IMG/VR virus record: IMGVR_UViG_3300037264_006630
Location: 1 to 64,000 of that record
Length of the DNA stretch: 64,000 nucleotides
Direction: 5' to 3' (one strand)
DNA from: a virus
The notes under the pieces were generated by a model. That model did not search any database and had not been told where the DNA came from. It saw nothing but the letters and a program-made list of their open reading frames with translations. A program made the position numbers and the translations under genes. Positions 1-64,000 of this stretch are shown one piece after another (within the stretch, counting starts at the first letter, position 1; every line of letters begins with the position of its first letter).

Positions 1-252
1 CCGTACGCGGGCGCTCACTTCGCGACGATGCCGCCCGCGCTTGCCGAGCGATGCATCCTCGCAGGTAGCGCGATGGGCGACGAGGTGCTCGATCCGTTCC
101 TCGGGTCGGGTACCACCGGCATGGTCGCCGAGGCGCTCGGCAGGCGGTGGCACGGCGTCGAGCTGAGCCGCGAGTATGAGCCGCTGATCAAGGAGCGGAC
201 GGCGCAGGTCGGCCTGTTCGGGGGGGACCGCATGAGGACATCCTCCGCGTGA
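1..252 (+). CDS. DNA methyltransferase, C-terminal part
   Basis: The frame is open from base 1 and stops at 250-252, so about 83 C-terminal residues are present and the 5' end lies outside the window. They contain DPFLGSGTTG, the AdoMet-binding motif I, followed by a VELS acidic segment like motif II. Motif I near the C-terminus implies that the catalytic (D/N)PPY motif is upstream, the order of beta-class N4-cytosine/N6-adenine DNA methylases. The base modified and the site cannot be told from this fragment. Confidence 0.85.
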   Translation, partial: PYAGAHFATMPPALAERCILAGSAMGDEVLDPFLGSGTTGMVAEALGRRWHGVELSREYEPLIKERTAQVGLFGGDRMRTSSA

Positions 253-316
253 GCCTCTCGCCGATTCAGCGCCAGTAGCCCACACCGCGGCCCCAATCCG
301 GGGTACGCCCGGCCAC

Positions 317-847
317 ATGCTCTCCGCCTTCCTTCGCATCTTGCAGCTCGCCGCAGCCATCACCTCCGCGGAGGTGCCGCCGGAACGTGCGACCAGCGCT
401 GCGCTCGCGATCGTCTCCACCGCAGGTGAGTACCCCCCTGCCCTCGTCGCCGCGGTCGCGTTCGGGGAGTCGCGCTTCCAACCCGACGCCAAGTCAGCGC
501 CGGTGGTGAAGATGCGGTGCGACGCCAGCGGATGCCGCGAGGTCACCTATTGGGACTGCGGCCCCATGCAGGTCCGCACCAGTTCGCCGAGCCGGTGCCG
601 ACGTCTGCGCACCGACGCTCGATACGGGTACGCGGCCGGCGTCCAGCGGCTCCGCGATGCCCGCGACTTCTGCGAACGGCGAGGTGATGCGACGCTGGCC
701 TGCGCCATTGCTGGCTACCAGGGCGGGCCGGAGGGCGTGGCCGCGTATCGGCGCGGCGTTCGGTGGACGACCGAGAAGCGGCAGGCGTTGCTCGAGCGTG
801 CGGCTGAGATCCACGCGCGGGCCGGCTGGTCAGTCTCGGACGCTTGA
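317..847 (+). CDS. secreted lytic transglycosylase-like protein
   Basis: A 176-aa protein with a hydrophobic N-terminus (LRILQLAAAI) that could be a signal peptide. AVAFGESRFQP (Glu51) followed by CGPMQV matches the catalytic Glu and the G-x-MQ block of SLT/lysozyme-like transglycosylases, which cleave peptidoglycan glycan strands. Several Cys suggest an exported, disulfide-bonded enzyme. In a phage it could act in lysis or entry. Its TGA stop (845-847) lies inside the TTGACG of the promoter for the next gene. Fold assignment is from motifs only. Confidence 0.7.
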   Translation: MLSAFLRILQLAAAITSAEVPPERATSAALAIVSTAGEYPPALVAAVAFGESRFQPDAKSAPVVKMRCDASGCREVTYWDCGPMQVRTSSPSRCRRLRTDARYGYAAGVQRLRDARDFCERRGDATLACAIAGYQGGPEGVAAYRRGVRWTTEKRQALLERAAEIHARAGWSVSDA

Positions 848-883
848 CGCCCGGCCGCGTTCGTGCGTATGTTCAGGCGCATG
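844..883 (+). promoter_or_regulatory. leaderless promoter (TTGACG-18-TATGTT-7-ATG)
   Basis: TTGACG at 844-849, 18-bp spacer ending in cgtgcg, TATGTT at 868-873, then 7 bp (caggcgc) and ATG at 881. A start 6-8 nt after the -10 would put the transcript's 5' end on the start codon. The -35 overlaps the stop codon of the upstream gene. Confidence 0.7.
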
Positions 884-3232
884 AACGCACCGCAGGTCCC
901 CCCGGTCAACGCCCGCGTCGTGGACGCCGAGTTCGACGACGACGGCAGTCTCATCATCCGCGCCATCAGCGGCGCCAACGAACCAACCCCGGGCTGGGCG
1001 CTGCGCCTCCGCATGCACGCACCCCTGGTGCGCGGCCTCGGGTTGGCGCCGTCGGCCGCTGCCGCCGACTTGCGGTTGGGCGACGCGGTCTCCCGGAGCG
1101 GGCTCGCCAAGGGCGGCCGAGGCGTGGTCGACGAGGCGGTGCGCATCATCAGCGGGGCCAGGGCCGACATCGATGCGCTCGCCGCGATGAGCGCGCAGCT
1201 CGAGCGACTGGTCAAGTTCGTCGAGAGTGCCGACCTGCCGCCGTTGCCGTTCGAGGCCAGCCCTGCCGACATCGCGATCCAGACCATCGCCCGGATGCAG
1301 GCCGACCTGGACAGCCTGCGCTGCGCGCTCAAGGCGCACTACCTGGGCTACGCGACCGACCATAGGGAGGTGTGCAACTCGGTGATCGAGGTGATGGAAG
1401 CGCACCGCGACGCCAACGCCGCCATCAAGCCGCTCGTCGAAGCGAACATCCGCCTGTCCGACTACCTGGCCGTCCAGCACCGGACCGACTACCCCGACGT
1501 GACCGTGCCGCCCGGTGACGCGGCGATCGAGATCCTGCGCCGTCGGGACCTGTCGGCGCTCGACACCGACGCTGACATGCTCTGGAAGGCGATGGGCGGA
1601 CAAGGCAAACCGCCGATCGCCGAACGCACGGCGATGGCGCGCACGGCGCGGCAGGAAGTCGACGAGATGCGCCAGGAGTTCGTGGTGGCCAACCGCTTCC
1701 GCAAGTACGTCCAGACCGGCGCCGAGCTCCCCGATCGCGGGGGCGGACCGGGCTGGGACGATGTGCGGAAGGAGCACGACATCCTGGCTGCGTTCGCGCG
1801 CGACTACGGCTACATGGCGGGCCTGCCGCACAGCCGCCGCCGGCATCCCAAGGGCTACGGCCGCCCCATCGCGGCGGCCATGCGCGCGGCTGCGTTCCGC
1901 GTCACCGGCGTCAGGAACGCCTACGTCCTCGACGACGGGGTGAAGATCCTCATCGCCGTCACGATGTACGACGGCGTCGATGCTGCGGACGTGGTCGCCG
2001 CGGTCAAGACCAAGTGCTCGTCAGAGATGCCGGCCGGTCTGGCGCTCGAGGTCATCTCTTTCGACGGGGCGTGGACGGCGGTCACCGAGCCCAAGGTGAC
2101 CATCCACGTCGGGTCCGGAGTGCCGACCATCCACGAGCACGCGCGGTGCTCCATCGAAGAGAAGATCCGCGCGGTCGCCGGTGTCCACCCCCACCGTAGC
2201 CCGAGCGTCGTCCACGGCCTGGGGCGGGTGCTCGCGTTCATCGACGTGGCCGATGATGCGGAACGGGACACGGTGCGCTACGACGTGTTCCACGCGATCT
2301 GCGACGAGTACCCCGCCGCCAAGCTCCGGGTCCATACGTTCGACGAGGTCTGGGACATGACCCAATCCGCCCCGGTGACCGAGTCGACCCCGGAGGTGGA
2401 CGTGCCGCCGCCGCGCCGCTCGCCGGAGTGGGACCGCATCCTCTCGGCCGTCCAGCGCATGTACCCGGACGCGGCGATCGACGATAGCGGCGTGGTTCGC
2501 CTGCTCGTCGAGGGGAAGGCGGCGACCGAGAACCTGCGCGACGTGCAGGCGCTCCTGGCCGCCGCCCGGACCAAGATGCTGACCTCGCTCGGCAAGGACC
2601 CCGACGCGCCCGAGTACGCCAAGGTCCACTTCTTCAACCTGCTCGATCCGGCCTGCGACTCGGCCAAGGCGTGGTGCCTTGTGCGCGACGCGCTCGAGGT
2701 GGCGAACCCCGTGGAGCTCGTGCAGACCTACGCCAGGGCATGTACGGATCTCTCCGCCGCCAACGCGCAGACGGCCAAGGTGCTCGACGAGATCAGCATG
2801 GTCTACACCGAGCGCGCCCGCGTGGTGGCGGCGCTGGCTGGACTCGCCCTGTTCCTAGGCGAGCGTGTCGGCGTGCGCGAGCACGACCCGAACGACACCG
2901 AGTGGGACCCGGCCCACCGGATCATCGTCTTCATCGAGCTGCCCGACGGCAAGGGCGGCGTGTTCCAGGCGAGTTGGCACCTGCACGACAGCGAGCGCCA
3001 CCTGGTCGCGCACCTGCCACCGTACGAGCCCGAATGGGACGGCCACACCACCGCGCAGAAGTACGAGCGCATGGCGGCTGCGGCGGACCCGCGGACCTGG
3101 GAGATCGTCCGCGCCCATGTGGTTCGGCGAAAAGAGGGCGGTCCGCCGACCGTGCCCGAGGCGCGCCGCGATGCTTGGCACCTGCTCCTGGACGCCACGG
3201 TGCTCGACACCCGGCAGACGAGCGAGCCGTGA
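881..3232 (+). CDS. large hypothetical protein, 783 aa
   Basis: No family recognised. The start at ATG 881 is chosen because it sits exactly 7 bp after the -10 box; a GTG at 863 in the same frame lies inside the promoter. The protein is soluble, charged and mixed alpha/beta. Residues about 320-480 contain two similar units (..GVRNAYVLDDGVKILIAV.. and ..GVHPHRSPSVVHGLGRVLAF..), suggesting a duplicated small alpha/beta domain. It heads an operon with the two small genes that follow by GTGA overlaps. A structural or replication role is possible but unsupported. Confidence 0.85.
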   Translation: MNAPQVPPVNARVVDAEFDDDGSLIIRAISGANEPTPGWALRLRMHAPLVRGLGLAPSAAAADLRLGDAVSRSGLAKGGRGVVDEAVRIISGARADIDALAAMSAQLERLVKFVESADLPPLPFEASPADIAIQTIARMQADLDSLRCALKAHYLGYATDHREVCNSVIEVMEAHRDANAAIKPLVEANIRLSDYLAVQHRTDYPDVTVPPGDAAIEILRRRDLSALDTDADMLWKAMGGQGKPPIAERTAMARTARQEVDEMRQEFVVANRFRKYVQTGAELPDRGGGPGWDDVRKEHDILAAFARDYGYMAGLPHSRRRHPKGYGRPIAAAMRAAAFRVTGVRNAYVLDDGVKILIAVTMYDGVDAADVVAAVKTKCSSEMPAGLALEVISFDGAWTAVTEPKVTIHVGSGVPTIHEHARCSIEEKIRAVAGVHPHRSPSVVHGLGRVLAFIDVADDAERDTVRYDVFHAICDEYPAAKLRVHTFDEVWDMTQSAPVTESTPEVDVPPPRRSPEWDRILSAVQRMYPDAAIDDSGVVRLLVEGKAATENLRDVQALLAAARTKMLTSLGKDPDAPEYAKVHFFNLLDPACDSAKAWCLVRDALEVANPVELVQTYARACTDLSAANAQTAKVLDEISMVYTERARVVAALAGLALFLGERVGVREHDPNDTEWDPAHRIIVFIELPDGKGGVFQASWHLHDSERHLVAHLPPYEPEWDGHTTAQKYERMAAAADPRTWEIVRAHVVRRKEGGPPTVPEARRDAWHLLLDATVLDTRQTSEP

Positions 3233-3576
3233 GCACGCCTTCGGTCGAGTGGCTGTGCGGGCAGTTCGCGGACGCCGCCGCCGGCCTGCCCCCGGCCGAG
3301 GCGATCGCGGCGATCGAGCTCCTCGTGCGAGACTTGCTCGACGCCACCGAGCAGACCGACGCGCTGGAGTCGGCGCTCATCCAGGCGCTGGGCGGCAACC
3401 CAGAGACGCCCACGGCGGCGCTCCACGCCGAGGTCGCAGCGCTGCGTCGGAAGCTCAAACACGTCACCGGCGTTGCCCGTGACCTCGAAGCCATCGCCCG
3501 GCGCCTCGACAACGAGGCCAGTGGCCGACAGCGCAACCAGATCGACATCACGGCCGCGGCGCTGGTGACTCCGTGA
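3229..3576 (+). CDS. hypothetical coiled-coil protein, 115 aa
   Basis: GTG start overlaps the previous stop (GTGA), so translation is probably coupled. The sequence is strongly helical and rich in Ala/Glu/Leu, with heptad-like spacing (residues about 60-105: LHAEVAALRRKLKHV.., ARDLEAIARRLDNEAS). No catalytic motif is visible. Possibly a partner of the 783-aa protein encoded just upstream. Confidence 0.75.
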   Translation: MSTPSVEWLCGQFADAAAGLPPAEAIAAIELLVRDLLDATEQTDALESALIQALGGNPETPTAALHAEVAALRRKLKHVTGVARDLEAIARRLDNEASGRQRNQIDITAAALVTP

Positions 3577-3719
3577 AGCACTGCCTCGCCATCTGGACAC
3601 TGCGCCTGCGCATCAAGGCCCTGGGGCTGGTGATGCGCGCGGTCGGCGCCGTGGCCGAGGCGCTCTCCGACGCGGACGACACCGCCGACTACGACCGCAA
3701 CCGCGACCGCTTGAACTGA
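3573..3719 (+). CDS. small hypothetical protein, 48 aa
   Basis: GTG 3573 overlaps the preceding TGA (3574-3576) and the frame runs to TGA 3717-3719. The peptide begins VKHCLAIWTLRLRIKAL and ends with a charged DADDTADYDRNRDRLN tail; the middle is an amphipathic or weakly membrane-seeking helix. High third-position GC and the coupling support translation. Function unknown. Confidence 0.6.
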   Translation: MKHCLAIWTLRLRIKALGLVMRAVGAVAEALSDADDTADYDRNRDRLN

Positions 3720-3723
3720 CCCC

Positions 3724-3762
3724 TTGACACCACCGGGTCATCGTGCGCATCTGCGGTGTATG
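3724..3762 (+). promoter_or_regulatory. promoter of tRNA-Arg, same family as the leaderless promoters
   Basis: TTGACA 3724-3729, 18 bp ending cgtgcg, CATCTG 3748-3753, then 6 bp and an ATG at 3760 that opens only an 8-codon frame (MKRARPLG, stop 3784-3786) running into the tRNA. The cassette, including atgaaacgc, closely resembles the protein-gene versions at 5713 and 9764, so it looks copied from one. Confidence 0.6.
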
Positions 3763-3776
3763 AAACGCGCACGCCC

Positions 3777-3850
3777 GCTCGGGTAGCTCAGTTGGACAGA
3801 GCGGCGAGATCCTAACTCGCAGGCCGTCGGTTCGATCCCGGCTCCGAGCG
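3777..3850 (+). tRNA. tRNA-Arg (CCU)
   Basis: 74-nt cloverleaf. Acceptor GCTCGGG pairs with TCCGAGC (one G:U), D-stem GCTC/GAGC, anticodon stem GCGAG/CTCGC with loop ATCCTAA (U33, anticodon CCU, decoding AGG), T-arm GTCGG-TTCGATC-CCGGC, discriminator G73. CCA is not encoded. AGG is rare in this very GC-rich coding style. Confidence 0.93.
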
Positions 3851-3875
3851 CCGTCTTCACATCGTCACGAGGCAC

Positions 3876-4232
3876 ATGACCCTTCCCATCCTCATCGTCT
3901 ACGCAGCCGTCGCCGTGCTTGTCGGCCTCGCGTTCAGGTCCACCGCGCTCCCATCGCTCGACGCGTGGCGCAACCGGGCGCGCCGGCGCCGGATCGCAGA
4001 GAGGATGGACAGGGGCGAGGCGACGGACATCGAGGTGGCGTGGTTGCGGCGCACCGCTCCGACGGCGGCGGCCAAGCGCATCTCGCTGCTCCGGGCGCTC
4101 GCCTGCGGCGCGTGCTGGCCCGTGCTCGTGGCGGGCCTGGCGGTGCTCCTCCCCGTGGCCGCGAGCCTGCTTGTCCTCTACCTGGCTGGCGTCCTGACGC
4201 TCTCCGTTGCCGACGCACCGGAGGCGTGGTGA
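3876..4232 (+). CDS. small membrane protein, 118 aa
   Basis: One hydrophobic segment at residues 3-20 (PILIVYAAVAVLVGLAF), then a basic cytosolic stretch (RNRARRRRIAERM), then a long C-terminal hydrophobic region at about 70-108 that could hold one or two more membrane passes. No family recognised. The next gene overlaps its stop by GTGA. Confidence 0.75.
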   Translation: MTLPILIVYAAVAVLVGLAFRSTALPSLDAWRNRARRRRIAERMDRGEATDIEVAWLRRTAPTAAAKRISLLRALACGACWPVLVAGLAVLLPVAASLLVLYLAGVLTLSVADAPEAW

Positions 4233-4555
4233 GCCTCGAGATCGGCGCGCGCCGCACCGCGCCGGAGGAGTGCGAGGACGAGGCGATCGAGCTGACCGGC
4301 CTCGACGTCCTGCTCACCGAGCCCGAGGCCATCAAGCTCCGCGACGAGCTCACCGCGGCCATCGACAAGCCCCGGCTCGACGCCAGGCCCGAGGCCGAGG
4401 TCATTGACGCGGTGGGTCGCTACACCCTGCTCCAGACCAAGTACGAGTGGTGCGTGCGGGAGACCCTCAACCCCGACTACGCCGAGAGCGGCGGGGTGCC
4501 CGAGTACGTCCACCTACTGCGCCGGTTCCGGGCGCTCATCCCCGAGAAGCCATGA
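4229..4555 (+). CDS. hypothetical protein, 108 aa
   Basis: Acidic helical protein, coupled at both ends (GTGA before, ATGA after). Residues 30-60 (EAIKLRDELTAAIDKPRL) and the C-terminus (GGVPEYVHLLRRFRALIPEKP) look like amphipathic helices. Probably a partner of the AAA+ ATPase that follows, judged only from coupling. Confidence 0.7.
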   Translation: MSLEIGARRTAPEECEDEAIELTGLDVLLTEPEAIKLRDELTAAIDKPRLDARPEAEVIDAVGRYTLLQTKYEWCVRETLNPDYAESGGVPEYVHLLRRFRALIPEKP

Positions 4556-5724
4556 AGAAGAACACCCCGACTGCGAAGGAACGCATCCGCCACGCCCTCA
4601 GCGTGATCCGGCCGATCACGCGAACAGCCGAGCGCGTGGCCACGCTGGCTCTCCAGGCCAAGAGCCTCACTTCCCCGTTCGGCGTCATCGGCCTGATGTC
4701 GAGTGCGGCAAACGCACTCGGAGAGCAGTTCTCGGGGGAGGCACCCGCACCGTGCGAGACGGGGTTCCGCGTGCCGGTGTCGCACGCCTTCCTGGTGGCC
4801 GCGTACAAGGCGGCTGGCTGTACGGTGACGGTGGAGATCAAAGAGAAATCCAGCGGCGGAGCCGGAGCTATCACCGAGATATCCGACGGGGATCACAGCC
4901 TCAAGGTCTACATCGACGGGTCGGTGTCGGTGATCGGCGGGGCCAAACACGACGCTGCGGTCAGTCGTCTCACCGAGGTCTTGGACGCTCACCTCCCACC
5001 ATCGCTTCTGGTGCAGTGGCGTCCCGGCGAAGGCGGCTACCCGTGGGTCACTGAGGAGCGGAGGCTCACCGAGTACCGTTCTGATCAGGGGCGTGCCATC
5101 GCCGACTGCACCATCCCGATGCTCGACAAGGGAGGCCGCGTCATCCTCCTGAACGGCAAGCCTGGCGTGGGCAAGTCGACCATCGCCGAAGAGATCGCGC
5201 AGTACATCGGCGGGCGCGTCATCGTGTTGGGCGGCGGCATCTTCTCTCCCAAGGGGGAATACGACGCCCACACCACGACGTCTGGCTGCGACATCGAGCA
5301 GCTTGCGCTGCTCACGCCAACGGTCATCGTCATCGACGACGTGGACAAGATCCACATCCCGCTCGCCAGGCTCGAGAAGCTCCGCGCGATCGCGCGCCTG
5401 GTCATCATGACCGCGAACAACGGCGAGTACGACGACGTGCTAGACGGTGCGCTCGATCGGCCCGGCCGTACGGACGAGACCTTCGAGGTCATGCCCGACC
5501 GCGGCCTCACGCCCCAGCCCCCGTTCGACAAGCTCGACCGGGAGATCTGGACCAAGATCAAGGGCTGGCCCATCGCCCACCTGAACGAGCTCCGCCGGCG
5601 CATCGAGGAGCGGGGGACGTCGCCGGCTGCGCTCAACCTCACCGAGCTCGAGCGGCGGTTGAAGAAGGGGACGCGGAGCGGGTCGGTGCTCCACTCCCAC
5701 GGCGACGACGGCTTGACACGCTAG
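4552..5724 (+). CDS. AAA+ ATPase
   Basis: 390 aa, ATG overlapping the preceding stop. Residues 1-190 are an unrecognised N-terminal region. The ATPase core follows: Walker A GKPGVGKST (202-210), Walker B VIVIDDVDK (258-266), sensor-1 LVIMTANN (283-290) and LDRPGR (301-306) as the likely arginine-finger segment. The LDRPGR element recalls BCS1/classic AAA proteins that remodel other proteins. The 390-aa length leaves only a short C-terminal lid. Substrate unknown; the preceding 108-aa gene is a candidate adaptor. Confidence 0.8.
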   Translation: MKKNTPTAKERIRHALSVIRPITRTAERVATLALQAKSLTSPFGVIGLMSSAANALGEQFSGEAPAPCETGFRVPVSHAFLVAAYKAAGCTVTVEIKEKSSGGAGAITEISDGDHSLKVYIDGSVSVIGGAKHDAAVSRLTEVLDAHLPPSLLVQWRPGEGGYPWVTEERRLTEYRSDQGRAIADCTIPMLDKGGRVILLNGKPGVGKSTIAEEIAQYIGGRVIVLGGGIFSPKGEYDAHTTTSGCDIEQLALLTPTVIVIDDVDKIHIPLARLEKLRAIARLVIMTANNGEYDDVLDGALDRPGRTDETFEVMPDRGLTPQPPFDKLDREIWTKIKGWPIAHLNELRRRIEERGTSPAALNLTELERRLKKGTRSGSVLHSHGDDGLTR

Positions 5725-5751
5725 CGGTTCGCGCGTACGTTCGTGCGTATG
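5713..5751 (+). promoter_or_regulatory. leaderless promoter (TTGACA-17-TACGTT-7-ATG)
   Basis: TTGACA 5713-5718, TACGTT 5736-5741, then cgtgcgt and ATG 5749. The start codon opens an 8-codon leader frame coupled to the gene at 5772. Confidence 0.65.
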
Positions 5752-5775
5752 AAACGCAGCGAGGCGCCGCCGTGA
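5749..5775 (+). CDS. 8-aa leader mini-cistron (MKRSEAPP)
   Basis: ATG 5749 lies 7 bp after the -10 box, so it is the start codon of a leaderless transcript. The frame is only eight codons long, and its TGA (5773-5775) overlaps the GTG start (5772) of the next gene. It probably delivers ribosomes to that gene, which has no evident Shine-Dalgarno sequence. No attenuator codon bias is seen. Confidence 0.5.
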   Translation: MKRSEAPP

Positions 5776-6014
5776 AGACCAGCCGCGTGGACGGCGACCC
5801 CGTCCTGGTCGAGATCACGCACCGCGTGGTCAGCGCCGCTGGCACCGTCGTGAGCAACCACGACCGCCTGTCCGATGCGCAGTCCATGCGCGACCTGCTG
5901 GCCAAGCAGAAGAGGTCGGGGGTTCCGCTGTACGGCAAGGGGCTGCGCATCGAGGAGCGACGCGAGGGCTGGTGGCACGAGGTGTTCGAGCTCCATGCCC
6001 CGGGTGCGCCGTGA
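5772..6014 (+). CDS. hypothetical protein, 80 aa
   Basis: GTG start overlapping the leader mini-cistron stop. A basic small alpha/beta protein whose C-terminal half (LYGKGLRIEERREGWWHEVFEL) is strand-rich with aromatic residues. No family recognised. First full-length gene of the operon that runs to 9759. Confidence 0.65.
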   Translation: MKTSRVDGDPVLVEITHRVVSAAGTVVSNHDRLSDAQSMRDLLAKQKRSGVPLYGKGLRIEERREGWWHEVFELHAPGAP

Positions 6015-6541
6015 GCCGCGTTCTGCTCGGCGTCGCGCTCCAGTGCGACCAGTGCAAGCTCTTCTTCGGTAGCGACTCGCTCCACCTGCGGGCATCTCCC
6101 GATGGCCGTGGCTGGTCGAGCACGGAGGTGGCGCGCGCCCGCGCCAAGCAGTGCGGCTGGCTGGTGGCCGTCCGCAAGCAGCTCGGCCCGAGCGGCAAGG
6201 GCCAGCCGCGATACACCCTGGTCGACTTCTGCCCCGGGTGCAGCGCGACCCTCACCGCCACCGTGATCGACGGCGTCATCGAGCACGACCCGGGCGTACT
6301 GCCGGCCCTGCCCCACGTCCAGCGAGCGGTGCTTGCCGACCTGTGCCGTGCGCCCGCACGCCAGTGGCTCCGCACCCGGGACCTGGGCGGTGATCACGAC
6401 CAGCACGTCGCGGGCGCGCTCGCCGCCCTGACCGAGAAGAAGTGGGCCGATCGGCGGGAGCGGCCGGTACCCGGCCCACGGATGATGTACGAGTACCGCG
6501 CGACCAAGGCCGGTCGCGCGCGATCGAAGGCGGCGACGTGA
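6011..6541 (+). CDS. zinc-binding winged-helix-like protein, 176 aa
   Basis: Starts by GTGA overlap. CDQC (near residue 12) and CPGC (about 75) form a split four-Cys zinc site. The C-terminal part (LADLCRAPARQWLRTRDL..HVAGALAALTEKKWADRR..YRATKAG) follows the helix-turn-helix-wing pattern of MarR-like or cassette-type winged helices. A DNA- or RNA-binding role is likely; target unknown. Confidence 0.65.
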   Translation: MSRVLLGVALQCDQCKLFFGSDSLHLRASPDGRGWSSTEVARARAKQCGWLVAVRKQLGPSGKGQPRYTLVDFCPGCSATLTATVIDGVIEHDPGVLPALPHVQRAVLADLCRAPARQWLRTRDLGGDHDQHVAGALAALTEKKWADRRERPVPGPRMMYEYRATKAGRARSKAAT

Positions 6542-8610
6542 GCGCCGGGGACGTAGCCATCGTCCAGGCCGCCGAGGATGCTGGGCGGGCCGAGGTCGAC
6601 GCCAAAGAGGAGGCGGACACGGGGCCGGTGCTCAACGCTTGGTATTGGGTCAAGCCGCCCAAGGAGACCGGCAAGAAGCGCGGCCGGTCGGAGCTGGGCT
6701 GCGTGACCCACATCGGCTCGAACTACGCGCTCATCTCGTACGTCGGGAGGCACAGCCCGACCAGCCGCATCCATCTCGAACGCTTCCCCGAGCGCTGCGA
6801 ACGCGAGCCGGATCCCAAGACGTACATCGACCGGCAGGTAGGGCTCCACCGAGACCACGTGCGCGAGCTGATGGGCGAGGTCCGCGACCTGACTCAGCGG
6901 CTCGGCGTGGGTGCTTCGGTCGGCCTGCCCGCAGGCGCCGCCGAGACGGCCGCGCTCTCCACTGCCAGCGCCGACCTCGGCGCCTACAAGACCGCGCTCA
7001 TCAAGGCCATGGAGAAGACGCTCCCCGACCTCTTCAAGCAGATCGCGGAAGCGAACGAGCTGATGGCCGTCTGGATGATGGCCGAGGTGTTACCGGTGAA
7101 GGCCGAGGCCACCGTGTTGGAGCGCTCGATCAAGACGATCGAGACGCGGGTCGGCAACGTCGAGCTCTACGCCGGGCTGACCGAGGACATCGAGCTGATC
7201 GCCGACGGGGAACCCGCCGCCGTGGACGAGCCGGTCCGGCTGTTCCAGCGGCGCTGCTACATGGACGAGGAGTGCTTGGCCGCCTACGAGGCGGGCGGCA
7301 TGGACTACCAGAGCGTGGGCGAGTTCGCCGCATGGCTCGCCAAGCCCGCCAACCGCGACTGCATCCTGCCCTTCCCCCGCTGCGTCGTTGCCTTCCGCAT
7401 CCGTCGGCACGAGAAGGAGAGGCACGCCGACTCCCTCGCCGGGTTCATCGCGATCGCCAACGAGGCCAAGGCCGACCGCAAGACCTTCCTCTTCATCCGC
7501 AACGGCGAGCGCGTCTACATGTTGGCGACGGCGATCGAGTTCGACGAGAAGCTGTTCCCCGACATCGAGAACCAGAAGCTCCACGGCAAGCTCTGGGTCG
7601 AAGACCCTCGGTACGGCATCAAGACCATCATCACCGACGACCGGTACCAGGGCTTGCTTGAGGACTACGTGCGCGACAAGGCTGCGTGGGACGCGACGCC
7701 CAAGTCGGAGAAGCGAAAGAATCCATGGGATTCAGCTCCCCAGAGCCCGGAAGGTCACTGGACCGAGTACGACCGGCGCACGGTCTACTACGACGACATC
7801 GAGGCCCGTATCCAGAGCGACATGGCCAAGCACAATCGGCTGGTCCTGGTGCTCCAGGGTCTGCTCGATCGGTCGCTGGTGCTGCACCCGCACCCGCCCT
7901 ACAAGCTCTGGACGCCCGAGGGCTTCGCCGCCGCGCTGCGTCCGATCTACGAAGACGCCCACGGCATCACCTCCGGTGCCGCGCCGGAGTGGAGGGTCTA
8001 CCGGGAGCAACTCGCCAAGAGCATCCGGCCCGGGACCGTGGTCATCGGCCAGCATCGTGCTTGGTTGGAAGCCGAGGCCGAGAAGGAGAACGACCGCCGG
8101 GACCGCCGCGGCCGGTCGAGCAGCGGTCGCGACCTCGAGACGTACCAGCCCTACGGCAACCCCGGGCCCGGTCTGCTCGCTCGCGTGGTCAGCATGTCAC
8201 GCGACCGCAAGACGGCGACCTTCGAGTGGATGCGCAAGCGGCAGACCGGGCGGTGGGTCCCGAACCCGAAGAAGCCCGGCTGGCGCATGTGGGTGGTCGA
8301 TGGCGAGTTGAAGACGCGCTTCACTTGCCCGGTCGAGATCCTCTTCAACGTCGATGCCTACCAATCTGGCGACTTCCACCTGTTCTTCGACGATCCACGC
8401 ACCAGGGCGGACTATCTCCAGTGGGCGCGATTCCTCCTTGCGGCCGAGGACTACAAGGCCGGCAAGCGGAAGGTGCGCACCGACGAGCTCGACGAGGACG
8501 AGGACGACCCGGACACCGGCCCCATCAAGGCCGACGACGACTCCGATGCGAGCGCCGACACGGACGAGTCGGACGACGGCAACATCCTCGACGAAGACAA
8601 CGAGGACTGA
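6538..8610 (+). CDS. large hypothetical protein with acidic tail, 690 aa
   Basis: GTGA-coupled start. No recognised catalytic motif. There is a possible coiled coil near residues 90-125, a charged middle, and a C-terminal tail of about 50 residues made almost wholly of Asp/Glu/Ser (DELDEDEDDPDTG, DDDSDASADTDESDD). Acidic tails often mimic DNA or bind basic partners, but here that is speculation. TGATG coupling to the next zinc protein. Confidence 0.8.
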   Translation: MSAGDVAIVQAAEDAGRAEVDAKEEADTGPVLNAWYWVKPPKETGKKRGRSELGCVTHIGSNYALISYVGRHSPTSRIHLERFPERCEREPDPKTYIDRQVGLHRDHVRELMGEVRDLTQRLGVGASVGLPAGAAETAALSTASADLGAYKTALIKAMEKTLPDLFKQIAEANELMAVWMMAEVLPVKAEATVLERSIKTIETRVGNVELYAGLTEDIELIADGEPAAVDEPVRLFQRRCYMDEECLAAYEAGGMDYQSVGEFAAWLAKPANRDCILPFPRCVVAFRIRRHEKERHADSLAGFIAIANEAKADRKTFLFIRNGERVYMLATAIEFDEKLFPDIENQKLHGKLWVEDPRYGIKTIITDDRYQGLLEDYVRDKAAWDATPKSEKRKNPWDSAPQSPEGHWTEYDRRTVYYDDIEARIQSDMAKHNRLVLVLQGLLDRSLVLHPHPPYKLWTPEGFAAALRPIYEDAHGITSGAAPEWRVYREQLAKSIRPGTVVIGQHRAWLEAEAEKENDRRDRRGRSSSGRDLETYQPYGNPGPGLLARVVSMSRDRKTATFEWMRKRQTGRWVPNPKKPGWRMWVVDGELKTRFTCPVEILFNVDAYQSGDFHLFFDDPRTRADYLQWARFLLAAEDYKAGKRKVRTDELDEDEDDPDTGPIKADDDSDASADTDESDDGNILDEDNED

Positions 8611-9374
8611 TGCACCCCTGCCTCTGCGGCTGCGCGCTCGAGGAGCACGGCCACGATCCGAAGTACCCGGGGTCGACGGCCTGCACCGGCTGCACGACCT
8701 GCATCGCCTACGAGGCCGACGAGGCCGAGCAAGGCGCCGCCGCGCCAAGCCCCGCGCCCAAGCCGCCGCGGCGCGCCACCGCCGCCGAGCGCGCAGCCCT
8801 GGCGCTCCTACGTGACAAGGGGCCGCAGCCAGCGGATGCGGTCGACCAGCACGTCTGGCCCAACGCTCCGGGGCGGCGCATCTCGTCCAACGGCGGCGGC
8901 ACCTACGCCAGCCAGATGCTCCTAGGCCGCATGCGCCAACAGGGCTGGGTCAGGGTCCAACACGGCGAAGGCTCGTCGATCTGGGAGATCCGCCCCGGCG
9001 GCCTGGACGCGCTCGCGGCGCCGCCGCCGATGAAGCTGACCCGGGTGCAAGCCCGCGCCATGGTCATCCTCATGCTCGGGGTGCAGCCATGGGAAGACGC
9101 GCTCCTTCCCGCCGCTACCGAGATCGAGGGCGGCTGCTTTGTCGGCGGGCTCAAGGGCTCGGGGCTCGACGGCATCGCCGAGTCGATGAACAACTGGCGC
9201 GACCTCACCAAGCCCGCCTTCACCGCCCGCTCCATCGCACGTCCGGTCGCCAAGCTGGTGGACCTCGGCATGGTGGCCCGGGTCTTTCCGCCGGACGAGC
9301 CCGAGGGCAGCGATCCGCTCTACGTCCCCACCGCGGCCGGCGCCGCCGAGCACCGCAGGAGGAACCCCCGATGA
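8610..9374 (+). CDS. Cys-rich protein with winged-helix segments, 254 aa
   Basis: ATG 8610 shares its A with the previous TGA. The N-terminus has a tight Cys/His cluster (CLCGCALEEHGHD..CTGCTTC), a zinc site. After an Ala/Pro linker, residues about 65-130 (ERAALALLRDKGPQPADAVDQHVW..LLGRMRQQGWVRVQHG) look like a winged helix; a second similar unit is at about 165-235. Probable nucleic-acid-binding protein. Confidence 0.65.
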   Translation: MHPCLCGCALEEHGHDPKYPGSTACTGCTTCIAYEADEAEQGAAAPSPAPKPPRRATAAERAALALLRDKGPQPADAVDQHVWPNAPGRRISSNGGGTYASQMLLGRMRQQGWVRVQHGEGSSIWEIRPGGLDALAAPPPMKLTRVQARAMVILMLGVQPWEDALLPAATEIEGGCFVGGLKGSGLDGIAESMNNWRDLTKPAFTARSIARPVAKLVDLGMVARVFPPDEPEGSDPLYVPTAAGAAEHRRRNPR

Positions 9375-9571
9375 GATTCGACTTCGACAGGCCGCTCTGG
9401 GTGGAGGTGCTGATCACCGTCGGCATCCTCGCCATCATGGCGGTCTTCCTCATCGGCGGCATCCGCGACTACCTCGCGCGGTGCGCCTGCACCGACAAGG
9501 GCGGCACGGTCGACTGGACCGGCAGTGAGTCCTGGAAGTGCGCCGACCTGCCAGCGGAAGACCCGCGATGA
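9371..9571 (+). CDS. single-pass membrane protein, 66 aa
   Basis: ATGA overlap start. One transmembrane helix at residues 10-29 (VEVLITVGILAIMAVFLIGG), then a short domain with three Cys (CACTDKGG..WKCADL). Function unknown. Confidence 0.7.
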   Translation: MRFDFDRPLWVEVLITVGILAIMAVFLIGGIRDYLARCACTDKGGTVDWTGSESWKCADLPAEDPR

Positions 9572-9759
9572 GCGAGCCGTTCATGACGGACCTGGTCGAG
9601 CTCCTGCGCAAGCACGGCGTGGAGAACGCCACCGAGCTCGCCCGGTTCATGTACGCCTCGCTGTCCCACCTGGTGACGACGATGCAGACCATCGCCGAGG
9701 TGAACAGGGCGCGCGCTGCGGCGGCCGTGGAGCCGAAGGAACCGCCGCCCTACGACTAG
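9568..9759 (+). CDS. hypothetical helical protein, 63 aa
   Basis: ATGA overlap start. Soluble helical peptide (LVELLRKHGVENATELARFMY) with an Ala/Pro tail. Last gene of the operon before the promoter at 9764. Confidence 0.65.
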   Translation: MSEPFMTDLVELLRKHGVENATELARFMYASLSHLVTTMQTIAEVNRARAAAAVEPKEPPPYD

Positions 9760-9763
9760 CGGC

Positions 9764-9803
9764 TTGACGTCGCCCTATGTTCGTGCGTATTGTCAGGCGC
9801 ATG
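9764..9803 (+). promoter_or_regulatory. leaderless promoter (TTGACG-18-TATTGT-7-ATG)
   Basis: TTGACG 9764-9769, spacer ending cgtgcg, TATTGT 9788-9793, caggcgc, ATG 9801. Nearly identical to the site at 844. Confidence 0.7.
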
Positions 9804-10229
9804 AAACGCGACGAAGGCCCGGACCCGACCTACGTCTTCGGGGCGTGGAGCGAGGAGTCCGACCTCGGTCTACGCATTCGAGCAGCTCCTGGTGAACATC
9901 AGGAGCGGTGCGATGGCGAAGGCGATCCAAACTGGTCCGCCCACGCTCGCCGCATGGCGTTCGCCTACGCCGGCAAGTACCTGGCCGACGATCGTCCGAT
10001 GCCGGCCACCGACGACGACATCGCCGGGATGCTCATCGCCTGCACGGGTCGCGTCGAAGTCCGCTGGATTCCCGACGTCCACCAGGCGCTCGCGATGGCG
10101 CCTGCCGCGATGGCCTCCTTCGCAATCGCGCGGGCGGTTCACCGGATCGCATGCCTCAAGCCCCGGCCCGGCTACCCCACCTGCGGTTGCGGGCCCGGTC
10201 CCAACGCCTACGGCCCCTGGAGAACCTGA
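9801..10229 (+). CDS. hypothetical protein, 142 aa
   Basis: Start set by the leaderless promoter; a same-frame ATG at 9777 is inside the promoter. The C-terminal two thirds (HARRMAFAYAGKYLADDRP..DDIAGMLIAC..) have strong coding bias. Third-position GC is lower at 9840-9950, where another frame is also open. The C-terminus has CGCGPG. No family recognised. Confidence 0.65.
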   Translation: MKRDEGPDPTYVFGAWSEESDLGLRIRAAPGEHQERCDGEGDPNWSAHARRMAFAYAGKYLADDRPMPATDDDIAGMLIACTGRVEVRWIPDVHQALAMAPAAMASFAIARAVHRIACLKPRPGYPTCGCGPGPNAYGPWRT

Positions 10230-10961
10230 TGGACGAACCCTATTCGATGGCCACCGAGATCGCGAGCTTGGTCGCCGAGGCCAAGGAGTGGTACGAGGCG
10301 GCCGATGCCGACTGGCGGCGTGAGGCCGAGCTCGTCCGCCGCACGGGATGGGCAAGCCCCAGCACGGCATGGGCCGCCATGATCGAGAGCGCCGCCCGCG
10401 TCATCGATCGGGCCCGTGGGTTCGATGGTGGGTCGCCCTCGCCGCGTCGCGAGGTCTCCGACCACCGGAAGATCGAGCGGGACGAGATGGTGGTCCGTGC
10501 TTCGGATGTCGCGGGCGCCGCCGCCGAGATCCACCGTCTCCGCGCCGAGCTCGCCCGCATGAAGGGCGACAGCCTGGAGTTGAGGGCCCGGATGCTCGAC
10601 AGCACGGCCAAGGCGCTCCCACCCGCGTTCATCGTGAGGCCGACGCCGCAGTACGTCGAGGACTGCGAGCCCGGCGATGTGGTCGAATGGACCGGGCCCG
10701 TCATCGTCGCGTGGAGCGACTCCCACGTTTTCACCGAGACGCGCACCGAGGCGATCGTCCCGGGCCATCCACCCCAGCGGCGGCCAGAAGTGGGGCGAGG
10801 GCCGGCTGGCGGAGGTCAGCTTCGCTGCGCCTGGCGTCTTCGAGTGGGAGTCCCGCCGTGCGCTGATCCGCCACGAGCAGCGGATCAAGTCGGTCCGCAA
10901 GTCGGTGGCCGGCCCCAACCTGCCCGCCGTCCTCGTTCCCGCCCCGGAGACCACCCGATGA
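10229..10961 (+). pseudogene. hypothetical protein gene split by one frameshift
   Basis: ATG 10229 overlaps the previous TGA. Coding quality is good to about 10765 (..FTETRTEAIVPGH), then moves one base to the frame that reads GGQKWGEGRLAEVSFAAPG and ends at 10961, where an ATGA overlap starts the next gene. The switch is in gtcccgggccatcc; one C too many would explain it. Combined product about 243 aa, helical in the middle, with an SH3-like strand region at the switch. It may be an assembly error, a +1 recoding site or a real mutation. Confidence 0.6.
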
Positions 10962-11623
10962 CCGAGCCCGCACTCCCCGCGTCCAACCACCCCGGCCTCA
11001 CCGACGACCAGCGCTTCACGCTCGACTGCTACGAGCGCAGCCGCTCGCAGTGGGTGCGCATCGCCGGCAAGGTGGGCGTGGGCGGCGCCACCACGATGCA
11101 CGCCGAGGCCGCCGCGCAGATCCGCGCGACTCGCTGGTACAAGACCCGCGGCGGCTACACCACCAACGCCGTCGAGGCGCTGCACCTGGTCGGCCACGTC
11201 GCCCGGGTCGCCGGGGGCTCGACGATCAACGGCGGCCCCTCCGCCGACGAGCGGATCACCGGCTGGCTCTGCTACCTGGTCCACCTGGGCGTGATGCTCG
11301 ACGAGTGGGGGCTCTCGATCGGGCCGCTCATCGAGCTGGCCGACCGCTGGTCCCAGGGCGAGGAGAACCAGCTCAACCTGGCCTCGTCGATGGTCGACCT
11401 GACCGTGATGTTCGCCGCGCCGGTGAGCGTCCGCGCCGTCCCGGCCAACGTCGCCGACGAGATGCGCCGGCCGGCGTTCGCCGCGCTCGGCATCCTGACC
11501 ACGGCCGTGATCGCCACGGCGAGGGCGCAGGTCAGCGGCCCGGTCGGGTCCTGGCCCGATGGTGTCACCGTCATCGGACAGTTCATCGCCGCGGTGGACT
11601 TCGTCTGCGGTAGCGTCCGGTGA
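10958..11623 (+). CDS. hypothetical protein, 221 aa
   Basis: ATGA-coupled. All-helical, soluble; begins MTEPALPASNHPGLTDDQRF and contains ..IELADRWSQGEENQLNLA... Length and helical content suggest a bundle. No motif found that gives a function. Confidence 0.7.
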   Translation: MTEPALPASNHPGLTDDQRFTLDCYERSRSQWVRIAGKVGVGGATTMHAEAAAQIRATRWYKTRGGYTTNAVEALHLVGHVARVAGGSTINGGPSADERITGWLCYLVHLGVMLDEWGLSIGPLIELADRWSQGEENQLNLASSMVDLTVMFAAPVSVRAVPANVADEMRRPAFAALGILTTAVIATARAQVSGPVGSWPDGVTVIGQFIAAVDFVCGSVR

Positions 11624-11949
11624 TCGGTCGCTGCGAAGCCTGGGACCTCGTGCTGCCCGTTCCCGACGATGGGGGCGAGCCGGTCTACGTGCATTGCCCG
11701 AACAGCGGGCGCCGCATCCAGGAGACCGATCCACTCGGCCGCCCCCGCCATCGTACGGTCTGCGGGCCCCACGGCCTCGACACCGCACCGGCCACGGCCA
11801 AGGAGGTCGTCTTGGTCGGCGCGACTGACGCGGATGTCCATGTGCAGTTCCAGGCGTTCACCATGTCGCTGTGGGACCACGAGCGGCGCGAGACGCTGCG
11901 GCTCGATGGCGACCTGGTTGACGATCCCCACGCCGAGGGCGCACGGTGA
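11620..11949 (+). CDS. hypothetical protein, 109 aa
   Basis: GTGA-coupled. Contains single Cys residues (GRCEAW, VHCPNS, TVCGPHG) that may bind metal together, followed by a beta-rich second half. No family recognised. Confidence 0.65.
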   Translation: MIGRCEAWDLVLPVPDDGGEPVYVHCPNSGRRIQETDPLGRPRHRTVCGPHGLDTAPATAKEVVLVGATDADVHVQFQAFTMSLWDHERRETLRLDGDLVDDPHAEGAR

Positions 11950-12191
11950 CGCGTCGAACGGGACGTCGATGGACGAGGCGACGAGTTCGCCGCTATGCGT
12001 CCTGCCCAGACTGCAACGAGTGGAGCCTGCGCGTCGAGGAGAACGGGAAGTTCGCCCGGCATCACCCAGGGCTCGGCTACGTCGAGCGCTTCCCACCCGG
12101 CCACCGGTTCACGGCTGGTCCGATCTGCACGGGTAGCGGCAAGCCCTCGGGGATGCCGGACATCCGCCAGCCAGCGAAGGTGGCAGCGTGA
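11946..12191 (+). CDS. small basic zinc-finger-like protein, 81 aa
   Basis: GTGA-coupled. Very basic N-terminus (RRTGRRWTRRRVRRY), then CPDC and a later Cys (ICTGSG), so at least half a zinc site. Probably binds nucleic acid. Confidence 0.6.
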   Translation: MTRRTGRRWTRRRVRRYASCPDCNEWSLRVEENGKFARHHPGLGYVERFPPGHRFTAGPICTGSGKPSGMPDIRQPAKVAA

Positions 12192-13327
12192 CGTGGTTCA
12201 TCATCCACTTCCACCCTGGCGCCCCGCTGGGCGTGCCCGCGATGGCGTCTGGGCCTTGGGCCGACCGCGATCTCGGCTCGCTTCAAATGGACGAGTGGCG
12301 CGCCGCCGGCGAGGTGCGCGAGGTCACCGAGCAGGCCGAGCGCCCGGACCTGCCGGACGACTGCCTGTTGACGCACAGCAAGGCGGACGAGTACGCGCTG
12401 GCGCACAAGCTCGGCCGGCCGAAGATGGGGCGGCCCCCGCTCCCAACCGGCACGAGCAAGGACAACTTCCAGGTCCGCCTCACGCCGGATCAGCGTCAAC
12501 TGGTCGACCGCGCCGCCGAGCGCGTAGGCGTCAAGGTGACGGCATGGGCGCGCCGCGTGATGGTGAAAGCGGCCGAGGAGGTGCTGGCCGCAGCTCGTCG
12601 CGAGGCCGAGACGGAGTCGGACCTCCGGGAACTACTCGCCGATGGGCTGGTCGAGAAGACCAGCGCCCCTGGAGAGCCGGCGCTCTGGGCCCTGACGACC
12701 GCGGGCCGGGCCGTGGCGGATGCCGAGCTCGCGCGCGCGGCGCCGGCCGCGAAGCCAGAGCCAGGCCCGCCGACTCCCGCGCCACCGCCACCACCGCCAC
12801 CGCCGCCACCGCCACCACCGCCACCGCCGCCACCACCGCCACCCGCCCGTCCGCTTGCGGTCCAGCAGGCCGGCCGCTTCACCAAGGGCGACCGCATGCG
12901 GCTCACCCCGGAAGGGTTGCAGCGACTCGCGTCGGCGTCGCACACCCCGTTCCTCCGGGGCACCTTCGAGGGCTACTGCCGCGATGGGGCCTGCATGCGG
13001 ATCAAGCGGGACGACATCCTGAGCGTCCACACCTACGATGTCGCGTTCTGGGAGCTGGCCTCCGCGCCGCCGCCTGCACCCGCGCCGCCGGTCGCACTCC
13101 CGTCCACGCCACGGCCCGCGCTCGCGCCTCCGGCACCGACGCCACCTCCTCAGACTGATCGCGCTTTGTCGAGTGGTCGCAATCGGTTACCTCGTAAACG
13201 GCCCGTTCTTCCGATCACGAGTTCTTCTGTCGTCCCGGCCGCTCCTCCACTCCGGATTCGCCTCCTCCCCGCAACGGATGCACCTGCACCCCACGAGCCG
13301 ACCGCGGACGAGATCTTCACGTTCTGA
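12188..13327 (+). CDS. ribbon-helix-helix protein with 21-residue poly-proline linker, 379 aa
   Basis: GTGA-coupled. Residues about 97-135 (NFQVRLTPDQRQLVDRAAER..VTAWARRVMVKAAEEV) match an RHH/CopG-type domain: a strand, then two helices. After a helical part comes an uninterrupted run of 21 Pro (codons CCA/CCG, 12782-12844). A small beta domain (FLRGTFEGYCRDGACMRIKRDDI) and a long Pro/Ala-rich tail follow. Such a Pro run should need EF-P for translation. Likely a DNA-binding regulator with a rigid rod; the target is unknown. Confidence 0.75.
   Translation: MTWFIIHFHPGAPLGVPAMASGPWADRDLGSLQMDEWRAAGEVREVTEQAERPDLPDDCLLTHSKADEYALAHKLGRPKMGRPPLPTGTSKDNFQVRLTPDQRQLVDRAAERVGVKVTAWARRVMVKAAEEVLAAARREAETESDLRELLADGLVEKTSAPGEPALWALTTAGRAVADAELARAAPAAKPEPGPPTPAPPPPPPPPPPPPPPPPPPPPPARPLAVQQAGRFTKGDRMRLTPEGLQRLASASHTPFLRGTFEGYCRDGACMRIKRDDILSVHTYDVAFWELASAPPPAPAPPVALPSTPRPALAPPAPTPPPQTDRALSSGRNRLPRKRPVLPITSSSVVPAAPPLRIRLLPATDAPAPHEPTADEIFTF
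12782..12844 (+). repeat. CCA/CCG repeat encoding 21 consecutive prolines
   Basis: Irregular CCA/CCG triplet tract within the RHH gene. Length variation by slippage in multiples of three would keep the frame. Confidence 0.9.
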
Positions 13328-13348
13328 CCCCAAGGACCAAGGACCACC

Positions 13349-13570
13349 ATGCTCATCGTCAACTTCTACGAGTACGTCGGCCAGACCCCGCTCGCGCGCA
13401 TCACGGCCCTGAACGACGCATGCCACGTCCCCAGCGCCGGGGAGTCCGTGACCATCGCCATCGACGAGAACGTCCCCGCCATCGAGGGTCGCGTCCAGCG
13501 CGTCGAGTCCAGGTACGGCGCGCAGGGCTGCACCGTCTCCGTCCACCTCTCCGACTTGAGGAACGTGTGA
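13349..13570 (+). CDS. hypothetical protein, 73 aa
   Basis: ATG preceded by aaggaccacc, a moderate Shine-Dalgarno. Strand-rich small protein with one SH3-like barrel pattern (ESVTIAIDENVPAIEGRVQRV). No family recognised. Confidence 0.65.
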   Translation: MLIVNFYEYVGQTPLARITALNDACHVPSAGESVTIAIDENVPAIEGRVQRVESRYGAQGCTVSVHLSDLRNV

Positions 13571-13572
13571 CC

Positions 13573-14427
13573 ATGACCGACTCCGACACCGCGCCTCTCG
13601 GCGCCCCCGTCCCCTCTGGCCCCACCGGGGCCGCCGTCATCGTCACGGCTGGCGCTGGCGGGGTCGATGCCCACTTCGCCGCGTTCGCGTTCACGCGGAT
13701 GATCGAGGGCTACGCCCTGAAGCTCGGCTACTCGGTCTACGACGCCATCGAGGACAAGACGCCGGACGGTGGGGTCAAGACGGCCACCTTCGCCGTCGCC
13801 GGGGACGCCGCCTTCGAGCGGCTGGTCATGCTGTCCGGCGTCCACCGCCTCACCCGGTTCTCGCCGTCCGACCCGGAGGGGCGCCGGACGGCGAGCTACG
13901 CGCTCGTGACCGTTGCCCCGCTGGTGGCCTGGGGCTCGCTCCGCTACAGCTACGGCCTCGATCCCTACACCAAGGCTACCAACCACCAGACCGGCGCCAG
14001 CACGCCCGAGGTGGAGTCCGTCCTGGGCGGCAACCTGGACCTGCTCTTCGGGGCGGTGGAGCCGGAGCCCGAACCCGTCGAGGTGTCGACGGGCGTGCCG
14101 CCGAATCTCGACGCGCTGATCAAGGCGTACGGCAAGGCCGCCCACGATGTGGCCTACGCCATCGGCGACCGCGGCCAGGGCTTCGACGAGTTCACTCCCC
14201 TTGTCGAGGCCCGTGATGCCGCCCGCAAGGCACTCGACGACGCCCTCAAGACGTTCGTGCCAGCCACCCTCTCCGACCAGGATCGCGGCCACCTCGCCGA
14301 GATCCGCGGCACGCTCGAGCGCACGCTGGACGCGGCCGAGCACAACGGCAACCGCGGCTCGATGGCGTTCGACGACTACCCCGCTTGGATCGAGTTCCTC
14401 GCCAGGCTCGCCGGGAGCGGCCGGTGA
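13573..14427 (+). CDS. release factor 2-like protein lacking the GGQ domain, 284 aa
   Basis: Residues 20-117 align by eye with domain 2 of RF2: VTAGAGG.. for QAGSGG.., RM..., GD.A..., then GVHRLTRFSPSDPEGRR for GVHRLVRKSPFDSGGRR. Residues 120-159 match the RF2 C-terminus (WGSLRYSYGLD for WGSQIRSYVLD; VLGGNLDLLF for VLDGSLDQFI). Everything between, the catalytic GGQ domain 3, is absent, as is domain 1. The stop-reading tripeptide SPF is SPS (97-99). Residues 178-225 add an LIxxYG helical module also seen at 14424 and 46797. It should be unable to hydrolyse peptidyl-tRNA; it might bind ribosomes at stops or regulate host RF2. Role is inference; the homology is clear. Confidence 0.85.
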   Translation: MTDSDTAPLGAPVPSGPTGAAVIVTAGAGGVDAHFAAFAFTRMIEGYALKLGYSVYDAIEDKTPDGGVKTATFAVAGDAAFERLVMLSGVHRLTRFSPSDPEGRRTASYALVTVAPLVAWGSLRYSYGLDPYTKATNHQTGASTPEVESVLGGNLDLLFGAVEPEPEPVEVSTGVPPNLDALIKAYGKAAHDVAYAIGDRGQGFDEFTPLVEARDAARKALDDALKTFVPATLSDQDRGHLAEIRGTLERTLDAAEHNGNRGSMAFDDYPAWIEFLARLAGSGR

Positions 14428-14744
14428 CCGACGCCGCACCCGCCAAGCCCATCCCGATCATCGACCTCATCGACAAGTACGGTGAGGCGTGCGTGGGCAA
14501 CGGCGCGAAGGGCGCCGGTCACGCGGAAGACCACGCGGTGCTCGTCGCCAAGACGAACCTCCACGACGCGCTCCAAGCGCTCGCCAAGCTGGTCGACGAC
14601 GCCTGCGCAGCCTCGTACTGGCACGGCAACCACCTCCGCTTGCCCGGCAACGAGCATCGCGAAGCCGAGGCGGGCCGTACCCGCAACGCCCTGTGCGCGG
14701 CCATCGGCATCAAGCCCGAGACGCCCTGGCCGGTGAAGCCGTGA
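14424..14744 (+). CDS. hypothetical protein with LIxxYG module, 106 aa
   Basis: GTGA-coupled to the RF2-like gene. Begins VTDAAPAKPIPIIDLIDKYG; the LI-D-KYG start and following helices (NLHDALQALAKLVDDAC) resemble the C-terminal module of the gene upstream. Possibly binds the same partner. Its stop is overlapped by the GTG of the gene that the transposon interrupts. Confidence 0.7.
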   Translation: MTDAAPAKPIPIIDLIDKYGEACVGNGAKGAGHAEDHAVLVAKTNLHDALQALAKLVDDACAASYWHGNHLRLPGNEHREAEAGRTRNALCAAIGIKPETPWPVKP

Positions 14745-14768
14745 CGACTCGACCCGACGGCTGGCCTC
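14741..14768 (+). pseudogene. 5' fragment of zinc-ribbon gene interrupted by the transposon
   Basis: GTG 14741 (GTGA overlap) encodes VTTRPDGWP and then meets the transposon. Joining base 14768 to base 20829 restores codons for ..DGWPLCPKCGADEAYS.., a zinc-ribbon start. This reconstruction is direct evidence for insertion within this gene. Confidence 0.85.
14760..14768 (+). repeat. left 9-bp target-site duplication GCTGGCCTC
   Basis: Identical to 20820-20828 and immediately outside the left inverted repeat. Removing one copy plus the element restores an open gene. Confidence 0.85.
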
Positions 14769-14784
14769 GGCTTTGCCCGCAAAC
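14769..14784 (+). repeat. left terminal inverted repeat
   Basis: GGCTTTGCCCGCAAAC, exact inverse complement of 20804-20819. Confidence 0.9.
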
Positions 14785-14800
14785 CCTCCGGAGTGGCGGT

Positions 14801-14833
14801 GCTGACCGCAAAGGGGGAGGCGCTGACCGCAAA
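14801..14833 (+). repeat. left subterminal repeats, 2 x GCTGACCGCAAA
   Basis: Copies at 14801-14812 and 14822-14833, 21 bp apart, in the same orientation as the two copies at the right end. The CCGCAAA core is shared with the terminal repeat. Likely protein-binding sites. The rest of 14769-15039 holds no convincing gene. Confidence 0.8.
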
Positions 14834-15039
14834 CCCGCGGGGATACGCGCCGGTCGGACGCCATCATCACGCAACCCAGAGCACGGTCGGCCGATAGAGG
14901 CGGTCGACAATGAGTGAGCGGGCACCAGTGATCCACGCGAGGGCTGAGGACGGCGGCCGGCCTTGTTCCTTAGCCTCCGGTGCGCTGACTGAAACCGAAG
15001 ACGTCACCGCAACACCCCAGCGGCAAGAGATCCCTTCGG

Positions 15040-15078
15040 TTGACGCGGATCCACGGTGTGGCTACAACGTGGCCCATG
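15040..15078 (+). promoter_or_regulatory. leaderless promoter (TTGACG-17-TACAAC-7-ATG)
   Basis: TTGACG 15040-15045, TACAAC 15063-15068, gtggccc, ATG 15076. Same geometry as the phage promoters though it lies inside the transposon. Confidence 0.65.
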
Positions 15079-15279
15079 GCGAAAACACGGGGGAAGACAA
15101 AGGCCAGGCGGCCGAAGCCGCTGAAGGACGACTTGATCCGCTTTCGGGTCACGTCCGAGGAGAAGACGGGGCTGGAGGGGGCCGCGACCAGGGAGGGGAT
15201 GGACCTCTCGACGTGGATCCGACGGCTGGCACTGCAAGCTGCCGGCTTGCTTCCTGGCGCCTCGGACATTCACCGATGA
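15076..15279 (+). CDS. ribbon-helix-helix regulator, 67 aa
   Basis: Lys/Arg-rich N-terminus, then DLIRFRVTSEEKTGLEG and a second helix (MDLSTWIRRLALQAAG): the RHH/Arc-type fold. Its stop overlaps the ATG of the R-M gene (ATGA), so the two are translationally coupled. It may repress its own promoter and set methylase/nuclease dosage. It resembles the minus-strand RHH at 17860. Confidence 0.8.
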   Translation: MAKTRGKTKARRPKPLKDDLIRFRVTSEEKTGLEGAATREGMDLSTWIRRLALQAAGLLPGASDIHR

Positions 15280-17849
15280 GGGCGGTTTCGGAGGCGGAGA
15301 CCGTCATCAAGCGCATCCTTCCTTATCTGGCCCGTCGCGGGTACGACATCGAGAAGGATCTGAGCTTTGAAGACCCCGTTGGCATGACAGCCACCGCCAA
15401 GAGTGGCTTCATTGACATCACGGTTCATTGCCAGCGCACCAGCCCCATCTTTCTCATCGAGGCCAAGCGGGACGGCACGAAGATTACCGTGAAGCACAGA
15501 GAGCAGGCGCTGGAATACGGAAAAGGCATTGGCGTCTTACTCGTGGCCGTCACGAACGGAAAGTCTTTCGAGTTGCACAATGCGACGACGAGAAAGCCGC
15601 TGTTCCTCAATGGGGCCGCGATGGACCGCATTCCGTCACGCAAGGACCTGCTTAGCGAGGTGCTCAAGCAACTCAAGCGAGATCCCGCCATCGATCGAAT
15701 TACGATTAGTGCGGACCGCTCGTTGCCCTACCGGCCTGGACTGCCGCTCTCGAAGCTCAATCACCTCATCAAGCAGTGTCATAACTCGATCCGGAAGATT
15801 GAGAAGAACGAAGAACATGCCTTCGCTGACTTCAGCAAGTTCATGTTCTTGAAGCTGTTGGAAGAGAAGTGGGACCAAGAGCAGGAGGTGCCTCCATACA
15901 GTTTTACTTTCCACGAGCTGGCCGCGACGCCGAGTGGGAAAGGAGATCGCGTTCGGGCAGCCATTAAGAGCATGATCGGCACGATTCAGAGCATCACGCG
16001 CTACGGTGACGTTCTAGCCGACCCGATTAGGCTGACCAAGGATGCGTCCTACCAAAGCATCGTTCGTCTCATCGCATCCGTCTCGTTCACCGACTGCGAC
16101 CTGGACTCAAAGGGGGCGGCCTTTGAGTATTTCGTCAGGGCAACCCTCAAGGGGAAGAAGCTCGGCCAGTATTTCACACCCCGCCCGCTCGTGAAGTTGA
16201 TGCTCCATCTCGGCAGATGGGAGCAGATCGTCAATAGCCTGTCCACCGGCGGTGACTTCAAGGTTCTTGATCCAGCGTGTGGGACGTCGGGTTTCCTTGT
16301 TCTCGCGATGAATCACTGCTTGGATGAAATCGATCGTCGACTCGAAGCGAAGACTATCCACAAAAACACGGCGACCGCACTCAAGAAGCGTGTCCGAGAA
16401 GACGTGTTCTACGGAATCGACGCACATAACGGAGTTGCTTGCTCAGCCAAGATGAACATGATCGTCGCGGGGGATGGCTCTAACAACATTCGCTGTGCCG
16501 ACTCGCTCAATGAGCCACATCTGATCCCACCGTACAAGCGGCACGCCGACGGCAAGGAGTGCCCGGACGGCAAGGCGCATCTGATTCTAACAAATCCGCC
16601 GTTCGGGACATCTGAAGCTGAATCCTTGACGCCTGCCAGTGCGGCAACGTTCGCGATCCGTTCGGCGCGCGGCCAATCGCTCTTTATTCAGAAGATGATC
16701 CAATCAGCGCACGATGACAGCCTCATCGTGACTGTCATCGATGAGGGCGTGTTGAACACCGCGTCTTATCAGAGTTTGCGGGAACTAGTTCTGAAGTCCT
16801 GCCGCATCGAAATGGTGCTCCAGTTGCCGGGGACAACATTCAAGCCGAACAAGATCGACGTCCGATCGAGCGTCCTCGTGCTGCGGAAACGCGCAGAAAG
16901 TGACGAGGACGTCGCCGATGACTATCCGGTTACGTTCGCCGCCATCGACTCGATGGGCTACGAAGGATCGGGCGACGAAGTACGCGGCTTCGACTTGCAC
17001 CGCTTGATCGCAGAAATCAAGTCTATCGACGCCAGCAAGCTCACCGAGGCGCAGGTCACGACGGGCTACCACTGGGAAGCTTTCCGTACTAACTCGCAGA
17101 CGATCGCGACAGACAAGACGCGTCGCCTGGACGTGCGCTACTGGCACCCCAGCGTTCGTCTTCCGATCATGCAACTCCGCGGGCTCAAGGGCACGGTGTC
17201 GGTCAAGGAACTAAACAAGATCCCCACGCGCCGTGGCAAGAGCCCGCCATCGGCCGAGTACGTCACGCCACAAGAGGGACACGCGCTAGTCGTCAAAGCC
17301 GGTTCAAACATCTCGAAGACCGGCGAGTTGATCATCGGCGGTGACTACGTCGAGCGCCAAGTATACGAGGAGTATGCTATCGCTGGGCTCAACCTTGAGG
17401 ACGGCGATGTGCTCCTAGCGTCGACCGGTGAGTACGTGTTGGGTAAGTGCTGCGTCTTCCGCAACCAGATCGGAGATGGAGCGACACCAGGGATCGCCGA
17501 TGGTCACGTCGCAGTGATCCGAGTCGACCAAACGAAAGTTTATCCAGAGTACCTCTGCGACTACCTGCGGAGAGGGTTCGGTCACGATCAGATCGCCAGG
17601 ATCCTTACCGGGTCAACAGGGCTGATCGAGATCACTCCGGATGACGTTGACGGCGTGCTTGTTCCAAAATTGCCTTCGCTGGCCAAACAGAAAGCGCTTA
17701 GCGATAGCCTTCGGCACGGCGAACGCGTGGCGGCCGAGGTGATCGCGAAGGCCGCCGAAAAGCTGCGAGCGGACGAGCAACTGTTCCGCAACACCACCAT
17801 GCCGCCCGAGTTCAAGTTGCTAGGCTACCGCGTCATCGGCGGCGACTGA
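15276..17849 (+). CDS. single-chain restriction-methylation-specificity protein, 857 aa
   Basis: N-terminal nuclease-like domain of the HsdR-N/PD-(D/E)xK type: FID47..IE62AK64. Central N6-adenine methylase of HsdM type: GQYFTPRPL (about 297), motif I DPACGTSGF (332) and catalytic NPPFG (440). C-terminal part, about 610-857, resembles an HsdS target-recognition region (..GDVLLASTGEYVLGKC..DYLRRGF..SLAKQKAL..). No translocase helicase is present, so cleavage would be close to the site as in type IIG/BcgI-like enzymes, if the nuclease is active. Base composition is lower in GC than its surroundings. Confidence 0.85.
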   Translation: MRAVSEAETVIKRILPYLARRGYDIEKDLSFEDPVGMTATAKSGFIDITVHCQRTSPIFLIEAKRDGTKITVKHREQALEYGKGIGVLLVAVTNGKSFELHNATTRKPLFLNGAAMDRIPSRKDLLSEVLKQLKRDPAIDRITISADRSLPYRPGLPLSKLNHLIKQCHNSIRKIEKNEEHAFADFSKFMFLKLLEEKWDQEQEVPPYSFTFHELAATPSGKGDRVRAAIKSMIGTIQSITRYGDVLADPIRLTKDASYQSIVRLIASVSFTDCDLDSKGAAFEYFVRATLKGKKLGQYFTPRPLVKLMLHLGRWEQIVNSLSTGGDFKVLDPACGTSGFLVLAMNHCLDEIDRRLEAKTIHKNTATALKKRVREDVFYGIDAHNGVACSAKMNMIVAGDGSNNIRCADSLNEPHLIPPYKRHADGKECPDGKAHLILTNPPFGTSEAESLTPASAATFAIRSARGQSLFIQKMIQSAHDDSLIVTVIDEGVLNTASYQSLRELVLKSCRIEMVLQLPGTTFKPNKIDVRSSVLVLRKRAESDEDVADDYPVTFAAIDSMGYEGSGDEVRGFDLHRLIAEIKSIDASKLTEAQVTTGYHWEAFRTNSQTIATDKTRRLDVRYWHPSVRLPIMQLRGLKGTVSVKELNKIPTRRGKSPPSAEYVTPQEGHALVVKAGSNISKTGELIIGGDYVERQVYEEYAIAGLNLEDGDVLLASTGEYVLGKCCVFRNQIGDGATPGIADGHVAVIRVDQTKVYPEYLCDYLRRGFGHDQIARILTGSTGLIEITPDDVDGVLVPKLPSLAKQKALSDSLRHGERVAAEVIAKAAEKLRADEQLFRNTTMPPEFKLLGYRVIGGD

Positions 17850-17859
17850 CGCCGGAGAG

Positions 17860-18093
17860 CTACTCGTCGTTGGCTGCCTTCAATGCGCTCGCCAAGATCC
17901 AGCCTGACAGCCCGACCCCGGCCTTCTCGGCGGCGAAGCGGAGGATGGCCTTCTGCTCCGCGGTGACGCGGATGATGATGTGCTGGTCCTTGCGGACCGG
18001 CTTGCGGCGCACGATCTCGCGAACCTTGGTCGAGCGCGCCTCGGGGAAGTCGTCGGGCTTGGCGGGTGACTTGGTCTTGCGCGGGGTCGCCAT
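17860..18093 (-). CDS. ribbon-helix-helix regulator, 77 aa
   Basis: Basic N-terminus (MATPRKTKSPAK) and RHH core DQHIIIRVTAEQKAILRF followed by VGLSGWILASALKAAN. Similar in pattern to the RHH at 15076. Converges on the R-M gene with 10 bp between the stops, and diverges from the transposase; the two promoters share 18094-18176. It could repress the transposase promoter. ATG 18093 is preferred over an upstream in-frame ATG because of the promoter. Confidence 0.75.
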   Translation of the reverse strand: MATPRKTKSPAKPDDFPEARSTKVREIVRRKPVRKDQHIIIRVTAEQKAILRFAAEKAGVGLSGWILASALKAANDE

Positions 18094-18104
18094 GTGTCCG
18101 GAGC

Positions 18105-18133
18105 GTATTAACAAAACGGCGAGCGCCCGTCAA
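18105..18133 (-). promoter_or_regulatory. promoter of minus-strand RHH gene
   Basis: Reading the minus strand: TTGACG (18133-18128), 17 bp, TAATAC (18110-18105), then 11 bp to the ATG at 18093. The leader would be at most a few bases. Confidence 0.65.
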
Positions 18134-18140
18134 AGACTCG

Positions 18141-18179
18141 GGTTGAACGTCAGACCGTGGTGTTAATACATCAGACATG
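18141..18179 (+). promoter_or_regulatory. transposase promoter, leaderless geometry
   Basis: TAATAC at 18164-18169 followed by 7 bp (atcagac) and ATG 18177. The -35 is weak: GGTTGA at 18141 with a 17-bp spacer or TTGAAC at 18143 with 15 bp. Faces the minus-strand RHH promoter. Confidence 0.55.
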
Positions 18180-19403
18180 AACACGGCGACGATCACGGAT
18201 GCGCGGCAGGTTCGGGGGCTCGCGTTGGCGAAGGGGAAGGCGAAGAAGATCAAGCCGGTGGCCGGGTCGACGTGGCTGGTGCCGTCGGCCTCGGGCGGTG
18301 GTGGCGGGTACGTGGTCGACGTCGACAAGGGGACCTGCTCTTGCCCGGACGCGGAGGAGCGCGGGGTCCGCTGCAAGCACCAGTTCGCGGTTGCCTACGT
18401 CCGGGCTGAGATCGCGATGCCCGACGGCGCGGTGCTGGTGGCGGAGACGCGGGTCACGTACGCGCAGCCGTGCTGGTCCGCGTACCACAAGGCGCAGGTG
18501 ATGGAGAAAGACACGGTCGAGCTGCTCCTGCGCGGGCTGTGCGACGGCATCGTGGAGCCGCAGGCGAAGAAGACGGGGCGCCCGCCGATGCCGCTGGCGG
18601 CGCTGGTGTTCGCGGCGACCCTCAAGGTCTTCTCGACGATGAGCGGGCGCCGCGCGTCGAGCGACATCCGGGCGGCCAAGGAGCGCGGGCGCCTCGGGAC
18701 GGTGGCGCACTACAACACGATCTCGGAGCACCTCGCGCGCCCCGATCTGGCGCCGCTCCTCAAGGTGCTGGTGACCGAGTCGGCCCTGCCGCTCAAGGCG
18801 ATCGAGTCGCAGTTTGCCGTCGATGCCACCGGCTTCGCGACCAACACCTACGCGCGCTGGTACGACGAGAAGTACGGCGAGGAGAAGCGCGCGGCGCGGT
18901 GGATCAAGGCGCACGCGATGGTCGGGACGAAGACGCATGTGATCACCGCCGTCGAGGTGACGGAGTCGAACGTCCATGACTCGCCGATGCTGGCGCCCGT
19001 CCTCGCGACGACGGCGGCCAACTTCAACATGCGTGAGGTGTCGGCCGACAAGGCGTACCTCGCGAACGACAACCTGACGGCGATCGAAGCGGTCGGCGCT
19101 GTGCCCTACATCCCGTTCAAGATCAACTCGCAGGGCAACGGGTCCGAGGCGTGGCGCCGCCTCTGGCACCTCTACAGCCTCAACCGGGAGGACTTCCTCG
19201 GGCACTACCACCGGCGGTCGAACGTCGAGAGCGTGTTCTCGTCGGTCAAGCGCAAGTTTGGCGCGGCCGTGCGCGCGAAGCTGCCTACGGCGCAGGTCAA
19301 CGAAGTTCTCCTCAAGTGCATCGCCCACAACCTGTCTATGCTGGTCCACTCGATCCACGAGCTGGGCGTGGATCCGAAGTTCTGGCGCGGGGGTGGGCAG
19401 TGA
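18177..19403 (+). CDS. DDE transposase with N-terminal SWIM zinc finger, 408 aa
   Basis: SWIM motif C54-x-C56-x9-C66-x-H68 (CSCPDAEERGVRCKH). The IS4/IS5-type catalytic core has VDATGF (D216), SADKAY (D291) and NVESVFSSVKRKFG (E351), with the usual Y/R residues after the Glu. All three catalytic acids are present, so it should be active. SWIM fingers bind DNA or protein. Its stop overlaps the start of the next gene (GTGA). Confidence 0.88.
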   Translation: MNTATITDARQVRGLALAKGKAKKIKPVAGSTWLVPSASGGGGGYVVDVDKGTCSCPDAEERGVRCKHQFAVAYVRAEIAMPDGAVLVAETRVTYAQPCWSAYHKAQVMEKDTVELLLRGLCDGIVEPQAKKTGRPPMPLAALVFAATLKVFSTMSGRRASSDIRAAKERGRLGTVAHYNTISEHLARPDLAPLLKVLVTESALPLKAIESQFAVDATGFATNTYARWYDEKYGEEKRAARWIKAHAMVGTKTHVITAVEVTESNVHDSPMLAPVLATTAANFNMREVSADKAYLANDNLTAIEAVGAVPYIPFKINSQGNGSEAWRRLWHLYSLNREDFLGHYHRRSNVESVFSSVKRKFGAAVRAKLPTAQVNEVLLKCIAHNLSMLVHSIHELGVDPKFWRGGGQ

Positions 19404-19744
19404 GCGCGCGGCGGCGGCGGGACGAGCCGGGCCGCGTGGCCTACGCGGTGGGTTGCGACTCCGACCTGACCGCGGAGGAGCAAGCGCACGCGCGCACGGC
19501 GCTCCGGTTCCTGCGTTCGCGGTGCGGCACATGGGAAGCGGTGGCACGGGTGCTGCGCTTCAACGGCACGCACATCGTGGACGCCAACACGGGGCGCGCG
19601 TCGATCACCGCGAGCATGGCGGTGCGGATCGCGCGCGTGGTCAAGGCGCCGATCGACGACGTGCTGACCGGCCGCTTCCCGGCGCCGAACACCTGCCCGC
19701 ACTGCGGCCACGTCGGACCCACCGAGGAGATCGCAGCGTCGTGA
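19400..19744 (+). CDS. HTH protein with C-terminal zinc knuckle, 114 aa
   Basis: Residues about 30-85 (ALRFLRSRCGTWEAVARVLRF..ASITASMAVRIARVVKAPIDDVLTG in the same frame) resemble an XRE/Cro-type helix-turn-helix; the tail has CPHCGH. GTGA-coupled to the transposase before and to the FHA gene after, so it probably works with transposition. Confidence 0.7.
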   Translation: MSARRRRDEPGRVAYAVGCDSDLTAEEQAHARTALRFLRSRCGTWEAVARVLRFNGTHIVDANTGRASITASMAVRIARVVKAPIDDVLTGRFPAPNTCPHCGHVGPTEEIAAS

Positions 19745-21558
19745 TCGTCGCCCTCCGCTTCCACGGGACGGGCTTGCCAGCGGTCGCGCTGTTGCCGGGG
19801 AAGCGCGTCTTCACCATCGGCTCGGGCACCGCCGATGTTGTCGTGCCGCGCATCGTCGCCAGCGAGGTTGCTGACGTTCACGCGATCGTCGAGCGGACCG
19901 CCGACGGGCTGCGGTTGACCGAGTCCGGGGGCAACGGCATCTACCGCAACGCGTGGACGCCCGCGGTGACCGAGTTGCTACTTCACGCGGGGCAGGTCGG
20001 GTGGGTCGGGTCCGTGGCCGTGCAGGCGCTTGACGATCGGCTCGTGACCCTACGGCCGCGCGTCGCGTGGAACCTCGGGCTCGACGCGCACGCCGCGGTC
20101 GACGACGCCCTGGCCGTGATCGCCACCCGGGCGCCGCTCCTCTTGCTCGGCCCGCGCGGCACCGAAGGCGAGAGGCTGGCCCGCGCCATTCACGAGGCCA
20201 CGGACGGGGCGCGCGCGTTCGTGGAGACCGACCGCCCGATCCCGCACCTTGAAGACGCGACCCTGTACGTGGACCTCGACGGCCTCACCCGGCTCCCAGC
20301 CTCGCGCGCCGCCGAGCTGCTCCGGCCGTGGCGCGACCTCCGGGTCATCTTCAACGCCACGTCCGAGCGGCATGCCAGCGGCCTCTTGGACAGCCACCTT
20401 GCCAGCATCCACACGCTCACCCTGCCGCCCTTGGCCACCCGCCGCGCCGAAGTCCCCCGACTCCTCGGCGCCCTCTGGCACCAGCTCGGCTCCGGTTGCG
20501 ACCCCGCCACCGACCTTTCCCCCGCTGCTCTCCTCAGCCTCACCGCCCACGACTGGCCCGGCAACCTCGCCAGCCTGCGCGACAACGCCCGCCGCATCCT
20601 TGCCTATCACCACGCCGGTGGGCTCCGGCCCGCTGCGCGTACCCTTGGCATCAAGCACCAGACCCTCGCAGGTCACTTCAACCGGATCGGGTTCCCCATG
20701 CTGGACGAGATCCAGAGAGAGGAGCGGCTCGACCGGAAGCACCGGGCGCCGCGCGCTGACCGCAAACCTCCGAGGCTGACCGCAAACCCACGGTCACTGC
20801 GGTGTTTGCGGGCAAAGCCGCTGGCCTCTGTGCCCGAAGTGCGGCGCGGACGAGGCGTACTCGCTCGCCATCCCCGCCGACCCGGCGGTCGATCTGCGGT
20901 GCTACGTCTGCGGCCCCATCAAGGTCGGCGAGAGCATCGGCCTGTTCGGCAACTGGACCCACGGCAAGGTGCCCGAGCTCCTCCAGGCCATCGAGGCGTT
21001 CGGCTCGGCCCGGTACGCGTCCGGTCGAGCTCGCGGGACTGCGCGAGAGCCTGCGGGACAGCACCGACCCCGAAGACCGGAACACGGTCGACTTCGCGAC
21101 CATGGCGCTCTCCCCCAGCGAGTACACCGACGCGGATGGCAACCCGATCCGCTCGCCGCGAGGTGGCAGCAAGTTCCGGCGCTCCGAGTGCCGCGACTAC
21201 TGCGCCCGCGTCATCGCCCGCCGCGACGGGCTGCCCATGCCGCCGGACCAGAGCGGCCTCGCCATGGAGGTCTACTCGTACGGGCGGCTGGTCTGGTCGC
21301 GGTGGGACCGCCCACGTCTCCGACTGCGGCTGCGCGATCTGCGCCTCCGACCAGCTCGAGCGGGTCTGTCGCCGGGGCGCCAGCACTCCGGCCGACCAAC
21401 TCCCGCTCTTCAGCCTCGCAAACGACGCCGAAGCCTCGATCATCCACCGCCGCATGCGCGACCTCGCACCCGGCCGGGAGTACGGCGTCTGCGTCGCCTT
21501 TGGCGACACCGTGCAGGGGCTCTACCGGGACGGCGGCTTCATCGGACCGATGAAGTGA
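19741..21558 (+). CDS. FHA + AAA-like + Fis-type HTH protein, reading frame runs out of the transposon
   Basis: Residues about 15-95 form an FHA phosphothreonine-binding domain (FTIGSGTADVVVP..ADVHAIVE..). Residues 110-280 resemble the sigma-54 activator ATPase, but Walker A is degenerate (GPRGTEGERLA, no Lys) and the GAFTGA loop is missing. Residues 285-330 are a Fis-like HTH (AARTLGIKHQTLAGHF). The element contains no stop for this frame: it crosses the right inverted repeat and ends in host sequence at 21558. It cannot be a normal sigma-54 activator. Coupling to the transposase suggests a target-selection or regulatory role. Confidence 0.7.
   Translation: MIVALRFHGTGLPAVALLPGKRVFTIGSGTADVVVPRIVASEVADVHAIVERTADGLRLTESGGNGIYRNAWTPAVTELLLHAGQVGWVGSVAVQALDDRLVTLRPRVAWNLGLDAHAAVDDALAVIATRAPLLLLGPRGTEGERLARAIHEATDGARAFVETDRPIPHLEDATLYVDLDGLTRLPASRAAELLRPWRDLRVIFNATSERHASGLLDSHLASIHTLTLPPLATRRAEVPRLLGALWHQLGSGCDPATDLSPAALLSLTAHDWPGNLASLRDNARRILAYHHAGGLRPAARTLGIKHQTLAGHFNRIGFPMLDEIQREERLDRKHRAPRADRKPPRLTANPRSLRCLRAKPLASVPEVRRGRGVLARHPRRPGGRSAVLRLRPHQGRREHRPVRQLDPRQGARAPPGHRGVRLGPVRVRSSSRDCARACGTAPTPKTGTRSTSRPWRSPPASTPTRMATRSARREVAASSGAPSAATTAPASSPAATGCPCRRTRAASPWRSTRTGGWSGRGGTAHVSDCGCAICASDQLERVCRRGASTPADQLPLFSLANDAEASIIHRRMRDLAPGREYGVCVAFGDTVQGLYRDGGFIGPMK
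20755..20786 (+). repeat. right subterminal repeats, 2 x GCTGACCGCAAA
   Basis: Copies at 20755-20766 and 20775-20786, same orientation as the left-end pair and 20 bp apart. They lie in the FHA gene's 3' end. Confidence 0.8.
20804..20819 (-). repeat. right terminal inverted repeat
   Basis: GTTTGCGGGCAAAGCC, exact inverse complement of 14769-14784. Confidence 0.9.
20820..20828 (+). repeat. right 9-bp target-site duplication GCTGGCCTC
   Basis: Identical to 14760-14768 and adjacent to the right inverted repeat. Confidence 0.85.
20820..21558 (+). pseudogene. 3' remains of the interrupted zinc-ribbon gene(s), in three frames
   Basis: The first stretch reads RWPLCPKCGADEAYSLA..DLRCYVCG (a four-Cys zinc ribbon) up to about 21025. 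Coding quality then moves to another frame (VELAGLRESLRD..TVDFATMALSPSEYTD..) and at about 21305 to a third (HVSDCGCAICASDQLERV..YRDGGFIGPMK, stop 21558). Neither later part has a usable start codon at its beginning. This is either decay after the insertion or base-count errors in the assembly. Confidence 0.6.
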
Positions 21559-21649
21559 GCGCTGGCGTACGGTTGAACCAGCACCTCGCGCAGACCTCAC
21601 CCTCTGGGTACTAAATGCGGTCTACGAACCGACCGGAGACCGCCGCCCC

Positions 21650-21949
21650 ATGCAAGCCTCCCTGTCCGCCAGCGTCGCCGAGCTCGAGCAGTCCAACGTT
21701 CGACTCCAGGCCGAGCTCGCCGCCGAACGCGAGGAGAACGAGCGCCTGCGCGCGCTCATCGAGCCGTGTGACGAGTGCCCCGACGAGTTCGCCGACGCCA
21801 TCGCCACGGCCAGCGCCGTCGTCGACCGGCTATCCGACTCCCAGAGGGCCCGCCACATGACGGTTGAGGAGGCGCTGGAGCTGCTCGGGAAGGTGGTACC
21901 GCCGGACTCCGACAGCACAGGCGAACCGGGGCCGGATAGCACAGCGTGA
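21650..21949 (+). CDS. coiled-coil protein, 99 aa
   Basis: Residues 5-42 form a strong leucine-heptad coiled coil (VAELEQSNVRLQAELAAERE), then CDECPDEF and an Asp/Ser-rich tail. The 3' end of the gene already contains the first copies of the repeat array that follows. A -10-like TACTAA at 21606 is the only promoter hint. Confidence 0.7.
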   Translation: MQASLSASVAELEQSNVRLQAELAAEREENERLRALIEPCDECPDEFADAIATASAVVDRLSDSQRARHMTVEEALELLGKVVPPDSDSTGEPGPDSTA

Positions 21950-22086
21950 TGACACAGCAGATAGCACAGCGATACGTCCAACAAACACAAGCAGTGTCGA
22001 TGGCATACGAGATGTGCGTGAAGTCGGATAGCACAGCAAGCAGCACAGGCCGACAGCACAGCAAAATACCGGCCGGAGAGCACAGC
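21911..22086 (+). repeat. iteron-like array, 8 copies of GATAGCACAGC-like 11-mer
   Basis: Copies start at 21911, 21935, 21948, 21960, then 22027, 22040, 22052 and 22076. The core AGCACAG is kept in seven; one reads GACACAG. Two groups of four are separated by a less GC-rich 56-bp centre. Spacing inside groups is about 12, 13 or 24 bp. This pattern suits binding sites for a partition, replication-initiation or regulatory protein. The interval between genes is otherwise empty. Confidence 0.75.
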
Positions 22087-22088
22087 CC

Positions 22089-22414
22089 ATGCGCGTGATC
22101 GGTTCCGACGTGAAGGTCGTCATGATGATCGCCGGACAGCCGGTCGAGTACCTCCCCCTGAGGTCCAACGGCTTGTCCGTGCCCAGGGGCATCCACGGGT
22201 CAAGAAGGGCGACGTGGATGCCGTGTTCGATGCGGTGGCTCGCTTCGCGAAGCGCGCGGAGCGCTGGCACGCCTCCCGGGGCTGGTGCTTCCCCCAGCGG
22301 GTGTGGCGCCACCGCCGGAACCAGCGAGCGGAAGCCGCTGCGGCGCGTCGGGCCGGGCATGCGCTCGCCCGCTCCGAGCGACGTTGCCAGCGGCACGGAA
22401 TGGAATCCGCATAA
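22089..22414 (+). pseudogene. hypothetical protein gene with one-base frame change
   Basis: ATG 22089 directly after the repeat array reads MRVIGSDVKVVMMIAGQPV..SVPRGIHG, then coding shifts near 22197 to the frame KKGDVDAVFDAVARFAKRAE..CQRHGMESA ending at 22414. One extra G in cacgggtcaag would join them into about 108 residues. An assembly deletion in the G run is the simplest reading; a recoding site is possible. Confidence 0.55.
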
Positions 22415-22455
22415 AGAGACCGATCCGCCAATCGGTTGTTCGGTTCACTCGGACC

Positions 22456-22644
22456 GTGGCGTCTTACCTGCGGGTGACCCGAGAGCGCCCCGACTGCCTC
22501 CGAGCCAGCCTCTACACGGCCGCGCTCCTGGACGGCATCCTCACCGCGAACCACCGCCGCATCCTCGCCACCCACGTCGAGGCGTGCCGCCGGTGCAAGC
22601 GCGTGCTTCTCGTCTGCTGGTTCGAGAACCTGCTCACCACGTAG
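22456..22644 (+). CDS. minimal zinc-binding anti-sigma-like (zf-HC2) protein, 62 aa
   Basis: GTG start. LLDGILTANHRRILATHVEA-CRRC fits the zf-HC2/ZAS consensus (LDGxL..R..L..H-x3-C-x2-C), the fold by which anti-sigma factors hold sigma-70-type factors. There is no membrane segment, so it would be cytosolic. A phage could use it to redirect host RNA polymerase. No sigma factor gene is in the window. Start codon is uncertain. Confidence 0.6.
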   Translation: MASYLRVTRERPDCLRASLYTAALLDGILTANHRRILATHVEACRRCKRVLLVCWFENLLTT

Positions 22645-22677
22645 CCTCGCCCGCCGACCGCATGCGACAACGCCGGC

Positions 22678-22992
22678 ATGGCCGAGATCAAGACCGAGCC
22701 GCGGCGCCTGGTCGACCTGAACCCGCAGTGGATCCGGAACCACGGCACGGACGAGGTCCACGGCGTTGCCTTCGACTGCCCCTGCGGCGCCAAGGAGACC
22801 TGCCCAGTACGTGGCCGGTGCCTCGTCCCCACCAAGACCTGCCTGACCGGCGCGCCCGTCACCGCCGACAGCGCCGCCATGGGCTGGACGGTGACCGGGA
22901 CCAACTTCGACGACCTCACGCTCTCGCCGTCGGTCAACTACCGCGACCACTGGCACGGCCACGTCACGAACGGCGAGCTCACCTCGGTCTAA
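22678..22992 (+). CDS. phage hypothetical protein (DUF6527-like), 104 aa
   Basis: RLVDLNPQWI.., FDCPCGAKE..CPVRGRC.. and LSPSVNYRDHWHGHVTNGE match from memory a family common in phages in which the Cys residues bind zinc and the WHG..xNG block ends the domain. Function unknown. The upstream sequence catgcgacaacgccggcATG resembles that before the gene at 23032. Confidence 0.65.
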   Translation: MAEIKTEPRRLVDLNPQWIRNHGTDEVHGVAFDCPCGAKETCPVRGRCLVPTKTCLTGAPVTADSAAMGWTVTGTNFDDLTLSPSVNYRDHWHGHVTNGELTSV

Positions 22993-23031
22993 GCGCTTGC
23001 TCCGGGCACCGCCCGTATGTGACAACGGCCC

Positions 23032-23496
23032 ATGGTCGACAGCGCCGCCCTCGTCTTGCCGCCCCAGCGCATCTGCATCATCGGCGGCCCTCACACCGGC
23101 AAGACCACGCTCGCCGCCCAACTCGGCGGTGGGGACCACGGCTACGCTCTCATCTCGGCAGACGACCACATCGGCATGGAGTGGAGCGCCGCCAGCCGGC
23201 ACATCGCCGACCTCATGCGGGACACCGAGCCGCCCTGGCTTGCCGAGGGCGTCGCCCTGGTCCGGGCCATCCGCAAGCGTCAGCGGGACGACAAGGACCC
23301 CAAGCCCTGCGACCTCGTCATCCTCCTACGCCAGGTCTGGACCCCTCTCACCCTGGACGGCCAGCGCTCGATGGCCGCCGGTCACAAGACCATCTGGGGG
23401 AGCATCGCCTGGGAGGTGGAGAAGAAGGCGGGCATCCCGGTGCTCCGAGACCCGACGCCCGAGCAGCTCGCCGCGGCGCTGCGACCGGCTGCTTGA
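23032..23496 (+). CDS. P-loop kinase/NTPase, 154 aa
   Basis: Walker A GGPHTGKTT (residues 18-26) with a following LISADDH and a lid-like region (AIRKRQRDDK); LVILLRQVW could be the Walker B strand. Size and order fit small nucleotide or protein kinases of phages. Substrate unknown. Its TGA stop is part of the -35 element at 23493. Confidence 0.7.
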   Translation: MVDSAALVLPPQRICIIGGPHTGKTTLAAQLGGGDHGYALISADDHIGMEWSAASRHIADLMRDTEPPWLAEGVALVRAIRKRQRDDKDPKPCDLVILLRQVWTPLTLDGQRSMAAGHKTIWGSIAWEVEKKAGIPVLRDPTPEQLAAALRPAA

Positions 23497-23533
23497 CACC
23501 GGGCTCCACTTCGCGCATAGCTTCAAGCGCACG
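23493..23533 (+). promoter_or_regulatory. degenerate leaderless promoter with ACG at the start position
   Basis: TTGACA 23493-23498, cgcgca, TAGCTT 23517-23522 (spacer 18), then caagcgc (23523-23530 region) and ACGAAC where other copies have ATGAAC. The start codon appears lost by a T-to-C change; the downstream frame has poor coding quality. Confidence 0.45.
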
Positions 23534-23624
23534 AACCGAGAGCAGGACCAGCACGACGATGTGATTCCACGCCCAGGACACCGCGACCCGCAAGCGCTAC
23601 GTCACCCCACGTCCTGGAGTGCTT

Positions 23625-24152
23625 ATGTCCCCGTCCTCTTGGTCTCCTAACCACAAGAGCAGCCTCGGGCTGCGTCCGGCCATCGCCACTGCTACGCCTC
23701 GGCTGCCCGCTAGCGCCGATTGGTGGTGTAGCCCGCCCGTTACGCCGCCCGAGCCGGCCCACCTCGACTACGCTCGACGCCACCTCGACGCCTTGCTGGC
23801 TGCCCCGGTCGCCAACGGGGTTGAGGTCTCGAAGCGAGACCACTTGGTCCAGCGAGTGAGGGTCTGGATTGCCGCCGCCGAAAGCTTGCTCGAGGAGCGG
23901 ATGCACTCCATCACGGCCAGTCGGAACGAAGCGAACCTCCGCCGCGCGCTCCGGCTGGCCATCCGATCCTTGGTCGCCTCTGGTGACACGACGACCCTGG
24001 AGAAGATCGGCGGCGGTCACGTCACCCCAGCCTTCTACGCCATCGGTGGAGAGGACGGCTACTTCGGACGACTGACAACCTTGCGCGCTGATCCTCCGTG
24101 CCGACCAACCTCGCGGTTGGAAGCACAAACCATGCCCTATTGTACAGGGTAA
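23625..24152 (+). CDS. hypothetical protein, 175 aa
   Basis: Helical protein with good coding bias from about residue 35 (YARRHLDALLAAP..LVQRVRVWIAAAESLLEERM). The N-terminal start is uncertain: ATG 23625 is used, a GTG lies at 23619, and translation might begin further in. The last 20 codons are less biased. No family recognised. Confidence 0.55.
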   Translation: MSPSSWSPNHKSSLGLRPAIATATPRLPASADWWCSPPVTPPEPAHLDYARRHLDALLAAPVANGVEVSKRDHLVQRVRVWIAAAESLLEERMHSITASRNEANLRRALRLAIRSLVASGDTTTLEKIGGGHVTPAFYAIGGEDGYFGRLTTLRADPPCRPTSRLEAQTMPYCTG

Positions 24153-24158
24153 TTCTGG

Positions 24159-24196
24159 TTGACGCCCGACGGCCAATGTCTGAGAGTGGCCGCATG
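24159..24196 (+). promoter_or_regulatory. leaderless promoter, weak -10
   Basis: TTGACG 24159-24164, then GAGAGT at 24182-24187 (17-bp spacer), 6 bp, ATG 24194. Opens a 15-codon leader frame coupled to the next gene. Confidence 0.5.
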
Positions 24197-24241
24197 GAGC
24201 ACGACCTGAACGGCGTCGTCCGGACCCGCGTGCCGGAGTGA
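24194..24241 (+). CDS. 15-aa leader mini-cistron
   Basis: MEHDLNGVVRTRVPE; the TGA (24239-24241) overlaps the GTG start of the next gene (GTGA). Same arrangement as 5749-5775: a leaderless start opens a short frame that hands ribosomes to the first full gene. Confidence 0.5.
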   Translation: MEHDLNGVVRTRVPE

Positions 24242-24642
24242 GTATCACGCCATGGCTGGTCCATCGCCCTAACGACGTGCTCGAGGTCCCCGCCGCTACC
24301 ATCCGCGACGCGCTGCTCCACGCCGCAGACCTCGTCGCCAACGACGGCTGGGAGCCATGGCCTGGCGGGGTGGCGCTGGGCGGGCCGAGGAACCTGCACG
24401 TCCTCATCGGCGACGCCTGCCGCGCCTTCCAGGTGAAGGCCGGTGAGGTGCAGCTCTGGATGGCGGCTCACGCCGCGGTCAGCGCCATCATCAAGTCCGA
24501 CCTCGCGACCGACCCCGACGTCTTGCCGCGTTCGCTCGACGAGTTCGAGTGGCGGCATGACCGCACGGCCGAGGATATCGCCGAGCTTGTGCGCCGGGCG
24601 GCGCGGCTGGTCGACCCCTCGCCGCCGAGGGACGACGAATGA
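24238..24642 (+). CDS. hypothetical protein, 134 aa
   Basis: GTGA-coupled to the leader frame. Helical, mildly acidic; contains VPAATIRDALLHAADLVAND and a C-terminal HDRTAEDIAELVRRAARL. No family recognised. Confidence 0.7.
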   Translation: MSITPWLVHRPNDVLEVPAATIRDALLHAADLVANDGWEPWPGGVALGGPRNLHVLIGDACRAFQVKAGEVQLWMAAHAAVSAIIKSDLATDPDVLPRSLDEFEWRHDRTAEDIAELVRRAARLVDPSPPRDDE

Positions 24643-24821
24643 GCCACTTTGGTCCCTGCGGAAAGGTGCTCTACGAGAGCAAGGGCGCCGCGGCCGAGGC
24701 GGCTCGGAAGTTGCGCCGCCAGCGGGGGCACCTGCACCTGGAGCCGCAGTCCTGCGTGAACGGCTGCACCGGCTGGCATCTGGGCCGGCCCGAGGAAGGG
24801 ATACGAGATGGCCGAAGGTGA
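24639..24821 (+). CDS. small Cys-containing protein, 60 aa
   Basis: ATGA-coupled. FGPCGKVLYESKGAAAEAARKLRRQRG..LEPQSCVNGCTGWHLG resembles the small zinc-finger-like proteins that read 'Y.C..C..WHLG' in many phages and plasmids, which probably bind nucleic acid. Overlaps the next gene by 14 bp. Confidence 0.65.
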   Translation: MSHFGPCGKVLYESKGAAAEAARKLRRQRGHLHLEPQSCVNGCTGWHLGRPEEGIRDGRR

Positions 24822-25023
24822 TGTGCGTGGCAACTTCGTGTGGGGCTGGACCCAGGGCGTCATCCGCGGCGGCACGCTTGCGCTGGGCCCCGGCATCGCC
24901 GGGTACACCAAGGTCGCCGCGGTGTTCGGCACCAACTGCGACCGCCTCACCGCTCTCCACATCGCTACCGACTGGCTGCGTCGGGGCGGTGATCGGGTGC
25001 GACCGGACGCGGGGCCGTCGTGA
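24808..25023 (+). CDS. hypothetical protein, 71 aa
   Basis: ATG inside the end of the previous gene; short gly-rich hydrophobic centre (GVIRGGTLALGPGIAGYTKVAAVFG) that might be membrane-associated or simply a buried core. GTGA coupling to the next gene. Confidence 0.6.
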   Translation: MAEGDVRGNFVWGWTQGVIRGGTLALGPGIAGYTKVAAVFGTNCDRLTALHIATDWLRRGGDRVRPDAGPS

Positions 25024-25325
25024 TCCAGGAACATCCGGTGACCATTCTGGCCGTCATCATCGCCGCGGCTCGCCGTATCGACGAGGTGCTGGAGGCGGCA
25101 ACCGGCCAGCGCACGAACGCCGTCACGCTGTCGCTTCGCCCGGCGGTCTACGCCCAGCTCCGCCAGCTCATCGAGGACAAGCAGGCGCCGTGCCTGGCGC
25201 GCATCGCTCGGGACCAACTCAACCACGAGTACCTGCTCCTGTTCGGAGAGACGCCCGTCTTCATCTACGGCCAGGAACCACCCGCGGCACCGCCGCTGCC
25301 ACGCCCTACCTTGAGGCTCGTATGA
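25020..25325 (+). CDS. hypothetical protein, 101 aa
   Basis: GTGA-coupled. First helix is hydrophobic (VTILAVIIAAARRIDEVLEAA), followed by VTLSLRPAVYAQLRQLIED, a pattern like a short strand plus helix. Pro-rich C-terminus. No family recognised. Confidence 0.65.
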   Translation: MIQEHPVTILAVIIAAARRIDEVLEAATGQRTNAVTLSLRPAVYAQLRQLIEDKQAPCLARIARDQLNHEYLLLFGETPVFIYGQEPPAAPPLPRPTLRLV

Positions 25326-26008
25326 CCACCGACCCCTCTGACTCCAGCGCCCTCATCGTGCTCGAGGGCATCGACGGCTCCGGCACCACGACCCAGGCTG
25401 CCCTTCTGGCCGACGCCCTCCAGGCTCGAGGCCATCGGGCTCACCTCACTCGGCAACCGAGCACGGGGCCGATCGGCCTGGTCATCCGCGAGATCATCCG
25501 GGGCGGCCACCGCCTGCCCGACGGCGACGCCCCGAGCGAGGGCACCATGGCCCTCCTCTTCGCCGCCGACCGCTCCGATCACATGGAGCGCGAGGTCATC
25601 CCGTCACTCGACGCCGGGTGGCTGGTCATCTCCGCTCGCTGGACTGCCAGCGCCTACGCCTACCAGACGGCCGGGCTACACCCGACGGTGGCCTACCCGC
25701 ACGAGCAGTGGCTGGCCGAGCTCGACCTCAACAGCGAGAAGCTCCCCCGGCCCGGCTTCGTGCCCGACTGCGAGATCTGGCTGCGCTGTCGGCCCGAGGT
25801 CGCCAACACTCGCCGCGTCGCCGCCGGCATGCGCATCGACCGCTACGACGACCTGGCGTTCCAGCACGAGTTGGCCGCCGCCTACGAGCGTGTGATGTCC
25901 CGAGGCGGTCGAGACGGGACCACGGTCGAAGTCGACGGGGAGGCGTCGGTCGGCGAGGTTCACCGGCGGGTACTGGAAGTAGTGCTCGAGCGGCTGAGGT
26001 CCCGGTGA
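25322..26008 (+). CDS. tmk: thymidylate kinase
   Basis: 228 aa, full length for the family. It phosphorylates dTMP to dTDP. P-loop EGIDGSGTTTQ (15-25) has Thr where most enzymes have Lys, a variant known from some bacterial kinases. FAADRSDHM is the DR motif, and VISARWTASAYAYQ the S..AYQ thymine-site motif; a lid with Arg follows. With the dCTP deaminase (37383) and the dCMP-deaminase-like protein (44203) it would push deoxynucleotides to dTTP for phage DNA synthesis. Confidence 0.9.
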   Translation: MTTDPSDSSALIVLEGIDGSGTTTQAALLADALQARGHRAHLTRQPSTGPIGLVIREIIRGGHRLPDGDAPSEGTMALLFAADRSDHMEREVIPSLDAGWLVISARWTASAYAYQTAGLHPTVAYPHEQWLAELDLNSEKLPRPGFVPDCEIWLRCRPEVANTRRVAAGMRIDRYDDLAFQHELAAAYERVMSRGGRDGTTVEVDGEASVGEVHRRVLEVVLERLRSR

Positions 26009-26373
26009 CGACGCCCGAGGTCATCAAGGCGTGCCCGTTCTACACGGCGTGGCCGACTCTCCACTTTCTGCGGTGCGAGCATCCCGGGTGCCCGTGCGGC
26101 ATCGAGTTCTGGATGGCTCGGGAAGGCGCCCTCTCCGACATCGGGACCCGCGCCACCCTGGTCAACCGGGTGTTGGCGGGTGCTGGGTGGCTCTGCCTGA
26201 TCGGTCGGCCGCCGGGTGGCGGGGCGAGCTCGACCTGGCTGTGCCCGGCGTGCGCTCGCGAAATGGTCGACCCGTACGAGGCGAAGGTGGTGGAGGCGCA
26301 AGAGTCGAGGGCACACATGTCGCGCATCGAGCTCTCGGCCGAGCGCGGGGCATGGTCGCAGCCGGCGCGCTGA
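26005..26373 (+). CDS. zinc-binding hypothetical protein, 122 aa
   Basis: GTGA-coupled to the kinase. RCEHPGCPCG and a second pair LCPACA form a probable zinc site. C-terminal helix KVVEAQESRAHMSRIEL. No family recognised. Confidence 0.7.
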   Translation: MTTPEVIKACPFYTAWPTLHFLRCEHPGCPCGIEFWMAREGALSDIGTRATLVNRVLAGAGWLCLIGRPPGGGASSTWLCPACAREMVDPYEAKVVEAQESRAHMSRIELSAERGAWSQPAR

Positions 26374-26398
26374 CCTCGCCGGGTTGGTGGTTCGCGCG

Positions 26399-26414
26399 TA
26401 CTGTGGTGCGCATG
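26399..26414 (+). promoter_or_regulatory. leaderless promoter with poor -35
   Basis: cgcgcg-TACTGT (26399-26404), ggtgcgc, ATG 26412: the -10/start geometry is intact. The nearest -35-like string (CTGACC, 26370) is too far away (23 bp), so a factor other than plain -35 contact may be needed. Confidence 0.5.
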
Positions 26415-27071
26415 AACCTCTACGAACGAGATCAAGAACACAGAGACCGTCTCACCGCCGCCGTTCAGGCGGCCTTCCCGCCCGGCCGCGCCAACACCGC
26501 CGGGTGCGATCACTGTGGGGTCGGTCGGGATGCGGACTGCCTGGAGGACGATGCGCTGCGTCTCCCCGAGGGCACTTGGTTCGCGGTCCAAGCGGGTCGG
26601 CTCTCGCTCGCCGAGGCCCAAGCCGAGCCGAAGCGCAACCCGCGCTGGATGATGCATCGGGAGCGCTACCTCGAGATGGAGGCGTACCGCAGCGAGCAGC
26701 TCGCGCTGATGACGGCGGCGGACGTCGCATCGGCTGCACGCTGGGACGAGATTGCCGAGCAGCACGCTCGTCTCGTCGCCTGCGACAACGAGGACTGCCG
26801 CGCTGACGTCGGACAACCTTGCAAGGCGGCAACCTGCGCGGTGCGCATCAAGGCCGGGTGGCGTCGCGCCTACCTGCTCGGCTGCGATGGCTCCCGCCGC
26901 CGAGGCACCGACGTGCCGCCCGACGAAGCGATCATCGCCGCCATCAACCGGCTCGAGGCCCGGCTCGAGGCCCAGGGTGCGACACTCGGCAACCTGCCGC
27001 TCGCGGTGGATGGACGCCTGGTCACCGCCGCCTATCGGGCCGTGGTACTGGCCCGCCACGCCCGCGCCTGA
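26412..27071 (+). CDS. zinc-binding hypothetical protein, 219 aa
   Basis: Start fixed by the promoter. Two Cys/His groups: AGCDHCGVGRDADCLED near residue 34 and ACDNEDCRADVGQPCKAATC near 135. A similar paired arrangement is typical of short phage zinc ribbons that accompany DNA-binding proteins. Helical between. Function unknown. Confidence 0.7.
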   Translation: MNLYERDQEHRDRLTAAVQAAFPPGRANTAGCDHCGVGRDADCLEDDALRLPEGTWFAVQAGRLSLAEAQAEPKRNPRWMMHRERYLEMEAYRSEQLALMTAADVASAARWDEIAEQHARLVACDNEDCRADVGQPCKAATCAVRIKAGWRRAYLLGCDGSRRRGTDVPPDEAIIAAINRLEARLEAQGATLGNLPLAVDGRLVTAAYRAVVLARHARA

Positions 27072-27133
27072 TAGCTGCATCCGAAGCGTTCGCTTCTCGA
27101 GGGCGGCGACGTCTCCAGGCGAGGAGCAGCAAC

Positions 27134-27661
27134 ATGGGGATCAGTCCAGACGACGTCGTCTTCCTGCGGGGCTCGTGGAACCTGCGGTCGCACCACATGT
27201 CCGACGGGCTGCCGTACTTCCAGTGGCGGCTGATCGACATGCCGCCCGGGGTCGAGATCGCGGCAACCCGCCAACCGGGATCCCTGCAACCCGGGCAGTC
27301 GGTCATCTTCATCAAGGCTGGGTTGGTCGATCAGGTCGCGTTCGTGATCCAGACGCACCCCGGGATCACGTTCCCGGACGGCATCATGGCCGGCAACACC
27401 AGGCCGTGGACGGCTGGTGCGTTGAACGGGGCCTCCTACGTCTTCGCCGCAGACAAGGTCGTCGTCGACCTGGCTGCGCTGGCCACTCCGCCGATGGCGG
27501 TCGCGATCGGTGAGCCGATCATCATCCTGGTTCACCAGCCGTTCTTCTCCAAGCGGACAGATCTGGTGAACTCCAGCGCCACCGACGAGTTCCTCAAGGA
27601 TATCGACATTCACGGCATGATCACGCTGGCATACGGCAGGCCCGGTGATGTCCTCCCCTGA
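27134..27661 (+). CDS. hypothetical beta-rich protein, 175 aa
   Basis: ATG with a Shine-Dalgarno (cgaggagcagcaac). Mostly strands and turns (VEIAATRQPGSLQPGQSVIFIKAGLVDQVAFVIQ in pieces), like a small virion or carbohydrate-binding jelly-roll. No motif to prove it. Confidence 0.65.
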   Translation: MGISPDDVVFLRGSWNLRSHHMSDGLPYFQWRLIDMPPGVEIAATRQPGSLQPGQSVIFIKAGLVDQVAFVIQTHPGITFPDGIMAGNTRPWTAGALNGASYVFAADKVVVDLAALATPPMAVAIGEPIIILVHQPFFSKRTDLVNSSATDEFLKDIDIHGMITLAYGRPGDVLP

Positions 27662-27701
27662 CCTCGACGCCCGGCACGCAGTCGGTTGCGGAACTGACCG
27701 C

Positions 27702-27741
27702 TTGACGACTACCGGGTTTCGTGCGTACGATGATACGCATG
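27702..27741 (+). promoter_or_regulatory. leaderless promoter (TTGACG-18-TACGAT-7-ATG)
   Basis: TTGACG 27702-27707, spacer ending cgtgcg, TACGAT 27726-27731, gatacgc, ATG 27739. Confidence 0.7.
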
Positions 27742-28644
27742 AAAGCAACGAACCCGACCGTCCTGGTGTTGGAGGATCTGGTGAAGTCGGTGAAGGACGG
27801 GGCGATGCTGCGCAAGACGGCGCTGTCGATCGCGCGCATCGCCTTCCCCGGCCTCGCGGGGCTGGAAGACCTCTTCCCTCTGACGCTCATGACGCCGGCC
27901 GAGGCGGCGCAGTCGCAGGGCTTCCCGCTGGTCGTGCCCGCGGTCCGGGGCGCGCGGGCAACCGTCGTCGACCCGCCCTACAGTGACGCGGTCGGTCCCG
28001 GCGGCATCGACCGGATGATCGTGGACAAGCTCACGCAGAAGGCGGCTCTCGCCCGAGAGTTCGACGAGGTGAAGGTCGTGAACCGCCGCGCCGAGGCCAC
28101 CCTCATCGACTGGTCGGTGACGGAAGCGGCGCTCGCCGACTTCAAGTCCACGGAGAAGCTGCGGGCCGAGAAGCGCGCCAAGGAGGTCGCGATCAACGCC
28201 CGGCTGGTGGTCTTGCAGGGCAAGGACGCGATCGGGAAGGTCGGGCACGCCAGCCTCGAGAAGCAGCGCGCGGAGGGCGCGCTCGAAGGCTGTCGCCTCG
28301 ATCTGCGCGATGGCCGCCCGCTCGCGACCTACTGGCCCTGGGTTCCGATCACCGAGGCCAACCAGGATCTCTGGTTCGTGGTCGACCTCGAGTCGACCCC
28401 GCCGACTGACGCCGCCCTCATCGCCGCCTACCAGGAAGCGCAGCGCGACGACGCGAAGGGCCTCGTCAGGATCGGCCGTGGTACGGACTGGATCCATGCC
28501 CTGATCGTCGGTGACCACGCCATCGACATCGACTTGGTGCGCGCCGCCTGGAGCCGTGGGCTCGCCGAGCGAACCACGGCCTCCGACCGTGCCCGCAAGT
28601 ACCGCATCACCTGCCAGGGCGATCACCCCCTGGACTACGACTGA
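27739..28644 (+). CDS. hypothetical protein, 301 aa
   Basis: Start fixed by the promoter. Amphipathic N-terminal helices, a Lys/Glu-rich central helix (LADFKSTEKLRAEKRAKEVA) and a C-terminal alpha/beta part (WFVVDLESTPPTDAALIAAY). Heads the operon that includes the DUF6745-like gene. Function unknown. Confidence 0.75.
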   Translation: MKATNPTVLVLEDLVKSVKDGAMLRKTALSIARIAFPGLAGLEDLFPLTLMTPAEAAQSQGFPLVVPAVRGARATVVDPPYSDAVGPGGIDRMIVDKLTQKAALAREFDEVKVVNRRAEATLIDWSVTEAALADFKSTEKLRAEKRAKEVAINARLVVLQGKDAIGKVGHASLEKQRAEGALEGCRLDLRDGRPLATYWPWVPITEANQDLWFVVDLESTPPTDAALIAAYQEAQRDDAKGLVRIGRGTDWIHALIVGDHAIDIDLVRAAWSRGLAERTTASDRARKYRITCQGDHPLDYD

Positions 28645-28696
28645 TCGCAACGCCGCAACGCAACACCAGCAACCGCATCCAGAGGAAGACACCACC

Positions 28697-29266
28697 GTGC
28701 AGACCGCACCGACCGAGTTTCAGTCCCGCCAAGGCGACGTGTTCATCTACACCGCCGAGGTCCCCGACAACCTCAAGCCGGCGAAGAAGGAGGCCCTCGG
28801 TCTCGTCCTCGCCGCGGGCACGGCGACCGGGCATCACCACCGCATCGCGCCCAAGTTCAAGACCGCCACCCTCCTCCGCACCGAGGACGGCACCCGCACC
28901 TACCTGCGGGTCACGGCGCCGGCCAAGGCCACCGCCAAGCTCAAACCCGCCCTCGCGCAGGCCGCCGAGAAGGCGCGTGCGGTCGCGGCGCCTCTCCAGG
29001 TCCGCCTCGCCGAGCTCGACGCCAAGAACACCGGCCCCACGCCGTCCGACATCGACACCGAGATCGACGCGCTCGAGGCCGAGATCCACACCGCCCTCGA
29101 ACCCGACCGCATCTACCGCGCGGCGAAGCGCGAAGTCGACCTCGCCAACGGCGCCGTCCTGCTCACCCACGACGAGCACGACGAGGTGGTGATCCCGCCC
29201 GGCGACTACGAGGTCTACATCCAGCGCGAGTACCAGCCCGACGGCGTCCGCCAGGTGCAGGACTGA
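28697..29266 (+). CDS. hypothetical protein linked to DUF6745 genes, 189 aa
   Basis: GTG with agaggaagacacc upstream. [15 protein letters not shown] at the start, [11 protein letters not shown] in the middle and [18 protein letters not shown] at the end match a small family usually found beside DUF6745 proteins; it is so here, with the next gene 8 bp away. The central helical insert (about 75-140) looks extra. Biochemical role unknown. Confidence 0.7.
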
Positions 29267-29274
29267 TCACCACC

Positions 29275-30717
29275 ATGGCCCCCATCAAGAAGCTCTACTC
29301 CTTCACCGACCATCCGGATCACGAGGCGCAGCTCGCCGAGTGGGCGAAGCGCTGGATCGACAACGCCTTCTCGACCAAGCCGATGGACGAGGACGACAAG
29401 GCCGCGATGGTCGTCGCCGTCAACGGCATGTACGCCGCCGCCGGCCTGCCCCCGCCCGAGGTCATCTCCTTCGCCGACGGCCCGGTCACTGGCCAGATCG
29501 CCGCCGGCGTCTCGGCCGGTATCTACTGGATCCGCGACAACCCCGACAAGCACGTCGAGATCTTCGGCCGCGTGGTCACCGAGGCCGAGACGAAGGCCGC
29601 TGCGGAGATCGCGACCAAGTACGCGACAGCGCATGCGCTCGGCCTCCCCGTCGAGCCTCTTCCGGCGGCCACCGAGAACGCCACCTGGAACGCCACCTGG
29701 AACGCCACCAGGAACGCCACCAAGAACGCCACCTGGAACGCCACCAGGAACGCCACCAAGAACGCCACCTGGAACGCCACCTGGAACGCCACCTGGAACG
29801 CCACCTGGAACGCCACCTGGAACGCCACCTGGAACGCCACCTGGAACGCCACCGAGAACGCCACCTGGAACGCCACCTGGAACGCCACCAGGAACGCCAC
29901 CAGGAACGCCACCGAAGGCGGCGATCTGCTCGCGATCGTTCGGTATCTCGTCATGTGTACGAACGGCGCGTGGTCGATGCGCGACGGCGGCAACCAGTGG
30001 TCGTACGACATCGCGTTCATGTCGTTCTTCCGGCACATCGCGAAGCTCGAGTTGCCCGAGTTCGAGGCGTTCAAGCACTACGAGAACGCGGCCGTCCACG
30101 GGAGCGTGCGGTGGATGCACCCCAAGTTCGTCATCGTGGCGGACCGGCCGCTTGAGCTGCACGTGGACGAGCGCAACCGGCCCCACCGGGTCGGCGGACC
30201 GTTCTGCCGCTGGTCGGACGGGATCGAGCTCTACTACGTGGCCGGGGTGCAGGTCCCGAAGAAGCTCGCGCTGGGGGACTTCACCGCACAGGAGGTGATG
30301 GACCAGAGCAACGCCGAGGTGCGCCGGATCATGGTCGACGTGTACGGCCGGGACCGCTGGCTTCGCGACCTCAACCCGACCGTGCTGCACGAGGACAAGG
30401 ACCAGTACGGCCGGCCACGGCGCCTGCTCCGGGTCGACCTGCGCGACGACGAGCCGGTGGTCGTCATCGAACTGGTCAACTCGACGCCCGAGCCGCGCGA
30501 GGAGGAGGGCAAGCACGCCGAGCTCTGGCGCGGTCGCTACCGCGGCGAGCGCAACCGGGGCTTCAAGGTGTACCGCCTCCGGGTGGACGCCGATCTGCGG
30601 CCCCTGCCTCGGGAGGGGCGTCCGACCGGGCGCGGTCAGGAGCTGACCTGCCACAACGCCGTCGCCTCGCTGCACGCCATGCGCGGCGCCGACTACCACC
30701 CCGTCATCGAGACCTGA
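29275..30717 (+). CDS. DUF6745-like protein with 20-copy NAT-x tandem repeat, 480 aa
   Basis: Residues 1-130 and 220-480 look like the DUF6745 family: [23 protein letters not shown].., ..[13 protein letters not shown].. and [24 protein letters not shown]. Between them, residues 135-214 consist of N-A-T-(W/R/K/E) repeated 20 times. The repeat replaces a helical segment expected between the halves, where the family often carries W-rich short repeats. Possible role in protein-protein contact; repeat number may vary. Confidence 0.8.
29677..29916 (+). repeat. 20 x 12-bp tandem repeat (aacgccacc + tgg/agg/aag/gag/gaa)
   Basis: 240 bp, nearly perfect; only the fourth codon changes (Trp 12, Arg 4, Lys 2, Glu 2). 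The frame is preserved for any copy-number change. The same DNA read on the minus strand gives an open Gly-Gly-Val-Pro frame, an artefact of the repeat. Confidence 0.95.
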
Positions 30718-30742
30718 CGGTCCGAAGGCGCCGCGCCCTCCC

Positions 30743-31123
30743 ATGCTGACTGGTCCCCTCGAGTACCGCATCCGCGTTCAGGTCCGGCTCACCTTGGACG
30801 AGGCCGCCGCCCTCAAAACCTGCGCTGACCACCACTACGACCACAAGGTCAAGGAGTCGGGACGGGAAGGCGCCATCGCGCGGCTGGCGAAGTACGCCAC
30901 CATGCGCGCCGAGCACCCGCCGCGAGACGGGGAGGATGACGACGGCTTCTTCTGCGCCCTCTCCACGTGCGAGATCGACACCATGATGAAGGCGCTCGAG
31001 CAGGCGCGTCACCACGACGCGACCACCGCCGAGATCGGCGCCGCGCTCAAGGACGAGTTGCGGGAAGCCTTCGGCCGCGCCACCGCCGAGTGGTGCCGCC
31101 TCTCCGGAGTGAAGACACCATGA
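30743..31123 (+). CDS. hypothetical protein, 126 aa
   Basis: Begins [29 protein letters not shown], a strand-then-helix start. Contains an acidic DGEDDDGFF loop and helical C-terminus. ATGA overlap with the DUF6283-like gene. No family recognised. Confidence 0.7.
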
Positions 31124-31482
31124 TCGGTCCGGTCCGACTTACCCTCGCTCGGCCCTGCGCCGACTGCCCCTTCCGCCGGAAGGGCGGCATCCCGCTCTGC
31201 CGGGAGCGGCTGGTCGAGATCGACAAGGCGGTGGCGCCAGCCGATGGCCAGGGCGGGAGCTTCGCCTGCCACCAGACCACCGGAGTCAAGGGCAACGCGC
31301 CCAAGACGCAGAGCCACTGCGCCGGGGCCCTGGTCTACGCCGAGAACCTCGGCCGCTCGACGCAGTACGTTCGCACCATCACGCGCCTGATGAACATCTC
31401 GGGTGAGTCGCCGCCCGAGATCGAGGGCCGCGGCGACATCGTCTCAACCCGCGCCGGGCTCATGAAGCTGGCGTTCCGGTGA
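31120..31482 (+). CDS. DUF6283-like zinc protein, 120 aa
   Basis: PCADCPFRRKG at the N-terminus, FACHQTTG in the middle and HCAGALVYAENLGRS after it: the spaced C-x2-C / C-H / C-A-G pattern of the DUF6283 family found in phages and actinobacterial/proteobacterial plasmids. Metal binding is expected; function unknown. Confidence 0.75.
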   Translation: MIGPVRLTLARPCADCPFRRKGGIPLCRERLVEIDKAVAPADGQGGSFACHQTTGVKGNAPKTQSHCAGALVYAENLGRSTQYVRTITRLMNISGESPPEIEGRGDIVSTRAGLMKLAFR

Positions 31483-31712
31483 GACCCCACGTCTTGGAGG
31501 TGGCGGTAAGGCCGGTAGGTTCAGAGGATAGTCCGGACCCTGCTCACGCAACGGAAGGGCGGCTACGTCCGGCATCGCGCGGGAATCGGCTCAGGCCGTA
31601 GCCAGCGCCTGGCAGCCGGCAACGTCACAACGCCGCAGTTCGGTCCGTGTGGATCCCATTCGCCGAGTAACCCGTCCACCTCCGTCTTTTCGCAATCACC
31701 GAGAGGAATCCA
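31483..31712 (+). other. non-coding stretch, possible structured RNA
   Basis: About 230 bp without a convincing gene. It contains cagaggatagtccggacc, two mismatches from the conserved GAGGAAAGUCCGGGC block of RNase P RNA, but the other conserved blocks of that RNA are not seen. Several GC hairpins are possible. It ends in a less GC-rich patch (cttttcgcaatcaccgagag) with a Shine-Dalgarno-like gagagga. Confidence 0.35.
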
Positions 31713-31781
31713 GTGAGCATCCTAGAAACAGCCCAAGCAGGCCCCGTCGTCAGATCCCTGTTGGCGTGCGATGTCCAGTAG
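31713..31781 (+). CDS. possible 22-aa upstream frame
   Basis: GTG 31713 after gagaggaatcca opens VSILETAQAGPVVRSLL.. and stops at 31779-31781, overlapping the ATG 31771 of the next gene. Possibly a coupling leader; could be chance. Confidence 0.3.
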   Translation: MSILETAQAGPVVRSLLACDVQ

Positions 31782-32127
31782 CGGCACCTGGAACGACGTC
31801 ACCTCACCGCACGAGTGCTGGTACACCGTCGGCAACGTGCTCCACGCTGGCGCGCCGCAGCTTGTCCAGTACGTCGGCCAGCACGCCGACGAGGGCGGTT
31901 GTTGGTGGCTCAAGGACACCGGGGTCGAAGCCAGCGGTGACGAGTGGCTGGTCATCCTGTCCGAGCTGATGGACGGCAAGCGCCGCACCATCGAGAAGCA
32001 CGGCGTGACGGTGGTGATCAACATGGCCGCGCTGGCGATCCTCGTCACCGAGGCCGCGGTGCAGATCGCCGCTTGGCGCACCGCCTGGGCGGCTCAGTCC
32101 ACCCCATCGCCGTCGGCCACCCCGTGA
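31771..32127 (+). CDS. hypothetical protein, 118 aa
   Basis: Aromatic N-terminal half (WNDVTSPHECWYTVGNVLH..GGCWWLKDTGV) followed by a hydrophobic helix (VTVVINMAALAILVTEAAVQIAAW) that may be a membrane segment. GTGA overlap with the next gene. Confidence 0.6.
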   Translation: MSSSGTWNDVTSPHECWYTVGNVLHAGAPQLVQYVGQHADEGGCWWLKDTGVEASGDEWLVILSELMDGKRRTIEKHGVTVVINMAALAILVTEAAVQIAAWRTAWAAQSTPSPSATP

Positions 32128-32423
32128 GCATCGACCCGACTGTCCGCCGCATCTTCACCGGGACCGGCATCATCTCGCCCGAGATCCGCAAGCAGTACGC
32201 GCCCGCGCCTGGCACCCGTTGCAAGCGCTGCCACCGCACGGCGCCGCGCGCGGACGGCATCCCTTGCGCCCTGTGCGCGCCCAGCGACTACTCGCCCGAG
32301 GCCGCGGAGGAGCGACACCGCGAGACGGCGGCCTCGGTGGGTCGGGCGATGGGCGACCTGTTCGTCGGCGTCATGGTCCGCCACGTCCATCGCTCTGATG
32401 CGAACGACGGGTGGGGCCAGTGA
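32124..32423 (+). CDS. small zinc-ribbon protein, 99 aa
   Basis: GTGA-coupled. CKRCHRTAPRADGIPCALC is a compact four-Cys zinc site at residues 31-50. Flanks are helical. Probably nucleic-acid or protein binding. Confidence 0.7.
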   Translation: MSIDPTVRRIFTGTGIISPEIRKQYAPAPGTRCKRCHRTAPRADGIPCALCAPSDYSPEAAEERHRETAASVGRAMGDLFVGVMVRHVHRSDANDGWGQ

Positions 32424-32731
32424 GCAACGACTTCCACCTGCGGTGCGCCACCTGCCATCCGTCCAGCGACTCGGAGCACGGCGTCGGATTCGACATGAAC
32501 TGGCAGGGGGACCAATTGCTCGCGCTGGTCCCGCAAATGCCTCTCTTCGCTGCGGTCGGAGGAGCCGGCTACGACATCGATCCGGAGAGCCTGAACCTGT
32601 GCGGCTCGAGCGCCCTGAAAGGGCTGGCGGCGTGGGCTCTGGCGCACCGAGGCCACGTGTTCGAGGTGTGGTCGGAGTACGGCGACCGGTGGACCGGGGA
32701 GGCGGACTACGCCCGGCAGAGGGGCTTATGA
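32420..32731 (+). CDS. hypothetical protein, 103 aa
   Basis: GTGA-coupled. CATCHPSSDSEHG at the start suggests a metal site; the rest is helical (LLALVPQMPLFAAV..ALKGLAAWALAHRGH). No family recognised. Confidence 0.65.
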   Translation: MSNDFHLRCATCHPSSDSEHGVGFDMNWQGDQLLALVPQMPLFAAVGGAGYDIDPESLNLCGSSALKGLAAWALAHRGHVFEVWSEYGDRWTGEADYARQRGL

Positions 32732-33081
32732 CCCGCCCTCGCGTCGAGAACCTCTCCTTGGCGCTTGTCTCGGCGCGCTGCGATCAGCCCCATCGGGGCA
32801 AGGGCGCCGGCGCGCGGATGCTCACCTGTCGGTCGATCGGTTCCGGCACGGCTGCGACGATGATGCATCAAGGTCGGTGGTCGTCTGAAAGCGTGATCGG
32901 CTCGGCGCTACCGGCGGCCGGCGGCGTCGGCAGTCACGTCCTGCCCAACGCCGCGCCAGCGGTCGGCACAGGGTTCGATTCGACAGCGGTTCAGATCGTC
33001 GACTTGTTTGCCACCTGGCAGACTGCCAACGCGGGCAACACGATCCAGTGTCACCAGTTCATTCTCGAGGCACTGAACTAG
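32728..33081 (+). CDS. virion-like small protein, 117 aa
   Basis: ATGA-coupled. Gly/Ala/Ser-rich, ending TAVQIVDLFATWQTANAGN..CHQFILEALN. This ending resembles small head/tail decoration proteins of phages that close with '..DL.ATW..A..GN.I...Q..LE.LN' (recalled, not searched). Confidence 0.5.
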   Translation: MTRPRVENLSLALVSARCDQPHRGKGAGARMLTCRSIGSGTAATMMHQGRWSSESVIGSALPAAGGVGSHVLPNAAPAVGTGFDSTAVQIVDLFATWQTANAGNTIQCHQFILEALN

Positions 33082-33082
33082 C

Positions 33083-33865
33083 GTGACCGCACGGTTCCGG
33101 CGCGGGCCTGGCGGACCTATTTCGTTCGCGCGGACGCGGCGCGCCGGCACGGTCGATATCGTCGGATCGTCGTCGCCGACGTTGGGGCAGCTCACCACCC
33201 TAGGAGAGGGCACGGTGGATGTGGTTGGCCAGGGGGCGGTCACCCTGGGGCAGCTCACCTCGGCTGGCGCTGGCACGGTCGATGTCGTCGGATCGTCGGC
33301 GGGCACACTTGGCGTGCTGACCTCGAGCGCGACCGGCACAGTGGCGGTTGCTGGTGCGGCAGCGATCAACCTTGGGGTCCTGACCTCGAGTGGCGAGGGC
33401 GTGATCCCGTCGATCGGCGCTCATGGTCGCCCGCAAGCACGCGCGCCGCATCCTGGCGGCGCTGGGAGGTGGGTCGTGACGGCCGGCCGCGAGGTCTACT
33501 GGCGGAAGGACGGGGTCGAGATCGTGTGGTCCGTGAGCGACGACGAGACGAGCGCCGAGGCGCAGATGGGGGCGCTGCGGCTGGTGGTCCAGGAGGTCGT
33601 GGCCATCGGCTACGCCTGGCGCGTCTTCTGGATGAAGGAGGGCTCGTTCCCGACGCCCACTCCCATCGAGCTTCGCTACGACGTCGCCAAGGGCGTCATC
33701 ACCGCGGCAATGAACGAGGCTGCGACGTGGGCCGTGGCTCGCCTCGACGCGCTGGCCGCCTGGTTCAGTGTGAAGCCGCCGACCATCGCGCGCCGGCACC
33801 CCAGCCCACGTCGCGCTCTGGGACGCCGTCAACGCCTACATGATCGCCTGCGGTGGTCGGCATGA
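33083..33865 (+). CDS. repeat-bearing, probably virion protein, 260 aa
   Basis: Residues about 19-105 contain four 21-residue units (GTVDVVGSSAGTLGVLTSSA type; GTVD-VVG-TLG-LTS), likely beta strands of a fibre or adhesin. From GTG 33476 (residue 132) a different domain begins (GREVYWRKDGVEIVWSVSDD). That GTG overlaps the TGA of an 18-codon frame starting at 33423, so two genes may really be present, with the first ending lost. Near 33795 coding bias moves to another frame (AHVALWDAVNAYMIACGG), so the C-terminus is uncertain. Confidence 0.55.
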   Translation: MTARFRRGPGGPISFARTRRAGTVDIVGSSSPTLGQLTTLGEGTVDVVGQGAVTLGQLTSAGAGTVDVVGSSAGTLGVLTSSATGTVAVAGAAAINLGVLTSSGEGVIPSIGAHGRPQARAPHPGGAGRWVVTAGREVYWRKDGVEIVWSVSDDETSAEAQMGALRLVVQEVVAIGYAWRVFWMKEGSFPTPTPIELRYDVAKGVITAAMNEAATWAVARLDALAAWFSVKPPTIARRHPSPRRALGRRQRLHDRLRWSA

Positions 33866-33888
33866 GGCAAGGTCGGGCGCCCGGATGA
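33862..33888 (+). CDS. possible 8-aa mini-cistron (MRQGRAPG)
   Basis: ATG 33862 overlaps the stop at 33863-33865; its own TGA 33886-33888 overlaps ATG 33885 of the next gene. A link in a coupling chain, if the frames around it are right. Confidence 0.35.
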   Translation: MRQGRAPG

Positions 33889-34490
33889 ACGCGGTCGTGA
33901 AGGTCGAAGCCGCCGCGGTCGGCTACGCCACTGAGTTGGTTGAGGCCGCCTACCGCGACGTCGCTCCGAGCCGGTGTTCGCGCGCGGCCTGTGGCGTCGT
34001 CATCGAGCCGGGGGTGGCCGGCATCCACAAGGACACCGACCTGCCCTACTGCCCCGGCTGCACGCGCCGCATCAACGAGGCCAACGGCCAGGAGCTCGTG
34101 GTGCGAGAACGGCGTCGGCCGCCGACGGTCGACCGCATCGAGGGCGCCGCTGCCCCGCCGCCGCCGCCGCTCCTGGTCGGGGTTGCGCTGACCGACCCTC
34201 GCGTCTGGCCCGAGCGCACCCACGTCATCGAGTGGACGATCCCGGCAGGCGACACGCAGTGGCAGATCCGACTCGGCTCCGAAGGCGCGTCGGAAGGCCA
34301 GGTTCGCGTGATGCGCTGGGAGCCTGCCGCGAGACACCGCGAGGCCGGCTGGTACCGGATGTCCCAGGTGGACCTCGAAGCAGACGACTACCGCATGCCC
34401 TGCTACTTGGTGCCGCTCGAGGAGGCCAGCCTCTATCCGTCTACCCGAATCGCGCAGGCCGCGATCGTGGCCGAGGCCGACGAGGCGTAG
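33885..34490 (+). CDS. zinc-binding hypothetical protein, 201 aa
   Basis: CSRAACGVVIEPG..LPYCPGC near residues 31-60 forms a treble-clef-like zinc site similar to DksA/TraR-type fingers. A run of six Pro follows, then a beta-rich C-terminal domain (HVIEWTIPAGDTQWQIRL). An upstream in-frame ATG at 33840 would add 15 residues. Confidence 0.65.
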   Translation: MNAVVKVEAAAVGYATELVEAAYRDVAPSRCSRAACGVVIEPGVAGIHKDTDLPYCPGCTRRINEANGQELVVRERRRPPTVDRIEGAAAPPPPPLLVGVALTDPRVWPERTHVIEWTIPAGDTQWQIRLGSEGASEGQVRVMRWEPAARHREAGWYRMSQVDLEADDYRMPCYLVPLEEASLYPSTRIAQAAIVAEADEA

Positions 34491-34493
34491 GTT

Positions 34494-34757
34494 GTGGCGA
34501 CTCTGCTGACCCTCACTACCTGGCCGCACCTGATGCCGGCCCCGACGTGCATCCTCACGGCGAGGCTGGCGAGCGGAGGTGAAGCCATCGCCCGCACCGT
34601 CGCCAGCAACCTGCCGGGGTTCCGGTTCGAGGTCTCAAGCCTCGAGTACACCAGCGAGCCGACCGCCGAAGAGCGCGAGGGGTTCGAGCTGGCGGTGGCG
34701 CGGATGATGATCGGTGCCGACCCACTGCCGACCGGGTGGCCCGGCAACGGCGCTTGA
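34494..34757 (+). CDS. hypothetical protein, 87 aa
   Basis: GTG start three bases after the previous stop. Begins with a hydrophobic stretch (VATLLTLTTWPHLM), then helices. Its TGA (34755-34757) is part of the next promoter's TTGACG. Confidence 0.6.
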   Translation: MATLLTLTTWPHLMPAPTCILTARLASGGEAIARTVASNLPGFRFEVSSLEYTSEPTAEEREGFELAVARMMIGADPLPTGWPGNGA

Positions 34758-34793
34758 CGGCACCCGGGCATCGTGCGTATCGTCAAGCGCATG
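34754..34793 (+). promoter_or_regulatory. leaderless promoter (TTGACG-18-TATCGT-7-ATG)
   Basis: TTGACG 34754-34759, spacer ending cgtgcg, TATCGT 34778-34783, caagcgc, ATG 34791. -35 overlaps the upstream stop codon. Confidence 0.7.
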
Positions 34794-35159
34794 AACCTGC
34801 GCGGCACCATCCTGGCCACCGTCGAGCACATGCGGGCGGTCATCCGGGGCCCGCGCATCAACCGCGACACCCTCGAGTTGCTGGCGCAGGATCTCCAGGG
34901 TGTCGGCGACGCGATGGGCCTCACCGTTGGTGAGATCGTCGTCTCGGACGAGTTCCGCGCCGGCCGCGCGTTCAAGTTCACCTCGAGCTACGGCCACACC
35001 GTCGAGGTTCGCTGCACCGACGGCGTGGTCTACGCGCGGGGTGACCACGACGGCGAGCCCTGCCCGGTCGGCGGCGACTGCCACCTGTGGGCGCCGATCA
35101 GGCTCCTGCCGATCCTCGATCTCGACATGCCGGCCGCCTTCGTCACGGAGCACAAGTGA
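34791..35159 (+). CDS. hypothetical protein, 122 aa
   Basis: Start fixed by the promoter. N-terminal helices, then a strand-rich part with three Cys (VRCTDGV..EPCPVGGDCHLW). Heads a 15-gene block that includes GP88, dCTP deaminase and the helicase. Function unknown. Confidence 0.7.
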   Translation: MNLRGTILATVEHMRAVIRGPRINRDTLELLAQDLQGVGDAMGLTVGEIVVSDEFRAGRAFKFTSSYGHTVEVRCTDGVVYARGDHDGEPCPVGGDCHLWAPIRLLPILDLDMPAAFVTEHK

Positions 35160-35650
35160 TGGTCCCTTGGTACATCGCCCAGGGCCGCCCGGTGCGGAAG
35201 AACCCGAACGGCCGGGCCGGCATCATCCAGAGCGATGTGCCGTCCGAGGCCGAGTACGTCGGCGTGCAGTGGAGCGACGGCCACGCCTCGATGCAGCCGG
35301 TCGGCGAACTCATCCGCTGGGAGCCGAACGTCGGCGACCTCGTGGTCACGCTCACCGGTAGTTGGGTCGACACCGTTCTCGAGGTCCAGGACGGTCGCTA
35401 CTACTTCGCCCGGGTCGCCTGGCCACGTTTCCTGCACGAGCTCCGGCCGCGAATGCAGGACGACGTGTGGTTCCCGGTCCCGGGCGAGCAGGTCCGCATC
35501 CGCGACACCGATCAGGTCGGCATCGTGCGCCCGCCCTGGCACGACAGCGAGCGCGGCCATCGCGTCGACCTGGGTGACGGCGGCGACCGCGGCGACCGCA
35601 AGTACCTCCCCTACCAACTCGCCCCGGTGGCGCCGATGCGGGAGGTCTGA
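35159..35650 (+). CDS. hypothetical beta-barrel-like protein, 163 aa
   Basis: TGATG coupled. Several SH3/KOW-like strand pairs (GVQWSDGHASMQPVGELIRW; VGDLVVTLTGSWVDTVLEVQ; GEQVRIRDTDQVGIV). Such barrels often bind nucleic acid or partners. No family recognised. Confidence 0.65.
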   Translation: MVPWYIAQGRPVRKNPNGRAGIIQSDVPSEAEYVGVQWSDGHASMQPVGELIRWEPNVGDLVVTLTGSWVDTVLEVQDGRYYFARVAWPRFLHELRPRMQDDVWFPVPGEQVRIRDTDQVGIVRPPWHDSERGHRVDLGDGGDRGDRKYLPYQLAPVAPMREV

Positions 35651-36078
35651 TGTCGGTCGTCGAGGAGTACGACGAGTACGGGCCGCGGCTCAAGCCCAAG
35701 CGGCTGTCGACCTACCGATGGCGGATGACGGCGCGGCGCATGCGCGACAGCCAGTGGTTGTTCATGGAGAGGGCGGTCGCACGCGGAACGCTGTGGTTCT
35801 GCACCTGGAATCGCAGCCGCCGCGAGGAGAAGCCCGACGAGATCCGGTGCAGCCTGATTGGGGGCGACACCTACAGCCAGTGGATCCGCTGCCACCCGGA
35901 CTGGTTCGTTGTCGGTGAGTGGGACCACGCGCGAGAGGCGTTCCCGGTCCAGGTGACGGATGCCGGCCGGGCCGCTCTTGCCGACCGCGCCCCGTACGAT
36001 CACGAACCGATTGAGGGCGGCATGGTCGATCCGGGGTGGGACGCGATCCCATTCCCTCCCCGCAAGCGGAGGAACTGA
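35650..36078 (+). CDS. hypothetical protein, 142 aa
   Basis: TGATG coupled. Tyr/Arg-rich N-terminus, aromatic core (FCTWNRSRREE..YSQWIRCHPDWFVV), then DAGRAALAD near the end, which resembles the wing of a phage winged-helix protein. Not enough for a function. Confidence 0.65.
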   Translation: MSVVEEYDEYGPRLKPKRLSTYRWRMTARRMRDSQWLFMERAVARGTLWFCTWNRSRREEKPDEIRCSLIGGDTYSQWIRCHPDWFVVGEWDHAREAFPVQVTDAGRAALADRAPYDHEPIEGGMVDPGWDAIPFPPRKRRN

Positions 36079-36356
36079 TGGCGCGCCAGCCGCTCACCCC
36101 AGGACTTCTGACCTGGGCCAAGTCCGAGAAGCGTCGCTGCCCGACCTGCAAACGCCTCGTCGGCTTCGTCGGTGGCGCCTTCGCGCCGCATCCGCGCGAC
36201 CAGGGCATGTGCCCGGTGAACGAGATCCTGGGCCTCGAGCGGAAGCCAGCGCCGAGACGCCGGCCAGTGCGCGCGGCGGCGCCCGTGGCTAAGCCCGTGC
36301 CCGACCGGGTCGCCATCATGCGCGCGCTCGGCGCGAGGAAGCGGCCGACCGGATGA
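36078..36356 (+). CDS. small basic zinc protein, 92 aa
   Basis: TGATG coupled. CPTCKRLV..PHPRDQGMCPVN gives a three-Cys/one-His site; the C-terminal half is Arg/Pro/Ala-rich and basic. Probable nucleic-acid binding. Confidence 0.65.
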   Translation: MARQPLTPGLLTWAKSEKRRCPTCKRLVGFVGGAFAPHPRDQGMCPVNEILGLERKPAPRRRPVRAAAPVAKPVPDRVAIMRALGARKRPTG

Positions 36357-37165
36357 GCCTGCGGTCGGTCGGCGACTTGCTGCGGAAGGTTGCGGTGCGA
36401 GCTGGCGCCGATGCGCCGGTGCGTCCCGGCCGCAAGAGCCTGCCGCTCTCGATGACCATCGCTGAGGCGGTGTCGATCGCCGGCACGCTGGGCAAGCCCT
36501 CCAAGATGCCGGGCTACTCCTACGGGCTCGATGCCCGGCGGTGCCATCGCGGCTCGGTCATGCACAAGGTGCCCGGCTCGATCTGCGCCGGCTGCTACGC
36601 GCTGACCGACTTCTACTTGACGTGGCGCGCGGCGGAGCGCGGACGTGAGCGCCGGGAGTCGGGCCTTGAGCATCCGAGGTGGGTCGATGCGATGGTGCGG
36701 CAGATCAGCCACTACTGCGTCGGCGAGAACGACTACTTCCGCTGGCACGACTCCGGCGATCTCCACAGCGTGGAGCACCTCGAGCGGATCGTTGCGGTCT
36801 GCCGCCGCACTCCGCAGGTGAAGCACTGGCTGCCCACCCGCGAGTACGAGATGGTGAAGGAGTACCGGAGCCGGCACGGCGCGTTCCCCGCCAACCTGTG
36901 CGTGCGGCTGTCGGCTCTCATGATCGACGCCGAGCCGCCGGTGGCGCTACCCGGCCAGGTCGTGCCGCCCGGCGTCATCGTCATCCCGCCCGAGCTCTAC
37001 GATCTGCCGACTTCGACCGTCCACACCCCCGGCGCACCACCGCCGCTGCACGGGGTGAAGGGCGCGATCGTGTGCCGCGCGGTCGAGTTGCGCGACAACA
37101 GGTGCGGTAAGTGTCGAGCCTGCTGGTCAAACCGCGTCCGCTGTGTGTCCTACGGCCAGCACTAA
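36353..37165 (+). CDS. phage GP88-like protein, 270 aa
   Basis: KMPGYSYGLDARRCHRGS..HKVPGSICAGCYAL..DFYLTWRAA matches the Gene-product-88 family of phages, with conserved Cys and a WHDSGD motif (FRWHDSGDLHSVEHL). The C-terminus has another zinc cluster (RCGKCRACWSNRVRC). The family is widespread in phages and of unknown biochemistry; conserved Cys/His/Asp suggest a metal enzyme. ATGA-coupled start. Confidence 0.8.
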   Translation: MSLRSVGDLLRKVAVRAGADAPVRPGRKSLPLSMTIAEAVSIAGTLGKPSKMPGYSYGLDARRCHRGSVMHKVPGSICAGCYALTDFYLTWRAAERGRERRESGLEHPRWVDAMVRQISHYCVGENDYFRWHDSGDLHSVEHLERIVAVCRRTPQVKHWLPTREYEMVKEYRSRHGAFPANLCVRLSALMIDAEPPVALPGQVVPPGVIVIPPELYDLPTSTVHTPGAPPPLHGVKGAIVCRAVELRDNRCGKCRACWSNRVRCVSYGQH

Positions 37166-37174
37166 GGAGACCCC

Positions 37175-37372
37175 ATGCCCGCCCCCGGAAGCATCACGCC
37201 GCCCGATCCCTCAACCGAAGAACAACAGCGCATCATCGACGACCTGCTGAGACAGATTCCGCGCCGGTCGCGTCGAGATGAAGATCGCAAAGGGCCCTTC
37301 AAGCCGCCCGGGATCGACAACCCGTTCCGGCGGCCTGGAATCGATAACCCCTACTCGCCACCGCCCCTCTGA
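37175..37372 (+). CDS. small Pro-rich protein, 65 aa
   Basis: Strong Shine-Dalgarno taaggaga 5 bp before the ATG. Contains a repeated PGIDNPF/PGIDNPY motif (FKPPGIDNPFRRPGIDNPY) in a disordered tail, reminiscent of short host-protein-binding motifs. Confidence 0.65.
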   Translation: MPAPGSITPPDPSTEEQQRIIDDLLRQIPRRSRRDEDRKGPFKPPGIDNPFRRPGIDNPYSPPPL

Positions 37373-37382
37373 TCGGACCCCG

Positions 37383-37967
37383 ATGATCCTCTCCGACAGC
37401 GCCATCGACTTCGCCCGGCAAGCCGGCCGCATCGTCATCGAGCCCTACGACCCAGCCTGCCTGGGCGGCAACAGCTACGACGTCCACCTGAGCAAGCACC
37501 TGGCGACCTACGCCTTGCCGCTCGCCCACGCGCAGCCCGGCCAGCATGCGATGTTCGAGCCGGTCTACCTGGACGTGAAGAAGGAGCCGACGGTCTACCG
37601 GTTCGAGATCCCGGAAGACGGCTACCTCCTGCGGCCGGGCGTCCTCTACCTCGCCTCGACGGAGGAGTACACCGAGACGCTCGACCACGTCCCGTACCTG
37701 GACGGCCGCAGCTCGGTCGGCCGGTACGGCGTCTCCATCCACGTCACGGCTGGCCGCGGCGACGTCGGGTTCAAGGGCCACTGGACGATGGAGATCACCG
37801 TCGTCCACCCGATCAAGGTCTACGCCGGTATGCCGATCGGGCAGCTCACCTTCCACTCGGTCCTGGGCGATGTGCAGAGCCGCTACGACACCAAGCCCGG
37901 CGCCAAGTACGCCGAGCGCGACCCGCTCCCGCAGCCGTCGCGGATGTTCAAGAACTTCACGCCATGA
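37383..37967 (+). CDS. dcd: dCTP deaminase (dUTPase-fold)
   Basis: 194 aa, the size of Dcd. It deaminates dCTP to dUTP (some members also hydrolyse to dUMP). GRSSVGRYG (108-116) and TAGRGDVGFKGHWTMEI (122-138) are the trimer active-site motifs, with the catalytic Glu at 137. LGGNSYDVHLS at the start is also typical. Works with thymidylate kinase (25322). ATGA coupling to the next gene. Confidence 0.9.
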   Translation: MILSDSAIDFARQAGRIVIEPYDPACLGGNSYDVHLSKHLATYALPLAHAQPGQHAMFEPVYLDVKKEPTVYRFEIPEDGYLLRPGVLYLASTEEYTETLDHVPYLDGRSSVGRYGVSIHVTAGRGDVGFKGHWTMEITVVHPIKVYAGMPIGQLTFHSVLGDVQSRYDTKPGAKYAERDPLPQPSRMFKNFTP

Positions 37968-38359
37968 CGCTCTCCCCGCCGACCCGCTCTAGCTGGTGGC
38001 GCCGCGGCCTGCGCCGCTTGGCGCAAGGCATCCGCCGTCGCCAGACGCCGCCCGTGCTGGGCCGGCTGCGGGCGCCCGAGCTCGTCATCCATCACGAGCG
38101 CGCGGACGACATCCGGGCCTGGGCCGCGCGCTACCTGCCGTGCTCCTTCACTGCGACCGACGGCTTCGTGCATGTCGTCACCCGCATCACGGTCACCGGC
38201 GACGCTACCGGCATCCGGGTCCGGCTCGACTTCGGCCGCTCGTGGTGGACCAACGCCGAAGACGAGCGCCTTGCGTGGAGCCTGGCGCAGCGGACGGCAC
38301 TGGCCATCGCGACGTGGATCGGGGCCTCCACCCTGTGGCAGTCGGAAGGGCAAGCCTGA
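37964..38359 (+). CDS. hypothetical protein, 131 aa
   Basis: Basic, Trp/Arg-rich N-terminus (SSWWRRGLRRLAQGIRRR) then a small alpha/beta domain. No family recognised. TGATG coupling to the YkgJ-like gene. Confidence 0.65.
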   Translation: MTLSPPTRSSWWRRGLRRLAQGIRRRQTPPVLGRLRAPELVIHHERADDIRAWAARYLPCSFTATDGFVHVVTRITVTGDATGIRVRLDFGRSWWTNAEDERLAWSLAQRTALAIATWIGASTLWQSEGQA

Positions 38360-38745
38360 TGGCGACCCGCACCAAGCGCCTGCGGCTGCTCGGCGAGGCC
38401 CTCGCCTCGATCCCCGAGGTCGAGTGCAAGGGTTTGTGCTGGGAGTCGTGCGGGCCGGTCCCGCTCTCGGGCGTCGAGGTGATGGCGATCGAGCAGTCGA
38501 CCGGCGCGTCCGCGGATCTCGATCCCGAGGGCCTGCCGGGAGCGAACCTGCTGGCGACCGGGGATGACCTCCGGTGCCGGTACCTGTCGGCCGACCACCG
38601 CTGCACGGTCTACGCGGTGAGGCCGCTCATCTGCCGGGTGTTCGGCGTCGCAGCCAAGCTGCCATGCCCGCACGGCTGCGTGCCCAAGGAGCCGATGCCG
38701 GAGCCAAATGTTCGCGCCTTGATCGATCGAGTTCGGAGGATCTGA
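38359..38745 (+). CDS. YkgJ-like Cys-cluster protein, 128 aa
   Basis: CKGLCWESCGPVPL.., then RCRYLSADHRCTVYAVRPLICRVFG: the C..Y-L-x5-C-x-VY-x2-RP-x2-CR pattern of the YkgJ/CxxCxxCC family, which binds zinc or an Fe-S cluster. Function of the family is uncertain. Placed directly before the helicase. Confidence 0.75.
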   Translation: MATRTKRLRLLGEALASIPEVECKGLCWESCGPVPLSGVEVMAIEQSTGASADLDPEGLPGANLLATGDDLRCRYLSADHRCTVYAVRPLICRVFGVAAKLPCPHGCVPKEPMPEPNVRALIDRVRRI

Positions 38746-40121
38746 TGCCCGTCATGAAGTTCGAGCGCCGCCAGTACGCCGAGAAGGCAATTACCTACCT
38801 GCGGGCGGCACTCGCCAAGCACAAGCGAGTGATCGCTGTCTCCCCGACCGGATCAGGCAAGACCGTGATCGTGTCGCAACTCGTGAAGCGCGAGACGCGC
38901 TGGCGTCGTGTGCTGTTCCTCGCCCACCGCTACGAGCTCGTCGATCAGGCGTATCGCACGCTGACCGCGCTCGGCCTGGACGTGGGCGTGATGATGGCGT
39001 CGGACCAGGAGCTCCACGGCAACGAGCGCGTCAACCCGAAGGCACGGGTCCAGGTGGGCAGCGTCCAGACGATCGCCGCCCGTGGCGTCCCGCCCGGTGT
39101 CGACCTAATCGTGTTCGACGAAGCCCACCGGACGATGGCCGATAGCTACCAGAGCATCGCCGACGCCTGTCCGAAGGCGCAGATCCTCGGAGTGACGGCG
39201 ACGCCATGCCGTCTGGACGGCAAGGGGCTGGGCGACTTCTACCGGGACATGTACGTCATCGCGAGGCCAAGCAAGCTCTACGAGGACGGCTACCTCGCCA
39301 AGCCACGAACGTACTCGGCGCCACCGGACGTGCTCGCCAGGCTTGCCAGCGAGTTGAAGGGCGCCAGGTCGCAGGCCGGTGACTTCGCGCCCAAGAGCTT
39401 GTCCGATGCCGTCGACAAGAAGTACCTCATCGGCCGTGTCGTCGAGGAGACATTGCGCCTAGCGCCTGGCGTTCCGAAGGTGGTGTTCGCCTGCAACGTG
39501 GCGCACTCGAAGCACCTGGCCCGTTCCTTCAAGCGCGCCGGTGTCGTTGCTGCGCACGTTGACGGAGCGACGCCAGCCGAGGAGCGTTCCGCTCTCCTCA
39601 CGGCGCTGCGGGAGCGGGATGTTGAGGTGGTCTGCAACGTGGACGTGCTCAGTGAGGGCTGGGATCTCCCAGCCCTTGGCGCCGTGGTTGTCGCGCGGCC
39701 GACCAAGAGCCTCGCCCGCTTTCTCCAGATGGTCGGCCGCGTCCAGCGCACCTTCCACGGGAAGAAGCCGATCATCATCGACCACGGTGCCAACGTGCAA
39801 CGTCTCGACTGTCTACCGGGCGAAGACCTCGACTGGTCGCTCGATGCCGGGGTGGACCGGGCCGACGGCGAGGGACAGTGGTCTCGGGTGAAGGTGTGCA
39901 AGCAGTGCCAGTCCTGCATCCCAGAGGGGTGTCGGATCTGCCCGGACTGCGATAGCGCGCAGCCCAAGACGGCACGCGAGGAACGCGAAGAAGTGGAGGC
40001 GCAACTGGTGGAAGTCACAGCAACGCGCATGGCCGAACGCCGCGCGCGTGTGGAGGCGCTGGCGAAGCAGAAGAACGCTCCTCCTGGCTGGGTAGACAAA
40101 GTGATAGCGGCGTTTCGGTGA
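38745..40121 (+). CDS. SF2 DNA/RNA helicase with C-terminal zinc site, 458 aa
   Basis: Motif I SPTGSGKT (33-40), motif II FDEAHR (near 125), motif III TATP, and motif VI QMVGRVQR (near 332). The order and size fit RadD/UvsW-type SF2 helicases. After the two helicase domains comes CKQCQSC..CRICPDC, a four-Cys zinc site, and a Glu/Arg-rich helix. Likely acts in phage replication or recombination. Confidence 0.85.
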   Translation: MPVMKFERRQYAEKAITYLRAALAKHKRVIAVSPTGSGKTVIVSQLVKRETRWRRVLFLAHRYELVDQAYRTLTALGLDVGVMMASDQELHGNERVNPKARVQVGSVQTIAARGVPPGVDLIVFDEAHRTMADSYQSIADACPKAQILGVTATPCRLDGKGLGDFYRDMYVIARPSKLYEDGYLAKPRTYSAPPDVLARLASELKGARSQAGDFAPKSLSDAVDKKYLIGRVVEETLRLAPGVPKVVFACNVAHSKHLARSFKRAGVVAAHVDGATPAEERSALLTALRERDVEVVCNVDVLSEGWDLPALGAVVVARPTKSLARFLQMVGRVQRTFHGKKPIIIDHGANVQRLDCLPGEDLDWSLDAGVDRADGEGQWSRVKVCKQCQSCIPEGCRICPDCDSAQPKTAREEREEVEAQLVEVTATRMAERRARVEALAKQKNAPPGWVDKVIAAFR

Positions 40122-40125
40122 ATTG

Positions 40126-40521
40126 ATGGGCCGTCGACGTGAACCAAAGCCGTGCCTTTACTGCAAGTTGCTGTTCTGGCCAAAGAAACCAAACAACTGG
40201 TACGGGTTCGGCGCCAAGAAGTATTGCGGTTCCGAGTGCGCCATCGCTGCGCAGAAACAACGATTCGTTCCAATGGAAAAGAAGTGTCGAGGATGCGACA
40301 CCATTCTGGTGAGGACCCCACTCCAGGGAGAGGCATCATTTGGATATCGCAAGTATTGCTCTGTCGCATGTTCAGTCGCCAAGCAGCGGCGTGAGTTCTA
40401 CGAGACTGGCGGGTTCGTCTTGTTCGGTATCAGGTGTTCGGTAAAGGAGTTGGCGCTGGCCATCGGGGTGTCAGGCAACAAGGTGCGCACGGTGTGCGCT
40501 GCGATCGGATGTCCGCAGTGA
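40126..40521 (+). CDS. tandem zinc-knuckle protein, 131 aa
   Basis: Two units of C-x2-C..(R/K)KYC-x3-C (CLYCKLLFWPKK..KYCGSEC; CRGCDTILVRTP..KYCSVAC) followed by a helix-turn-helix-like tail (VKELALAIGVSGNKVRTVCAAIG). The same plan with five units is found in the next gene. GC is a little lower than the surroundings. Suggested role: sequence-specific nucleic-acid binding. Confidence 0.7.
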   Translation: MGRRREPKPCLYCKLLFWPKKPNNWYGFGAKKYCGSECAIAAQKQRFVPMEKKCRGCDTILVRTPLQGEASFGYRKYCSVACSVAKQRREFYETGGFVLFGIRCSVKELALAIGVSGNKVRTVCAAIGCPQ

Positions 40522-41252
40522 AGACGAGGGATTGCCAGTATTGCGGCGATCTGGTCGTCGGACCCAATCGGAGTCGAGCCACCTACTGCAACAAGCGGTG
40601 CGCCGACCTCGCCAGGACCACCAAGGTCCGTGCTGGTCGCCGTTGCGGTACGTGCAAGAAGCTACTCGTGGCCAGACCTCGCGAGTTGACGTGCCGATTC
40701 GCGGTCCGCCGGTTCTGCGACAAGCACTGCCAGGGCCTTGCGGCTCGCAAGCACAAGATGACGCCAAAGAAGTGCCGGCAGTGCTCGAGGTGGATCAAGC
40801 CGCGGCCCGGCGGTTCCACCACCGAGTACGCCAAGCGCCGCTTCTGCGGCAAGCGATGCGCTGGCGACGCGCTAAAGATGGAGCTGCCCGTCTCCAAGCA
40901 GTGCCACCACTGCAAGGCAAAGATGAAGCGTCGAGTCGGCGAGCGGTCCGCGGGATGGGCGCGTCGCGTGTTCTGCGACGCCGACTGCTCCGGTGCGTCC
41001 CGCTCTGCATCAGCAGGGATGCCGGTGAGCAAGGTCTGTGCGGCTCCTGCCTGCGCAGCGACGATGACTCGCCGGCCGAACGAGGTGTCCCACCAATGGC
41101 GCAAGCGTCGTTTCTGCAACACCAAGTGCGCGGGATGGAACCATCAGATGCGCCTGTTCGGCGTGGTGGTCCCGCGTGATGAACTGGCCGAGGCGCTCGG
41201 GATAACGCCGACTGCGGCGACGTACCACGCCAGAAAGGCAGGTGGCCTGTGA
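40509..41252 (+). CDS. five-unit zinc-knuckle protein, 247 aa
   Basis: Five tandem units each with C-x2-C and (R)RFC-x3-C (CQYC..YCNKRC; CGTC..FCDKHC; CRQC..FCGKRC; CHHC..FCDADC; CAAPAC..FCNTKC), then a HTH-like tail (PRDELAEALGITPTAATYHARK). ATG 40509 is used; it overlaps the end of the two-unit paralogue, so the pair looks like a tandem duplication with unit expansion. Confidence 0.75.
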   Translation: MSAVKTRDCQYCGDLVVGPNRSRATYCNKRCADLARTTKVRAGRRCGTCKKLLVARPRELTCRFAVRRFCDKHCQGLAARKHKMTPKKCRQCSRWIKPRPGGSTTEYAKRRFCGKRCAGDALKMELPVSKQCHHCKAKMKRRVGERSAGWARRVFCDADCSGASRSASAGMPVSKVCAAPACAATMTRRPNEVSHQWRKRRFCNTKCAGWNHQMRLFGVVVPRDELAEALGITPTAATYHARKAGGL

Positions 41253-41806
41253 AGCTGCGCGCCGTCCACCAGCGCGGGATCAAGGGGAAGCCGGCCTGCG
41301 GCTACCACCGTTGGAGCTCGCAGACCTTCACGACCACCGACAACCCCGAGAAGGTAACCTGTCGGCGGAAGGGCTGCGTCACCCTCAAACCGCAGGAGTC
41401 GTTGGCCGAGGTCGACCGCGGCGGCTCCACCTTTGTGACCCTTCCGGCCGAGGTGGAGATCGAGACCTGGCCGTCGCTCGCCGGGAGCGGCGTCCGCGGC
41501 GGCTGGGTGTCGAAGGTGACCATCCGAACCAAGAACGTGGAGACCGGACACGACACGTACATCGGCTGCGAGTGGCCGCGCGCCACCAAACCCACCCCGG
41601 CCGAGCTCGCCGCGCAGGTGACCGCCGTGCTCGCGCACAAGGTCGCCGAGCAGCTCGGCCTCAACCCTCACGCCGTGAAGGCACCAGATGTTCAAGACGG
41701 ACGACCTACCGGGCAGGCTACGGCGGTTCCGCCGCCACGTCGCCGACCGCATGCACGACCGGTGGAACAGCCGAGAGAAGAGCCGCCGGCTGCACCTGGA
41801 GTTTGA
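41249..41806 (+). CDS. hypothetical protein, up to 185 aa
   Basis: GTGA-coupled. Residues 1-145 have good coding bias and include ACGYHRW..VTCRRKGCV (a possible zinc site) and a strand-rich middle. The last 39 codons overlap the next gene and have poor third-position bias, so the true end may be near 41690 with the stop lost by a base-count error. Confidence 0.6.
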   Translation: MKLRAVHQRGIKGKPACGYHRWSSQTFTTTDNPEKVTCRRKGCVTLKPQESLAEVDRGGSTFVTLPAEVEIETWPSLAGSGVRGGWVSKVTIRTKNVETGHDTYIGCEWPRATKPTPAELAAQVTAVLAHKVAEQLGLNPHAVKAPDVQDGRPTGQATAVPPPRRRPHARPVEQPREEPPAAPGV

Positions 41807-42068
41807 GGCGGTCGAAGTCGCGATCCGCTGCCTCGACTCCCTGGCCCTGCCGCCCGTTCAGATCCTCCAGACGGCGGCCCGCGTCCTGCGGCGCAAGGCC
41901 GACTTCTTCCGCGACGAGTCCCGCTTCGAGGCCGTCGAGGCGACCGACGAGGAGCGTTCGATCGACTACGCGATCTGCGACATGTTCTACCTCGCCGAGG
42001 AGGTGATCCTCGAGAAGTTGAGCGAGATCGCCGCACCCCATCACACCGAGAAAGCACCGCCCCCATGA
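41688..42068 (+). CDS. hypothetical helical protein, 126 aa
   Basis: Arg-rich start, then long helices (FEAVEVAIRCLDSL; EERSIDYAICDMFYLAEEVILEKL). ATGA coupling to the next gene. No family recognised. Confidence 0.65.
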   Translation: MFKTDDLPGRLRRFRRHVADRMHDRWNSREKSRRLHLEFEAVEVAIRCLDSLALPPVQILQTAARVLRRKADFFRDESRFEAVEATDEERSIDYAICDMFYLAEEVILEKLSEIAAPHHTEKAPPP

Positions 42069-42772
42069 GCACCGCCCAAGACCACGACGAGCCCGCGTTC
42101 CCGCCGCCCACGCCGCGTTGTCCGGACCCCGCGCCCCGCCACCTCGAGCTCGTCGGCTTCTGTCCGATGTGCTTCGCCAGCACCGACGACGCGTCGGGCG
42201 GCGGCGAGGTGATGACCGACGGCTGCACCAACTGCGGCGCGATGGGTGAGATCCCCATGCTGCGACGCGGCGATGTCGAGTGCATCCGCCGGTCGGCGTC
42301 CTGGGTTGGCCGGCGCCACTACCCGCAGGACGAGGACAAGGAGATCTTGGCCGAACGGCGCGCGCTCCTGTCGATGGTCACCGGGTTCCCGGGGCGGACC
42401 GCCGAGCCCGCAACGAACGGCGCGGACAAGCGCTGGCTGGTGCGGCAACAGATCAGCCCGACCAAGGCGATCTCGATCACGGTATCCGGCGTCACCACGG
42501 CGGCCAACGCGATCGCGGCCACGCGCTACTCGGTGCTGCCCTACGTCCCGGCGGCGATGCTCGAGCCCGACAACCCCACGGCGCCGGAGTTGATGAGCAC
42601 GGACGACCTGATGGGCGAAGTCGCCCGGCTCGTGGCGGCCAACGTCGCGGGCAAGGCCATCGACCAGGAGCGCTTCAAGGCCGTCATGGACGAGTCGGCG
42701 CGTCGCGGGATCAAGTGGGCCGTGGTGAAGGCGGGCGACAAGGCGCCGCCGCCGTCCGGTCCCGCGAACTGA
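42065..42772 (+). CDS. zinc-binding hypothetical protein, 235 aa
   Basis: FCPMC and CTNCG near residues 32-58 form a zinc ribbon (C-x2-C-x18-20-C-x2-C). The C-terminal half is helical. No family recognised. Followed 4 bp later by a leaderless promoter. Confidence 0.7.
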   Translation: MSTAQDHDEPAFPPPTPRCPDPAPRHLELVGFCPMCFASTDDASGGGEVMTDGCTNCGAMGEIPMLRRGDVECIRRSASWVGRRHYPQDEDKEILAERRALLSMVTGFPGRTAEPATNGADKRWLVRQQISPTKAISITVSGVTTAANAIAATRYSVLPYVPAAMLEPDNPTAPELMSTDDLMGEVARLVAANVAGKAIDQERFKAVMDESARRGIKWAVVKAGDKAPPPSGPAN

Positions 42773-42776
42773 CCCC

Positions 42777-42816
42777 TTGACGCTGTAGCAGCTTCGTGCG
42801 CATATGCGAGCGCATG
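42777..42816 (+). promoter_or_regulatory. leaderless promoter (TTGACG-18-CATATG-7-ATG)
   Basis: TTGACG 42777-42782, spacer ending cgtgcg, CATATG 42801-42806, cgagcgc, ATG 42814. Confidence 0.65.
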
Positions 42817-43668
42817 AACGCCGCGCGGTCCTGGGAGCCGTTGACCATCGTCAGCGGCGTCGAGCAGAAGGTGGACGCCACACCGCTGCGCTGGGACGCG
42901 CCCAAGCAGGTGACCGTCATCAGCGATCCGCCGGCGGGCTGCCACTGGAGCGACCTCGGGCTGGCTGCGATGTGGGGCGTGATGGCGCTCTGCCGCGACC
43001 ACACCTTCCAGATCGTCACCCGCGACATGACCCGGGCGTTGGCCTGGTGGCGCGACTACATGCAGTCGAGCCCGCGTGAGCGCCTGCTCCACGCCCTACA
43101 GCACGGCACGGAGCCCGTGGACACCGGCGAGCACCTGTTCCATTGGACCGACGACCGCTGGCCCCTGCCCAACGTCTGGGTGACCGTCGAGGTGTCGACC
43201 CAGGCGGATGTCACCGCGCAGTGCCACATGCTCGCCGCCTTCCCGGCGTCCGTCCGCGGCCTGCGCCTGACGGCGATGGAGAGCCAACTCGACATCGAGA
43301 ACCTGCTCTACGTGCCGGTCCGCTGCGACGACTGCGGCCACACCGAGGCGTTTTACGACACCAACCCGGACGGACTCCCGGCCATCAAGAACCGCGACGG
43401 CACCGACCTGACCTGCCTCATGGGCGTCCCGGTGACCGGCGAGCCCGGTGACACCCGCTGTCGCCGGTGCAAGAGCCGCTTGGTCGCCGAGTTGGCGCCG
43501 ATAGACTGGATCATCGCCAACTACGACGGCGCCAACCACGAGTGGCTGCGTCACCTCCGTGACCAAGCGGCAGAGGCGCGGGTTCCGTTCCGGTTGACCA
43601 GCTCGCAGGTGTCGACCCCGCGACTGGACGGCGAGCTCCACGACGGTCGCCCTGGAGATCACGCGTGA
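42814..43668 (+). CDS. phage Gp37/Gp68-like (DUF5131) protein, 284 aa
   Basis: VTVISDPPAGCHWSDLGLA..WGVMALC..FQIVTRDMTRALAWW, then LPNVWVTVEVSTQADV and a C-terminal WIIANYDGA..WLRHLRDQAAEARVPF match the Gp37/Gp68 family. The usual N-terminal C-x3-C-x2-C segment (NPVxGCx..C..CYA), thought to hold a metal cluster, is missing. Instead there is a mid-protein CDDCG..CRRCKS zinc ribbon. Start fixed by the promoter. Confidence 0.7.
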   Translation: MNAARSWEPLTIVSGVEQKVDATPLRWDAPKQVTVISDPPAGCHWSDLGLAAMWGVMALCRDHTFQIVTRDMTRALAWWRDYMQSSPRERLLHALQHGTEPVDTGEHLFHWTDDRWPLPNVWVTVEVSTQADVTAQCHMLAAFPASVRGLRLTAMESQLDIENLLYVPVRCDDCGHTEAFYDTNPDGLPAIKNRDGTDLTCLMGVPVTGEPGDTRCRRCKSRLVAELAPIDWIIANYDGANHEWLRHLRDQAAEARVPFRLTSSQVSTPRLDGELHDGRPGDHA

Positions 43669-43829
43669 TCCGCCGCAACCTGCACCACGTCTGCACCGCC
43701 TGCGCAGTCGCCCTCCTGCCAGCGACGGCCGCCAAGGTCGCCTGGCTGGCCGCCGCCCTGGTCCTGGTCGGCGTCACCGTGGGCGTCCTGGGCGTGGTGC
43801 TCAACCCGCAGTCATCGCCGCATCGATGA
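43665..43829 (+). CDS. small membrane protein, 54 aa
   Basis: GTGA overlap start; VAWLAAALVLVGVTVGVLGV forms a clear transmembrane helix after a short CTAC segment. The stop at 43827-43829 overlaps the next ATG. Confidence 0.6.
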   Translation: MIRRNLHHVCTACAVALLPATAAKVAWLAAALVLVGVTVGVLGVVLNPQSSPHR

Positions 43830-44206
43830 CCCCGTCCGTGGGCGCGGTCCATGCGGTGCTGGCGCCGCTGGCCAAGATGACGATCTGTGGCGAGAAACCT
43901 CCGCGTGGTCTTGTCGTCGACCGGGACGACAAGGTGGCGCGGTTCCTGACGAGCATCGCGCGATGCGAGCGATGCCGATCCGGGCTGCACGCGCACCGCG
44001 CTCGCGTCAAGGCTGCGCATGAGAGCAACGAACGCAAGCTGGCCGCGGCGAGAGCGGCTCAACAGGCCGCCGCCGCACCGCCGATCTCTACTGGCCGCGA
44101 CGCCAGACGCGCCGAACAGGCGAAGGCCGCGCGGGAACGATCGGCTGCTCTGTACGCCGCGCGGACGCGGGCGCTCGTGTACCAGCCTCCGAAGAGAAGT
44201 CCATGA
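43826..44206 (+). CDS. hypothetical protein, 126 aa
   Basis: ATGA-coupled. IARCERCRSG gives a C-x2-C; a long Ala/Arg/Glu helix fills the second half (ARAAQQAAAAPP..RRAEQAKAARERSAAL). Probably binds nucleic acid or forms a coiled coil. Confidence 0.65.
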   Translation: MTPSVGAVHAVLAPLAKMTICGEKPPRGLVVDRDDKVARFLTSIARCERCRSGLHAHRARVKAAHESNERKLAAARAAQQAAAAPPISTGRDARRAEQAKAARERSAALYAARTRALVYQPPKRSP

Positions 44207-44796
44207 CCCCTCCATCCCACATCATCGAGGCCGCCGTCCGCGCGGCGCGTCAGTCTCCCTGCGCCAAGAGCCAGCGGGGCGTGGTCGTCTACTCCCGGTC
44301 GAGCGGCATCGACATCGCCTCGGGATTCAACGGGCCGCCGGGCCGCGGCGTCTGCGCCAGGGACGACGCCTGCCGGGAAGCCTGCGGCAAGATCTGCGTT
44401 CACGCCGAGATGAGGGCGCTCCGCGCGGCGCGCGACATCCTCAAGCGGCCCGAGTTCAACGTCCTCTACATGGCCGAGTGCGATGCTGTCCACGTCAAGA
44501 TCGGCGGCGGGCCGGTGCGTGGCCTGGTCGACGGCGGCGGGCCCTCGTGCTGGCAGTGCTCGCGCGAGGTGGTAGACGTGGGGCTGGGCGGCTTCTGGCT
44601 GTACGAGACGGCACGCTGCGTCTGTCCGGCTGCCTGCGGCTCGCATCGTCACCCGGGCGAGGACGGCTGCACCTGTTCGATGCACGGCACCGGCGAGGGC
44701 GGCGCGCTCGCGCTGGGCCGGTGGCGCCGATACAACGGGATCGAGTTCCACGCCGCTACCCTCTTGGCCTGCGGCTTGCCGCCGCTGGTGGGCTGA
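44203..44796 (+). CDS. dCMP/cytidine deaminase-like protein with Cys-rich insert, 197 aa
   Basis: CVHAEMRAL (H67-A-E69) and SCWQC (C116, C119) are the zinc-binding and catalytic motifs of the CDA/dCMP deaminase fold, which here probably converts dCMP to dUMP. A Cys/His-rich segment (CPAACGSHRHPGEDGCTC, about residue 139-156) and extra Cys before the active site are unusual. Fits the nucleotide genes at 25322 and 37383. Confidence 0.8.
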   Translation: MTPPSHIIEAAVRAARQSPCAKSQRGVVVYSRSSGIDIASGFNGPPGRGVCARDDACREACGKICVHAEMRALRAARDILKRPEFNVLYMAECDAVHVKIGGGPVRGLVDGGGPSCWQCSREVVDVGLGGFWLYETARCVCPAACGSHRHPGEDGCTCSMHGTGEGGALALGRWRRYNGIEFHAATLLACGLPPLVG

Positions 44797-44996
44797 TGGA
44801 GTTCGAGGCCACGCTGGCAACGCCCGTGCCCCGCCCGACCTGCGCCCGCTGCAAGCGCCCGGTCGATCGGTTCGCTGTCACGGTGGAATCGGCGTCGGTT
44901 AAGTTTGAGGCCGAGTGCCACGGCGCCTACGAGATGAACCGCATCTTCGAGCGCGATCAGGTCACCGGGATCCGGATGACCGAGGCGTTTCGATGA
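44796..44996 (+). CDS. small zinc-ribbon protein, 66 aa
   Basis: TGATG coupled. CARCKRPVDRFAV..VKFEAECHG: three Cys and a His in a minimal zinc ribbon, similar to phage proteins reading 'C..C.......C.G'. Confidence 0.65.
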   Translation: MEFEATLATPVPRPTCARCKRPVDRFAVTVESASVKFEAECHGAYEMNRIFERDQVTGIRMTEAFR

Positions 44997-45009
44997 TCAG
45001 GAGACCTGC

Positions 45010-45213
45010 ATGCTGACCACCGCCATCCTCGCCCTCGTCATCCTCTCCGCCGTCATGACCGGCCCGCCCGAGCCGGTGAAGGTCTACCGCAAGGAGGGCG
45101 ACTCGATCCCCACCGAGCTCAAGACCCCGGTGGTCCGCACCGTCTGCTGGGGCGCGTGCATCCTCGTCCCGTCCTTCGTGATCCTCGTGCTCGAGAAGGG
45201 CTGGCCGCAGTGA
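45010..45213 (+). CDS. two-pass membrane protein, 67 aa
   Basis: Shine-Dalgarno aggaga upstream. Hydrophobic helices at residues 2-19 (LTTAILALVILSAVMTG) and 44-62 (CWGACILVPSFVILVLE) with a charged loop. Size fits a holin-like or accessory membrane protein, not proven. Confidence 0.7.
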   Translation: MLTTAILALVILSAVMTGPPEPVKVYRKEGDSIPTELKTPVVRTVCWGACILVPSFVILVLEKGWPQ

Positions 45214-46022
45214 GCGAGGTCGACGACCTGTCGGCCGAGATCGCTGCGCTCGCCTCGACGCGTGCTCGCTATGTCGGCATCATCACCGAAACCCAGGCTG
45301 AGTTGACCGCGCTCGAGGCGATGGACCTCGACGATGCCGACTACTACGCGAAACGGACCGAGTACGCCCGGACCATCGCCGGGCACCAAGCCGAGGTCGC
45401 CCGCATCAACGCGCAGCTCAAGGCGGCGAACATCGCGCGCGCCGACCGCCAGGTCGCCGACGCCGAGACGAAGCGGATCGAGCGGGCCGCACGCGCGGCC
45501 GAGAACGCGATCCCGAAGCGGCGGAAGCCGCATCTCGCGGTGCTGCCTCCGGTTCAGATCACGCAGGCGCCGCTGACCGTGCCGCTCGGCGAGCTGGCCG
45601 GCATCGCCAGGACGAAGCGCAAGGGGCCCTCCGATCTGGGTGCGGTGATCCTCCGCTTCGCTTACGGGCTGCGTCACGTCACCGGCATCCCGAGCAAGCC
45701 CGGCTCCTACTTGACAGCCTTCCTGGCCGAGCTCGACGCCTTCATCGCGAAGCACAAGGCCCACCTCCAGACACGCAACGAGCCGCCGGGGCCGGCACCA
45801 GCGATCGATGCGGGCTCGGTCATTCTGGAGGTCGATGCAGACGTGGTCATCCTGGAGAACGGAGTCCGGGTCGACGCCGAGGAGATGCGGCGCGCGTTCC
45901 AGGAGCGGACCGGCCTCTCCGTGGTGGATTGGCTGGTCGAGTGGCGAGCTGGCCGCCTCGCCACCAACGGCTCGACGATCACACTGTCGTACGAGGCGGC
46001 GCTCCTGGAGAAGCGGCCGTGA
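45210..46022 (+). CDS. coiled-coil hypothetical protein, 270 aa
   Basis: GTGA-coupled. Residues 3-110 are a long coiled coil (DLSAEIAALASTRARYVGI.. KRIERAARAAENA). The rest is mixed, with a strand-rich ending (SVILEVDADVVILENGVRVD). Function unknown. Confidence 0.7.
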   Translation: MSEVDDLSAEIAALASTRARYVGIITETQAELTALEAMDLDDADYYAKRTEYARTIAGHQAEVARINAQLKAANIARADRQVADAETKRIERAARAAENAIPKRRKPHLAVLPPVQITQAPLTVPLGELAGIARTKRKGPSDLGAVILRFAYGLRHVTGIPSKPGSYLTAFLAELDAFIAKHKAHLQTRNEPPGPAPAIDAGSVILEVDADVVILENGVRVDAEEMRRAFQERTGLSVVDWLVEWRAGRLATNGSTITLSYEAALLEKRP

Positions 46023-46492
46023 GCGACCACGGCTGCAAGAGCGAGTGGCCGCGCGGCTGCGCGCCGCACGGGGCGCACTTCGCGGACCGGCACCAGACCG
46101 TGATCTCCGACGAGGAGATGCGACTCGGGCGCCAGAGCATCTACCGGGAACCTAAGGACAACTGGCCCTCGTTCGTCATGTGGATGCACCACCACGCCGA
46201 CGGGACCTGGAGCCTCGCTAGGTGCGACGTCGATGGAGGCGAAGAGGACGATGGCTGGATGGTCAGTGGACGCATCGAATCGAACCATGAGCACAATCCG
46301 ACCACCGGGGACTACGACGAGTTTCACCGCCTGACCGTGCTGTACAGGGCCGATGTGGTTCCTGACCCAGACGACGATCTGCTAGCCAGCAAGCTGGTTG
46401 CCCGCGAACAACTCTGGCCCTACATCCCGCCTGAGGTCGACGTGGAAGCGATGCTCGCGGTTCTGCAAGGTCTGGTCACCAAGGAGTCCTGA
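46019..46492 (+). CDS. hypothetical protein, 157 aa
   Basis: GTGA-coupled. His-rich region (MWMHHHADGTWSLARCDVDG; ESNHEHNPT) may bind metal. Acidic overall. No family recognised. Confidence 0.65.
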   Translation: MSDHGCKSEWPRGCAPHGAHFADRHQTVISDEEMRLGRQSIYREPKDNWPSFVMWMHHHADGTWSLARCDVDGGEEDDGWMVSGRIESNHEHNPTTGDYDEFHRLTVLYRADVVPDPDDDLLASKLVAREQLWPYIPPEVDVEAMLAVLQGLVTKES

Positions 46493-46800
46493 TGCAGCCG
46501 CTCGATCTCACCGACAACCAGAAGGCCGCGCTCATGGCGCTGGTCGAACACCGGGCGCTGGTGCGCAGCTCAGGTGGGCGCTGGGCGCCGCCGGGCATCA
46601 CGTCGCCGTCCTTCGGGACCAAGGTCATCTCCGCGCTCATGGAGATGGGTCTCGTAGTGAAGCAGCGCGGTCTCCGCGAGGAGCAGAGCTACCCGGAGGG
46701 CCAGCGCTTCACGCCGGTCTGCCTGGCCGATCACCTCAACCACACCACCCCGGCCGAGCGAGCGCTGGCGGTGGAGAAGCACATCAAGGGAGTTCCGTGA
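46492..46800 (+). CDS. winged-helix-like protein, 102 aa
   Basis: TGATG coupled. LTDNQKAALMALVEHRALVR..TKVISALMEMGLVVKQRG follows the helix - recognition helix - wing order of small phage winged-helix proteins. Likely DNA-binding regulator; target unknown. Confidence 0.6.
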   Translation: MQPLDLTDNQKAALMALVEHRALVRSSGGRWAPPGITSPSFGTKVISALMEMGLVVKQRGLREEQSYPEGQRFTPVCLADHLNHTTPAERALAVEKHIKGVP

Positions 46801-47471
46801 CCAAGCCGCACTCATCGCCCGGCGAAGCCGCCGACCCGCCCGCCGTAGTCGCGTGGGCTCGATGGGCCGAGGGCAACCTTGACCATCGCGAGGGCGCCTA
46901 CGACGACGTGCCGGGCGTGGGGCCTGAGCCGCCCGACGTGCGGGCGCTGATCGAGGCGTACGGGCGCGAGTGCCACCGGCTCGGCGAGATGCACCCGCAG
47001 ACCCGCGAGCGCGGCGAGAAGCGCGTGACCGCCGCGAAGGACGCGCTACTCCGCGCCCTCGAGATCGACGGGGCGGCCCCAGCGTCCGTCGGCCGCGACG
47101 GCGAGGGCAACCCGCTGCACATCCAGTTCGTCCACGAGACGCGCAACGTGATGGTCCCGGCGCGGCACCACGTCGATCGACTGCTCGAGGGCAACGTGAC
47201 CCCTGCGCAGCGCGACCGCCTGCTGGCGATCCGCCGGGCGGTTGTCCGCATGCTCGCGGCGGCGGAAGACGTGGCCAGCGGCGCCAGCGCCATCACCGAT
47301 CGGTCAGCGACCGACGCCCATGTCGAGCCGCTGTGTACCGGCCTCACCGCGCGCTGGTGTCCGCGCTGCGGGACCTGCGCCTGCCAGCCGGACCCGGCCG
47401 AGATGAGCAGTCCGCTGTGCCCGCTGCACGCGGCGACCAGCCAGCATGCCGAGGCTGGGGTGGCGCCATGA
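46797..47471 (+). CDS. protein with LIxxYG module and zinc site, 224 aa
   Basis: GTGA-coupled. DVRALIEAYGRECHRL..RVTAAKDALLRALEIDG (about 46-95) matches the modules at 13573 and 14424. C-terminal CPRCGTCAC..LCPLHAA is a zinc site. The module may bind a common partner. Confidence 0.65.
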   Translation: MTKPHSSPGEAADPPAVVAWARWAEGNLDHREGAYDDVPGVGPEPPDVRALIEAYGRECHRLGEMHPQTRERGEKRVTAAKDALLRALEIDGAAPASVGRDGEGNPLHIQFVHETRNVMVPARHHVDRLLEGNVTPAQRDRLLAIRRAVVRMLAAAEDVASGASAITDRSATDAHVEPLCTGLTARWCPRCGTCACQPDPAEMSSPLCPLHAATSQHAEAGVAP

Positions 47472-47962
47472 CTTCCCGGCTGATCCACACGGGAGATCTG
47501 ACCTACACGGGCGAGATCGGGTCCATGACCGAGACGCGCTGGATCGGTGCAAGCGACCCCGTTCCGCCCGAGATCGACTTCGACGATCTGATGGGGTTCG
47601 GCCCCGACGCCAAGGCGATGATCGCCAAGCGGCCCGGCTGGTACACGTCGACCGGCCACGACTACCGCCTGTGGGGCCCGCCCACCGCGCGCCGGTTGCG
47701 CACCCTATCGCGCAAGACGATCAAGCGGAAGATGCGGCGTGCCCACCGTCAGGGCCGGCACATCCACGCCTGCGACCTGGCGCACGAGGACACCAGCCGT
47801 CCGCGTGCGGACGCCGCGGCGGATCGCCGCCGAGGGCAAGCGCTGGCTCGCCAGGACCGCCGCCGCAAGCGGCGCATCCGTGCGTGGGTCCGCCGGGTCG
47901 GCCCGATCTCCGCGGTGCGGATGGAGTGGTGCCCGGACGACATCAAGCACATGTCCACCTGA
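47468..47962 (+). CDS. basic hypothetical protein, 164 aa
   Basis: ATGA-coupled. The second half is extremely Arg-rich (RRLRTLSRKTIKRKMRRAHRQG; RQDRRRKRRIRAWVRR), so nucleic-acid binding is likely. Confidence 0.65.
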   Translation: MTSRLIHTGDLTYTGEIGSMTETRWIGASDPVPPEIDFDDLMGFGPDAKAMIAKRPGWYTSTGHDYRLWGPPTARRLRTLSRKTIKRKMRRAHRQGRHIHACDLAHEDTSRPRADAAADRRRGQALARQDRRRKRRIRAWVRRVGPISAVRMEWCPDDIKHMST

Positions 47963-48267
47963 TGGAAGACGAGCTCCTGCCCATCGACAGCGAGGGCGAG
48001 GCCACCAGCGTCTCGGCGCTGGGAGGCGAGGTCGTTGTCACCGCTACCGACGGCGAGGAGTCTGCGATGGTCATCGGCGCCCTGATCGATGGCGGCCGAG
48101 CGCTCATCGGCCTCTTCGCCGAGCGCTACTTCCGCTTCCGCAGCAACGGCAAGATGATGGCTTGGCGCTGCGCGAAGTGCGGCGAGTTCGGCCGGGTAGC
48201 CGCCCGCAACGGCCTGGGCGTTGTCCAGGAACATCGGCACCTGCCACCGACTCGGGAGGCTCTCTGA
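47962..48267 (+). CDS. hypothetical protein, 101 aa
   Basis: TGATG coupled. Acidic start, helical centre, then WRCAKCGEFG..VQEHRHLP, a C-x2-C plus His pair that fits a single zinc finger. Confidence 0.65.
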   Translation: MEDELLPIDSEGEATSVSALGGEVVVTATDGEESAMVIGALIDGGRALIGLFAERYFRFRSNGKMMAWRCAKCGEFGRVAARNGLGVVQEHRHLPPTREAL

Positions 48268-48560
48268 TGCGAGACTTCATGCTGGACGGCCGGATTCACT
48301 GGCAGCTCGGGGGCAGGTCGCCATGCGGCGCCCAGCCAGCCCCCACACGCGAAACCAGCGGGCTTCATGCGATGCTTCATGCGCTCGGCCACCGGACGGC
48401 CAGTCCCGTCCCGGCCGATGCGAAAGCCGACGATCCGGTACAAGCGCCGTGCGAGGTGTGCGCCGAGAAGCGCACGGCGTACTTGGCGCTCCTGCGGAAC
48501 GGCGGCTCGATGCAGGGCTGGGACATCCGGCCCAACCTTCCTCGCGGTGAGGTGACCTGA
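48267..48560 (+). CDS. hypothetical protein, 97 aa
   Basis: TGATG coupled. SPCGAQP.. and APCEVCAEKRTAYLALL give three Cys in a pattern common to small phage zinc proteins (C-G..C-x2-C-x6-Y). No function known. Confidence 0.6.
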   Translation: MRDFMLDGRIHWQLGGRSPCGAQPAPTRETSGLHAMLHALGHRTASPVPADAKADDPVQAPCEVCAEKRTAYLALLRNGGSMQGWDIRPNLPRGEVT

Positions 48561-49009
48561 TGCGCATGCTCACCCTGCACCGGCCCTGGGCCTGGTGCGT
48601 CGTCTACGGCGGCAAGCTGGTGGAGAACCGCCCGATGAAGCCGCCGCCTGCCGTGCTCGGGAAGTGGATGGCGATCCACGCCGGCAAGACCTGGAGCGAC
48701 GCCGACGCCGAGCGCATCACCGCCGCCGGGATCGTCATGCCGCCGGAAGAAGACCAACCGGCGGGCGCCATCATCGGCGTCTGCCGCGTCATCGGCTACG
48801 CCACCCACGTCGATGAAGTGGTCCGCCGGCTGGGCGAGGAGCAGCGCCGGTGGTTCTTCGGCCCCTACGGCTGGCTCCTGGCCGACATGCATCCTCTGCC
48901 CAGGCCGGTCTTCGAGCGTGGCTTCCAGGGCGTCCCGCACATCCCGGAGTGGACGTTGTCCGCGGTCCGCGCTCAGGTGGAGCTCCCAGCGATTGCATGG
49001 GTTGCTTGA
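48560..49009 (+). CDS. ASCH-domain protein, 149 aa
   Basis: MRMLTLHRPWAWCVVYGGKLVENR, a central GVCRVIGYATHVDE and WFFGPYGWLLAD match the ASCH (PUA-like) fold, which binds RNA or modified nucleosides; some members are amidohydrolases. TGA 49007-49009 is part of the next promoter's TTGACA. Confidence 0.8.
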   Translation: MRMLTLHRPWAWCVVYGGKLVENRPMKPPPAVLGKWMAIHAGKTWSDADAERITAAGIVMPPEEDQPAGAIIGVCRVIGYATHVDEVVRRLGEEQRRWFFGPYGWLLADMHPLPRPVFERGFQGVPHIPEWTLSAVRAQVELPAIAWVA

Positions 49010-49044
49010 CACCCTGACGTTTCGCGCGTAACAGTGAGCGCATG
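49006..49044 (+). promoter_or_regulatory. leaderless promoter (TTGACA-17-TAACAG-7-ATG)
   Basis: TTGACA 49006-49011, spacer ending cgcgcg, TAACAG 49029-49034, tgagcgc, ATG 49042. -35 overlaps the upstream stop. Confidence 0.65.
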
Positions 49045-49287
49045 AAACACTGCGAAGCGACCGTGACCGTCACGGTCCCCGTTGAGGTGGTTGTCCGCCT
49101 CCGTGGGAGGGACGGCGCCGACTTGACGCCCGATGCCTGGGAGGTCTGCGACATCGTGCAGTTGTCGAGTCCGGATCCAGATCTCGTGGACCGGGCGATG
49201 CACGAGACCTACCGCGAGCTCGTCTCCGCGCAGGTCAGGACGTACTTGGCCAAGGGCGCCAAGGCCGGCGCCAGGAAGCGGAGGTAG
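49042..49287 (+). CDS. hypothetical protein, 81 aa
   Basis: Start fixed by the promoter. Strand-rich start (ATVTVTVPVEVVVRLRG), then a helix and a basic Lys/Arg tail. No family recognised. Confidence 0.65.
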   Translation: MKHCEATVTVTVPVEVVVRLRGRDGADLTPDAWEVCDIVQLSSPDPDLVDRAMHETYRELVSAQVRTYLAKGAKAGARKRR

Positions 49288-49290
49288 CCC

Positions 49291-49641
49291 ATGGACCGGT
49301 TCGCGATCTACCTGATGAAGCAGAACGGCAGTCGCATGCGCGTCGTCGCGCGCGCGGTCGATGCCGTCGGCTACGCCTACGACCTGGAGCTCGACCTCGG
49401 CGGCGGGACCTGGGTTCCGTACGGCGAGCGGACCACCGAGCCGTTCGTTGGGGTCGACGCGCGCTTCCGCGCCATCACGTCCCTGGTCACCAGCGCGCTC
49501 GCGCTCGGCGTTCCGCCCCGCATGTGCGCCATGGAGGGCCTCGACGAGATGCCGGTCTGGGTCGTCCACGAGACGTCCACGCCGGCCCTGGTGCTGGCCA
49601 AGCTCCACGAGCGAGTGCAGCGGGCCGAGGCAGCGGCGTGA
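49291..49641 (+). CDS. hypothetical protein, 116 aa
   Basis: ATG three bases after the previous stop, with aggaagcggaggtagcc upstream as Shine-Dalgarno. Mixed alpha/beta. No motif seen. Confidence 0.65.
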   Translation: MDRFAIYLMKQNGSRMRVVARAVDAVGYAYDLELDLGGGTWVPYGERTTEPFVGVDARFRAITSLVTSALALGVPPRMCAMEGLDEMPVWVVHETSTPALVLAKLHERVQRAEAAA

Positions 49642-50000
49642 TCACCATCGCGGGCGACCGCGACACCCACGCCCATCATCCGCACCCGCCCACCCCCGGC
49701 ACTCTGCGGTTCATCGGCGCCGCCGCGTACCGCGCCGCGCAGGCGGTGTGCTCGCGACCGAACCTGGCCGTCACTGCCACCCCGGTCGGCGTCTTCTCGG
49801 TCGAGGTCACGGTGCGCTACGACAACCCGGTCTTCGGCCGGTTCGGTTTCGTCCGGCTGTCGGTCCGCCGGGCCCGCCGAGCTGCGGCTCGGCTGCGCGA
49901 GATCGTGCTCAAGGCCGTCGCCGCCGCCACCAAGAACCTCGGGCTGCCCGGGGTGCGCGTTCACGTCGAGGTCAGCACCCGTCAGGGAGGAGCCTCGTAG
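49638..50000 (+). CDS. hypothetical protein, 120 aa
   Basis: GTGA-coupled. His/Pro-rich N-terminus (THAHHPHPPTPG), then two strand-rich and one Arg-rich helical segment. Its TAG stop directly abuts the tnpB start (TAGATG). Confidence 0.6.
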   Translation: MITIAGDRDTHAHHPHPPTPGTLRFIGAAAYRAAQAVCSRPNLAVTATPVGVFSVEVTVRYDNPVFGRFGFVRLSVRRARRAAARLREIVLKAVAAATKNLGLPGVRVHVEVSTRQGGAS

Positions 50001-51137
50001 ATGCTCGCCATAATCCACAAGCGCCAGCGCTACCGCGTCTACCCGACGGCCGAGCAGGCTGTGCGGCTCGACGCGTGGACACACGCGCTGCGGTTCCTGT
50101 GGAACCTGGCGCACGAGCAGCGGTTGGAGTGGATGCGGAAGCCGCGCTGCGAGCGGCGGTATCCGACCAACTACGATCAGAGTAACCAAGTCACGCCGCT
50201 GCGAGCGGAGCTGCCTTGGTTGGCCGATGTGCCATCGCAACTCTGCTCGACTATTTTGGCTAGGTTGCATGTGGCCTGGCGGCAGTGTTTCGGCAAGATC
50301 TCAAGGGCGCCGCGTTGGAAGAAGCGTGGCGATGCGCTCTCCATGGGCACGTCATCTAGATGGCACCTCGTCGGCACCACGCTCCATTTCCCGAAGCTCG
50401 GCCCGATCCGAGCCGTGGTTCACCGGCCGCTCGAGGGCGTGGCGAAGTCCTGCACGCTCCTCCGGGATGGGGACCAGTGGTTCGCATCGATCGTCTGCGA
50501 GGTAACGATCCCGGCGCCAACGCCGCGAACCTCACCGGTGGTAGCGATCGACCGCGGGATCACCGTTCTCGCGGCGACGTCGGACGGGGAGCTCATCGCG
50601 AACCCACGGTTCGGGGAGCGGTCGGCGAGGCGGCTGGCACGAGCACAGCGGCGGGTCGCGCGGCGGAAGAAAGGCTCGGCGAACCGGGCCAAGGCGGCGC
50701 TCGCGGCAGAGAAGATCCACCGGAAAATCCGGCGCCAGCGGGCGCACCACCACCACGTTCTATCGACGAGGATCGCCAAGAGCCACGGCGTCGTCATCGT
50801 CGAGAAGTTGAACGTGGCGGGGTTGAAGCAGGGTTCGTTGGGTCGCGTGATCTCGGACGCCGGCTGGTCGCAACTTGCTTCGATGCTGCGGTACAAACTG
50901 GCGTGGACAGGTGGGATTCTCGTCGAGGTGCCAGCGGCATACTCGTCGCAGACCTGCTTCGCCTGCGGCGCCATCGACCGGGCCTCTCGCAAGGGGATCG
51001 TGTTCCGCTGCACGTCGTGTGGTCACGTTGACCACGCCGACCTGAACGCAGCGAAGGTATTGAAAAGCCGTGCGAATCGCTCGGCTCTGCCTGGGGAGGG
51101 TGCTGCTTGTGGGCGCCCCGTGAACCAGGAAATTTGA
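50001..51137 (+). CDS. tnpB: TnpB-like RNA-guided nuclease (IS200/IS605 type), 378 aa
   Basis: Complete RuvC core: AIDRG (D184), IVEKLNV (E268), ADLNAAKVL (D347), with the zinc site C319-x2-C322..C337-x2-C340 between the last two. N-terminal RKxRxYPTAEQ start is typical. Family members cut DNA guided by an omega RNA made from the gene's 3' end. No TnpA transposase and no left element end are seen. ATG follows the TAG of the upstream gene, with its Shine-Dalgarno (gggaggagcc) lying in that gene, so tnpB is wired into the phage operon. Confidence 0.9.
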   Translation: MLAIIHKRQRYRVYPTAEQAVRLDAWTHALRFLWNLAHEQRLEWMRKPRCERRYPTNYDQSNQVTPLRAELPWLADVPSQLCSTILARLHVAWRQCFGKISRAPRWKKRGDALSMGTSSRWHLVGTTLHFPKLGPIRAVVHRPLEGVAKSCTLLRDGDQWFASIVCEVTIPAPTPRTSPVVAIDRGITVLAATSDGELIANPRFGERSARRLARAQRRVARRKKGSANRAKAALAAEKIHRKIRRQRAHHHHVLSTRIAKSHGVVIVEKLNVAGLKQGSLGRVISDAGWSQLASMLRYKLAWTGGILVEVPAAYSSQTCFACGAIDRASRKGIVFRCTSCGHVDHADLNAAKVLKSRANRSALPGEGAACGRPVNQEI

Positions 51138-51335
51138 TTACCAATGGCCACGCAACGTTAATTTTCCGTGAAGCGCGGGCTGTGGTAGCCGAGCCGAGGC
51201 ATGCCTTCGGGCAATGTGCGGTGAACCCTCGAGAGAGGGGACGGGAGATCCCGGCACGAGGCGCGTTGTGTCCTCATGAATCACCCGCCGCTTCACCCTT
51301 TTTGTTCGATCACCTCACCTCTGAATGGACGCGCG
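51138..51335 (+). ncRNA. probable tnpB right end / omega RNA region
   Basis: About 200 bp of non-coding sequence after tnpB. It starts AT-rich (aatttgattaccaatgg, ttaattttcc) and contains small hairpins, including CCCTC-GAGA-GAGGG at 51226-51239 and a GCC-TTC-GGGC loop near 51203. By analogy with IS200/IS605 elements, an omega RNA would cover the end of tnpB and this region, with its guide taken from just outside the element end. The exact end cannot be set by eye. Confidence 0.45.
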
Positions 51336-51805
51336 ATGAGCCAAGACGACGACGATGCTTGCTCGGATCTGCAAGTCTCTCGGTTGAAGCGCGAGCGCGA
51401 CGATCTCGCGCGACGACTGGCCGAGATCGATCGGAGCCCGCCCTGGGACGTGAGCAGCGCGGACGTGCTGGCCATCCGCGACACGCTGTCCGAGGACTCG
51501 CCGCTCCGCGAGAAGTTCCTGCGGCTGGCGGCGGCGGCGCGATTCCGCCACGACGAGAAGTGCGCGATCATCGAGGACAACGCCCGGCGCTGGCGAGAGG
51601 AAGTGCAGACGTTGGCACGGCGGCTCGGTGCCGAGAAGCGTCCGGATGGGAGTGCCTTCGAGGGAGCCATCGACGCGATCATCCAGATCGAGACGATGGC
51701 CACCCCGCACTACGAGGAGAGCCTGCCGGCGGCGGTCAAGCGGGTCATCGGTGCGGTGTTCCGCGAGGGCGCCAGCGAGCCGCGGCGCGAAAGCTCCTGT
51801 CGTGA
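51336..51805 (+). pseudogene. coiled-coil protein gene, frame uncertain at the end
   Basis: ATG 51336 reads MSQDDDDACSDLQVSRLKRERD, a helical protein of about 155 residues (two long charged helices; MATPHYEESLPAAVKRVIGAVFREG near the end). The frame has no stop where the next gene starts; moving one base near 51780 reads ..AARKLLS and stops at 51805, giving the usual GTGA overlap with the Nudix gene. One base may be missing or extra. Confidence 0.55.
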
Positions 51806-52494
51806 GCACCGCTCCTCACCGCTACAAGAGCCGGCCCGGCCGCGCCATCGACTCGTGCGAGCGCGAGGGCTGCGACGTCCAGCGCAAGCACGTCATGCGG
51901 CGCGGCCGGAAGACCCCCGTTGCCGTCTACCGGACCGGGGTCGGAGGGCTGTGGTCGGAGGCCCGCCCGCCCTGCATCAGCGTGGCGCCGGACGACGCGC
52001 TGCCCTACGTGCCGCCGCGCGGGCGCGACCCCATCCCGTTGGCGCCGATCGGGAGCCGCATCATCCACGTCGCGACGCTGGTGATCTACGGGGTCGGCGA
52101 AGCCGGCCATCACCACGGGCCCAAGGGCTCCTGCCTCTACTCGCTGCGGCCAGACAACGTGCTGCGCCCCGGCCTGTGGGAGCACCCCGGCGGCAAGGTC
52201 GAGAAGGGTGAGACGGTCGACGAGGCCGGTCTCCGCGAAGGCGTCGAGGAGCTCGGCGTCATCGTCCAGATCGACAGCACCCTCACCACGATCAGCATGG
52301 ATCTGGTGACCCACGTCATCGTCCTGACCGCGCTCGCCGCGCGCATCCAACCCAACGAACCGGCGCCGCAGCCGCTCACGTCGAAGAAGCTGCTCTGGCT
52401 TGAGCCGCAACAGGCGATCGACCACCTGCCCTGCTCGCCCGGTACCTACCCGATCCACCGCGCCGTGATGAACTGGATGGAGCGCCACCGATGA
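51802..52494 (+). CDS. Nudix hydrolase-like protein, 230 aa
   Basis: Residues 131-153 contain a full Nudix box (G-x5-E137..R145-E146-x2-E149-E150-x-G), so a nucleoside-diphosphate-linked substrate is hydrolysed. The N-terminal 80 residues (with Cys pair CEREGC) are extra to the Nudix core and may bind metal or nucleic acid. Clean-up of oxidised nucleotides or NAD turnover are possible roles. Confidence 0.8.
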   Translation: MSTAPHRYKSRPGRAIDSCEREGCDVQRKHVMRRGRKTPVAVYRTGVGGLWSEARPPCISVAPDDALPYVPPRGRDPIPLAPIGSRIIHVATLVIYGVGEAGHHHGPKGSCLYSLRPDNVLRPGLWEHPGGKVEKGETVDEAGLREGVEELGVIVQIDSTLTTISMDLVTHVIVLTALAARIQPNEPAPQPLTSKKLLWLEPQQAIDHLPCSPGTYPIHRAVMNWMERHR

Positions 52495-54236
52495 CCAAGC
52501 CAGCTCGCCAGGATTCGGAGATCGTGCTCGGCATCCTGGCCGACGGAGGGCCGCTCCACCTCATCCTCCCCAAGCTCGTCGCCGCTCGCGTGCTGGTGAC
52601 AGCGACCAGCGGTGGCGGCAAGTCCTACGCGATCCGCAAGCTGCTCGAGGTCACCGCCAACCTCGTCGGTCCGCAGATCGTGATCGATCCGGAGGGTGAG
52701 TTCTACACGCTTCGCGATCGGTTCGAGCACCTGCTGGTCGGCCGTCCGGCGGGCCGGGCCGGCGACATCCCAGCATCGGTGAAGACGGCGGCGCTGCTTG
52801 CGCGCGAGCTGATGACCACCGGTGCGTCGGCCGTGATCGATCTCTCCGAGATGGACGAGGACGAGCAGCGGGAGTACGTGCGCGAGTTCGCCACTGCGCT
52901 GGTCGGCTTGCCGCGCGCGCTGTGGCGCCCAGCGCTGGTCGTGATCGACGAGGCGCAGATTTTCATCGCGGAGGGCGCCAAGGACGACGTGGCGATCGCC
53001 GTGCGGCGCCTCATGACGCGCGGGCGCAAGCGCGGGATCGCCACGGTCCTGGGCACGCAGCGGGTGAGCGCCATCGACAAGACGGCGGTCGCGCAGTGCG
53101 CCAACGTGCTGATCGGGCAGAACACCCTGGACATCGATGCCGACCGCTGCGCCAAGGCGCTCGGCATGCGCGCGGCCGACGCGCGTGACGTCCTGGCCGA
53201 CCTCGAGCCCGGCGAGTTCTTCGCGCGCGGCCCCGCGCTCACCAGGAAGGTGACGAAGTGTAAGATCGGCCTGGTCGCGACGCGGCACCCGGAGCCGGGC
53301 GAGGCGATGCCGACACCGCCTCCCGCGCCGGCCACGATGACCGCGCTGATCCAGAAGTTTGCGGCGATCCCGGCGGAGGCCGAGGTGGAGGCGCGGACTG
53401 TCGAGGAGCTGCGCGCGCAGGTGCGCGAGCTCGAGCACAAGCTCCGGGCCAAGCAGCCCACGGCCGCAGCGCCAGATCACGACGCGATCGAGCGCGCCGT
53501 CCGCGAGGCGAACACCCAGGCGCGCGACCACTTCCACGTCCAGATGCAGACCGTCCTGGACGCGGTCGAGAAGGAATCCATCGCAGTCGCCACCGTGTCG
53601 ATCGGGACCGCCATCAAGGCGGCGGTCGGGACGGTCCGCAACCTCTCGTTGCCGCCACCCCGTGCCAAGCGCAAGCCTGAGCCGTTCCGCGCAAGCGACA
53701 TCGAGCCTCCGCCCGCGGCGCCGAAGCCAGCGCCTCCGCGACGACGAGAACCGGCCGCCGGCATCACCGGCCCCGAGCAGCGGATCGTGGACGCGCTCGC
53801 CTGGTGGGAGCACTACAAGGTCTCACCGCCCACGCTACCGGCGCTCGCCTTCCGGGCCAGCTACAGCCCGAAGTCCAGCGGCTTCGTCAAGGCCCGCAGC
53901 CTGTGCCAGTCGAAGGGCCTCCTCACCTCCGAGGCTGGCGGTCGCACCCGCATCACCGACGCCGGGCGTGCGATCGCGAACGACACCGCGGGCGACCTGA
54001 TGACCCAGGTGTACGAGATGCTGGCCACTCCCGAGGAGCGCTTGCTTCGTGCGCTCGTGGCGCATCGCAGCGGCCTCACCGACGACCACTTGGCCGAGCT
54101 CGGCGGCTACAGCCCGAACACTTCGGGCTACGTGAAGGCACGAGGCCACCTCTGCTCGCTCGGCCTCGCGGTCCGCGTGCGGCCCGACTGGACCGAGCCG
54201 GCGCCGTTCCTGTTCGCCGAGGACCCGCCGCCGTGA
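52491..54236 (+). CDS. HerA/FtsK-like ATPase with C-terminal winged-helix repeats, 581 aa
   Basis: ATGA-coupled. Walker A ATSGGGKS (38-45), IVIDPEGEF, Walker B LVVIDEAQIF (near 150) and TVLGTQRVSAIDK fit the HerA/DUF87 DNA-pumping ATPase family. After a coiled coil (about 295-360) and Pro-rich linker come two similar winged-helix units (..YKVSPPTLPALAFRASYSPKSSGF.. and ..SGLTDDHLAELGGYSPNTSGY..). Possible roles: DNA translocation, packaging-like or conjugative transfer. The repeated YSP-(K/N)-(S/T)-SG motif shows an internal duplication. Confidence 0.8.
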   Translation: MTKPARQDSEIVLGILADGGPLHLILPKLVAARVLVTATSGGGKSYAIRKLLEVTANLVGPQIVIDPEGEFYTLRDRFEHLLVGRPAGRAGDIPASVKTAALLARELMTTGASAVIDLSEMDEDEQREYVREFATALVGLPRALWRPALVVIDEAQIFIAEGAKDDVAIAVRRLMTRGRKRGIATVLGTQRVSAIDKTAVAQCANVLIGQNTLDIDADRCAKALGMRAADARDVLADLEPGEFFARGPALTRKVTKCKIGLVATRHPEPGEAMPTPPPAPATMTALIQKFAAIPAEAEVEARTVEELRAQVRELEHKLRAKQPTAAAPDHDAIERAVREANTQARDHFHVQMQTVLDAVEKESIAVATVSIGTAIKAAVGTVRNLSLPPPRAKRKPEPFRASDIEPPPAAPKPAPPRRREPAAGITGPEQRIVDALAWWEHYKVSPPTLPALAFRASYSPKSSGFVKARSLCQSKGLLTSEAGGRTRITDAGRAIANDTAGDLMTQVYEMLATPEERLLRALVAHRSGLTDDHLAELGGYSPNTSGYVKARGHLCSLGLAVRVRPDWTEPAPFLFAEDPPP

Positions 54237-54490
54237 CGCAGTTGGATCTGAGCTACGCTCCGCCCCGCCGCGTCATCACGTTCACCGTGTTCGAGTCGGT
54301 GGTGACCGTAGCCGCCGATGGCACCGAGACCTGCGAGACGCGCATCCGCTGGACGGCCGAGCACGATGGCAGGTCCTACGGGGACGAGGTGGCTGTCCCT
54401 GGGCTGACCGCCGTCGGCTACGTGATGTGCCAGGCGCTCTACCGCGCCGAAGCGACCATGGCCGCCGCGCGCGGCGAGAAGGAGACCTGA
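54233..54490 (+). CDS. hypothetical protein, 85 aa
   Basis: GTGA-coupled. Strand-rich, with TRIRWTAEHDGRSYGDEVAV then a helix ALYRAEATMAAA; the same WTAEHDG..Y / RNAEATMA pattern is in the next gene, so the two are related. Confidence 0.65.
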   Translation: MTQLDLSYAPPRRVITFTVFESVVTVAADGTETCETRIRWTAEHDGRSYGDEVAVPGLTAVGYVMCQALYRAEATMAAARGEKET

Positions 54491-54990
54491 TGACGAGCCA
54501 CACTCCGATCGAATACTTCACCGAAGACACCAAGGACGACGGACTACGAGCCAAGAGCCAGACCTGGCGGGCCGAGCACAACGGCAACCAGTACGGCGTC
54601 TGTATCGTCACGGCACTCGACGACGTGAAGGGCGCGCCGATCCCGGACGCCGCCGCGGCCCGCATGCTGGCCGCGGACCGCCTGGCGTTGGAACGGAACG
54701 CCGAGGCGACCATGGCGATCGTGTGGAACGTACGCCCGGAGGTACTGGATGCAGCGAACAGGTACCACGACGGCTACTGCATGAACCTCATGCTCGGTCG
54801 GTTGCTCGAGAAGGCGACGCTGGCAGATGTGCTGGAGCTCGTGAGGCTGACCGACCTCGTGGGCAACGAGGGTGTGCTCAATCTGTACGCTCGTGACGCG
54901 GTGCTTACCAGCGATCAGCAAGCACTCCGCATGCTGCGGCATGGCGAGCCGGAGGCTGAGTTCAAGGCGAAGCACGGCATCGCAACCTGA
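54490..54990 (+). CDS. hypothetical protein, 166 aa
   Basis: TGATG coupled. N-terminal half (SQTWRAEHNGNQYGVCIV..ERNAEATMAIVW) resembles the whole preceding protein; the C-terminal half is helical (LLEKATLADVLELVRL). No family recognised. Confidence 0.7.
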   Translation: MTSHTPIEYFTEDTKDDGLRAKSQTWRAEHNGNQYGVCIVTALDDVKGAPIPDAAAARMLAADRLALERNAEATMAIVWNVRPEVLDAANRYHDGYCMNLMLGRLLEKATLADVLELVRLTDLVGNEGVLNLYARDAVLTSDQQALRMLRHGEPEAEFKAKHGIAT

Positions 54991-55040
54991 CGCGTGGCAT
55001 CGTGCGCCGCCTCCCCTCGACGAAGTAGAACGGATCCCCC

Positions 55041-55406
55041 ATGACGAAAGCCGTAGCCGTGACCGTGCCCCTTCACCGACGAGACGAAGACAAGGGGGAC
55101 GACGGAGAGGTGGCGTCAGCGGAGTCGCTCGCGGTCGAGCTCGAGAAGGCGACCGCGCCCATCCGAGCGCGACAGGAGAAGGCCGCGGCGGCGCGCGCCA
55201 AGATCCTGGCGCGTGAGCGCTTGGTTCCCGGCGCCGTCGTGATCATCGAGGTCGCCCATCCCGACGAGGGCGTGGGCGCCGGGCAACTCGGGCGCATCAC
55301 CAGCCTCCGCGGCGGCGATGCCGCTCTGGTGTCCACGAAGGGCGCCACCCGGACCGTCGAGGTTCTCTGTCCGCTCGATCGCCTCCACTGGATCTGGTCG
55401 GACTGA
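55041..55406 (+). CDS. hypothetical protein with SH3-like end, 121 aa
   Basis: Charged helical N-terminal half, then VPGAVVIIEVAHPDEGVGAG..GRITSL..AALVSTKG, a small beta barrel. Possible weak Shine-Dalgarno acggatc. No family recognised. Confidence 0.65.
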   Translation: MTKAVAVTVPLHRRDEDKGDDGEVASAESLAVELEKATAPIRARQEKAAAARAKILARERLVPGAVVIIEVAHPDEGVGAGQLGRITSLRGGDAALVSTKGATRTVEVLCPLDRLHWIWSD

Positions 55407-55515
55407 CCGCGGGTCGAACCGGCAACCGGGCGGCGGTGGCGTGCAAGGTGCTGGAAGCAGGTGGGTACTGAACGGGCATGCAGCGATTTTGGCGTTGCGC
55501 GCCCTTCGATTCATC

Positions 55516-55554
55516 TTGCGCGCCCTCCAGTTCACACACACCATCGTGTGCATG
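55516..55554 (+). promoter_or_regulatory. weak leaderless promoter of lipoprotein gene
   Basis: TTGCGC 55516-55521, 17 bp, CACCAT 55539-55544, cgtgtgc, ATG 55552. Only the spacing and the gtgtgc/ATGAA context match the family well. Confidence 0.4.
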
Positions 55555-55944
55555 AAGAACACGACGCTCATCGCCGCCATCCTGACCGCCCTCGCCGCCT
55601 GCACCGAGCCGGCCGCCCCGCACTGGTACCCGACCGTGGTCTACCAGACCACCATGTCCGACGGGCGGCAGGCCACGCTCTACGGGGCGGAGATCACGGA
55701 CGTGTGCCTGGCCATCGCCGATGCCGCCTGCCAGGAGGACGTTCCGTGCAGCTACGACTTCTACGCCCACTGCAATCCGGGCCACGGGCAGGGCAGCAGC
55801 CAGATCATGGCCGGCTCGCTCATCGGCTGGGACGAGCTCTGGGTCGACTGCTTCGACGCGACGGCGGACCTGCCGCGCGACTACGCCGGCAAGACGACGA
55901 TCCACGGCTGCGAGAAGCTCACGCCGTACTGGACCGGGTCGTGA
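55552..55944 (+). CDS. predicted lipoprotein, 130 aa
   Basis: MKNTTLIAAILTALAAC: short basic start, hydrophobic core, and a lipobox LAAC that would be lipidated at Cys17. The mature part has six more Cys, suggesting disulfides (DVCLAIADAACQEDVPC..). A surface or lysis/immunity (superinfection exclusion) role would be typical for a phage lipoprotein; unproven. Confidence 0.7.
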   Translation: MKNTTLIAAILTALAACTEPAAPHWYPTVVYQTTMSDGRQATLYGAEITDVCLAIADAACQEDVPCSYDFYAHCNPGHGQGSSQIMAGSLIGWDELWVDCFDATADLPRDYAGKTTIHGCEKLTPYWTGS

Positions 55945-56105
55945 GCCTGGGCCACACCATCGTCGGCCGTCGCGCCGTCGCGCGGCGTAGCCCCGACCCC
56001 TGGCGGGTACTTCGCTGGTTCACGCTCCTGCCGGCCGCGGCGCGGCAAGCTCGGCCGGTCGTGCTCCTGGGGCCGGACACGCCGTTCTGGACGATCCCCC
56101 GTTGA
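55941..56105 (+). CDS. small hypothetical protein, 54 aa
   Basis: GTGA-coupled. Basic, Pro/Arg-rich, one moderately hydrophobic stretch (WRVLRWFTLLPAAARQ). Its stop is inside the TTGACA at 56102. Confidence 0.5.
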   Translation: MSLGHTIVGRRAVARRSPDPWRVLRWFTLLPAAARQARPVVLLGPDTPFWTIPR

Positions 56106-56130
56106 CACCCGGTCGACGCCTGGACTAGGG
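56102..56130 (+). promoter_or_regulatory. promoter of a possible tiny RNA
   Basis: TTGACA 56102-56107, 17 bp ending cctgga, CTAGGG 56125-56130. The same ggaCTAG -10 context precedes tRNA-Met (61332). No start codon at the leaderless position. Confidence 0.55.
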
Positions 56131-56136
56131 TCTGCG

Positions 56137-56185
56137 TGCTGGGTGACAGGGCCTCCGAGGGCAACTTCGGAGGCCATTCGCTTTT
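56137..56185 (+). ncRNA. possible tiny RNA ending in a terminator
   Basis: The predicted start is near 56137 and the perfect 9-bp hairpin GGCCTCCGA/TCGGAGGCC (56150-56175) followed by cttttc lies only about 15 nt further on. No gene is between. Either a roughly 50-nt RNA or a promoter-terminator pair that insulates the next operon. Confidence 0.4.
56150..56185 (+). terminator. rho-independent terminator
   Basis: 9-bp perfect stem, 8-nt loop, then attcgctttt. Confidence 0.7.
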
Positions 56186-56269
56186 CGGAAGAAATCGACA
56201 TGGGGCGCGAGGGATTTCTGGAAACGCCGACATATGAGGAGGGAGCAGGGCGAGCGCACTACAACCCGA

Positions 56270-56309
56270 TGGACAGTCGCCGCACATCGCGCGTATGGTG
56301 AGGCGCATG
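56270..56309 (+). promoter_or_regulatory. leaderless promoter (TGGACA-18-TATGGT-7-ATG)
   Basis: TGGACA 56270-56275, spacer ending cgcgcg, TATGGT 56294-56299, gaggcgc, ATG 56307. Confidence 0.6.
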
Positions 56310-56537
56310 AACAAGAAGAAGAAGTGGTTCGGCAGGGAAGACGGCGTCAGCGTGCTGGCCAATCCGGACTGGAGCGGGGAGGCGACGATCCAGGCCACCG
56401 TCGATGGCTTCGTGCGGCGCTGGGTGGTCTTGGCCGATGAGCTCGTTGTCGGCCTCGCGTCCTCCGACGCGCCGCCATTCGTGCTGAGCCAAGCGACGGC
56501 GATCGCCGCAGCGGCCAAGGCGCGGGTGTCTGCGTGA
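56307..56537 (+). CDS. hypothetical protein, 76 aa
   Basis: Start fixed by the promoter. Lys-rich start (MNKKKKWFG), then strands and a C-terminal helix (FVLSQATAIAAAAKARV). GTGA coupling to the next gene. Confidence 0.65.
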   Translation: MNKKKKWFGREDGVSVLANPDWSGEATIQATVDGFVRRWVVLADELVVGLASSDAPPFVLSQATAIAAAAKARVSA

Positions 56538-57160
56538 ACATCGTCGATGTGCCAACTCCTCCGTTCGAGGATCTGAGCACCGACCACATGCCGTTCTGGC
56601 GCGTGCGTCACGACAAGTTCGGTGCGCCGGTCGTCGTCTGCCTGCGCTGCAAGCAAGAGACGAACGTACCGATGACCTCCACGTTGGAGAACATGACGCG
56701 GGTGGCGGTGCGTCATCAGCAAGAGGCGCACGCCGCCGTCGTTCGACCTGTCGACTCCAAATACGAACAAGCGACGGCCGGACCGCACTACTTGGTCCGG
56801 GTCGTGGTCGCTCCGGGCGAAGACCTGCCGGTGTGGGTGGCCCACCGCCTGACGTTCGACTGCGTCTCGCAGGGCGACACCATCGAGCAGGCGCTCGAGG
56901 CCATCAACGAGGCGATGCAGATGGTGATCGAGGACGACACCGCTGCCGGCCTGGACCCGCGCGAGCGGTCGGCGCCGTCGGAATACTGGCAGTTCGCGCG
57001 AGAGGTCGCTGCGGCCTCCGAGATCACCGAGGGCGCAGCGGCGGGCTGGCCTCGCACGGAGGAGGGCGCGGCCGTGCTGGTGATGGACTACACCTTCCCG
57101 GCCAACGGATCGCCGCCTACCTTCCGGCGCTGGGCGAGAGCGCGTACTCTGCCCGAGTGA
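56534..57160 (+). CDS. protein with HicB-like segment, 208 aa
   Basis: CLRCKQ and a following His-rich helix (VRHQQEAHAAV) form a zinc-finger-like start. Residues about 100-140 (FDCVSQGDTIEQALEAINEAMQMVIEDD) resemble the HicB antitoxin fold, where such a partial RNase-H-like unit binds HicA toxin. No HicA is adjacent, so a regulatory or decoy role is more likely than a toxin-antitoxin pair. Confidence 0.6.
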   Translation: MNIVDVPTPPFEDLSTDHMPFWRVRHDKFGAPVVVCLRCKQETNVPMTSTLENMTRVAVRHQQEAHAAVVRPVDSKYEQATAGPHYLVRVVVAPGEDLPVWVAHRLTFDCVSQGDTIEQALEAINEAMQMVIEDDTAAGLDPRERSAPSEYWQFAREVAAASEITEGAAAGWPRTEEGAAVLVMDYTFPANGSPPTFRRWARARTLPE

Positions 57161-57486
57161 GTTGCTCCGCGGGAACGATCACGATTCGCCAGGGCGACCG
57201 CTGGCCGGCGCTCGAGCTTCCCGTGGCCGCTGGTTGCGACGAGGTGTTCGCCGCCGCCGACTACACCGGCTGGACGCTCCTCCTCGTAGGCCCGGCGACG
57301 ATCACCGGGGCGATGACCTTCGACGGGGTGGAGATGGTCGCGGTCTACACCTGGGCCGCCGGGTCCACCGACGTGCCCGGGACCTACGTGGCGCTGGTCC
57401 AGGCCACGCACATCGCGTCCGGCACCACCCGCACCTTCCCCGCCTCCGGTGGGGCCGAGGTCATCATCGTGGCCCTGCCGTCGTGA
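57157..57486 (+). CDS. BppU-N-like virion protein, 109 aa
   Basis: GTGA-coupled. ITIRQGDRWPALELPVA..VYTWAAGSTDVPGTYVALVQ..TFPASGGAEVII matches the small immunoglobulin-like domain at the start of BppU baseplate proteins, which appears alone in many phages. Likely a virion component. Confidence 0.65.
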   Translation: MSCSAGTITIRQGDRWPALELPVAAGCDEVFAAADYTGWTLLLVGPATITGAMTFDGVEMVAVYTWAAGSTDVPGTYVALVQATHIASGTTRTFPASGGAEVIIVALPS

Positions 57487-57599
57487 AGCGCCTCGCCTTC
57501 CTCCTGCACAACCTGATCGGCCACCCGATCGCCGGCGTGCTGTGGTTCCTGGGCTTCGAGAGGGCCGGCAACGCCATCCACCGGCTGGGCGCGCCGTGA
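57483..57599 (+). CDS. very small hydrophobic protein, 38 aa
   Basis: GTGA overlaps at both ends. VKRLAFLLHNLIGHPIAGVLW: the HN-L-x-HP core followed by a terminal LH-like helix recurs in short proteins of many phages. Function unknown. Confidence 0.6.
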   Translation: MKRLAFLLHNLIGHPIAGVLWFLGFERAGNAIHRLGAP

Positions 57600-57958
57600 G
57601 CGATCCGCCCCTGCCCTTCGACCTGTCCGAGCCAGCCGAGCTGAAGCGCCCGCTCGTAGTCGAGATGCCGCCACCGCGGGTCGAGATCCGCCACGACGAG
57701 CGCGGCCCGCGGGCCGTGGTACTGCCTGACCCGCCCGACGACGAGGTTGCGGAATGCCGCCGCCGCCGCATCGTCGCCGCGCGTGAGGGGACGACCGAGT
57801 GGGGGGACCTGGTGAAGTGCAGCGGGTGCTCCGATCAGTTCTTCGTCACGGAGGGCATGCACGCCTTCCACCTCGCCGTTTGCCCCGGCTGCGGTGCGGT
57901 TGGTGCGGAACCCGTCGACACGAGCCCGCACCGCGAGCCACCGGAAGGACCACGATGA
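57596..57958 (+). CDS. zinc-binding hypothetical protein, 120 aa
   Basis: GTGA-coupled. KCSGCSDQFFVTEGMHAFHLAVCPGC in parts: C-x2-C..H..H..C-x2-C, a solid zinc site near residues 74-100. N-terminal half is Pro/Asp/Arg-rich and probably disordered. Confidence 0.7.
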   Translation: MSDPPLPFDLSEPAELKRPLVVEMPPPRVEIRHDERGPRAVVLPDPPDDEVAECRRRRIVAAREGTTEWGDLVKCSGCSDQFFVTEGMHAFHLAVCPGCGAVGAEPVDTSPHREPPEGPR

Positions 57959-58296
57959 GCAACCCCGACGACGATCCCCCGGACGCGACCCAGGTGGAGA
58001 CCGAGCTCCCACGCGCGGCGCCGCCGGCGGGGATGGTGGTGCAGCTCGTGCCGCGACCGACGCCGGACACCAAGGGGCCGACCGTCCACGCGACCACCAT
58101 CGAGATCCTCGAGCTGATGCTGGCGCAGGCCCGCAAGGGCGAAGCGACCTGCATCGTCGCCGTCACCTGGCACCCCGGTGGCCCGCCGCAGATCCGCATG
58201 AGCACCGATGACAAGGTGCTGGCCCTGGGCGCGCTCCGCACGATGGAGCACTGCGTCGTCCGCGACTGGCTCGACGGCGGAGTGATCAGCAAGTGA
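57955..58296 (+). CDS. hypothetical protein, 113 aa
   Basis: ATGA-coupled. Pro/Asp-rich start, then an alpha/beta domain (TTIEILELMLAQARKG..CIVAVTWHPGGPPQIRMS). No family recognised. Confidence 0.65.
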   Translation: MSNPDDDPPDATQVETELPRAAPPAGMVVQLVPRPTPDTKGPTVHATTIEILELMLAQARKGEATCIVAVTWHPGGPPQIRMSTDDKVLALGALRTMEHCVVRDWLDGGVISK

Positions 58297-58673
58297 CCGC
58301 CCCTGCCGCCGACATCCCCGGCATCATCGCCAGGATCCGGGACGAGCTCGCCCGGTACGCCTGCGCGGGCCCGATCCCCATCACCTTCGAGGTCAGCCGC
58401 CACCCGACCTACGAGCGGGTCGTCATCACAGCGGTCGCCTCCGTGCCCGACGTGGACATCCACCGCGCGACAGGCGAGATGGTGATGCGCACGGTCCGGC
58501 ACACGCGCGTGATGAGCCCGCACGACCTGACGGAGACGGGCGAGGTCGTCGCGCAACTGGTGCGAGTGGCCTTCTCGCACGAGGCGGCGGAGTGGCTGAC
58601 CCGCGATGGGGTCGTGATCGACGACCGCCACAGGGCGCACCCGGCGCAGAAGACACCGTCCCCAACCGCATGA
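58293..58673 (+). CDS. hypothetical protein, 126 aa
   Basis: GTGA-coupled. Alternating helix and strand (IPGIIARIRDELARYA..ITFEVSRHPTYERVVI), ending in a helix (AAEWLTRDGVVIDDRHRAH). No family recognised. Confidence 0.65.
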   Translation: MTAPAADIPGIIARIRDELARYACAGPIPITFEVSRHPTYERVVITAVASVPDVDIHRATGEMVMRTVRHTRVMSPHDLTETGEVVAQLVRVAFSHEAAEWLTRDGVVIDDRHRAHPAQKTPSPTA

Positions 58674-59419
58674 CCGAGGTACCCATGACGACCGATCCGA
58701 ACCAGCCAACCTTCACCAACGTCGCCGCGTTCAAGTCGCTCTATGCCGACATCGGCCGCGACTTCTACGCCGTCTACTGCGCGAGCAGCGGCGGCAAGAA
58801 CTTCCAGGGCAATCCCTGTCCTGCCTGGGACGATCTACCGGAGGCCGTGCGGGGCCACTGGAGCGTGGTCGCCCACCGCGCCTTCGAGTGGGTCCACGAC
58901 GCGGTCAAGGTCCCGGCGGAGAGCCTGGATGGCCTGCCCGACCCGCTGGCGGCGCTGGCGACCTACCAGTCGTACGCGGGGCCGAGCGCGCCGGTCCCGG
59001 CCAAGGCCGCCGCTCGCGCGGCGATGAAGGAGAGGCTGCTGGCAGAGGCCGCGCTCGGGACCATGCGCTGCGGCCGACGCGATGAAGGCGGTCCGCCCTC
59101 GGACTCGCCGACCCCGGACCGCTGGCACGATCGCGACGGCCGCCTGGTCTGTTCGTACTGCGGCTCCGCGCGCCCGGAGGACTTCCTCGCTCGCGCCGCC
59201 GCTGGCGAGCCGGTGACGCCGACCGACAAGAACTACAAGGTGTACATCGGCAAGAACTACAAGGTGTACTTCCAGCACTTCGACACCGCGCAGCGCGACG
59301 AGCTCGTCCGGCTGGTCAACGCCGGGGAACTGGTCTTCGAGCACCCCGGCTTCTTCTACGTGACGCCGTTCTTCATGACCCGCGTGGAGCCGCCGCCCAC
59401 GGTGACGGTGACCCCATGA
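58670..59419 (+). CDS. phage hypothetical protein with zinc finger, 249 aa
   Basis: ATG 58670 overlaps the previous stop. RWHDRDGRLVCSYCGSARPEDFLARAAAG recalls a phage family reading 'RxRDGRxVCSYCGSxxPxxF', followed by TDKNYKVY and FQHF blocks. Here KNYKVY is duplicated (KNYKVYIGKNYKVYF). Function unknown. Confidence 0.7.
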   Translation: MTEVPMTTDPNQPTFTNVAAFKSLYADIGRDFYAVYCASSGGKNFQGNPCPAWDDLPEAVRGHWSVVAHRAFEWVHDAVKVPAESLDGLPDPLAALATYQSYAGPSAPVPAKAAARAAMKERLLAEAALGTMRCGRRDEGGPPSDSPTPDRWHDRDGRLVCSYCGSARPEDFLARAAAGEPVTPTDKNYKVYIGKNYKVYFQHFDTAQRDELVRLVNAGELVFEHPGFFYVTPFFMTRVEPPPTVTVTP

Positions 59420-59742
59420 GCGACGTCCCTACCCACCTGCGCGGCGCCACCATCATGACGCCCGGCGACCGCATCCGACACGAGATCGCCCGCGCCGACC
59501 GTCGTGCCGAGGAGAAACTGGCGGCGGCCTTCCCGACCGACGATGGACCGGTGACCGATGTGGAGGTCAGGTCGCTGCGGGAGTGGCTGGCCTCCTGGGG
59601 GTCGGGGCCGAATCGGTACGACGGCACGGGTGCAACGGTGCCGTTCGCCAAGGTCACCCTGATCCGCCTGCTCGACGAGATCGAGCGCCTCCGCGCGTCC
59701 ACGCCCGCGCCCGTCTGCGAGAACGGCGAGGACGGGGCCTGA
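59416..59742 (+). CDS. hypothetical protein, 108 aa
   Basis: ATGA-coupled. Long charged helix (RIRHEIARADRRAEEKLAAAF) and a second helix (VTLIRLLDEIERLRAS). Last + strand gene before the minus-strand tRNA cluster. Confidence 0.65.
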   Translation: MSDVPTHLRGATIMTPGDRIRHEIARADRRAEEKLAAAFPTDDGPVTDVEVRSLREWLASWGSGPNRYDGTGATVPFAKVTLIRLLDEIERLRASTPAPVCENGEDGA

Positions 59743-59752
59743 TCGGTTCTGG

Positions 59753-59825
59753 TACCACCTGCGGGACTCGAACCCGCACCACCCGGGTCTGAGCCGGGTA
59801 CCTCTACCAGTTGGGCTAAGGTGGC
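59753..59825 (-). tRNA. tRNA, anticodon CAG (Leu), short variable arm
   Basis: Read on the minus strand: acceptor GCCACCT/AGGTGGT, anticodon stem CCCGG/CCGGG with loop CTCAGAC (U33, CAG for codon CUG), T-arm GCGGG-TTCGAGT-CCCGC, A73. The D-stem has a C-A mismatch. The variable region is only 4 nt, whereas bacterial tRNA-Leu normally has a long arm. Confidence 0.8.
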
Positions 59826-59829
59826 GTCG

Positions 59830-59904
59830 TGTCGCGGGCGGGGGTCGAACCCGCACTGTCCGGTCCCTCAGACCGGTGCCTCCTGCCAATTGGGCTACCG
59901 CGAC
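59830..59904 (-). tRNA. tRNA, anticodon GAG (Leu), short variable arm
   Basis: Perfect acceptor GTCGCGG/CCGCGAC, anticodon stem CCGGT/ACCGG, loop CTGAGGG (GAG for CUC/CUU), variable ACAGT (5 nt), T-arm GCGGG-TTCGACC-CCCGC, A73. Same D-arm style as its neighbours. Confidence 0.85.
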
Positions 59905-59908
59905 GAGG

Positions 59909-59980
59909 TGCCGGCGAGTGGACTCGAACCACCAACTCGCGATTTTTGGGATCGCAGCCTCTGCCTTGGGCTACGCCGGC
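59909..59980 (-). tRNA. tRNA, anticodon CAA (Leu), C33 and short variable arm
   Basis: Perfect acceptor GCCGGCG/CGCCGGC, stem GCGAT/ATCGC, loop CCCAAAA: position 33 is C instead of the near-universal U, and the anticodon reads CAA (codon UUG). Variable GAGTT, T-arm GGTGG-TTCGAGT-CCACT, A73. Confidence 0.75.
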
Positions 59981-60068
59981 CAGCTCGTCAGACGCACGAA
60001 CGACAACTCACGCCGATAGGCGGAGAAGTCGAAGTCGTGCGGAGAGCAATCGGCGGGTCACGTCACCC

Positions 60069-60097
60069 TGGTAGCACCGCGGCGCCGCCGTCGTCAA
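60069..60097 (-). promoter_or_regulatory. promoter of the Leu tRNA cluster
   Basis: Minus strand: TTGACG (60097-60092), 17 bp, CTACCA (60074-60069), about 90 nt before the CAA tRNA. It begins one base after the Ser(GCU) tRNA's discriminator. Confidence 0.55.
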
Positions 60098-60098
60098 G

Positions 60099-60181
60099 CG
60101 GAAGGTGTAGGACTCGAACCCGCCCCACGAGGGGGCCACCGAGCTAGCAACCCGGGTCGCGCCCATGCGCGCTCACCTTCC
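60099..60181 (-). tRNA. tRNA-Ser (GCU), divergent
   Basis: Acceptor GGAAGGT/ACCTTCC with G73, anticodon stem CCGGG/CTCGG, loop TTGCTAG (U33, GCU for AGC/AGU), long variable arm CCCC-TCGT-GGGG as expected for Ser. The D-arm is irregular (positions 8-9 are GA) and the T-stem has a C-A mismatch, so it may be weak or degenerate. Confidence 0.65.
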
Positions 60182-60186
60182 AGTCG

Positions 60187-60272
60187 CGGAGGCGTAGGGA
60201 GTCGAACCCGGCCCCTTGCGGGGCATCCTGTTTTCGGGACAGGCGTGGCCACCAACGGCCACCTCCACCTCC
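60187..60272 (-). tRNA. tRNA-Ser (CGA), divergent with C33
   Basis: Acceptor GGAGGTG/CGCCTCC with G73, anticodon stem CCTGT/ACAGG, loop CCCGAAA (C33, anticodon CGA for UCG), variable arm GCCCC-GCAA-GGGGC. The D-arm can form a 6-bp stem GTGGCC/GGCCAC with a 6-nt loop, and the T-stem has two mismatches. Function is uncertain. Confidence 0.6.
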
Positions 60273-60282
60273 ATGCAGTGCG

Positions 60283-60300
60283 AGCCCCGAGAGGGGCTTC
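60283..60300 (-). terminator. possible hairpin between zinc gene and tRNA-Ser
   Basis: AGCCCC-GAGA-GGGGCT stem-loop just after the minus-strand gene at 60345. No U-run follows, so it could equally be an RNA-processing signal. Confidence 0.35.
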
Positions 60301-60344
60301 AAGAGCGACTGGATGAAGACGAGCGGCGGGTCACGAGCCGGACC

Positions 60345-60587
60345 CTACTCGTCCGAGCTCGGCGGCGCAAGCGCGATCTTGCAGGTCGTGCAACGAGCAC
60401 GGACACCGCCCCAGGACTCGGCCTCGTGGCCGCACTCGAGCTGGACGTGGTCGGGTGAGAAGATGGTCCCGGACGGCCGGAGCACTGCGACCACGCGGCG
60501 GAGTGGCGCACCACGTTTCTTCTTGCCGAGTCCGCCCGGCCCGATCGATCCGCCCTGCCGCATGTGCCTGTTGCTGATCCAACCCAT
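60345..60587 (-). CDS. small zinc-finger protein, 80 aa
   Basis: ATG at 60587 has a strong Shine-Dalgarno (aggaggtcacg), which decides it over the upstream start 45 bp away. LECGHEAESW..RARCTTCK gives a C-x-H..C-x2-C metal site typical of small phage RING/zinc-like peptides. N-terminus is Gly/Lys/Arg-rich. Confidence 0.7.
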   Translation of the reverse strand: MGWISNRHMRQGGSIGPGGLGKKKRGAPLRRVVAVLRPSGTIFSPDHVQLECGHEAESWGGVRARCTTCKIALAPPSSDE

Positions 60588-60838
60588 CGTGACCTCCTGT
60601 GGTGTAGACGGTGCGCGTTGCACTCGATCCACGTACCGGGCGTCTCACCCAGCGCTGGACATCGGTTGGGTGGCCTGATACGAAGGTCGGAGCTCGTCTG
60701 CCAACGGCAGAAGGAGTACCGGGGCCGTCACCGCAAGGCGGCGTCTCCGAACTAGGGTTGCTAGCCTCGTAGATTCTCGAGACGCCGCTGTAAACGGCGC
60801 GCCTTGGCCAGCGTGGTGAGACTCCACGGCAACCCACG
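60588..60838 (+). other. 251-bp intergenic region between divergent genes
   Basis: No convincing gene on either strand. It should hold the promoters for 60345 (minus) and 60839 (plus). An inverted repeat flanks ctgtaaa (gacgccgctgtaaacggcgc, 60781 on), possibly a regulatory hairpin or operator. Confidence 0.4.
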
Positions 60839-61087
60839 ATGAGCGCCCCTGTGATGTACCGCCAGTGCGAGCTGCGCCGCGAGACGGCGACGGGAGTGGA
60901 GCGCTACGTCGCCTGGCTGCCCGCCGAGTTCCGCACCGGACGCATCGTGCGCATCGACGGTGAGGACTGTGTCTGGAAGATCGCGAGCCAGGGAGAAGCG
61001 CGCCCGGCCGAGATCGTCGAAGCGTACGAATCCAACGGACGGCGGGGCCTACCGTCAGTCTCGGGACACGCGCAGGAGATGGCGTAG
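60839..61087 (+). CDS. hypothetical protein, 82 aa
   Basis: Strand-rich small protein (YRQCELRRETATGVERYVAW; GRIVRIDGEDCVWKI) followed by a helix. It resembles short phage proteins of the SH3-barrel kind. No function known. Confidence 0.65.
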   Translation: MSAPVMYRQCELRRETATGVERYVAWLPAEFRTGRIVRIDGEDCVWKIASQGEARPAEIVEAYESNGRRGLPSVSGHAQEMA

Positions 61088-61312
61088 GTGAGCGAGGACG
61101 GCGACCCGCCTGACGAGGTGGCGGCGATGCGCGCCCGGAAGCATCCCGTGCTGGAGGATGATCTCCCCGGTGTCCCGGGAAAATTCGTGCTGCGTCTGCC
61201 CGGCTGCAAGCCGAACTACGTCTCCTCGTTCCGCGAGGACATGCGACGGGCAGACGCCTTCGTGGAGTCGTTCATGCGCGACTTCAAGAAGCCGCCGCGC
61301 GATCGCGCTTGA
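61088..61312 (+). CDS. hypothetical protein, 74 aa
   Basis: GTG directly after the previous TAG. Contains FVLRLPGCKPNYVSSFREDMRRAD. Its TGA stop (61310-61312) forms part of the TTGACT promoter of tRNA-Met. Confidence 0.6.
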   Translation: MSEDGDPPDEVAAMRARKHPVLEDDLPGVPGKFVLRLPGCKPNYVSSFREDMRRADAFVESFMRDFKKPPRDRA

Positions 61313-61337
61313 CTCCGGGCCCGGCCTTGGACTAGAC
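61309..61337 (+). promoter_or_regulatory. promoter of tRNA-Met
   Basis: TTGACT 61309-61314, 17 bp ending cttgga, CTAGAC 61332-61337. Same ggaCTAG -10 context as 56125. Confidence 0.65.
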
Positions 61338-61398
61338 AATGATTCCGGCCCGGCCGCCTGGGAGTCGCGCTCCAGGGGGCCGGGAACCACCGGGATGA

Positions 61399-61472
61399 TG
61401 CGGGGTAGAGCAGCCTGGTCGCTCATCGGGCCCATAACCCGAAGATCGGTGGTTCAAATCCACTCCCCGCAA
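61399..61472 (+). tRNA. tRNA-Met (CAU), initiator-like, with C33
   Basis: Acceptor TGCGGGG/CCCCGCA, D-arm GAGC/GCTC, anticodon stem TCGGG/CCCGA with the three G:C pairs of initiators, loop CCCATAA (C33, CAU), T-arm GGTGG-TTCAAAT-CCACT, A73. The first pair is T1-A72, not the mismatch of bacterial initiators. CCA not encoded. Confidence 0.88.
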
Positions 61473-61486
61473 CTTGCCAAATGAAA

Positions 61487-61523
61487 GGACCGACGGCTGA
61501 TCACCGTCGGTCCGCTGTGTTTT
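61487..61523 (+). terminator. rho-independent terminator after tRNA-Met
   Basis: Perfect 10-bp stem GGACCGACGG/CCGTCGGTCC, 7-nt loop, then gctgtgtttt. Confidence 0.8.
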
Positions 61524-61535
61524 CGGCCCATGACG

Positions 61536-61575
61536 TTGTCGCCCGCGACCGTTCGCGCGTACGGTGCGGCGCATG
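61536..61575 (+). promoter_or_regulatory. leaderless promoter (TTGTCG-18-TACGGT-7-ATG)
   Basis: TTGTCG 61536-61541, spacer ending cgcgcg, TACGGT 61560-61565, gcggcgc, ATG 61573. Directly follows the tRNA terminator. Confidence 0.65.
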
Positions 61576-62001
61576 AAGATCACCCTGACCCTCGACATCC
61601 CGGGACTGCCGTCACCCGACGCGCCCCACTCCTACCAGCTCGACGCGGCGTGCTTCAAGCTGCACGACATCGCCGACCCGGACGCCAAGCCGATCTACGT
61701 GGCCGCCACCGACAAGGACTTCGGCACCAGCGCGGTCGTCAGTGGCGACCTCCTGGTGACCGGCGAGGGCCACGTGGTCGACGGGTGCTGCCCGACCGAG
61801 GACGAGGAGTGCTGCGGCAACAGCAACTACTACGACCTCCGGGGCGCGACCATCAGCATCAGCCACGGCGAGTGCATCACCTCGGACGGCCTGGTCGCCG
61901 CTCTCAAGGCGGGTATCGCGCGAGCGTCGGCCGACGGTGCGGTGCGGCCTCGCTCCGGCTTCGACCCGCTCGTCGACTTCGCCCCGCCCAAGGAGACCTG
62001 A
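61573..62001 (+). CDS. hypothetical Cys-containing protein, 142 aa
   Basis: Start fixed by the promoter. GCCPTEDEECCGNSNYY near residue 75 is a tight Cys cluster, possibly a metal site or disulfide pair; otherwise strand-rich. Single-gene unit between two terminators. Confidence 0.7.
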   Translation: MKITLTLDIPGLPSPDAPHSYQLDAACFKLHDIADPDAKPIYVAATDKDFGTSAVVSGDLLVTGEGHVVDGCCPTEDEECCGNSNYYDLRGATISISHGECITSDGLVAALKAGIARASADGAVRPRSGFDPLVDFAPPKET

Positions 62002-62007
62002 TCGGGC

Positions 62008-62036
62008 TTGACGGTGGCGCGGGCGAGGTGCATGTT
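62008..62036 (+). promoter_or_regulatory. promoter of a second possible tiny RNA
   Basis: TTGACG 62008-62013, 17 bp, CATGTT 62031-62036; 7 bp on there is gta instead of a start codon (caaggcgTAG). Confidence 0.5.
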
Positions 62037-62042
62037 CAAGGC

Positions 62043-62100
62043 GTAGAGCCCTGTCAGCGCGAGGTGGCCCCGGATGATCTCCGGGGCCACTGGCCTTTTC
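62043..62100 (+). ncRNA. possible small RNA of about 57 nt
   Basis: Predicted start near 62043, no reading frame, ends in the terminator at 62064-62099. Arrangement parallels 56102-56185, making two such promoter-terminator units. Confidence 0.4.
62064..62100 (+). terminator. rho-independent terminator
   Basis: Perfect 10-bp stem GTGGCCCCGG/CCGGGGCCAC, 7-nt loop, then tggcctttt. Confidence 0.8.
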
Positions 62101-62131
62101 GGCGTCACACCTGGGCGGTATCCTCACGGGC

Positions 62132-62602
62132 ATGCGGCTCATCGTCGCTGGCTCGCGGTGGATCCCGGAGGGGGTCGCGCTCCTGATCGTGGACGCGATG
62201 ATCCGGGTCCACGATCTGCGCCCGACGGTCATCCTGTGCGGCAAGGCCCGCGGCCCGGACACCGCCGGTGAGACCTGGGCCAAACAGCGCGGCGTGAAGG
62301 TGGGCTACTACCCGGCGCTCTGGGGGATGTACGGCAACGGCGCCGGGCCGGAGCGGAATGAGCGGATGGCGATCGACGGGACCGACATGGTGGCGCTCTG
62401 GGACGGTCATTCGACCGGCACCGCGGACATGATCACCCGCGCCCGCAAGCGCTACGGCGACCTCCACGTCCACATCGCCAGACTCGAGCCGAGCCCGGCG
62501 ACGGCCGCGCGGTTGGACGAGGAACGGCGGGCGAAGGCGCGAGCTCGCCGGAAGCCACGGCCGCGTGCGGCGGATCTCGCGGCGGCGCCGGCACCCGCGT
62601 AG
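62132..62602 (+). CDS. SLOG-family (DUF2493-like) nucleotide-binding protein, 156 aa
   Basis: MRLIVAGSRWI at the start, CGKARGPDTAGETWAKQRGV, PALWGMYGNGAGPERNERM and WDGHSTGTADMI: the complete DUF2493/YspA-type Rossmann-like fold that binds nucleotides or ADP-ribose derivatives. In phages such proteins may counter or sense nucleotide-based defence; unproven here. Basic C-terminal tail (RRAKARARRKPRPR). Confidence 0.8.
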   Translation: MRLIVAGSRWIPEGVALLIVDAMIRVHDLRPTVILCGKARGPDTAGETWAKQRGVKVGYYPALWGMYGNGAGPERNERMAIDGTDMVALWDGHSTGTADMITRARKRYGDLHVHIARLEPSPATAARLDEERRAKARARRKPRPRAADLAAAPAPA

Positions 62603-62615
62603 CCTCCGGCGCATG
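62600..62615 (+). promoter_or_regulatory. possible leaderless -10 for 62613
   Basis: TAGCCT (62600-62605, overlapping the TAG stop of the SLOG gene), ccggcgc, ATG 62613. No good -35 is found 17-18 bp upstream. Confidence 0.35.
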
Positions 62616-63002
62616 TCCTCCAACACCCAGCTCCGCACGGACTTCCTGGCGATCCACACCGCGGTCGCCACCTTGCCGGTCCCGACCGACGCTACCGGCG
62701 GCGTCGCCGTGCCGCCCGAGTGGACGAACGAGCGGGCGTCCTCGATCTTCCTGCGGTTCACGAAGGCCGCCGCCGCCATGTCACTGGCCGCAGTCCAGGT
62801 CGCGATCTTCATGGACGACGGCAACTGGTACCGGACCGGACCCATCCTGAACGGCGGCACCGCCATCGTCCTCACCGACGCCGGCTACGTCGTCGAGGTC
62901 CCCGTCATGCTCAAGTCAGCCAAGCGGATCTCGGTGGTGGGTACGCCGACCGGGGCCGGCACGTTCACGGTCGCCGCCGCCGTGGTCGCCACCCAATACT
63001 GA
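62613..63002 (+). CDS. virion-like small protein, 129 aa
   Basis: Strand-rich, Thr/Ala/Val-rich sequence (FLRFTKAAAAMSLAAVQVAIFM..TAIVLTDAGYVVEVPVML) like small capsid-decoration or tail proteins. Last + strand gene; it faces the minus-strand block. Confidence 0.55.
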   Translation: MSSNTQLRTDFLAIHTAVATLPVPTDATGGVAVPPEWTNERASSIFLRFTKAAAAMSLAAVQVAIFMDDGNWYRTGPILNGGTAIVLTDAGYVVEVPVMLKSAKRISVVGTPTGAGTFTVAAAVVATQY

Positions 63003-63020
63003 CGGTCGGATGGGCACCCC

Positions 63021-63440
63021 TCAGGGGTACGTGATGGTGGCGGTGTAGTGGCTGTAGCAGTGACCACCCTCCTCCGGGGAGATGACCTCGGCCGTCTCCG
63101 CGTAGAAGTCGATCCGCATGAAGTCGTGCTCGCCGATCTTGGAACCGAAGACGTGCGGGCAGATCCAGGTGCAGGTGGGCGACGGCCAGTTGGGCACGCA
63201 CTGCCAGTAGCAGAACGGCACGCCCTCCCAGGCGCCCGGCCTCGGCTCGCCGACGATCTGCGGCGTGTCGGTGTCGAGGTCGACCACCTCGAGCTCGTAC
63301 TGGTAGGTCGCCGCCGAGTAGAGGCAGGTCGTGTAGTCGATGCCGAGATCGACCTCGGCGGTCGGGGGCCAGGCCGCCGCCGTTCCGGTGGTGAGAGTGA
63401 GGACTGCGAGGGCTGCGATGACGATTCGTGAGGTCTTCAT
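63021..63440 (-). CDS. secreted Cys-rich protein, 139 aa
   Basis: MKTSRIVIAALAVLTLTTGTA forms a signal peptide, probably cut after TAAA. Mature part has seven Cys (CLYS, CYWQCVP, CTWICP, HCYSHY), suggesting disulfides outside the cytoplasm. ATG 63440 rather than an upstream start because of the promoter and signal peptide. Function unknown. Confidence 0.7.
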   Translation of the reverse strand: MKTSRIVIAALAVLTLTTGTAAAWPPTAEVDLGIDYTTCLYSAATYQYELEVVDLDTDTPQIVGEPRPGAWEGVPFCYWQCVPNWPSPTCTWICPHVFGSKIGEHDFMRIDFYAETAEVISPEEGGHCYSHYTATITYP

Positions 63441-63476
63441 GGCTGACGCTTTCTCACCCGTAGGGGTGGGAGTCAA
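63438..63476 (-). promoter_or_regulatory. leaderless promoter on minus strand (TTGACT-17-GAAAGC-7-ATG)
   Basis: TTGACT 63476-63471, GAAAGC 63453-63448, gtcagcc, ATG 63440. Shows that the geometry is used on the other strand too, though its -10 is weak. Confidence 0.5.
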
Positions 63477-63543
63477 GAAGCCGCGAGCAACGTGTTCGCG
63501 ACCGCCATCAAGACGCTACCCACTCGCCCGAGCGAACAGCCGA

Positions 63544-63837
63544 TCAGCGCCGCTGGCGCTTGCCGGTGGCCTTGGACTCGGACTCGCGGGCCATCTCGAC
63601 GAACGCCTCATCCCAGGTCTTGCCGGCGAGGATGCGGCGCAACTGCTCCTCGTAGTACCGCGCGGTCTCGGACCGGGCGCTCAGGAGCTCGGCTCGGTCG
63701 TCTTCGACGTCGGCGGCCTGCCCATCCTCGTCGGCGTTGTCCTTGGCTTCCTTGGCCAACTTCGAGATCTGGTCGCGCAGCCAGGAGGGATCGTTGACGC
63801 GGACGGCGGGGTCGGTTGGGGCGGCGGGCTTGGCCAT
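63544..63837 (-). CDS. hypothetical helical protein, 97 aa
   Basis: ATG 63837 with a strong Shine-Dalgarno (ggaggaggtgtagcc) that lies in the end of the upstream gene. Charged long helix (LRDQISKLAKEAKDNADEDG; SARSETARYYEEQLRRIL) and basic tail. Function unknown. Confidence 0.7.
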   Translation of the reverse strand: MAKPAAPTDPAVRVNDPSWLRDQISKLAKEAKDNADEDGQAADVEDDRAELLSARSETARYYEEQLRRILAGKTWDEAFVEMARESESKATGKRQRR

Positions 63838-63839
63838 GG

Positions 63840-64000
63840 CTACACCTCCTCCGTGTCGGGCAGCGACCAGCCGGTGATCTCGATCGAGACGTTGTCGGGG
63901 CCGCCGGGCGTCACGTCCGAGTAGTAGGTCCCGCGGTGGTGCTTGAGGTTGATGGCGCGCGTGCCGAAGGCGCGGTGGAGCCGGTCGAGCGCGTCGAAGG
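63840..64000 (-). CDS. C-terminal part of a hypothetical protein
   Basis: Open to the window edge; the last 52 residues include FDALDRLHRAFGTRAINLKHHRGTYYS in parts and end ..GWSLPDTEEV, TAG at 63842-63840. Upstream part is outside the window. Confidence 0.65.
   Translation of the reverse strand, partial: FDALDRLHRAFGTRAINLKHHRGTYYSDVTPGGPDNVSIEITGWSLPDTEEV

What the first reader, a model, noticed from the sequence alone, without database searches (positions are those of the whole stretch)
21911..22086. Eight-copy iteron-like array between two genes
GATAGCACAGC-like 11-mers start at 21911, 21935, 21948, 21960, 22027, 22040, 22052 and 22076: two groups of four separated by a less GC-rich centre, with 12-13 or 24-bp spacing. 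Arrays like this bind replication initiators, partition proteins or repressors. None of the other intergenic regions has one.
Basis: partly seen in the sequence, partly recalled or inferred. Interest (0 to 1): 0.68.

Follow-up and report, generated by a model that had tools for sequence, protein, structure and literature searches.

The report
Second initiator-binding array in large phage
The eight short repeats are real, and the same repeat occurs in only one other cluster in this 185-kb phage genome, inside the gene for its DNA-replication starter protein, so the phage appears to carry two widely separated docking arrays for one replication initiator; this layout is known from phage SPP1 but is not seen in this phage's smaller relatives.

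Summary
The array is real: eight same-strand copies of (G/A)A(T/C)AGCACAG(C/G), two groups of four around an AT-rich centre (one start is 22039, not 22040; the first two copies lie in the end of an ORF). The window is part of a circular 185-kb phage genome. The same iteron occurs in one other cluster only: 14 copies at record 167272-167553, inside a gene whose product has a lambda-O-like C-terminal domain and is followed by DnaB. Those copies sit in four blocks that alternate between two reading frames, so they are conserved as DNA. An AT-rich, GATC-rich stretch follows them. Two syntenic relatives (88 and 92 kb) have the same layout in the same gene with different iterons, which identifies an intragenic origin. 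Neither has a second array. The window array lies in a ~36-kb block of G000 with no gene homologues in them. Best reading: a second, remote binding array for the phage's own initiator, ~39 kb from the main origin, comparable to SPP1 oriL/oriR. Binding by the same protein is strongly inferred. Whether it is a second origin, a fork barrier or a copy-control site is open. It has an AT-rich centre but lacks the GATC-rich element of the main origin.

The parts
21911..21921 (+). iteron 1, GACAGCACAGG (in the 3' end of ORF 21650-21949)
21935..21945 (+). iteron 2, GATAGCACAGC (in the 3' end of ORF 21650-21949)
21948..21958 (+). iteron 3, degenerate, GATGACACAGC
21960..21970 (+). iteron 4, GATAGCACAGC
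21971..22026 (.). AT-rich centre (50% GC against 69%), candidate unwinding region; no GATC cluster
22027..22037 (+). iteron 5, GATAGCACAGC
22039..22049 (+). iteron 6, AGCAGCACAGG; with iteron 5 shares an exact 20-mer (AGCACAGCAAGCAGCACAGG) with array 2
22052..22062 (+). iteron 7, GACAGCACAGC
22076..22086 (+). iteron 8, GAGAGCACAGC
21650..21949 (+). small ORF (99 aa, coiled-coil-like) whose last 13 codons carry iterons 1-2; no confident family
22089..22199 (+). start of the ORF just downstream of the array; coding seems to continue in another frame from about 22203 (possible frameshift), no family

Best explanation
The array (A1) is a remote, secondary binding site for the phage's own lambda-O-like replication initiator. 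That initiator is encoded 145 kb downstream in the record, which is 39 kb away around the circle, and its primary origin (A2) is a 14-iteron array plus an AT/GATC-rich unwinding stretch inside its own gene. Inferred mechanism: the initiator's N-terminal winged-helix domain binds the 12-bp-phased direct repeats at A2, melts the adjacent DUE and, through its O-like C-terminal domain, loads the phage DnaB encoded by the next gene. The same protein fills the eight iterons of A1. At A1 it most likely works like SPP1 oriR, as a late or secondary origin and/or a protein barrier that stalls the fork and helps the switch from theta to recombination-dependent (sigma) replication; the phage carries RecE/RecT-like proteins next to the initiator. 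Shown here: both arrays, their sequence identity and exclusivity, DNA-level conservation of A2 in two reading frames, the O-like C-terminal domain, the DnaB neighbour, conservation of the intragenic layout in two relatives, and AT-rich stretches at both sites. Inferred: binding by the initiator to either array, and the role of A1.
For: The record is circular with a 127-bp terminal repeat. The only other cluster of the iteron is 167272-167553, inside ORF 166939-168108. A weight matrix made from A1 alone ranks A2 copies among the top record-wide hits, and the reverse holds. A1 and A2 share an exact 20-mer. A2 blocks lie in frames 0,1,0,1 of the gene, so DNA rather than protein is conserved. The gene product matches O-like, DnaD-like and replisome-organizer PHROGs (E to 2e-10) and lambda O itself at its C-terminal domain (hhalign E 2.4e-7, 38% identity over 64 columns). 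The next gene is DnaB (Pfam PF00772 and PF03796). Iterons between the N- and C-terminal domains are where lambda has them. Relatives G001 (92 kb) and G002 (88 kb) keep initiator, DnaB and RecET order and have their own iterons at the same place (CCGGACATTAAA, three copies at 12 bp; TGGACAGTTT, four copies) plus an AGATC-rich stretch near the record maximum for GATC, with 60-bp GC minima in the lowest 0.02-0.08%. Helix-stability minima at A1 and A2 are both unusual (60-bp windows, p 0.0125 and 0.014). Known precedent: SPP1 gp38 binds direct repeats at oriL, inside gene 38, and at distant intergenic oriR (PMC6316719, PMC3485210). RecE/RecT-like neighbours.
Against: No binding data. A1 has no GATC cluster (at most one GATC per 150 bp, against five at A2 and ten in each relative), so it may not be a complete origin. 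The relatives show no second array, so the dual layout is seen in one genome only. GC skew shows no origin-type turn at A1. The N-terminal DNA-binding domain of the initiator was assigned from position and pattern only; no family model reached significance for it. The record is a metagenome assembly without reads to check.
Confidence: 0.6

Rival explanations
1. A1 binds the same initiator but is not an origin or barrier. It is a control locus, like P1 incA, that titrates or pairs (handcuffs) initiator complexes to limit replication, or a distant helper site like P4 crr.
For: Same iteron as the origin, but the GATC-rich element that marks the origin in three phages is missing. Two blocks around a ~56-bp centre resemble, from my own knowledge, the layout of P4 crr.
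Against: The AT-rich centre is among the least stable stretches of the record, which a pure titration site would not need. Copy control by handcuffing is known for plasmids; no evidence here that this phage replicates as a plasmid.
Confidence: 0.22
2. A1 is an operator array for a phage transcription regulator of the flanking genes, and the similarity to A2 means that this regulator also represses the initiator gene.
For: The array ends 3 bp before an ATG at 22089; a weak repressor-like ORF lies at 19400-19744 (PHROG E 0.027).
Against: A2 lies in the middle of the initiator gene, not at its promoter. No sigma-70-like promoter is found near A1. The iterons are non-palindromic, phased at 12 bp and accompanied by AT-rich stretches, and relatives have the same intragenic arrangement with other sequences, as expected for origins.
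Confidence: 0.08
3. A1 is a partition site (parS/incC type) for the ParB-like protein of the phage.
For: A ParB-like protein with ParB_N and HTH_ParB domains is encoded at record 160947-162620.
Against: No inverted repeats in A1, whereas HTH_ParB proteins usually bind palindromes. The repeats recur inside the initiator gene. A separate 20-bp-class palindrome occurs near 99-105 kb. ParB-like homologues are kept in both relatives, which lack A1.
Confidence: 0.05
4. The array is chance, or a by-product of low-complexity coding sequence (Ser-Thr / Gln-His-Ser repeats).
For: 49 unrelated viral contigs hold three AGCACAG at 12-bp spacing, mostly in low-complexity protein repeats.
Against: A1 is mostly non-coding; A2 copies change reading frame between blocks; Markov simulations almost never give such a pair of clusters.
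Confidence: 0.03

Closest known systems
Bacillus phage SPP1 oriL/oriR with replisome organizer gp38 (G38P)
   Same: One initiator; one direct-repeat array inside the initiator gene and a second in a distant intergenic stretch (12-13 kb away on the circle), each with an AT-rich stretch; DnaB-type helicase encoded nearby; RecT/exonuclease partners (PMC6316719, PMC3485210).
   Different: Genome 4 times larger; 39 kb between arrays; no separate helicase-loader gene between initiator and DnaB here; other repeat sequence; the second array lacks the GATC-rich element; homology of the initiator to gp38 not tested (the SPP1 record could not be fetched).
Phage lambda O protein and ori-lambda
   Same: Iterons inside the initiator gene between its two domains, AT-rich stretch close by, homologous C-terminal domain.
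   Different: Lambda has four 18-bp iterons (inverted repeats, binding O dimers, PMC5043065) at a single place. Here there are 14 asymmetric direct iterons phased at 12 bp, plus a second array, and the gene is followed by DnaB instead of a P-type loader.
Plasmid/phage P1 oriR and incA; phage P4 ori and crr (own knowledge)
   Same: A second cluster of initiator sites away from the origin; direct iterons; GATC-rich repeats beside the iterons in P1 oriR.
   Different: Initiators of other families; distances of a few kb or less; no intragenic origin in an O-like gene.

Membership tests
lambda-type intragenic origin (ori-lambda), tested on A2 | initiator with O-type C-terminal domain | tested here: met
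   hhalign to lambda O E 2.4e-7; O-like PHROGs
lambda-type intragenic origin (ori-lambda), tested on A2 | iterons inside the initiator gene between its domains, AT-rich stretch close by | tested here: met
   same in relatives G001 and G002
lambda-type intragenic origin (ori-lambda), tested on A2 | palindromic 18-bp iterons | tested here: not met
   asymmetric 11-12-bp direct repeats, no inverted repeats among the iterons
lambda-type intragenic origin (ori-lambda), tested on A2 | single location of the iterons | tested here: not met
   two arrays, 39 kb apart; lambda control gives one
SPP1-type two-site origin system (oriL/oriR) | same repeats in the initiator gene and at one distant intergenic place | tested here: met
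SPP1-type two-site origin system (oriL/oriR) | AT-rich unwinding element at both sites | tested here: inconclusive
   both sites have unusually unstable stretches, but only A2 has the GATC-rich element conserved in relatives
SPP1-type two-site origin system (oriL/oriR) | one protein binds both sites | not testable with these tools
   needs purified protein
SPP1-type two-site origin system (oriL/oriR) | separate helicase-loader gene between initiator and DnaB | tested here: not met
   DnaB starts at the stop codon of the initiator gene
SPP1-type two-site origin system (oriL/oriR) | homology of the initiator to gp38 | not tested
   SPP1 record not in the collection under the accessions tried
ParB/parS partition site | inverted-repeat ParB sites | tested here: not met
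   no inverted repeats of 8 bp or more in the array

The most novel reading that the evidence does not exclude
A phage lineage with a ~90-kb genome and a single intragenic origin has grown to 185 kb, and with it enlarged its origin (14 iterons) and gained a second functional origin, or fork-control site, for the same initiator in newly acquired DNA: a two-origin, one-initiator replicon linked to genome doubling.
Probability: 0.25. Interest if true: 0.7.

Novelty: new variant of a known kind. Interest (0 to 1): 0.5.

Why it matters
Phage replication with two widely spaced initiator arrays has been worked out in few phages, SPP1 being the model I found. Here is an unrelated 185-kb phage where the two arrays can be recognised from sequence, while relatives of half the size keep only the intragenic one. 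That makes it testable whether a second array goes with larger genomes or with the switch to concatemer replication. The fast change of iteron sequence beside a conserved C-terminal domain and a conserved GATC-rich element also offers a simple rule for finding origins in uncultured phages.

Tried and rejected
(1) Close relatives by initiator, DnaB, TerL and major capsid single-protein scans of IMG/VR, and by TerL and transposase in GTDB genomes: none. Relatives came from another virion protein. (2) Tandem AGCACAG pattern in IMG/VR: 49 contigs, mostly low-complexity coding repeats; two lie in replication-initiator genes (L035, L047), but without a control motif I draw no conclusion. L069 looked similar in GC and size but is unrelated. 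(3) GC skew as a sign of an origin at the array: follows gene direction, no turn. (4) Partition (parS): no palindromes. (5) A1 as a decayed second initiator gene: DNA similarity to A2 covers only the iterons and neighbouring ORFs have no initiator family match. (6) Distant phages with O-like initiators as controls: lambda and Streptomyces phage PapayaSalad have intragenic repeats at one place only; Bacillus phage 031MP003 showed none by this method, and its first 8 kb were not fetched. (7) SPP1 as positive control: record not held under the accessions tried.

Full report
WHAT IS THERE. The eight repeats are present at the coordinates given, except that the sixth starts at 22039. All are on the + strand. 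The consensus is (G/A)A(T/C)AGCACAG(C/G); three copies are exact GATAGCACAGC. The halves have mirrored spacing (24,13,12 and 12,13,24 bp) around a 56-bp centre of 50% GC in a 69% GC genome. The first two copies are coding (end of ORF 21650-21949); the rest are intergenic. Seven of nine + strand AGCACAG in 64 kb fall in 166 bp and none is on the other strand. Over the record, AGCACAG and its shift GCACAGC are the only non-simple 7-mers with at least five copies in 300 bp at two places; 30 fifth-order Markov simulations gave one such 7-mer in total.

WHERE IT IS. The window is bases 1-64000 of an IMG/VR virus record of 184,943 bases. Its ends share an exact 127-bp repeat, so the assembly is circular (about 184.8 kb). 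Terminase, portal, major head and tape-measure matches make it a tailed phage. No similar DNA was found in the phage or plasmid collections.

THE SECOND ARRAY. The only other cluster of the iteron is at 167272-167553: 14 copies in four blocks, 12 bp apart within blocks. An exact 20-mer is shared with the window array. The cluster lies inside an ORF, 166939-168108 (389 aa). The blocks fall in reading frames 0, 1, 0, 1 of that ORF, so the same DNA is read as Ser-Thr in one block and as Gln-His-Ser in the next. Protein-level selection cannot keep that; DNA-level selection or recent duplication of a DNA element can.

THE GENE. Its product matches PHROG families for DnaD-like helicase loader, O-like initiator and replisome organizer (best E 2e-10), and lambda O over its C-terminal domain (hhalign E 2.4e-7, 38% identity over 64 columns). 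The next gene, starting on its stop codon, is a DnaB helicase. RecE- and RecT-like proteins and a ParB-like protein lie just upstream on the other strand. A clamp-like protein lies at 181 kb. In lambda the annotated iterons lie inside O between its two domains; the placement is the same here.

RELATIVES. Scans with a virion protein of this phage found relatives. G001 (92 kb) and G002 (88 kb) share the gene order of the virion, RecET, ParB, initiator and DnaB modules. Their matches wrap around the record ends, as in complete permuted genomes, although no end repeat was found. Two further relatives, G003 (89 kb) and G004 (79 kb), have 123- and 127-bp end repeats and so are circular, but carry other replication modules. 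The initiator genes of G001 and G002 hold their own repeats at the same place: CCGGACATTAAA three times at 12 bp, and TGGACAGTTT four times plus inverted copies. In both, the repeats adjoin an AGATC/AGATCT-rich stretch that ranks at the top of the record for GATC (10 per 150 bp, against a mean of about 1.9), with 60-bp GC minima in the lowest 0.02-0.08%. In G000 the stretch after A2 has five GATC per 150 bp (top 0.7%) and a GC minimum in the lowest 0.45%. The C-terminal domain is conserved while the N-terminal part and the iterons differ. This is the pattern expected if each initiator recognises its own intragenic iterons.

THE WINDOW ARRAY IN THAT LIGHT. The window array matches the intragenic iterons of its own genome, not those of the relatives. 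It lies 39.4 kb from A2 around the circle, in a block (about 0.3-36 kb) in which none of the predicted genes has a match in G001 or G002. Neither relative shows a second cluster of its own iteron. So the two-array state is seen only in the 185-kb genome. A1 has an AT-rich centre (p about 0.01 for stability) but no GATC cluster.

HOW IT PROBABLY WORKS. Shown: two clusters of one iteron, one of them in a conserved intragenic origin-like layout next to DnaB. Strongly inferred: the initiator binds both. Less certain: the role of A1. SPP1 is the best-understood precedent. Its initiator binds direct repeats at oriL inside its own gene and at oriR, a distant intergenic site; initiator bound at oriR is thought to stall the fork and start recombination-dependent replication (PMC6316719, PMC3485210). 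I take this role as most likely, with copy control or helper site as the main alternative because A1 lacks the GATC-rich element. My estimates: A1 bound by this initiator, about 0.85; oriR-like role given binding, about 0.65-0.7, which gives the 0.6 stated for the full explanation.

CONTROLS AND LIMITS. The same search in lambda and in Streptomyces phage PapayaSalad finds intragenic repeats at one place only. SPP1 itself could not be fetched. GC skew gives no support for an origin at A1. The record comes from a metagenome; reads were not available, and the host is unknown.

VERDICT. It is a variant of a known kind of system, not an SPP1 or lambda origin in the strict sense: iteron symmetry, single location (lambda) and helicase-loader gene (SPP1) were tested and not met.

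Noticed in passing
record G000:98977-105260 (L019 and L020): A strong palindrome, AGTGTCGTCG-N-CGACGACACT, occurs at 98977 and 103044, with a shorter copy at 105243: a candidate operator or parS-like site for a phage DNA-binding protein, perhaps the ParB-like one.
   Followed up: partly
window 29668-29913: A 12-bp unit (GCCACCTGGAAC) repeated about 20 times in frame inside ORF 29275-30717: a four-residue protein repeat.
   Followed up: no
window 18177-19403: Transposase-like ORF (DDE_Tnp_1 plus SWIM zinc finger) inside the phage genome, no close relative found in GTDB genomes.
   Followed up: partly
window 15276-17849: Large ORF joining an HsdR-type N-terminal domain with an N6-adenine methylase domain, type I restriction-like, in the lineage-specific block; it contains the most AT-rich spots of the record.
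   Followed up: no
window 19740-24280: Stretch of low coding density with ORFs that change frame (AAA-lid/Fis-like regulator remnant at 19747-20742; possible frameshift near 22203): decayed genes or assembly errors.
   Followed up: no
record G000 against G001-G004: G000 is about twice the size of its circular or near-complete relatives (79-92 kb) with a collinear virion module; the extra DNA lies mainly between the replication module and the terminase.
   Followed up: partly
L023:17126-18220 against L094 (G006): The clamp-like protein (DNA polymerase processivity factor) is 58% identical to one in an IMG/VR contig of 57% GC that shares nothing else with this phage: recent exchange between unrelated phages.
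   Followed up: partly
window 59750-60181: Cluster of three tRNA-Leu and one tRNA-Ser on the - strand, plus tRNA-Met at 61399 and tRNA-Arg at 3777.
   Followed up: no
L035:3381-3411, L047:8735-8765: Two unrelated phage contigs (GC 0.37 and 0.64) also carry AGCACAG three times at 12-bp spacing inside replication-initiator genes; whether this exceeds chance was not tested with a control motif.
   Followed up: no
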